IMG/VR virus record: IMGVR_UViG_3300012920_000333
Coordinates: 1 to 21,544 of that record
Source: a virus
Direction: 5' to 3' (one strand)
DNA: 21,544 nt
Below, in pieces: positions 1 through 21,544 of the stretch. The position numbers were made by a program, and so were the translations under genes. The notes under the pieces are model-generated. The model had not been told where the DNA came from. It saw only the letters and a list, made by a program, of their open reading frames with translations, and ran no database searches. Within the stretch, counting starts at the first letter, position 1. The number at the start of each line of letters is the position of its first letter.

Positions 1-12
1 AGGAGAAATTTT

Positions 13-216
13 ATGAAACTTGAACAATGGCGCAAAGAAAAGGGTTATAGTTACCCTCAGCTAGCGCAGAGATTAGATGCCAAGCATGGCACTGTCGTGC
101 GGCGTTGGTGCTTAGATAAAGATCATAAAGATTACAAGATACCATCAACTAAGTATATGTTAATTATACAAGAAACTACGATGGGCGCTGTAACACCTAA
201 CGATTTCTATAGATAA
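13..216 (+). CDS. Cro/XRE-like helix-turn-helix regulator
   Basis: This 67-residue protein looks like a small phage Cro-type DNA-binding regulator. Residues about 14-33 (YPQLAQRLDAKHGTVVRRWC) read as a helix-turn-helix, with the L-A-x-R-L core of the first helix and a recognition helix after the turn. The C-terminal part (KIPSTKY then GAVTPNDFYR) matches the tail common in short phage and proteobacterial XRE proteins, usually of the form 'P-S-x-x-x-M-x-x-I ... G-x-V-T-P-N-D-F-Y'. The start is supported by AGGAGA at positions 1-6. It lies one base upstream of the methylase and looks cotranscribed with it, so it may repress or time this operon. Its operator is unknown; repeat clusters at 2855-2935 and 3934-4039 are candidates by inference only. 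Confidence 0.8.
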   Translation: MKLEQWRKEKGYSYPQLAQRLDAKHGTVVRRWCLDKDHKDYKIPSTKYMLIIQETTMGAVTPNDFYR

Positions 217-217
217 A

Positions 218-967
218 ATGATGCGTCATGTAGACCTATGTTCTGGCATTGGAGGCTTTGCATTAGGCTTTGAATGGGCTGGCTTGAGCTACCCAGTAAT
301 GTTTTGTGACATAGAAAAGTGGAGTAGACACATTGTGTCAAAGCATTGGCCTGATGTGCCGATTGCAAAAGATGTAAAGGAATTAGCAAATGACCCAGAT
401 GGACTTATTCCAGACTGCGACATCCTCACAGCAGGATACCCCTGCCAACCGTTCAGCGTTGCAGGTAGACAAAAAGGCGTTGAAGATGACCGCCACATCT
501 GGCCGTACATCTGCAAAATTGTTGCACAAAAAAGACCCACTTGGTGCATTTTCGAAAATGTTTATGGTCACATCTCATTGGGGCTCGATGAAGTGCTTTC
601 TGACTTGGAAACCGAAGGCTACTCCAGTCGGACGTTTATTGTTCCAGCTTGCGGTGTCTATGCCCCACACAAAAGAGATAGAATATATATTGTGGCCTAC
701 ACCGACAGCCAGAGATTACAAGGGCGGTTATCAGGGTGGCAGAATAAGGAACGGGAAAGTCAGTTGGGATACGCTCGATGTAGCAGTACAATACACAGAC
801 AACCAATCCAAAACGGGTGGGCAGTTGAACCCTCAATTTGTCGAGTGGCTCATGGGATACCCAGAAGGGTGGACAGACTTAGAGGACTAGGAAACGCAAT
901 CGTGCCTCAGATTGCTATGCGAATAGGGCAAACAATTAAGGCAGTAGAGGAACAAGATGGGCGGTAA
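218..967 (+). CDS. C5-cytosine DNA methyltransferase
   Basis: This 249-residue protein should transfer a methyl group from S-adenosylmethionine to C5 of cytosine in DNA. The conserved motifs are in order: motif I (DLCSGIGGFALGFEWAG, residues 6-22), motif IV with the catalytic cysteine (GYPCQPFS, Cys76), motif VI (ENV, 113-115), motif VIII (KRDRIYIVA, 152-160), and motifs IX/X (VDRLRGLGNAIVPQIA, 218-233). It is short for the family: only about 60 residues separate motifs VIII and IX, so the target-recognition region is small and the target site cannot be predicted. The ATG at 218 is followed directly by a second ATG at 221. With no matching nuclease beside it, it is probably an orphan phage methylase that masks phage DNA from host restriction. 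A second reading frame inside it (390-890) also looks coding. Confidence 0.95.
   Translation: MMRHVDLCSGIGGFALGFEWAGLSYPVMFCDIEKWSRHIVSKHWPDVPIAKDVKELANDPDGLIPDCDILTAGYPCQPFSVAGRQKGVEDDRHIWPYICKIVAQKRPTWCIFENVYGHISLGLDEVLSDLETEGYSSRTFIVPACGVYAPHKRDRIYIVAYTDSQRLQGRLSGWQNKERESQLGYARCSSTIHRQPIQNGWAVEPSICRVAHGIPRRVDRLRGLGNAIVPQIAMRIGQTIKAVEEQDGR
376..381 (+). promoter_or_regulatory. Internal Shine-Dalgarno for the overlapping ORF
   Basis: AAAGGA lies eight bases upstream of the ATG at 390, which is ideal ribosome-binding spacing. It sits inside the methylase gene, where the methylase itself has no use for it. It supports independent initiation of the +1-frame ORF at 390-890. Confidence 0.55.
390..890 (+). 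CDS. Overprinted protein in the +1 frame of the methylase
   Basis: This 166-codon ORF lies wholly within the methylase gene, shifted +1. Its product looks like a real phage family, not a random shadow. It starts MTQMDLFQTATSSQQ, continues with CFLTWKPKATPVGRLLFQLA (69-88) and LWPTPTARDYKGG (101-113), and ends LNPQFVEWLMGYPEGWTDLED (146-166). From memory, the 'L-W-P-T-P-T-A-x-D-x-K-G' and 'L-N-P-x-W-V-E-W-L-M-G-x-P-x-G-W-T-D-L' signatures recur in phage and prophage proteins annotated as methylase-associated or hypothetical. A Shine-Dalgarno AAAGGA (376-381) precedes the ATG; an in-frame ATG at 399 is an alternative start. The function is unknown. An accessory or alternative product of the methylase locus is inference. 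The main rival explanation is that the frame is open only because the methylase sequence constrains it. Confidence 0.6.
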   Translation: MTQMDLFQTATSSQQDTPANRSALQVDKKALKMTATSGRTSAKLLHKKDPLGAFSKMFMVTSHWGSMKCFLTWKPKATPVGRLLFQLAVSMPHTKEIEYILWPTPTARDYKGGYQGGRIRNGKVSWDTLDVAVQYTDNQSKTGGQLNPQFVEWLMGYPEGWTDLED

Positions 968-1286
968 AAAATCAAGAGATAAAGGCGCTAACTTTGAGCG
1001 CGAGGTGGTAAACTGGCACAAAGACAGGAACGTAGAGGCAGAGCGCGTTCCGTTGTCAGGAGCTGCTAAAGGTAATTATTCGGGTGATCTAAAGATTGGC
1101 CCAGAACAGGCTTTGCTTGCTGAGTGCAAGCGGAGAGCAAGAGCATGGCAAGATTTATATGATGCTCTTGATCAGGATGGCAGCGATATGTTGTTTATCA
1201 GAAAAGACAGGGAGCGCACGTTGGTTGTGCTACCGTTAGAAACTTATGAAGCATTCTTAGAATGGATAGGCTGGAAGGAGAACTAA
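957..1286 (+). CDS. PD-(D/E)XK nuclease, Holliday-junction-resolvase-like
   Basis: This 109-residue protein has the layout of small Hjc-like resolvases and related phage nucleases. An N-terminal helix carries Glu14 (ANFEREVVNW). Asp44 follows in SGDLKI, and then the E-x-K pair Glu56/Lys58 in LAECKRR. These form the expected metal-binding site of the PD-(D/E)XK fold. Such enzymes cut branched DNA during recombination or before packaging. The basic N-terminus (MGGKKSRDKGANFERE) fits DNA binding. The gene starts 11 bases before the methylase stop, so the two are translationally coupled. It could instead be a different endonuclease of the same fold, for example one that degrades host DNA. Confidence 0.8.
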   Translation: MGGKKSRDKGANFEREVVNWHKDRNVEAERVPLSGAAKGNYSGDLKIGPEQALLAECKRRARAWQDLYDALDQDGSDMLFIRKDRERTLVVLPLETYEAFLEWIGWKEN

Positions 1287-1287
1287 T

Positions 1288-1575
1288 ATGCCATATACAC
1301 AAGAAGGTGTTGGATACCAGAAAACAGATACTAGTCTTGCAGCAGCACGTAGTAATTACCCAGGCAAGCTTAGTGCGCGTGACCGTGTGTTGCAGTTGTT
1401 GCAGAAAATGCAGTTGTCTCTAACGTCACATGAGATTGCTGACGTACTACAAATACCAGAGGTTACAGTGCGTCCAAGGTTGTCAGAGTTGCGTAATGAA
1501 GACAAAATCGTTGACAGTGGTGAGCGTGGACAAACGCCCTGGGGCAAGAAGTGTATCAAGTGGAGATCAGCATGA
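1288..1575 (+). CDS. Winged-helix DNA-binding protein
   Basis: I read this 95-residue protein as a winged-helix transcription-factor-like domain. Residues about 31-70 give helix 1 (RDRVLQLLQK), helix 2 (LTSHEIADVLQI) and the recognition helix (PEVTVRPRLSELRNEDKI). The wing follows as KIVDSGERGQTPWGKKCIKW. The pattern resembles MarR-like or replication-initiation winged helices often found in phage early operons, but no specific family is certain. The start at 1288 is supported by AAGGAGA at about 1275-1281 and leaves one base after the nuclease gene. A role in local regulation or in loading replication proteins is inference. Confidence 0.65.
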   Translation: MPYTQEGVGYQKTDTSLAAARSNYPGKLSARDRVLQLLQKMQLSLTSHEIADVLQIPEVTVRPRLSELRNEDKIVDSGERGQTPWGKKCIKWRSA

Positions 1576-1757
1576 CAGGTAGGCAAAAAGAAAAACGTGC
1601 TATAAATGCTATTATGAAAGCGTTAGATTTAGATCCTGATCAAGATATTAAGATTGGATTTGGTCAGGCAAAACGCAAAGATGTTTGGTTTGATATTCTT
1701 TACACTAATGGTTTTAATTGTTTGCTTTCAAGAATAGTGGAGGTACATTGCAAATGA
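1572..1757 (+). CDS. Small hypothetical protein
   Basis: This 61-residue protein has no family that I recognise. It begins MTGRQKEKRAINAIMKALDLDPDQD and is charged, with a basic N-terminus and a short hydrophobic C-terminal half (FDILYTNGFNCLLSRIVEVHCK). I chose the ATG at 1572 over the in-frame GTG at 1551. The ATG forms an ATGA overlap with the previous stop and has GGAG at 1562-1565 as a ribosome-binding site. The tight overlaps on both sides show that it belongs to the same operon. Confidence 0.6.
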   Translation: MTGRQKEKRAINAIMKALDLDPDQDIKIGFGQAKRKDVWFDILYTNGFNCLLSRIVEVHCK

Positions 1758-1990
1758 GATACGGTGGTTTAGAAGTCAAAGGCAATGAAGCAAACTTTGT
1801 GTTTTACAGCGCTGACGGACAAAGGTTTTTAGAACCTGCAAAGAAGTGTATGGACTGCGATGCAAGCGGTCAGGTAATGGGAGAGAAAGCTGTCATTGAT
1901 TATGTCAATGGCGGCTCACTTGTTGAGATTGTAGCGACATGCCTGGAGTGTGAAGGGCTTGGTTTTGTAGTGGATGATAGTGATGACTAA
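1754..1990 (+). CDS. DnaJ-type zinc-finger small protein
   Basis: This 78-residue protein has two C-x-x-C knuckles, CMDCDASG and CLECEGLGF, separated by about 27 residues. This is the arrangement of half a DnaJ cysteine-rich domain, which binds one zinc ion. No J-domain or other catalytic part is present. The ATG at 1754 overlaps the previous stop as ATGA and follows GGAGG at 1739-1743. An in-frame upstream TTG at 1718 is less likely to be the start. The acidic C-terminus (VVDDSDD) overlaps the start of the next gene. Phages often carry such small zinc proteins next to nucleic-acid enzymes; the partner is unknown. Confidence 0.7.
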   Translation: MRYGGLEVKGNEANFVFYSADGQRFLEPAKKCMDCDASGQVMGEKAVIDYVNGGSLVEIVATCLECEGLGFVVDDSDD

Positions 1991-2792
1991 CCCTTACCAG
2001 TTACCTGATGGCAATGTTTTAATAAGCTTTAGTGGTGGCAGAACGTCAGGCTACATGCTTCATCAAATATTATCAGTTAATGGAGATTTGCCAGAACGGT
2101 GCAAGATAGTATTTGCTAACACTGGGCGAGAAATGCCAGAGACTTTAGACTTCGTGCAAGAATGCAGCGAGCGTTGGAATGTGGTTATTACATGGTTAGA
2201 ATACAGAAAGCAAATGCCTAAGTTTGTGACTGTAAGCCACAATTCTGCTAGTCGTGATGGTGAGCCGTTTACTGAGTGCGTAGATAGCGTGACAAAGTTT
2301 AGGTATCTGCCTAACCAAGCGCAAAGGTTTTGCACTCAACAAATGAAAGTTTTAACAATTAAAAGGTTTTTAGTTAGCCAGACATGGAAAAGATGGGTCA
2401 ACACAGTTGGAATACGAGCCGACGAAGCTCATCGAGTTAAACCATCCACCGATAATAGATGGGCTAACTGGTTTCCATTAGATAACGCAAACGTATCAGT
2501 GCATGATATTAACAACTTTTGGCAACGCCAATCATTTGATTTAAGAGTTCAAAAGGGTCTTGGTAATTGTGATGGTTGCTTTCTCAAATCAGAGGCAACT
2601 TTGGCAGCAGTGTGGCGTGAGCATCCAGAGCGTATGCAATGGTGGTCTGACTTGGAAAGTAAAGTCGGTGCTAAGTTTCACAAAGCAAGGAGCTACAAAG
2701 AATTAGGCGATTACGTTGCACGACAAGGCGATTGGATCTTTGATGACGAGGCTTTTTTATGCCAAGCAGATGACGGAGAATGCACTGGTTAA
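1974..2792 (+). CDS. PAPS-reductase-family ATP-pyrophosphatase
   Basis: This protein of about 272 residues belongs to the adenine-nucleotide alpha-hydrolase/PAPS reductase superfamily. The PP-loop is ISFSGGRTSGYML (SGGRTS at 20-25). Further conserved parts are VFANTGREMPETLDFV (46-61), the cysteine in RFCTQQMK (118-125), GIRADEAHR (146-154) and a C-terminal CDGC pair (Cys199/Cys202). Cys120, Cys199, Cys202 and a late cysteine (263 or 270) could hold an Fe-S cluster, which is an inference. In phages such proteins are annotated as PAPS reductases. Whether they reduce sulfate or act in nucleic-acid modification, as the related DndC does, is not settled; the methylase nearby makes modification worth considering. 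The start is either ATG 1974 or ATG 1983; both overlap the upstream gene. Confidence 0.85.
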   Translation: MIVMTNPYQLPDGNVLISFSGGRTSGYMLHQILSVNGDLPERCKIVFANTGREMPETLDFVQECSERWNVVITWLEYRKQMPKFVTVSHNSASRDGEPFTECVDSVTKFRYLPNQAQRFCTQQMKVLTIKRFLVSQTWKRWVNTVGIRADEAHRVKPSTDNRWANWFPLDNANVSVHDINNFWQRQSFDLRVQKGLGNCDGCFLKSEATLAAVWREHPERMQWWSDLESKVGAKFHKARSYKELGDYVARQGDWIFDDEAFLCQADDGECTG

Positions 2793-2807
2793 ATAGGGGA
2801 TTGACAA

Positions 2808-3179
2808 ATGCCACTGAAGAAGTACGCTAACGCGAGCCCGCCAGGGCGAGATAATAACTTACAAGTTACTACTACCAGTAACTACAGTAGTTACTGTAAA
2901 GAAACTAACAATAACTATATAACTAGTAATAACTACAAGATCTTACAGGAGACGCTGACTCGGATGTCACCGGCGTACAAGATGGGTAAGAAACGTAGGC
3001 AAGAAGATCCTTTGTCTTGGAGAATACAGAAAGTCAGTAGCAAGATAAGACCTATGATGTCTGTAGATAAATTTTTAGAAGTTTCTAAAAGTATTGCAGT
3101 AGCTAGTCCAATGGAGCAAGTAGAGATTATACATCAGCTAGAGATCTGGCTAGACAAAGTACATGGTATCAAGTTATAA
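2808..3179 (+). CDS. Hypothetical protein with Asn/Tyr/Ser-rich start
   Basis: I do not recognise this 123-residue product. Residues 15-45 are rich in Asn, Tyr, Ser and Thr (for example SNYSSYC, NNNYITSNNYK). That stretch is encoded by a cluster of TAACTA/GTTACT repeats and looks low-complexity. The remainder (from about residue 53, MSPAYKMGKKRRQEDPLSWRIQK) is basic and then helical, ending in FLEVSKSIAVASPMEQVEIIHQLEIWLDKVHG. ATG 2808 has a good ribosome-binding site (AGGGGA, 2795-2800). ATG 2964 with AGGAG at 2947-2951 (twelve bases away) is an alternative start, which would leave the repeats upstream of the coding sequence. It is the last gene of the accessory operon. Confidence 0.55.
   Translation: MPLKKYANASPPGRDNNLQVTTTSNYSSYCKETNNNYITSNNYKILQETLTRMSPAYKMGKKRRQEDPLSWRIQKVSSKIRPMMSVDKFLEVSKSIAVASPMEQVEIIHQLEIWLDKVHGIKL
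2855..2935 (+). repeat. TAACTA/GTTACT repeat cluster with a perfect inverted repeat
   Basis: TAACTA occurs at 2879-2884, 2912-2917, 2920-2925 and 2930-2935, and its reverse complement TAGTTA at 2888-2893. CAGTAACTAC (2876-2885) and GTAGTTACTG (2887-2896) form a perfect 10-bp inverted repeat about a single central A (2886). A second inverted pair is GTTACT (2865-2870) and AGTAAC (2877-2882). The pattern resembles an operator or iteron array but lies in the 5' part of an ORF. It could bind the local regulator, fold in mRNA, or simply reflect low-complexity coding. Confidence 0.6.
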
Positions 3180-3200
3180 CAAACTAGAAGTATATTTTTT

Positions 3201-3227
3201 TTTACTGCCGTAAAGTTTTGCTATACT
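3201..3227 (+). promoter_or_regulatory. Candidate sigma70-type promoter before the packaging operon
   Basis: TATACT (3222-3227) fits a -10 box, with TTTACT (3201-3206) as a partial -35 at 15-bp spacing. It is flanked by a 9-bp inverted repeat, AGAAGTATA (3186-3194) and TATACTTCT (3222-3230), which contains the -10 box. Between these arms, TTTAC (3201-3205) and GTAAA (3210-3214) form a smaller inverted repeat. This layout suggests a regulated promoter driving the leader and small terminase. The spacing is short, so the call is tentative. Confidence 0.45.
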
Positions 3228-3236
3228 TCTCCTGAT

Positions 3237-3325
3237 GGGCTTTAGTTCTCAGCTTATCTGGTTTAACTAGCCCTTGCCTGGTCAGGCTGGCATAGAAGTC
3301 GTCTGCATGGCGAGGGCGTTTTTTT
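3237..3325 (+). ncRNA. Attenuator-like structured leader of the small terminase gene
   Basis: In this gene-free stretch two hairpins compete for the same bases. Hairpin 1 pairs GGGCT (3237-3241) plus AGTT (3244-3247) with AACT (3265-3268) plus AGCCC (3269-3273). Hairpin 2 pairs GCCCTTGCC (3270-3278) with GGCGAGGGC (3309-3317), a 9-bp stem with one G-U pair, and is followed by a T-tract. They share 3270-3273, so they cannot form together. A small GCCT/AGGC hairpin (3276-3279 with 3284-3287) lies between them. The arrangement resembles an antiterminator/terminator switch, but it could also be a short stable phage RNA that ends at the T-tract. I do not recognise a known RNA family. Confidence 0.45.
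3270..3325 (+). terminator. Intrinsic terminator before the small terminase
   Basis: A 9-bp stem, GCCCTTGCC (3270-3278) with GGCGAGGGC (3309-3317), is followed by G and then seven T residues (3319-3325). The 30-base loop is long for an intrinsic terminator but contains a smaller hairpin. It could end transcripts of the upstream accessory operon or act as the off-state of the leader switch. Confidence 0.55.
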
Positions 3326-3337
3326 AAAGGAAGACAC

Positions 3338-3790
3338 ATGGGCAAAAGCAGAACAATTACTACACAAATAATGGAAAAGATTGTTGATCGATTAGCTCAA
3401 GGCGAAACACTTGTAGATATTACAAGCGATAACAACATGCCTACATACAGAGCAGTAACAAGAGCAGTCGCTGGAGATGATGACATGTTTGAGTTGTACA
3501 GGCGTGGACGCATACTACAGGCAGAGTTCTACAGCGATAGAATAAACAAGCTAGCAATGGAGCCCTTACCAGAAGATGGTGATGTCAGGCATCTCAATGC
3601 AGAGGTTAATAGACGTAGACTAGAGATAGATACGCTGAAGTGGACTACAGCCAGGAACCAGCCGTTCGGTATACGTGACAAGAAAGAAGACCAGCCACAA
3701 GCACAACAGTTTACTATTAGCTGGCAGGGTGGAGATGTGGCAGTCAACGCGCTGGAAGAGGATGAACAAGACGTTGTGGTCAAGCACTAG
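3338..3790 (+). CDS. terS: Terminase small subunit
   Basis: This 150-residue protein should recognise phage DNA for packaging and recruit the large terminase. Residues 8-43 form a helix-turn-helix-like segment (IMEKIVDRLAQGETLVDITSDNNMPTYRAVTRAV). The middle follows the pattern of Sf6/P22-type small terminases: WLxxxxEFxxxY-like (MFELYRRGRILQAEFYSDRI), a helix VNRRRLEIDTLKWTTARNQP, and FGIRDKK. The C-terminus is acidic (LEEDEQD). The start has AAAGGAAG at about 3326-3333. It is separated from the large subunit gene by two small ORFs and a regulatory segment, which is unusual because terS and terL are often adjacent. Confidence 0.8.
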   Translation: MGKSRTITTQIMEKIVDRLAQGETLVDITSDNNMPTYRAVTRAVAGDDDMFELYRRGRILQAEFYSDRINKLAMEPLPEDGDVRHLNAEVNRRRLEIDTLKWTTARNQPFGIRDKKEDQPQAQQFTISWQGGDVAVNALEEDEQDVVVKH

Positions 3791-3792
3791 GT

Positions 3793-3966
3793 ATGGTGAG
3801 ATGTGTGTGTAAGAGACATCCTGAGCGTCCGATCTACGCGCGTGAAATTCGTACATTCATATATTTGAATATGTACAGACAAACAGGTAGATCTTGCAGG
3901 TGGCAACCACTACATCTTGTGGTTTGCAAAAACTGCATAGCTCCTACAAATGCTAAGTCGTTGTAA
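3793..3966 (+). CDS. Cys-containing mini-protein
   Basis: A 57-residue ORF starts three bases after the small terminase stop. The product begins MVRCVCKRHPERPIYAREIR and ends CKNCIAPTNAKSL. It has a C-x-C with a nearby His (Cys4, Cys6, His9) and a later C-x-x-C (Cys47, Cys50), which could bind zinc. The ribosome-binding site is weak (AGG just before the ATG), so expression may depend on coupling to the terminase gene. No family is recognised. The Cys/His spacing and the fit between its neighbours are the only evidence. Confidence 0.4.
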   Translation: MVRCVCKRHPERPIYAREIRTFIYLNMYRQTGRSCRWQPLHLVVCKNCIAPTNAKSL

Positions 3967-4039
3967 TGATTAAACAATATTGCATAGTTAACATAATGTT
4001 TATTATGCGTAATAGGATTTGCTATGCATTTTGTGCATA
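3934..4039 (+). repeat. TGCATA motif cluster with two short inverted repeats
   Basis: TGCATA occurs at 3934-3939, 3981-3986 and 4034-4039, with the reverse complement TATGCA at 4023-4028. The last two form an inverted repeat around TTTTG. CATAAT (3992-3997) and ATTATG (4002-4007) form another inverted repeat with a GTTT loop. The stretch from 3967 to 4111 has no gene and is AT-rich up to the C-tract. These look like binding sites for a regulator acting on the TATAAT promoter just downstream. Confidence 0.45.
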
Positions 4040-4040
4040 C

Positions 4041-4056
4041 CACCCCCCCACCCCCC
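4041..4056 (+). other. C-tract, potential G-quadruplex on the minus strand
   Basis: Seven C, one A and six C residues, preceded by CCA, give on the opposite strand G6-T-G7-T-GG. This is enough for an intramolecular G-quadruplex, with an i-motif on the + strand. In this AT-rich genome the tract is a clear outlier. Its place just upstream of a promoter and close to the terminase genes suggests a role in regulation or in packaging-site recognition; both are inference. Confidence 0.5.
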
Positions 4057-4063
4057 GACATTT

Positions 4064-4090
4064 TTGCCGCCGTTTCTATACACGTATAAT
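4064..4090 (+). promoter_or_regulatory. Promoter with perfect TATAAT before the terL operon
   Basis: TATAAT at 4085-4090 is a perfect -10 box. TTGCCG at 4064-4069 is a partial -35 (four of six) at 15-bp spacing. Transcription would start near 4097, inside a small hairpin CCTGC-GAA-GCAGG (4092-4104) that abuts the ribosome-binding site AGGGAG (4102-4107). It probably drives the packaging and structural operon. Confidence 0.55.
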
Positions 4091-4111
4091 ACCTGCGAAG
4101 CAGGGAGCCTC

Positions 4112-4306
4112 ATGCACATTGACTTAACTCCTGACCAGCATGCAATGCTTGGTCACTTAACAGAGCTACGTAGGGGCGTTGTAGATAGCGCTAGTGCGTC
4201 TAAGCAGTTGGAGTGTGCTGTATTGCTTTTAGACTTGTATGAGGCTATACTGGAGTTAAATGGCATATTGATCTATGAAGATCAAAAAGAGGTGACGAAG
4301 CAGTGA
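4112..4306 (+). CDS. Small hypothetical protein upstream of terL
   Basis: This 64-residue protein begins MHIDLTPDQHAMLGHLTELRRGVVDS and reads as two amphipathic helices, with a second leucine-rich stretch (LECAVLLLDLYEAILELNGIL). I do not recognise a family. The ATG at 4112 is chosen because it follows AGGGAG (4102-4107) and the TATAAT promoter. The open frame extends upstream only through a Pro-rich translation of the C-tract, which is unlikely to be coding. It overlaps the large terminase start by a GTGA junction, so it is coupled to packaging genes. Confidence 0.6.
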   Translation: MHIDLTPDQHAMLGHLTELRRGVVDSASASKQLECAVLLLDLYEAILELNGILIYEDQKEVTKQ

Positions 4307-5580
4307 CGCATATCGAGATACCGTATGAGCCTAGGCCGTTACAGATGTCTTTGCATAATGAGATGCAGGTAAAGCGTTGGGGTGTTGTTGTATGTCATCG
4401 CAGGTTTGGCAAGACTGTATGGGCTATTAATCATTTATTAAGGGATGCATTAGTTTCTGGTAAGACTACCCCTCGGTATGCTTATATGGCGCCCACCTAT
4501 CGCCAGGCGAAGAATGTAGCTTGGGATTATATAAAACATTTTGCTGGTGGTATCCCGAATGTGAAGTTCCATGAGACAGAGCTTAGGTGTGATTTACCTA
4601 CAGGGGCTCGGATAAGCTTACTCGGTGCAGAAAACCCTGATAGTTTACGTGGTATATATTTAGATGGTTGTGTTATGGACGAGGTTGCTGACATGCCTGA
4701 GAATGTATTTCCTGAGGTGTTAAGGCCGGCGCTGTCTGATCGTAAGGGGTTTTGTATCTTTGTGGGTACGCCGAAAGGTCACAATGCTTTCTATGATTAT
4801 TATGAACAGGCGTCATCTGATGAAGATTGGTTGAGTGCGGTGTATAAGGCTTCTGAGACAGGGTTGTTGGATAGGGAAGAGTTAGATGCTGCTAGGGGTA
4901 TGATGACCCATGATCAGTATATGCAGGAGTTTGAGTGTTCTTGGAATGCGAATGTGCCAGGTGCTATTTATGGCAAGGAGTTAGAAACGGCTACGACTGA
5001 GGGAAGAGTAACGAATGTACCTTATGACCCGGCGCACAAAGTAGATACCTGGTGGGATCTCGGAATTGGTGACTCAACATCAATATGGTATACCCAGTCG
5101 GTTGGCAGGGCTGTGCATGTTATAGATTATTATGAAAATAGAAATCAGGGTTTGCCGCATTACTGTCAAATTTTAAATCAAAAGAATTATTTGTATGGAT
5201 CTCACAATGCACCTCATGATATAGAGGTAAGAGAGTTGGGTAGTGGCAAGAGCCGTAGAGAGGTTGCTTGGGATTTAGGATTAAACTTTCGAGTGGTTCC
5301 AAAGCTTCCTATAGAGGATGGGATACATGCGGCGCAAATGTTGATACCCCGGCTGTGGTTTGATCGTGAGAAGTGCAAGCAGGGTTTAGAGTGTTTGCGG
5401 CAGTATCATAGGTCATATAATGATAGGACACGTTCGTTTCGTGCGAACCCTGTTCATGATTGGAGTAGCCATGCGGCGGATGCGTTTCGGTATTTTGCTG
5501 TAGGGTTGAGAGAAACGGGGCCGAGTTTTAAGGCTCCACAACGGCAAGCGGTTATGGATTATAATCCTTTTGCGGCATGA
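4303..5580 (+). CDS. terL: Terminase large subunit
   Basis: This 425-residue protein is the packaging motor and nuclease. Its N-terminal ATPase has a Walker A variant CHRRFGKT (31-38), a Walker B with catalytic carboxylate GCVMDEVAD (122-130) and a coupling motif FVGTPKG (153-159). The C-terminal RNase-H-like nuclease has its first acidic residue in DTWWDLGIGDS (248-258) and the last in HAADAFRYFAVG (390-401), with HNAPHDIEV (301-309) between them. The length is normal for the family. The start is GTG at 4303, supported by GAGGTGA (4289-4295) and the overlap with the upstream gene. The gene is noticeably richer in G and T at third positions than the A-rich internal virion genes further along. 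Confidence 0.95.
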   Translation: MTHIEIPYEPRPLQMSLHNEMQVKRWGVVVCHRRFGKTVWAINHLLRDALVSGKTTPRYAYMAPTYRQAKNVAWDYIKHFAGGIPNVKFHETELRCDLPTGARISLLGAENPDSLRGIYLDGCVMDEVADMPENVFPEVLRPALSDRKGFCIFVGTPKGHNAFYDYYEQASSDEDWLSAVYKASETGLLDREELDAARGMMTHDQYMQEFECSWNANVPGAIYGKELETATTEGRVTNVPYDPAHKVDTWWDLGIGDSTSIWYTQSVGRAVHVIDYYENRNQGLPHYCQILNQKNYLYGSHNAPHDIEVRELGSGKSRREVAWDLGLNFRVVPKLPIEDGIHAAQMLIPRLWFDREKCKQGLECLRQYHRSYNDRTRSFRANPVHDWSSHAADAFRYFAVGLRETGPSFKAPQRQAVMDYNPFAA

Positions 5581-5588
5581 GGTAAAAT

Positions 5589-6077
5589 ATGGCAACTTTT
5601 TTTGAAAAACTAAAAAAGGGTTTACAGAATATAACAGCGCCTACAGTCGCTGCTAGTGAGAAAGGTGATCCACCTAAAACAGGTGCTGGGCGTGTTACTA
5701 AAAATATATTAACTGATTTATCTATAAGTTTGGGAAATACTGAAGGTTTATCTGATGAAGCGCTTGCTGATTATAGAAAACGTACTGACGATGCGAAACA
5801 AGCTGCTGAAGACGCCGCAGAAGCAAGAAATGAAAGAAGGCGGCGCCGGCCACCTACAAATCCAACAACACCTGCTATTGTAACGTCTACGCCAGTAGCA
5901 CCACCTGAAATGGATATGGATAGTGACGTTCTGGGTAGTGCGGAAGAAGATCTTATGGATTCTATGCGTAAAAGAAAAGGCCGTCAATCGACAATACAAA
6001 CAGCTTCACAAGGTTTATTATCTTCTGCACCCACGCGAAGACGTAGGTCATTAATGGGCGGTGGATTAATTACATGA
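5589..6077 (+). CDS. Conserved phage protein before the portal
   Basis: This 162-residue protein starts MATFFEKLKKGLQNI. It has a charged helical middle (SDEALADYRKRTDDAKQAAEDAAEARNERRRRR, residues 55-87), a Pro/Thr-rich linker (88-107) and a C-terminal segment KGRQSTIQTASQGLLSSAPTRRRRSLMGG. The last part resembles the 'G-R-x-S-T-I-x-T-x-x-x-G-L' motif seen at the end of small proteins near phage portal genes. The function is not established. A structural or head-assembly role is inferred from its place between terminase and portal. The start has GAGGT at about 5579-5583. Confidence 0.65.
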   Translation: MATFFEKLKKGLQNITAPTVAASEKGDPPKTGAGRVTKNILTDLSISLGNTEGLSDEALADYRKRTDDAKQAAEDAAEARNERRRRRPPTNPTTPAIVTSTPVAPPEMDMDSDVLGSAEEDLMDSMRKRKGRQSTIQTASQGLLSSAPTRRRRSLMGGGLIT

Positions 6078-6268
6078 TGTATAGAAATCAAGCTGGCAAA
6101 ATGGGTGCTATGTCATCACAGCCAGCAAAACGAAAAATCGCGGCAAGTGTTGATCCATTAGAGCGTCTTAATCAAAAGATGGCTGGACGTATGCAAGGTG
6201 GTTTGGCTGAGGGAAAAGATAAAAAGAAAAAAAAGCCTTCTTTAATGAATAGTATTGGAATGATGTAA
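6074..6268 (+). CDS. Small Met/Lys-rich hypothetical protein
   Basis: This 64-residue basic protein (MMYRNQAGKMGAMSSQPAKRK ... KDKKKKKPSLMNSIGMM) has no recognised domain and is rich in Met, Lys and Gly. It overlaps the preceding stop by ATGA and the portal start by TAATG. That tight coupling argues it is a real gene of the head module rather than a random frame. Its basic, probably disordered nature would suit a DNA-binding or virion-associated peptide, but this is inference. Confidence 0.55.
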   Translation: MMYRNQAGKMGAMSSQPAKRKIAASVDPLERLNQKMAGRMQGGLAEGKDKKKKKPSLMNSIGMM

Positions 6269-7869
6269 TGGTAGAAATAAATCCGTTAGTTGCTCAATTA
6301 GATCGTAGATTTAAGACGTTGCAGTCGCAGCGGTCTAACTGGGAGAAGCATTGGCAAGAGCTTGCGGATTTTATGCTGCCGCGAAAAGCTGATATTACAA
6401 AAAAAAGAACCCAAGGTGATAAACGCACTGAGCTTATATATGATGGCACGGCTGTTCACGCTGTAGAATTACTTTCTTCTTCTTTGCATGGTATGCTTAC
6501 TTCCCCTAGTACTCCTTGGTTTTCTATGCGCTACCGTGACCCATCATTGCAAAATGATGATATGGCTAATGAGTGGTTAGAGCTTTGCATGGATCAAATG
6601 TATCAAGCGTTTAATAGGTCTAACTTTCAGCAAGAGATTCATGAGCTATACTATGATTTAGTTGTATTCGGAACTGCTGCTTTCTATGTGGAGGGTGACA
6701 GGGAAGGGTTGCGGTTTTCAACTAGGCACATTGCAGAAGTAACAGTTGCAGAAGATGCAAACAGTAAAGTCGATACGGTATATCGTAAATTTAAAATAAC
6801 GGCTCGTGCTGCTGCACAGCGTTTTGGTGAAGAAAACTTACCAACTCAAATGGTTAAGGATTTAAAAAACGACCCACATAAAGAGCATGATTTAGTGCAT
6901 GTTGTGTATCCTAGAGGTGAAACAAAGGGTAAGGTTGCAAAGAATAAGCCTGTTGCTTCGGTTTACTATCATCTTGATTCGAGGTCTCTTATATCCGAGG
7001 GGGGCTTTGATGATTTCCCATTTATGGTTCCAAGATTTGTTAAGGACAGTGTAAGCACTTACGGACGTTCTCCAGCTATGAATGCGTTGCCAGATGTTAA
7101 GATGGTTAACAAAATGTCTGAGACAACAATACGTGCGGCGCAAAAACAGATTGACCCACCGCTAATGGTTCCTGACGATGGTTTTGTATTGCCAGTCAGA
7201 ACAACACCGGGCGCATTAAATTTTTATCGTACAGGTACAAGAGATAGACTGGAGCCGTTGCAGATCGGCGCGAACAATCCATTAGGTTTAAACATGGAAG
7301 AGCAGCGGCGTAATGCAATACGTCAGGCATTCTATGTTGATCAGTTGCTTATGTCACAAGGCCCAGCCATGACCGCGACTGAGGTGTTGCAGCGCAATGA
7401 AGAAAAAATGAGGCTCCTCGGACCTGTCTTGGGCAGGTTGCAATCGGAACTGTTGCAGCCTTTGATTTCGCGGTCTTTTGCGTTGCTGCTCAGGAACGGT
7501 CTCCTCCCTGCCGCTCCTGAGCAACTACAAGGTCAAGACATTGACATTGAGTATGTGTCACCATTGGCAAAAGCACAGAGGCTAACAGATTTACAGTCTA
7601 TGCTTCGAGGCTTTGAGGTTATGATGCAGGTTGCTGAAATAGCGCCTGTCATGGATTATTTAGATAGTGATAAGCTTGTGCAGTATTTAGTTGAGGTAAC
7701 TGGCATACCTGCGCGTGTTATTAGAAGTGATGAAGAAGTAGCTAAAATGCGTAAACAGCAAGCGCAAGCTGCTGAACAACAAGCTGCTATGCAAGAACAA
7801 ATGATGCAAGCAGAGCAAGCTAATCAAGTTGCGCCTTTAGTCAAGGCAGTAGGTGGTTTAGAGCAGTGA
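6268..7869 (+). CDS. Portal protein (head-to-tail connector)
   Basis: This 533-residue protein is a podovirus-type head-tail connector. It forms the ring at one vertex through which DNA is packaged and to which the tail attaches. Family landmarks are the N-terminal helices with NWEKHWQELADFMLPR, the segment YDGTAVHAVELLSSSLHGMLTSPSTPWFSM, YYDLVVFGTAAFYVE, and near the C-terminus MTATEVLQRNEEKMRLLGPVLGRLQSELLQPLI. The end is a Gln/Glu/Met-rich helix (MRKQQAQAAEQQAAMQEQM), the typical barrel-like tail. The length is normal. It lies directly upstream of the Bbp19-like gene and scaffold, as expected. Confidence 0.95.
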   Translation: MVEINPLVAQLDRRFKTLQSQRSNWEKHWQELADFMLPRKADITKKRTQGDKRTELIYDGTAVHAVELLSSSLHGMLTSPSTPWFSMRYRDPSLQNDDMANEWLELCMDQMYQAFNRSNFQQEIHELYYDLVVFGTAAFYVEGDREGLRFSTRHIAEVTVAEDANSKVDTVYRKFKITARAAAQRFGEENLPTQMVKDLKNDPHKEHDLVHVVYPRGETKGKVAKNKPVASVYYHLDSRSLISEGGFDDFPFMVPRFVKDSVSTYGRSPAMNALPDVKMVNKMSETTIRAAQKQIDPPLMVPDDGFVLPVRTTPGALNFYRTGTRDRLEPLQIGANNPLGLNMEEQRRNAIRQAFYVDQLLMSQGPAMTATEVLQRNEEKMRLLGPVLGRLQSELLQPLISRSFALLLRNGLLPAAPEQLQGQDIDIEYVSPLAKAQRLTDLQSMLRGFEVMMQVAEIAPVMDYLDSDKLVQYLVEVTGIPARVIRSDEEVAKMRKQQAQAAEQQAAMQEQMMQAEQANQVAPLVKAVGGLEQ

Positions 7870-8075
7870 AGCAATTAGAAGAACTAAAATTATCTTATCG
7901 CCGCACGTTTAATACAGATGACGGTGAAAAAGTATTAAAAGATCTCAAATCAAGGTTTGGTTATGAGACAACGACATTTTCGGGCAACCCACATGAAACA
8001 TCTTTTAATGAAGGTCAGCGTGCAACTGTGTTGCTAATTGTCCGAATGCTGGCCGAAGGGAAGGAACCCAGATGA
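7866..8075 (+). CDS. Bbp19-like conserved phage protein
   Basis: This 69-residue protein (YRRTFNTDDGEKVLKDLKSRFGYETTTF ... SFNEGQRATVLLIVRMLAEG) matches the pattern of the small Bbp19-like family found between portal and scaffold genes of podoviruses. The pattern is 'Y-x-x-x-F-x-x-x-x-G-x-x-V-L-x-D-L' followed by 'E-G-x-R-x-V'. The molecular role is unknown; the gene order implies head or connector assembly. The start is GTG in a GTGA overlap with the portal stop, and the end overlaps the scaffold start by ATGA. Confidence 0.75.
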   Translation: MKQLEELKLSYRRTFNTDDGEKVLKDLKSRFGYETTTFSGNPHETSFNEGQRATVLLIVRMLAEGKEPR

Positions 8076-8887
8076 GCGAAGAGGCAATCCAAGATACAGG
8101 ATCTCCAGAAGCAGCACCAGAGGCTGTTGCGGCACAAGCTGCACCAGTTAGTTTTTTAGAAAGTTTACCAGAAGAGTTACGAAATGAACCAAGCTTGCGA
8201 ACTTTTACAGATCCAGGCGCACTAGCTAAAAGCTATGTTAATGCACAGCGCATGATTGGCGCTGACAAGATTGCGATACCAGGAAAGTCTGCAACGCCTG
8301 ATGAATGGCGTGAATTGTATACAAAGCTAGGCTCTCCAACTAGTGCAGATGGTTATGATCTACAGTTTCAGAACGAAGTTATGAGTGAAAATGAGCTAAG
8401 TAAATTTAAAAATGCTTTGTTTGATGCAGGTCTTAGCAATGCTCAGGCACATAAGATGTCAGAGTTTTTGTCAGGTGTTGTAGATGGAGCGCAAGAAAGT
8501 ATTGATCAAGGTGCAGAAAAAGCGGTCTATGAAGCAGAACAGGAATTGCGTCAAGAGTTTGGTCAAGCTTTTGAGCAGCGTTTAGAAATGGCACACTTGG
8601 CTGCTAAGAATTTATTAGGCGGCACAGAGATGTTTGATGAAATTCAGTTATCAGATGGACGTATGTTAGGCGATCACCCAGCAATTGTTAAGATGTTTTC
8701 TGAGCTTGCTACACAGATCGGAGAGGATAATTTGGCAGGTGAAACAACTGAATTAATTATGACCCCAGAAGAAGCTTCTCGTCAAATTACAGAGATGACT
8801 AGACGAGACGGCCCTTATTGGGATAAGATGCACCCAGAGCATGACACATACATACAAGAAGTGTTACGGCTCCGAGAGTATGCATAG
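8072..8887 (+). CDS. Capsid assembly scaffold protein
   Basis: This 271-residue acidic protein has the expected scaffold layout. There is a disordered Ala/Pro/Glu-rich N-terminus (residues 1-27), then the conserved block FLESLPEELRNEPSLRTFTDPGALAKSYVNAQRMIGADKIAIPGKSATPDEWRELYTKLGSP (about 28-90), and long helices with Gln/Glu-rich stretches (130-180). The end is MTRRDGPYWDKMHPEHDTYIQEVLRL. It should direct major capsid protein assembly into procapsids and then leave. The position directly before the capsid gene supports this. The ATG overlaps the previous stop. Confidence 0.85.
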   Translation: MSEEAIQDTGSPEAAPEAVAAQAAPVSFLESLPEELRNEPSLRTFTDPGALAKSYVNAQRMIGADKIAIPGKSATPDEWRELYTKLGSPTSADGYDLQFQNEVMSENELSKFKNALFDAGLSNAQAHKMSEFLSGVVDGAQESIDQGAEKAVYEAEQELRQEFGQAFEQRLEMAHLAAKNLLGGTEMFDEIQLSDGRMLGDHPAIVKMFSELATQIGEDNLAGETTELIMTPEEASRQITEMTRRDGPYWDKMHPEHDTYIQEVLRLREYA

Positions 8888-9015
8888 TGGATAACCGCAA
8901 GGCCCACTAGTAAGCTTGTAGACAAGCGGAGTAGCTACCCTAAGTAGCAGCAAGGCCTCGCAAGAGACAACCAAGCGCAGCAACCTTAAATTGAAACAGA
9001 AGTAGGAGAGACAAG
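8888..9015 (+). promoter_or_regulatory. Hairpin-rich leader of the major capsid gene
   Basis: This is a 128-base gap in an otherwise packed operon. It holds several short hairpins: GCTTG-TAGA-CAAGC (8914-8927), GCTAC-CCTAA-GTAGC (8934-8948) and CTC-GCAA-GAG (8957-8966), the last with a GNRA-type loop. GCAAGGCC is repeated at 8897-8904 and 8950-8957, and GCAA recurs at 8897, 8950 and 8960. The ribosome-binding site AGGAGA (9004-9009) is six bases before the ATG. No convincing -35/-10 pair is visible, so the structures more likely act in RNA stability, processing or translation of the abundant capsid mRNA. Confidence 0.5.
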
Positions 9016-9876
9016 ATGTCTACCCAAATTACTACAGCTTTTGTCAATCAGTTTTCTGCAAACGTCCAAATGCTATCACAGCAAATGGGTTCTCTGCTGC
9101 GTGATGCGGTAGATACAGAAAGCGTGAATGGCGAAAAAGCTTTCTTTGACCAAGTTGGTCAAGCTGCGGCTGTTCTGCGTACAAGCAGACACGCCGATAC
9201 ACCATTAGTCGAAACACCACATACAAGACGAATGGTGACAATGTCAGACTATGAGTATGCTGATCTAATTGATGATAGCGATAAGGTACGTTTACTTGTA
9301 GACCCGACATCAACATATAGCCGTGCAGCCGCTGCTGCTATGGGTAGAGCAATGGATGATGTTATCATTACTGCTGCTCTAGGCACAGCAAAGACAGGCA
9401 AAGACGGTTCAACATCAACAGCGTTACCTGCTGGGCAAAAAATTGCTCATGGTTCTGCTGGCTTGACTATTGCTAAACTAGTATCTGCTAAAGAGTTATT
9501 AGATGCAGCAAGTGTTGATCCATCTATTCCTCGTCATATCGTTGTTTCACCAAAACAGATTTCTGATTTGTTAAACAACACAACTGTGACTTCAAGCGAC
9601 TTCAACACTGTCAAGGCCTTAGCTCAAGGTGAGATAAACTCTTTTGTAGGGTTTCAATTTCATGTGAGCAACCGTCTAAACACAGATTCAAACTCTGACC
9701 GTCAGGTCATTGCGTTTGCATCAGACGGTATCAAGCTTGCTGTTGGTAAAGAGCCAGCCGCACGTATTGATGAACGTGCTGACAAGTCATACTCAACGCA
9801 AGTCTATTACTGCCAAACCATCGGGGCAACTCGCATGGAAGAGGAAAAAGTAGTAGAAATTGCGTGTAACGAATAA
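9016..9876 (+). CDS. Major capsid protein
   Basis: This 286-residue protein lies directly after the scaffold gene. It has the character of the phage capsid protein family common in environmental podoviruses. The N-terminal helix is TTAFVNQFSANVQMLSQQMGSLL, followed by FFDQVGQAAAVLRTSRHADTPL and then the conserved run TRRMVTMSDYEYADLIDDSDKVRLLVDPTSTYSRAAAAAMGRAMDDVII (about 75-123). HIVVSPKQISDLL (residues 174-186) and the C-terminal part ending RMEEEKVVEIACNE follow. An HK97-like fold is expected from family knowledge. A strong ribosome-binding site and a structured leader suit a highly expressed gene. Confidence 0.88.
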   Translation: MSTQITTAFVNQFSANVQMLSQQMGSLLRDAVDTESVNGEKAFFDQVGQAAAVLRTSRHADTPLVETPHTRRMVTMSDYEYADLIDDSDKVRLLVDPTSTYSRAAAAAMGRAMDDVIITAALGTAKTGKDGSTSTALPAGQKIAHGSAGLTIAKLVSAKELLDAASVDPSIPRHIVVSPKQISDLLNNTTVTSSDFNTVKALAQGEINSFVGFQFHVSNRLNTDSNSDRQVIAFASDGIKLAVGKEPAARIDERADKSYSTQVYYCQTIGATRMEEEKVVEIACNE

Positions 9877-9888
9877 GGAGATTGACTT

Positions 9889-10350
9889 ATGGCTACTGTT
9901 TATTCAACACAGCGAACTAACAACCGGGCAGATCCTGTTGTTATGAACAAAGCTAATGAGCTAAGTGGACGTATCCGTGTTGCTCATGGCGTTTACGAAG
10001 CATCTTCTTTAGCATCTGGTGATGTTATTGAGATGTTTATTTTACCAGATGGCGCAAGATTGCTTGAAGGCTCACTCGCACATGATGCGTTGGGCGGTTC
10101 AACAACCTTGTCTGTAGGTCATGCAGCTTATGTCAATGCAGACGGTACAGCGGTTTCTGCTGCTGCTGCTGCATATAAAGCGGCTGCTGCATCAACAGGC
10201 GCTCAAAAGGTAGACATCCTCGCAACGCTGGCTCTAGGCTCTGGCACAGAACTAGACGCTAATGAAGACGGCGTTACGGTTACTGTTACAATGGGTGGTG
10301 CTGCTGGTACTGGTACTATTGAAGTAACCATCAAATATGTCGTAGACTAA
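9889..10350 (+). CDS. Probable head accessory (decoration-like) protein
   Basis: This 153-residue protein starts MATVYSTQRTNNRADP. It is rich in Gly, Ala, Val and Thr and looks mostly beta-stranded (GVYEASSLASGDVIEMFILPDGARLLEG; EDGVTVTVTMGGAAGTGTIEVTIKYVVD), with an Ala-rich segment (about 84-100). Proteins of this kind follow the major capsid gene in many podoviruses and are thought to sit on the capsid surface. A decoration or stabilising role is inferred from position and composition. AAGGAG (9875-9880) precedes the start by eight bases, and a strong terminator follows, so this is the last gene of the capsid block. Confidence 0.6.
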   Translation: MATVYSTQRTNNRADPVVMNKANELSGRIRVAHGVYEASSLASGDVIEMFILPDGARLLEGSLAHDALGGSTTLSVGHAAYVNADGTAVSAAAAAYKAAAASTGAQKVDILATLALGSGTELDANEDGVTVTVTMGGAAGTGTIEVTIKYVVD

Positions 10351-10356
10351 TAGGTT

Positions 10357-10381
10357 GGGGCGGTTCGCCGCCCCTTCTTTT
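10357..10381 (+). terminator. Strong intrinsic terminator after the capsid block
   Basis: GGGGCGG (10357-10363), loop TTCG (10364-10367) and CCGCCCC (10368-10374) form a perfect 7-bp GC stem with an extra-stable UUCG loop, followed by TTCTTTT. It separates the abundant capsid transcripts from the tail genes. Some read-through is needed, because no clear new promoter precedes 10397. Confidence 0.9.
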
Positions 10382-10396
10382 ACAGGATAGGTTAAA

Positions 10397-11002
10397 ATGA
10401 CAAGTACAGTTGATATTGCAAACTTTGCATTAAACAATCTTGGTGCTTCTAATATTTCTGCACTTGATGAAAACAGTAAAGCTGCAAGAATTGTTAATCA
10501 AAGATACGAAGCAGTAAGAGATTCGGTTTTTCGCGCACATCCTTGGAATTGTTTAATTAGAAGAGCGGCGTTAGCTCAAGAGTCAGACACTCCAGCGTTT
10601 GGGTATGCGTTTCAATATGCCTTACCAACAGATCCATTTTGTTTGCGCGTTTTAGAGTTTAGCAATGGTACGCTGGCATATCCACAAGACAATATTACAA
10701 ACAACACTGGTGGCCCAGTGTTTGTTGTTGAGGGTAGAAAATTATTAACAGATGAAGGTACAGCCCAGATTAAGTATGTTGGGCGTGTGACAGATCCACA
10801 GCAATATGACGCAAGTTTAGTAGAGGCTTTGGCGGCAAAGCTTGGCGCCGAGATATGTTATGCAATAACTGGATCAACGAGTATGGTGCAAATACAGAAC
10901 GCACTGTACGAAAGTAAAATGACTGAAGCAAGATTTAACGATGCAACAGAGGGTGCAACGCAACGCTTAGAGGCAAGCGATTTTATTGAAAGTAGGTTTT
11001 AA
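10397..11002 (+). CDS. Tail tubular protein A (head-tail adaptor)
   Basis: This 201-residue protein corresponds to T7 gp11/P22 gp4-type adaptors that attach to the portal and start the tail tube. The N-terminal block is characteristic: DIANFALNNLGASNISALDENSKAARIVNQRYEAVRDSVFRAHPWNCLIRRAAL (about 5-58), with the typical 'R-A-H-P-W-N-x-x-x-x-R' core. The middle has LPTDPFCLRVLEF and the C-terminal half is helical (LVEALAAKLGAEICYAITGS). It overlaps the next gene by one base (TAATG), in the gp11-gp12 order of T7. Confidence 0.88.
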   Translation: MTSTVDIANFALNNLGASNISALDENSKAARIVNQRYEAVRDSVFRAHPWNCLIRRAALAQESDTPAFGYAFQYALPTDPFCLRVLEFSNGTLAYPQDNITNNTGGPVFVVEGRKLLTDEGTAQIKYVGRVTDPQQYDASLVEALAAKLGAEICYAITGSTSMVQIQNALYESKMTEARFNDATEGATQRLEASDFIESRF

Positions 11003-13263
11003 TGGCACGTTCTGCGCCAGCGTTTAGTTCTTTTACAGCAGGTGAGATTAGCCCAAAGCTTGAAGGCCGTACTAATATTGAGAAGTATCGTGAAGGGCTC
11101 TCTGAACTTACAAACATGGTTGTTATGCCTCATGGCGGTGTAACTAGACGTCCAGGCACAGAATATTTAGGTGAAGTAAAAAGTAGTTCTGTAAAAACAA
11201 GATTGATACCGTTTCAATTTAAAACTTCAGATACATATATTTTAGAGTTTGGAAATCAGATCATGCGAGTATTTCGCAACGATCTTCAAATACTTAATAG
11301 TTCTGCAAAAACAATCACAGCTATTACAAAAGCTAATCCTGGTGTGCTTACGAGCAATAGTCACGGATTTAGCAATGGTGATGAAATATTTGTTGATAGT
11401 ATTGGCGGCATGACAGAACTAAATGGCCGTAATTATCGCGTGTCAAATACATCAACAAACACTTTTACTTTGGTAGATTTGTTTGGCAACGCAATGGATA
11501 CGACAAACCTGACGACATACACATCAGGTGGCACAGCAACACAAATATTTGAGACAGCTACGCCCTATGCAGAAGCTGATTTGTTTGATTTGCGATTTGT
11601 TCAATCGGCTGATACAATGTACATCGTACATCCTTCGTATGATATTCGTAGCTTAACAAGAACAGATCATAACGTTTGGACATTTAACAATTTAATTATC
11701 GAAGGCGGTCTAGAAACAGCGAAAAATTTATCGGCGGTCACGCAAGCCAATCCAGGCGTTTTAACAAGCAACTCTCATGGGTTTGCTAACGGTGATGCGG
11801 TTAAGATAGAAAGCATCGCTGGCATGATAGAACTGAATGATGCGAACTATTATGTGGCTAATGTGACAACGAATACGTTTACATTACAAAATGAAGCTGG
11901 CACTGACATAGACACTTCTGGATTTACTGCCTATTCATCAGGCGGCACAGCAAAAAAAGTTACGCAACCAACTCAATCTCTTAAAGGTGCAAACAATAGA
12001 CCTAGTGTCATATCGTTCTTCGAGCAAAGATTAGTTTTTGGAAATACAAATAATAATCCGCAAACGCTTTGGTTTAGTAAAAACGGCGATTATCAAAACG
12101 TCACTGTTGGAACAGGTGATAATGATGGGTTAATTTATACCATTGCGTCTAACCAAGTAAACGCTATTCGTTATCTGTCAGCAACAAGAGTTTTGACTGT
12201 AGGTACATCAGGCGGTGAGTATGTTCTGACATCAACAAATGATGGCCCAGTAACGCCAACAACAACGCTTATAAGAAAGTATTCAAATTACGGCACAGCC
12301 ACAATAGAGCCTGTTCAAGTTGCAGATGTAACGCTTTTCGTCCAAAGAGGATCAAGAAAAATACGCGAGTTTAAATTTGTCGGCGATGTGAATACAGGCG
12401 GTTATCAAGCCCCAGACATGACGATACTTGCGGAACATGTCACTGAGGGTGGAATAACGCAAATGGCTTATCAGCAAGAGCCTGATAGCGTGGTGTGGTG
12501 TATTCGTGCAGACGGTACATTATTAGGTTTGACGTATCGCCGCGAAGAAGAAGTTGTTGCTTGGCACAAGCATGTTATTGGCGGTGCGTTTAGTAGTGGT
12601 CAGGCTGTTGTGGAAAGTATTGCCACGCTTCCAACTGACACTGGTGAAGACGAATTGTTTATGATTGTTAAGCGTACAATAGATAGTGTGACAAAAAGAT
12701 ATGTTGAGAAATTAAAAGTATTTAATTTTGGAGATAACACAGCAAACGCATTTTTTGTTGATAGCGGTTTATCTTATAGTGGTGGTACAACAACTACGCT
12801 AACAGGCCTATATCATCTAAGAGGACAAGAATTACAAGTTTTAGCAAATGGTGCTTCTCATGCAAACAAAACGGTTAATAATGGTAGTATAACTTTAGAC
12901 TTTTCATCTACAACGGCTGCTGTTGGTTATAGTTTCGATAGCAGAATGCAAACATTAAGGATTGAATCAGGATCAGTAGACGGTACAAGCCAAGGCAAGC
13001 CAAAGCGTATACATCAAATTACTCTTAGGTTTTTTGAAACTGTTGGTGTTGAGGTTGGCAATGACGCAGGTGAAATAGACAGAATACCATTTAGGGATAG
13101 TTCTATGGCAATGGACACGGCTGTACCATTATTTACTGGTGACAAGGATATAGAGTTTCCGGGAGGATTTGAAGATGATGATCGCATATATGTTAAGCAG
13201 AGCCAGCCTTTACCTCTTACGGTATTGGCGTTCTTCCCAAGAATGAATACTTTTGATAAATAA
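11002..13263 (+). CDS. Tail tubular protein B (tail nozzle)
   Basis: This 753-residue protein matches the T7 gp12-like nozzle family. The N-terminus AFSSFTAGEISPKLEGRTNIEKYREGLSELTNMVVMPHGGVTRRPGTEYLGEVK is diagnostic, followed by RLIPFQFKTSDTYILEFGNQIMRVF. Two tandem copies of a roughly 78-residue domain (105-181 and 242-319) are inserted in the first half. After them come RPSVISFFEQRLVFGNTNNNPQTLWFSKNGDYQN and a beta-rich C-terminal half. The duplicated domain has the 'G-D-x-V-x-I-x-x-I-x-G-M-x-x-L-N-x-x-x-Y-x-V ... N-T-F-T-L' pattern seen in phage tail proteins, and may face outward and contact the cell surface or fibres. Confidence 0.88.
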   Translation: MARSAPAFSSFTAGEISPKLEGRTNIEKYREGLSELTNMVVMPHGGVTRRPGTEYLGEVKSSSVKTRLIPFQFKTSDTYILEFGNQIMRVFRNDLQILNSSAKTITAITKANPGVLTSNSHGFSNGDEIFVDSIGGMTELNGRNYRVSNTSTNTFTLVDLFGNAMDTTNLTTYTSGGTATQIFETATPYAEADLFDLRFVQSADTMYIVHPSYDIRSLTRTDHNVWTFNNLIIEGGLETAKNLSAVTQANPGVLTSNSHGFANGDAVKIESIAGMIELNDANYYVANVTTNTFTLQNEAGTDIDTSGFTAYSSGGTAKKVTQPTQSLKGANNRPSVISFFEQRLVFGNTNNNPQTLWFSKNGDYQNVTVGTGDNDGLIYTIASNQVNAIRYLSATRVLTVGTSGGEYVLTSTNDGPVTPTTTLIRKYSNYGTATIEPVQVADVTLFVQRGSRKIREFKFVGDVNTGGYQAPDMTILAEHVTEGGITQMAYQQEPDSVVWCIRADGTLLGLTYRREEEVVAWHKHVIGGAFSSGQAVVESIATLPTDTGEDELFMIVKRTIDSVTKRYVEKLKVFNFGDNTANAFFVDSGLSYSGGTTTTLTGLYHLRGQELQVLANGASHANKTVNNGSITLDFSSTTAAVGYSFDSRMQTLRIESGSVDGTSQGKPKRIHQITLRFFETVGVEVGNDAGEIDRIPFRDSSMAMDTAVPLFTGDKDIEFPGGFEDDDRIYVKQSQPLPLTVLAFFPRMNTFDK
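11314..11958 (+). repeat. Tandem domain duplication within tail tubular protein B
   Basis: Copy 1 is about 11314-11544 and copy 2 about 11725-11958. Both contain ANPGVLTSNSHGF, then N-G-D, then I-x-G-M-x-E-L-N, then N-T-F-T-L, and end with Y-x-S-G-G-T-A. Over the 13 identical residues, ten codons differ synonymously, so the duplication is old or kept by protein-level selection rather than being a recent DNA copy. Confidence 0.85.
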
Positions 13264-13303
13264 TGAAGCAAAGCAGAATAAAATATGATAGGTTTGTTGT
13301 AAT

Positions 13304-13843
13304 ATGAGTGCCTTACCGTTTATAACTTTAGGTTTGCAGTTGATTGGTGGCTTGCAACAAAAGAGAGCCTCAGATCGAGCAGCGAGAGCAGCGCAAGAAG
13401 CTGGTGAGTTTAATGCTCAGATTATTGAGCGTGACATTGATTTGCTCACAAGGCAAAGAGGAATTGTTAACTCTAATTTTTTAGTTGAGCAGGACAGAGC
13501 GTCTATTGCGTTTGAAAGAGAAATACAAGGCGCTGCAAAAGCAGGTTTTGGATATGCTGGGTTTGATATGAGTTCCGGAACTCCTCTTGCTGTTTTGCGT
13601 GAAAACGCTCGTGAGTTTGATTATGAAACAAAAGTTCGTGAGTTTAACAATCAAATTACAAACATGCAGATTACAGATGCCCAGGAAGAAGCACAATTAA
13701 ATGCACAGTTGTCACGTATGGAAGGTGGTATGGCTGCTGCCTCTGCTCGCGCTCAAGGCACTGCATCAATGATTAATTCTTTTGGTCAGGCTGCTCAGTT
13801 TGGTTATGAAGCTTTCGAAGCTGGTCTAATAGGTGAGGATTAA
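13304..13843 (+). CDS. Probable internal virion protein (gp14-like position)
   Basis: This 179-residue protein has a hydrophobic, Gly-rich start (MSALPFITLGLQLIGGLQQKR) that could insert in a membrane, then long charged helices rich in Ala, Gln, Arg and Glu. The motif GFDMSSGTPLAVLRENAREFDYETKVREFNNQITNMQI (about 86-123) resembles that of small podovirus internal virion proteins, which usually read 'S-G-T-P-L-x-V-L'. It follows the nozzle gene, where T7 places its ejection proteins. It probably leaves the capsid with the DNA and helps form the channel through the cell envelope. The ribosome-binding site is weak. Confidence 0.6.
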   Translation: MSALPFITLGLQLIGGLQQKRASDRAARAAQEAGEFNAQIIERDIDLLTRQRGIVNSNFLVEQDRASIAFEREIQGAAKAGFGYAGFDMSSGTPLAVLRENAREFDYETKVREFNNQITNMQITDAQEEAQLNAQLSRMEGGMAAASARAQGTASMINSFGQAAQFGYEAFEAGLIGED

Positions 13844-13845
13844 GA

Positions 13846-15654
13846 ATGGCATTACGAATACCAAAATATACATCACAGCTTACACCCACATCAGATGCGC
13901 CCGGTAGATCTATAAGTGCAAGAATGTCTCCAAGTGCAGTGGCGCAAGCAGAGTTGACTAAAGCTGCTCCTGCATCTGCCCTTATTCAATCAGTCGGTGC
14001 ATACGCTAAGATGCGTTACAATGCTGAGCAAGAGTTGTTGTTAAATGAAGGACTTCTAGAAGCAGAAGAAGGTATACGCCAGGCAGCGTATGATCTAGAG
14101 CGTGAAAAAAAATTAAGTAATGTTTTCGGTGGCGAAAATTTATGGAAATCAACAACAGAAGATATACGCACACAAGTACTAGATAAAATCGGTACTAACA
14201 GGTTTACACGACAAAAATTTATGGATCGTTTTGATCAAATGGAACTTACTAGCAGGTTTCAACTTAAAGATGTTATTGACACTAAGATAGAAGCAGCGGC
14301 ACAAGCTAGTTTTGCACGTAGACAAGAAACTACAGTTACAGAGCTTTCTCAGGTAGGCATGGGTAATCCAGGTAAAATGATTGATTTATACAATCAAAAA
14401 GTAAGTGGCATAGAAGGTGATATAGCTACAGGCGTAAAACAACAACGATATAGTGAAACCGGTGCAGAATTAGTTACGTCTAAAATGAAAATTGATATAG
14501 CTAAAAATGTTACAAGCGCTTACGTTTCAACAACTCCAAACTTTGCTTTAGGTTTGCTAGAAGCTTTAGAAGTTCAAGATTTTTTAGATGCTGGCATTGA
14601 TATTGCAGTTGAAGATAGACCAAACTTGCCTGGTGGATCTTATGTTTTGCACACATTACAAAATATACCAAGAGATGAAGCAACTAATATAATCAAAGAC
14701 GCGCTTACTGAAGCTGTTGCTTTTCAAAAAATACGTGATGAAGCGCAAGAAAAAAACGACAAAGCAAATGAAAAATTGTTAAAACAACAAAGCGCAGATC
14801 TCGATGAATTAATGTTAACGATTGATCCTTTAAAAATATTTTCTTTAGAAGACGCGCAAACAGGAACTGAAGCAATTCTTGGAGAAGGTTTTGAATTTAA
14901 TACAACAGATACAGGCAGAGTAAGTGGTGCTGAAATACTGACACAATTACGAAAATGGGCTTTTGGAAATCTTGATGTAACAGAACAAAAAAACAAATTT
15001 TATTTAGCTAGAATAAATGGCGCGGATTTACGTCCTACAACATCTAATCCACTAACAATGGAAATATTAGCTCAAAAAGAAATACTTGGAACATTAACTA
15101 TTGATGATGTTGATAATGCTAGCGCTGTTTTAACAATTAATGATCAATTAAGGTTTTTTACAGCAGTAAGAAACAATCAAGATATTGGCGTAAATAGAGC
15201 TAAAAATAATATAAAAAATGCAATGAGGTACGATGCAAATTTATTACAAACTATGGATAAGGACGCTGCTGAAAAAATAACAAATGAAATAAGTAATTTG
15301 TATAGGCAACTTGATAGTGAGGTTGATAAACGTAGGGCTGATGGTAAACCTATGACACAACAAGAAGTTATTGATTTAGGTAATAAATTAATTTCAGAAG
15401 CTCCAGGTATTAAAGATATACTTAATGACCAGTATAAAACCGCGATCACAGATGCTACATTTCAAAACTTACTGTCGGATATTATAACGCAAGCTGAAAA
15501 TTTTCCACAAGAACAGCGTCCAGCAGAAATTATAAAATTAATTGATAACATGACTAGGCAAAGTGATGTTGCAGAAAATGTAAAAAATGCGTCTAAATCT
15601 TTACGTTTACAAATGTTAGATTTAAAGAACAGATATGAAAGTCTAGCAAGATGA
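13846..15654 (+). CDS. Probable internal virion protein (gp15-like position)
   Basis: This 602-residue protein is almost entirely predicted helix with many Gln, Glu, Lys and Ala residues and no transmembrane segment that I can see. The N-terminus (MALRIPKYTSQLTPTSDAPGRSISARMSPSAVAQAELTKAA) is a flexible, Ser/Pro-rich arm found in podovirus internal core proteins, followed by an Ala-rich helix (ASALIQSVGAYAKMRYNAEQELLLNEGLLEAEEGI). It fits the T7 gp15-type ejection protein by size, composition and position; no catalytic motif was found. It overlaps the next gene by ATGA. Its codons are more A-rich than those of the terminase and head genes. Confidence 0.6.
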   Translation: MALRIPKYTSQLTPTSDAPGRSISARMSPSAVAQAELTKAAPASALIQSVGAYAKMRYNAEQELLLNEGLLEAEEGIRQAAYDLEREKKLSNVFGGENLWKSTTEDIRTQVLDKIGTNRFTRQKFMDRFDQMELTSRFQLKDVIDTKIEAAAQASFARRQETTVTELSQVGMGNPGKMIDLYNQKVSGIEGDIATGVKQQRYSETGAELVTSKMKIDIAKNVTSAYVSTTPNFALGLLEALEVQDFLDAGIDIAVEDRPNLPGGSYVLHTLQNIPRDEATNIIKDALTEAVAFQKIRDEAQEKNDKANEKLLKQQSADLDELMLTIDPLKIFSLEDAQTGTEAILGEGFEFNTTDTGRVSGAEILTQLRKWAFGNLDVTEQKNKFYLARINGADLRPTTSNPLTMEILAQKEILGTLTIDDVDNASAVLTINDQLRFFTAVRNNQDIGVNRAKNNIKNAMRYDANLLQTMDKDAAEKITNEISNLYRQLDSEVDKRRADGKPMTQQEVIDLGNKLISEAPGIKDILNDQYKTAITDATFQNLLSDIITQAENFPQEQRPAEIIKLIDNMTRQSDVAENVKNASKSLRLQMLDLKNRYESLAR

Positions 15655-18059
15655 ACCCAGAATACTATAGCATTGATGAAGAGCTTGATAAGTATGAGGA
15701 AGCTGCAAAATTTAAAAGTGCAAATTTTCCAGACACACCTTCAATGGTTGACGGCACATCATTTAATGCATCGAAAAACGTAGAAGAAGTTTTTACAAAG
15801 ATGCCAAATGGTGGTCACGTAAAAATTGCAGAACGTGAAATAACACCAGAAGCAAAAATTATGCGGTACAATGCTGCGTTGCGTGAGCAAGGTATTACAC
15901 CCACAGCAGATGATTTCTATGCTGCTGGTTTTGACGATGAACAAATAGCATCTGCTGGTTTCTTAGATATAGAAAGTACAAGTGATGGACGTACAGAGCC
16001 CCTAAGCGAATATGAAAAAATGTTTGTTGAAAGACAAGGCGGTGAAATTTATGACCCACCAGAAATAACATTTGGTCAAAAAGCTGCTAACCTAGCGGCA
16101 TCTACAGGCAGAGTTGTTGCCGGTGGCATTCAAGACACAGTAGCAGGTCTTGCTGGAACTGTTGATGATATAGGTGAAGCGTTACCAAGTCTTGGTTATT
16201 TTTACATGGGGCCAGACGGTTTAGAATATTCGCGTGAAAAAAAAGAAGGGCATTTGCGAGCAGATAAAGCTTTTGAAAAAGGTCTTGATAATCTTGGCAT
16301 TAAAATTCCAGAAGGTGATGGGCCTATAGAATCTTTAGCAAGAGGCCTTATGATGTTTGCTTCCGGTATGACAATAGCTCCGGTTAAAGGCGTAAATTTT
16401 CTTAGCATGATGTTAAGAGGTGGTTTTGCAGATGCGTTGTTAGATCCAGAAGAGGGAAATATTGCAACACTAGCTAGAGAGTATGGGCTTGATAATGCAA
16501 TACTTGAGTTTTTAGATAGTCAGGTTGATGAAGAAGCATCTGCACTAGAACGCTTAGGAGCTAGAGTTACTAACACTTTTGAAGGTGTTTTAGCTGGTGG
16601 TGTTATTGATGGTCTTATAAAAACATTAGGTTTTGGTCTTAAAAAAGTAAAAGGAGATAAAAGTTTAGTTGAGTATCTCCGTGGAAAATTTGGTGTTGTA
16701 AAAGATAGATTAACGCAACCCGGTGATATGCCTACAGTAGGAAGTTTAGGCGGCAACTTATTTGATACTAATAAAACAACTACAGACGGTAGCTTTCCAG
16801 GCAGAATATCAACAAGGTTACCTACAGCAAAAGCATCAACAGAAGATGCAATGACTGGAGATTTAATTGTTGGGTTAGATGAAATGAAGTTAGAGCCAAA
16901 ACTTTATGAGTTTAATGTTAACATAACTAAAGATTATCCTAATATGTTGACTGTGCTTAATGAAACTGTGGATGAAACAGCGGAACGATTTATAGAACAT
17001 GTAAAAGATAATCTTCTTTATTTGCATGATAAAGTGCCTGATGCGACTAGAGCGCGTAGCCAAAAGTGGTACGATGGTGCGCGAGCAATTACTGATAATT
17101 GGTCAACAGAATATGGCATTCCTGATACATCTATTGCTGGCGCGTTAGCTGCTTTATCTCCGCAAAAAGATTGGTATCAAAACGTAAGTTTAGCAAAACG
17201 TGTTCTTGACGTAGCTATAAAACAAAAAGATTTTAAGATGTCTAATGAAATGACAGATTTGTTTTTTAGTTTAAAAGATGGAAAAGGAAACCCTGTTTTT
17301 GACAAACCAAAGTACAGGCCGTTACTAGACATGATTAGAGGTAAATCATATTCAGAGATAGTAGATGACGATCCAGCAGTGCAAGCGACATTAAGAGGTT
17401 TATTTGTTAGATTATACGATCAAACTTACAATAAACCAGACTATCAAATTGTAGGCCCAGAAGGTGAATTTTTAGATGTTGCTACAAATGCAGACGGTTT
17501 GCCAAGTAAAGCGGCTTGGGGTTCTCTTAATGAAATTGGAAAAGCTGTTGCGTCTATAGATGCAAATGGAGATGTAAATACTATTTCTGTTTTAATGGGT
17601 GAACGTCATAAAGTAAGAAATTTTTATAATAATATATACAGCCCTAATTCATTATTTGGCGATGTAACTATAGATACTCATGCTGTTGCTGCTGGTTTAT
17701 TACGTCCATTGTCAGGTAATTCTTTAGAAGTAGATCACAACTTTAAAAACACAAGTGTCAAAGGTAGGGGCACTACTAAAGGTTCTACTGTGTCAGGAGT
17801 ATCTGGTAATTATGGACTATATGCAGAGGCGTATAGACGCGCTGCTGCTGAACGTGGTATACTACCTAGGCAAATGCAATCAATTACGTGGGAAGCCGTA
17901 AGAGGTTTATTTACTGATAAATTTAAACAAAGTGCAAAAAATGTGGCAGATATTGATGCAATATGGCAAAGATATAAGAGCGGTGAAATAGATTTAAATG
18001 AAACAAGGAGACTAGTAGATGAAAGAGCAGGTGGAATTAACCCCCCAAGCTGGGAATGA
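15651..18059 (+). CDS. Large virion-associated protein with a conserved C-terminal domain
   Basis: This 802-residue protein lies among the ejection genes. Its N-terminal half has small-residue helices that may contact membrane (AANLAASTGRVVAGGIQDTVAGLAG, 145-169; ARGLMMFASGMTIAPVKGVNFLSMML, 230-255). The C-terminal part, from about residue 465, carries landmarks of a globular domain: RSQKWYDGARAI, AGALAALSPQKDWYQNV (about 495-511), LMGERHKVRNFYNNIYSP, VTIDTHAVAAGL (about 671-682) and YGLYAEAYRRAAAERGILPRQMQSITWEAVR. I have seen this 'SPQ-x-x-W-x-x-N ... K-V-x-x-F-Y-x-N-I ... T-x-D-x-H-A' combination in uncharacterised phage and actinobacterial proteins, but I know of no proven function. The gene may supply an enzyme injected with the DNA. 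Confidence 0.6.
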   Translation: MNPEYYSIDEELDKYEEAAKFKSANFPDTPSMVDGTSFNASKNVEEVFTKMPNGGHVKIAEREITPEAKIMRYNAALREQGITPTADDFYAAGFDDEQIASAGFLDIESTSDGRTEPLSEYEKMFVERQGGEIYDPPEITFGQKAANLAASTGRVVAGGIQDTVAGLAGTVDDIGEALPSLGYFYMGPDGLEYSREKKEGHLRADKAFEKGLDNLGIKIPEGDGPIESLARGLMMFASGMTIAPVKGVNFLSMMLRGGFADALLDPEEGNIATLAREYGLDNAILEFLDSQVDEEASALERLGARVTNTFEGVLAGGVIDGLIKTLGFGLKKVKGDKSLVEYLRGKFGVVKDRLTQPGDMPTVGSLGGNLFDTNKTTTDGSFPGRISTRLPTAKASTEDAMTGDLIVGLDEMKLEPKLYEFNVNITKDYPNMLTVLNETVDETAERFIEHVKDNLLYLHDKVPDATRARSQKWYDGARAITDNWSTEYGIPDTSIAGALAALSPQKDWYQNVSLAKRVLDVAIKQKDFKMSNEMTDLFFSLKDGKGNPVFDKPKYRPLLDMIRGKSYSEIVDDDPAVQATLRGLFVRLYDQTYNKPDYQIVGPEGEFLDVATNADGLPSKAAWGSLNEIGKAVASIDANGDVNTISVLMGERHKVRNFYNNIYSPNSLFGDVTIDTHAVAAGLLRPLSGNSLEVDHNFKNTSVKGRGTTKGSTVSGVSGNYGLYAEAYRRAAAERGILPRQMQSITWEAVRGLFTDKFKQSAKNVADIDAIWQRYKSGEIDLNETRRLVDERAGGINPPSWE

Positions 18060-18201
18060 TGACGGTGTATTAGCTCTTATGAAAAGGTTCAATTTACCTC
18101 TAACTAGGCAACAATACATAGAGTTAGCTTTTCTTGGCGATAAACCAAAACTTGGCGCAGAAGAAGAGGCAAGTCTTCCAGAGCAATTTCAATTAAAGTG
18201 A
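18019..18201 (+). CDS. Conserved small phage protein
   Basis: This 60-residue protein contains LALMKRFNLPLTRQQYIELAFLGDKPKLGAEEEASLPEQFQ. It resembles a short conserved phage protein of the pattern 'R-x-x-I-P-x-T-R-x-x-Y-L-x-L-A-Y-x-G ... L-x-A-E-x-E-A-x-L-P-E' often found beside structural genes. The function is unknown. AAGGAG (18005-18010) lies eight bases before the ATG, inside the end of the upstream gene; the two genes overlap by 41 bases in different frames. The strong ribosome-binding site and the motif both argue that it is real. Confidence 0.7.
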   Translation: MKEQVELTPQAGNDDGVLALMKRFNLPLTRQQYIELAFLGDKPKLGAEEEASLPEQFQLK

Positions 18202-18207
18202 TTTAGT

Positions 18208-21200
18208 ATGGCAATAGATCCAACAGAACTAGCAGAGCAGCAAGAACAGCAACAGCGTATTACAGCGGCTGGCGCTCCTAAAGAGTTTGCTAAAGGGCCA
18301 AAGCGTGAAGGTGAAGTTGAAGTTGCTGGTATTGGAAAAGAATTGTTTAAATCTATTGTTTCAGAATTTAACAAGCCGCCGCCGCCTGTAGAAAAGATTG
18401 TGCCAACGCCACAAGAAAAGCCGCTGCTTGATGAAACTGTTGATCCAGAACAGTTAAAAAAAGAAAAAGCTGCTGAAACATTATCGCCAGAAGGTTTTGA
18501 AGAATTTGAAAAACGTGGGTTTACTGCAAAACCTACAGAAACAGAACAGGCAGTACGTGCCGCTCAAGAAGCTATTGGTGAAGTAAAAGCAGCAGATTTA
18601 GATCCTATTAACGATATAAATAAACAGGCAGATAAACCAGAATATAATACAGTAATTGAAAACGCTAACAAAGCAATTGAAGGAGAAGTGCCTGATGTTT
18701 CTCCGTTAGAAGAAGTTGTGCTACCTGACATAGACGTAGAAGCAAAATCTATAGCAGAAGGTGGTGATTTTAATTTAAATAATATGAAAACATCGGAAGA
18801 TGTAGGTAAACTTATTACCGCTGTTTCTGAAGTAAGTAAGTTAGAAATAAGTCAGGCTAAAAGATTTAAAATACCAGAGAATGTAACTAAAGAAAATGCG
18901 GCTGCGCTTTTAGCTGACGAGCTTGGGTTTACTGAAAAATTTTTAAACAGACGTATAGAGGACGGTTTGTTATTAGGTGAGCAGCTTGTTGCTGCTCGTG
19001 AAATATTTGTTGCGCAAGGTGAAAAAATTATGAACCTTGCAGACAAAATAAATACTGGCGTTTCTACACCTGCTGAAAAATTAGAATTTCGTAGACAGTT
19101 AGCAATCTATCATGGTTTTCATATGCACCTAAAAGGTTTCCAAACAGAAACTGCTAGAGCATTACAATCATTTGCAATTGAAGTAGGTGGTTATGATGGG
19201 GCTTTAGCGTTAGCTGGTAGAGCGCGAGAAGCATTAGAGCAGCTAGGCGGCGGCGAAGGTATAACTGATGATATTGCAGCAGCAGCGGCAAATGTTGTGC
19301 AAGAAAAAGGTTTTAAAGGTCTTAACAGATTTATCAATAAAGTTGTTTTTGCAAAAACACGCGCTGCTATAGCAGAAGCATACATGGCAGGTTTGTTAAC
19401 GTCACCAGCAACAAATTTTAAAAATATAATATCAAATGCTTTATGGATGACGTACCAGTTGCCGACAGAAACACTTGCAGGTATTTATGGTACAGGAATA
19501 AGAAGTGTTCGCCAGGCAAGAGGTTTACCAATAGATCCAGAGCAAGTGTATTTAGAAGATACAGCGTTACGTGTTAAAGGTTGGATGGATAGTTTTGGTG
19601 ATGCTTTAAAAGTAGCTTCTATAGCATTTAAATCAGAAAAACCTTCTATAAAAGCTAGAGCAGAAATAGAAGATTACTCAACAGGTTTTAGGCTTGCTGA
19701 TGAAACATCGTTTTCTGGCCCAATAAATTTTATATTTAAAGGTGTTAGGTTGCCATTTAGAGCGCTCTTGTTTGGTGATGAATTTTTTAAAACAATTTCG
19801 CAACGTGGTGAATTGTATGTACAATCAAATAGAGCGTATAGAAAAGCATTGTATGAAGGTAAAGATGTTACAGAAGCGATGGATGAAGCAGGTATGGTTT
19901 TGCTTGATCCAGATTCAGTGGCACAAGAATTAGATCACACAGCTAAATATAATACATTACAAGATGATACAGAGATCTTTGGGTTAGACATAAGCGCACC
20001 TGGTACAGCCATACAAAAATTTAATTTAGGCCCAATACCATTTGGTCAATGGTTAATGCCATTTGTAAAAACACCAACAAGCGGTGCTATTAAAACAATG
20101 GAAATGTCAGGTATAAACCCTCAAGTTTATAGAGATGTTATTTCTGGCACACCGGCGCAACAACAAAAAGCTTTAGCTAAACTTTCAATGGCTGGCGCTG
20201 CTTTCTTTTACGTCCAAAATAAAGTTGCTGAAGGTAGAATGACAGGTGCTATGCCTATGGATAAGGTTGCTCGTGAAGCGTTGCCGCCGGGTTGGCAACC
20301 ATACAGTTTTGTTTTTAAAGGTGAAGATTGGCCTGAGGGTGTTGATAAATTGTATAATGATATGGGTATACCTAACGGTCCATTAATGTATGTATCTTAT
20401 TCTGGGTGGGAACCTGTTGGCGGTGTTTTAGCTTTTATGACAACAGCTAACGAAGCAGTATACGGTAACGATGTACAAGGTGTAGGTAATAGAGCATTGG
20501 CTGCTGTAGGTTCTATTGCTAATTATTATGCTGAGTTACCAATGCTTCAAGGTCTAGCAGATATAAGCACAATATTAGATAACGATAGTTTTTCTGAGAT
20601 GTTTCGTGATGCGCCGCATTTGTTTAGAGGGCCAATAGAAGGGGCGACTATGGGTGGTTTTCCTAACATTTGGTCAGCAGCACAGCGCATGGGTTTTAGA
20701 GTTGGAGATCCGACAGTGCGCAATCCATACGGTGATTTTGATTATTATACTATGGAAGATGTTACGCAAACAAACCTTGACGGTACATTTAAATATCCGC
20801 ATCCGAATGGTACAGATCCAGATTATAGGCTTGTAGGCAGAGCAAAATTAGGCATTCCAGTAAGAGGTGGGCAACCTCATATTGCAGAGGAAATGTCTAT
20901 GCTCTTTGATAAAATTAGAGCTATGCGAGCTAAAGATAGTTTCTTTCAAGAAGAGGCAGACTACAATGCTGTAAAGCGTGATACGCTTGGCAGAGCCTAT
21001 GGCGCAGAAGATGTTAGTTTTGCTAATAATCCGTACATGGCTCTATGGAATAATTTTACAGGCATTCGTATGCGCCCAGCAGAAAAACCAACAAATGTTG
21101 AAATTGAATTAATGAGGCTGTATGAAAGTAATAAAGCTTGGGCTCTATCAAATCCTAAAAGTTATAATGGGATGAAGCTAAGTTTTCGAGGCCAAATGGA

Positions 21201-21544
21201 TTTAGTAAATGAAGCTAAAAACAATATTAAAATAAGCATCCCTGGTTTAGGTGGTATGGTTAATTTTCAAGAAGCATTAGAAAATTTAACAACTAGAAAG
21301 AATACACGCCAAGGTCGATTGTATGCAGATGATATGAAAAAAGCTGGTGAAAGTAATTTAAGTTTAGATGCAAAAAGATTTTATTTAATAAAAGATTTAG
21401 AAAAGAAATTTTACGATAAAGCTTGGCAAGTTTTAATGACAGATCCAAGCTACCAATCTATTCCATACTATGCTAAACTACGCCAAGCTTTTGATGATAG
21501 AGAGGCAGCTAGTAACAAAATTAAAGAAAAGGGCATGTTAGCGA
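18208..21544 (+). CDS. Very large internal virion/ejection protein, 3'-incomplete
   Basis: The frame opened by ATG 18208 has no stop through the window edge, giving at least 1112 codons. The N-terminus (MAIDPTELAEQQEQQQRI) is followed by a charged, Pro/Glu-rich, probably flexible part to about residue 190, then long helices. AEAYMAGLLTSPATNFKNIISNALWMTYQLP (about 390-420) matches the 'L-L-S-x-P-x-T-x-x-x-N-x-x-S-N' segment common in giant podovirus virion proteins. FGQWLMPFVKTPTSG (about 612-626) and LAKLSMAGAAFFYVQNK (about 655-671) are hydrophobic and could cross or line a membrane channel. Position and size fit a T7 gp16-like ejection protein. No transglycosylase motif was seen in this part. 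The ribosome-binding site is weak, suggesting coupling to the preceding gene. Confidence 0.7.
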   Translation, partial: MAIDPTELAEQQEQQQRITAAGAPKEFAKGPKREGEVEVAGIGKELFKSIVSEFNKPPPPVEKIVPTPQEKPLLDETVDPEQLKKEKAAETLSPEGFEEFEKRGFTAKPTETEQAVRAAQEAIGEVKAADLDPINDINKQADKPEYNTVIENANKAIEGEVPDVSPLEEVVLPDIDVEAKSIAEGGDFNLNNMKTSEDVGKLITAVSEVSKLEISQAKRFKIPENVTKENAAALLADELGFTEKFLNRRIEDGLLLGEQLVAAREIFVAQGEKIMNLADKINTGVSTPAEKLEFRRQLAIYHGFHMHLKGFQTETARALQSFAIEVGGYDGALALAGRAREALEQLGGGEGITDDIAAAAANVVQEKGFKGLNRFINKVVFAKTRAAIAEAYMAGLLTSPATNFKNIISNALWMTYQLPTETLAGIYGTGIRSVRQARGLPIDPEQVYLEDTALRVKGWMDSFGDALKVASIAFKSEKPSIKARAEIEDYSTGFRLADETSFSGPINFIFKGVRLPFRALLFGDEFFKTISQRGELYVQSNRAYRKALYEGKDVTEAMDEAGMVLLDPDSVAQELDHTAKYNTLQDDTEIFGLDISAPGTAIQKFNLGPIPFGQWLMPFVKTPTSGAIKTMEMSGINPQVYRDVISGTPAQQQKALAKLSMAGAAFFYVQNKVAEGRMTGAMPMDKVAREALPPGWQPYSFVFKGEDWPEGVDKLYNDMGIPNGPLMYVSYSGWEPVGGVLAFMTTANEAVYGNDVQGVGNRALAAVGSIANYYAELPMLQGLADISTILDNDSFSEMFRDAPHLFRGPIEGATMGGFPNIWSAAQRMGFRVGDPTVRNPYGDFDYYTMEDVTQTNLDGTFKYPHPNGTDPDYRLVGRAKLGIPVRGGQPHIAEEMSMLFDKIRAMRAKDSFFQEEADYNAVKRDTLGRAYGAEDVSFANNPYMALWNNFTGIRMRPAEKPTNVEIELMRLYESNKAWALSNPKSYNGMKLSFRGQMDLVNEAKNNIKISIPGLGGMVNFQEALENLTTRKNTRQGRLYADDMKKAGESNLSLDAKRFYLIKDLEKKFYDKAWQVLMTDPSYQSIPYYAKLRQAFDDREAASNKIKEKGMLA

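Follow-up and report, generated by a model that had tools for sequence, protein, structure and literature searches.

Can one stretch of viral DNA encode two genuine proteins in two reading frames, and, if so, what is the second of them? The question is raised by IMG/VR record IMGVR_UViG_3300012920_000333, whose 21,544 bases (the window, i.e., the whole stretch of DNA analyzed here) contain two overlapping ORFs on the same strand, which we call alpha and beta. Alpha (positions 218 to 967; 249 aa) matches the C5-cytosine methyltransferase family PF00145 with an E value of 3.2e-38, a match that stops at residue 179. Beta (positions 390 to 890; 166 aa counted from its ATG) lies within alpha in the +1 frame and matches phrog_1008 with an E value of 3.5e-35; both ORFs, like the features within them located below, are on the plus strand. 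Long same-strand dual-coding genes are thought to be rare in bacteria and tailed phages. We conclude, with a probability of roughly 0.86, that the locus encodes a split C5-cytosine methyltransferase, an alpha/beta pair of chains that share their DNA.

Relatives of beta were found in the +1 frame of a methylase gene at 83 of the 83 other loci recovered with a beta-seeded search (80 loci on viral contigs and three phage records added later). The reverse search, seeded with alpha and sharing some loci with the first set, returned an open, homologous +1 ORF at all 80 loci, where the longest open stretch had a median of 208 codons in the +1 frame versus 47 in the +2 frame. We also scanned bacterial genomes, using one genome per species and a single beta motif as the seed, which gives the breadth of the arrangement and not its frequency. 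Among the matches listed, 80 of 80 loci had beta in the methylase +1 frame (78 fully nested, 2 partly overlapping), in genomes of the Firmicutes, Acidobacteria, Alphaproteobacteria, Bacteroidetes, Chloroflexi, Verrucomicrobia, and others; we assume that these bacterial loci are prophages. No locus with beta but without alpha occurred among the beta-seeded loci or the bacterial matches listed, and phrog_1008 was matched by all 84 aligned beta members. The preliminary description of this DNA had asked whether +1 homologs always lie inside a methylase gene and had named a +1 frame broken in close methylase homologs as one observation that would speak against dual coding; the +1 homologs were consistently overprinted on methylases in all three sets, and the +1 ORF was missing from none of the 80 alpha-seeded loci. 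Judged by sequence comparison, the nested arrangement has been conserved in viruses and in prophage-like loci from numerous bacterial phyla. A broken alpha was seen at a single locus (L066:2299-2922), where alpha stops at 2805 and beta runs on without a stop to the end of the contig, perhaps owing to a sequencing or assembly fault near that end.

The alpha and beta frames are both real genes under selection. We permuted the synonymous codons of alpha 200 times, with its protein sequence and codon usage unchanged, for 53 homologs with an alpha identity of 42 to 74% to the window sequence. The beta frame contained 0 stops in the 53 real homologs, whereas the permuted genes averaged 5.8 stops each, and its similarity to the window lay above the null by 6.8 SD on average over beta residues 1 to 95 and by 5.6 SD over residues 96 to 166, values that come from homologs sharing kinship and are not independent tests. 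One homolog (L081) failed the permutation test in the C-terminal half, which is probably a misalignment at an insertion. Dual coding at 390 to 890, as originally proposed, was thus upheld by the dual-frame selection check, with both frames constrained beyond the synonymous-shuffle null, and the motif pairs that had been quoted for the two frames do share bases.

The signals for beta initiation bear a similar imprint. A Shine-Dalgarno AAAGGA (376 to 381) lies 8 nt upstream of the beta ATG (390 to 392), which straddles the alpha codons Asn58 (AAT) and Asp59 (GAC). Wherever Asn is present at the site that provides the ATG, its codon is AAT (63 of 63 genes), versus 391 of 783 Asn codons at other positions of these genes, and the Lys codon within the Shine-Dalgarno reads AAG in 65 of 67, versus 433 of 949 elsewhere. 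An AGGA-type site at a spacing of 8 was found in 62 of the 65 homologs possessing a Shine-Dalgarno, in agreement with the ideal spacing claimed early on. Because the synonymous sites of both the Shine-Dalgarno and the ATG are fixed, we infer that beta is initiated independently of alpha.

Alpha is the catalytic chain of a C5 methyltransferase without the motif IX region. In an 84-sequence alignment from which the motif columns were read, motif I for AdoMet binding (DLCSGIGGF; 233 to 259) is invariant or nearly so from D6 to F14; motif IV (PCQ; 440 to 448), which holds the catalytic Cys76, has invariant P75 and C76 and a nearly invariant Q77; motif VI (ENV; 554 to 562) has invariant E113 and N114; motif VIII (HKRDRIYIV; 668 to 694) has invariant H151, R153, and R155; and motif X (GNAIVPQ; 890 to 910) has invariant G225, N226, and P230. 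Alpha does not qualify as a single-chain C5 methyltransferase (PF00145), as motif IX and the TRD are absent. At the place where these are expected, there is a linker (residues 166 to 224; 713 to 889) that is predicted to be disordered in the AF2 model (pLDDT <50), after which motif X comes back at high confidence, with the next helix at pLDDT >90. The model adopts the large-domain fold of HhaI, HaeIII, and DNMT1 (Z of about 17 to 21, about 21 to HhaI); two rows from phage records were left out of the alignments behind the structure models. The statement in the preliminary description that the methylase frame carries all diagnostic motifs therefore needs correction for motif IX, which is encoded in the +1 frame. 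The beta ORF ends where alpha motif X begins: the first base of alpha motif X is the last base of the beta stop codon. Further along, the end of alpha is overlapped by an ORF (957 to 1286) that is PDDEXK nuclease-like (PF24608, E = 5e-8) and labeled as a RusA-like Holliday junction resolvase in PHROGs, and an ORF at 1974 to 2792 resembles PAPS reductase family proteins (read from SFSGGRTSG). Phage C72C1 (L082) has an annotated PAPS reductase too, a short way downstream of its methylase.

The C-terminal part of beta is, by homology, the motif IX region missing from alpha. Three parts can be distinguished along the chain: an N-terminal part (residues 1 to 99; 390 to 686) that lies over alpha motifs IV-VIII and is modeled at pLDDT 67 to 83 for residues 31 to 90; a variable, TRD-like WPTPTA...D...K region (687 to 821), which hhalign aligns to what precedes motif IX in single-chain methyltransferases; and motif IX itself (QLNPQFVEWLMGYPEGWTDLE; 822 to 884), where beta is at its most conserved (mean pairwise identity, 0.78). 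Beta had no Pfam match, and no Pfam family was consistent over all beta members, but PHROG 1008 carries the label "DNA methyltransferase." We liken beta to the missing part of alpha because single-chain methyltransferases carry a beta-family segment between motifs VIII and X: In prophiGD91-2 gp27 and Daenerys gp70, the phrog_1008 segment lies there in frame (E = 4e-58 and 2e-72, respectively), and hhalign of the beta profile against prophiGD91-2 gp27 gave an E value of 5e-7 over beta 103 to 161. One PADLOC orphan-methyltransferase profile (oMTase) was matched by both chains, by alpha over profile positions 4 to 159 and by beta over 297 to 353 (E = 5e-4 for beta). In the beta-like chains of mycobacteriophages FoulBall and Eagle, NPAFAEWMMGWPDGW or LNAAFSEWMMGWEEGW is followed by motif X. 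The model of beta was weak (mean pLDDT, 61), and comparing this weak model with solved structures and in a fold search gave chance-level matches only. We place the region before motif IX on beta, with some uncertainty as to how recognition is split between the chains. The length of beta differs widely among loci (about 160 to 370 codons), and several LLPTPxxxDxxG-type repeats precede motif IX at L169:1143-2774, L171:634-1911, and L167:1261-1845; the repeats and the length variation may reflect target-recognition modules.

A two-chain enzyme of this kind has a precedent. M.EcoHK31I (YGGCCR) was reportedly described by Lee, Kam and Shaw in 1995 as a bacterial C5 methyltransferase of two polypeptides. 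The gene for its small subunit is nested inside that for the large subunit in another reading frame, and M.EaeI is similar to it. The large subunit of M.EcoHK31I carries motifs I-VIII and X together with the assigned TRD, and its small subunit carries motif IX (PMC3404938). The pair described here has the same motif layout, with I-VIII and X on the large chain and IX on the small one, and is alike in its nesting, with the small-subunit gene in the +1 frame. It differs from M.EcoHK31I in coming from an uncultured virus, in having no recognized restriction partner, in its smaller alpha (249 aa), and in the assignment of the region before motif IX to beta and not to the large chain. Alpha and beta thus most likely form an M.EcoHK31I-like split C5 methyltransferase, an analogy drawn from the layout of motifs. 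M.AquI is similar in having the catalytic motifs I-VIII on one chain and the recognition region and motif IX on the other, but its motif X belongs to the small subunit (PMC3404938), whereas here motif X is on alpha and beta stops where motif X starts. AquI-like chains do occur among phages, since FoulBall gp5 and Eagle gp77 are small chains bearing motif X. Single-chain phage methyltransferases like prophiGD91-2 gp27 have the same domains in one frame and are neither split nor dual coding. The "g55 internal gene" of Paenibacillus phage Shelly and the +1 ORF in phage N15 gp58 belong to the PHROG 1008 family and show the same +1 nesting. A beta-type ORF is annotated in Shelly and in Xanthomonas phage PhiXhv-18 and was missed in N15, where gene 58 (L165:963-1958) is overprinted alike and the unannotated +1 product ends in SGGQLNPHHSRWLMGLP.... 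In the available portions of the P. larvae phage papers, we found no discussion of the internal gene, and the literature searched, which lay mostly outside subscription journals, yielded no account of a widespread overprinted C5 methyltransferase. Alpha and beta are fresh examples of an arrangement that is already known and sparsely documented; the idea that the second product has no known role does not stand, given the M.EcoHK31I precedent (PMC3404938) and the PHROG 1008 label.

Other readings of the locus have to be weighed against a split methyltransferase. It is extremely improbable that the +1 ORF simply results from methylase codon usage and conservation: Conserved genes can be overlaid by long spurious ORFs, but here stops are absent from 53 homologs where the null has 5.8 per gene, the longest open +2 stretch has a median of just 47 codons, and synonymous constraint acts on the beta Shine-Dalgarno and start. 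A chance ORF was likewise ruled out by the codon-permutation null. A ShiLan-type insertion was considered as well, the ShiLan domain being an HNH endonuclease segment inserted out of frame in phage methylases (PMC11855218). We rejected it, as beta has no HNH Pfam match and the overlap spans the core motifs IV-VIII with no insertion.

Programmed frameshifting to +1 after motif VIII would produce one chain with motifs I-VIII, the TRD, and IX and would leave the upstream +1 ORF incidental. Single-chain methyltransferases with that motif order exist, and after motif VIII, the +1 frame does carry on the canonical domain order. We nevertheless consider frameshifting unlikely, as strong constraint acts on the +1 frame already before motif VIII (zN 6.8), the beta Shine-Dalgarno and ATG are kept at synonymous sites, and the product would be without motif X, yet motif X is conserved in alpha. 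It is about equally unlikely that beta is an independent protein with some other function, e.g., in anti-restriction or regulation, and just happens to be encoded within the methylase gene. Such a protein would fit an N-terminal half without recognized relatives outside its own family and a model that matches no solved fold, but the homology of the C-terminal part to the motif IX region of single-chain methyltransferases, the absence of exactly that region from alpha, and the lack of any beta-without-alpha locus among the beta-seeded loci and the bacterial matches listed argue against it. The preliminary description had offered an anti-restriction factor as one guess, and we found no evidence for such a role apart from methylation; its other guess, a methylase partner or specificity subunit, agrees well with a beta that bears the motif IX region missing from alpha.

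In the split methyltransferase that we favor, alpha, read in frame 0, would provide AdoMet binding, the catalytic loop, and motif X, with a variable linker replacing the DNA-recognition domain. Ribosomes would start beta at a Shine-Dalgarno and ATG of its own within the alpha coding sequence, and beta would bring the TRD-like region and motif IX, completing the DNA-recognition side. The two chains would then come together as a single active enzyme with a specific target sequence for methylation, and both would be required for its activity. Such methylation could shield the phage's own DNA from host restriction. This protective role is probable because no restriction-enzyme gene was recognized among the ORFs neighboring alpha and beta.

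The overlap also carries a trace of how it may have arisen. Over beta 1 to 95, alpha is the more conserved chain (mean pairwise identity of 0.66 to 0.75 versus 0.53 to 0.60 for beta), whereas beta is more conserved over residues 96 to 110 (0.59 versus 0.52) and 143 to 165 (0.78 versus 0.63); the stretch in between is variable in both frames. Both canonical-methylase homology and the higher conservation thus switch frame along the overlap, from alpha to beta, which suggests reciprocal overprinting, with motif IX and the TRD ancestral and the alpha linker new in one part, and alpha IV-VIII old and the beta N-terminal domain new in the other. We hold this origin to be slightly favored. Phages display single-chain, nearly adjacent, partly overlapping, and nested forms: In Eagle, the chains of the split methylase (gp78/gp77; L167:750-1845) overlap by 23 nt, and in FoulBall (gp6/gp5; L166:687-1638) by 209 nt, which makes these two possible intermediates between the single-chain and nested forms. 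If reciprocal overprinting is true, frameshifts split a single-chain methylase, and each chain then evolved a new out-of-frame protein, so that the nested arrangement would be conserved in the genomes of viruses and bacteria while mostly going unannotated.

What appears to have been under-appreciated so far is the breadth of occurrence of this arrangement and the frame switch of conservation along the overlap. The second chain is often dropped or left unexplained in annotation, and many "orphan DNA methylases" may consequently be half enzymes, a problem that would touch databases and cloning experiments alike. The series of single-chain, adjacent, partly overlapping, and nested forms provides natural material on the origin of overlapping genes.
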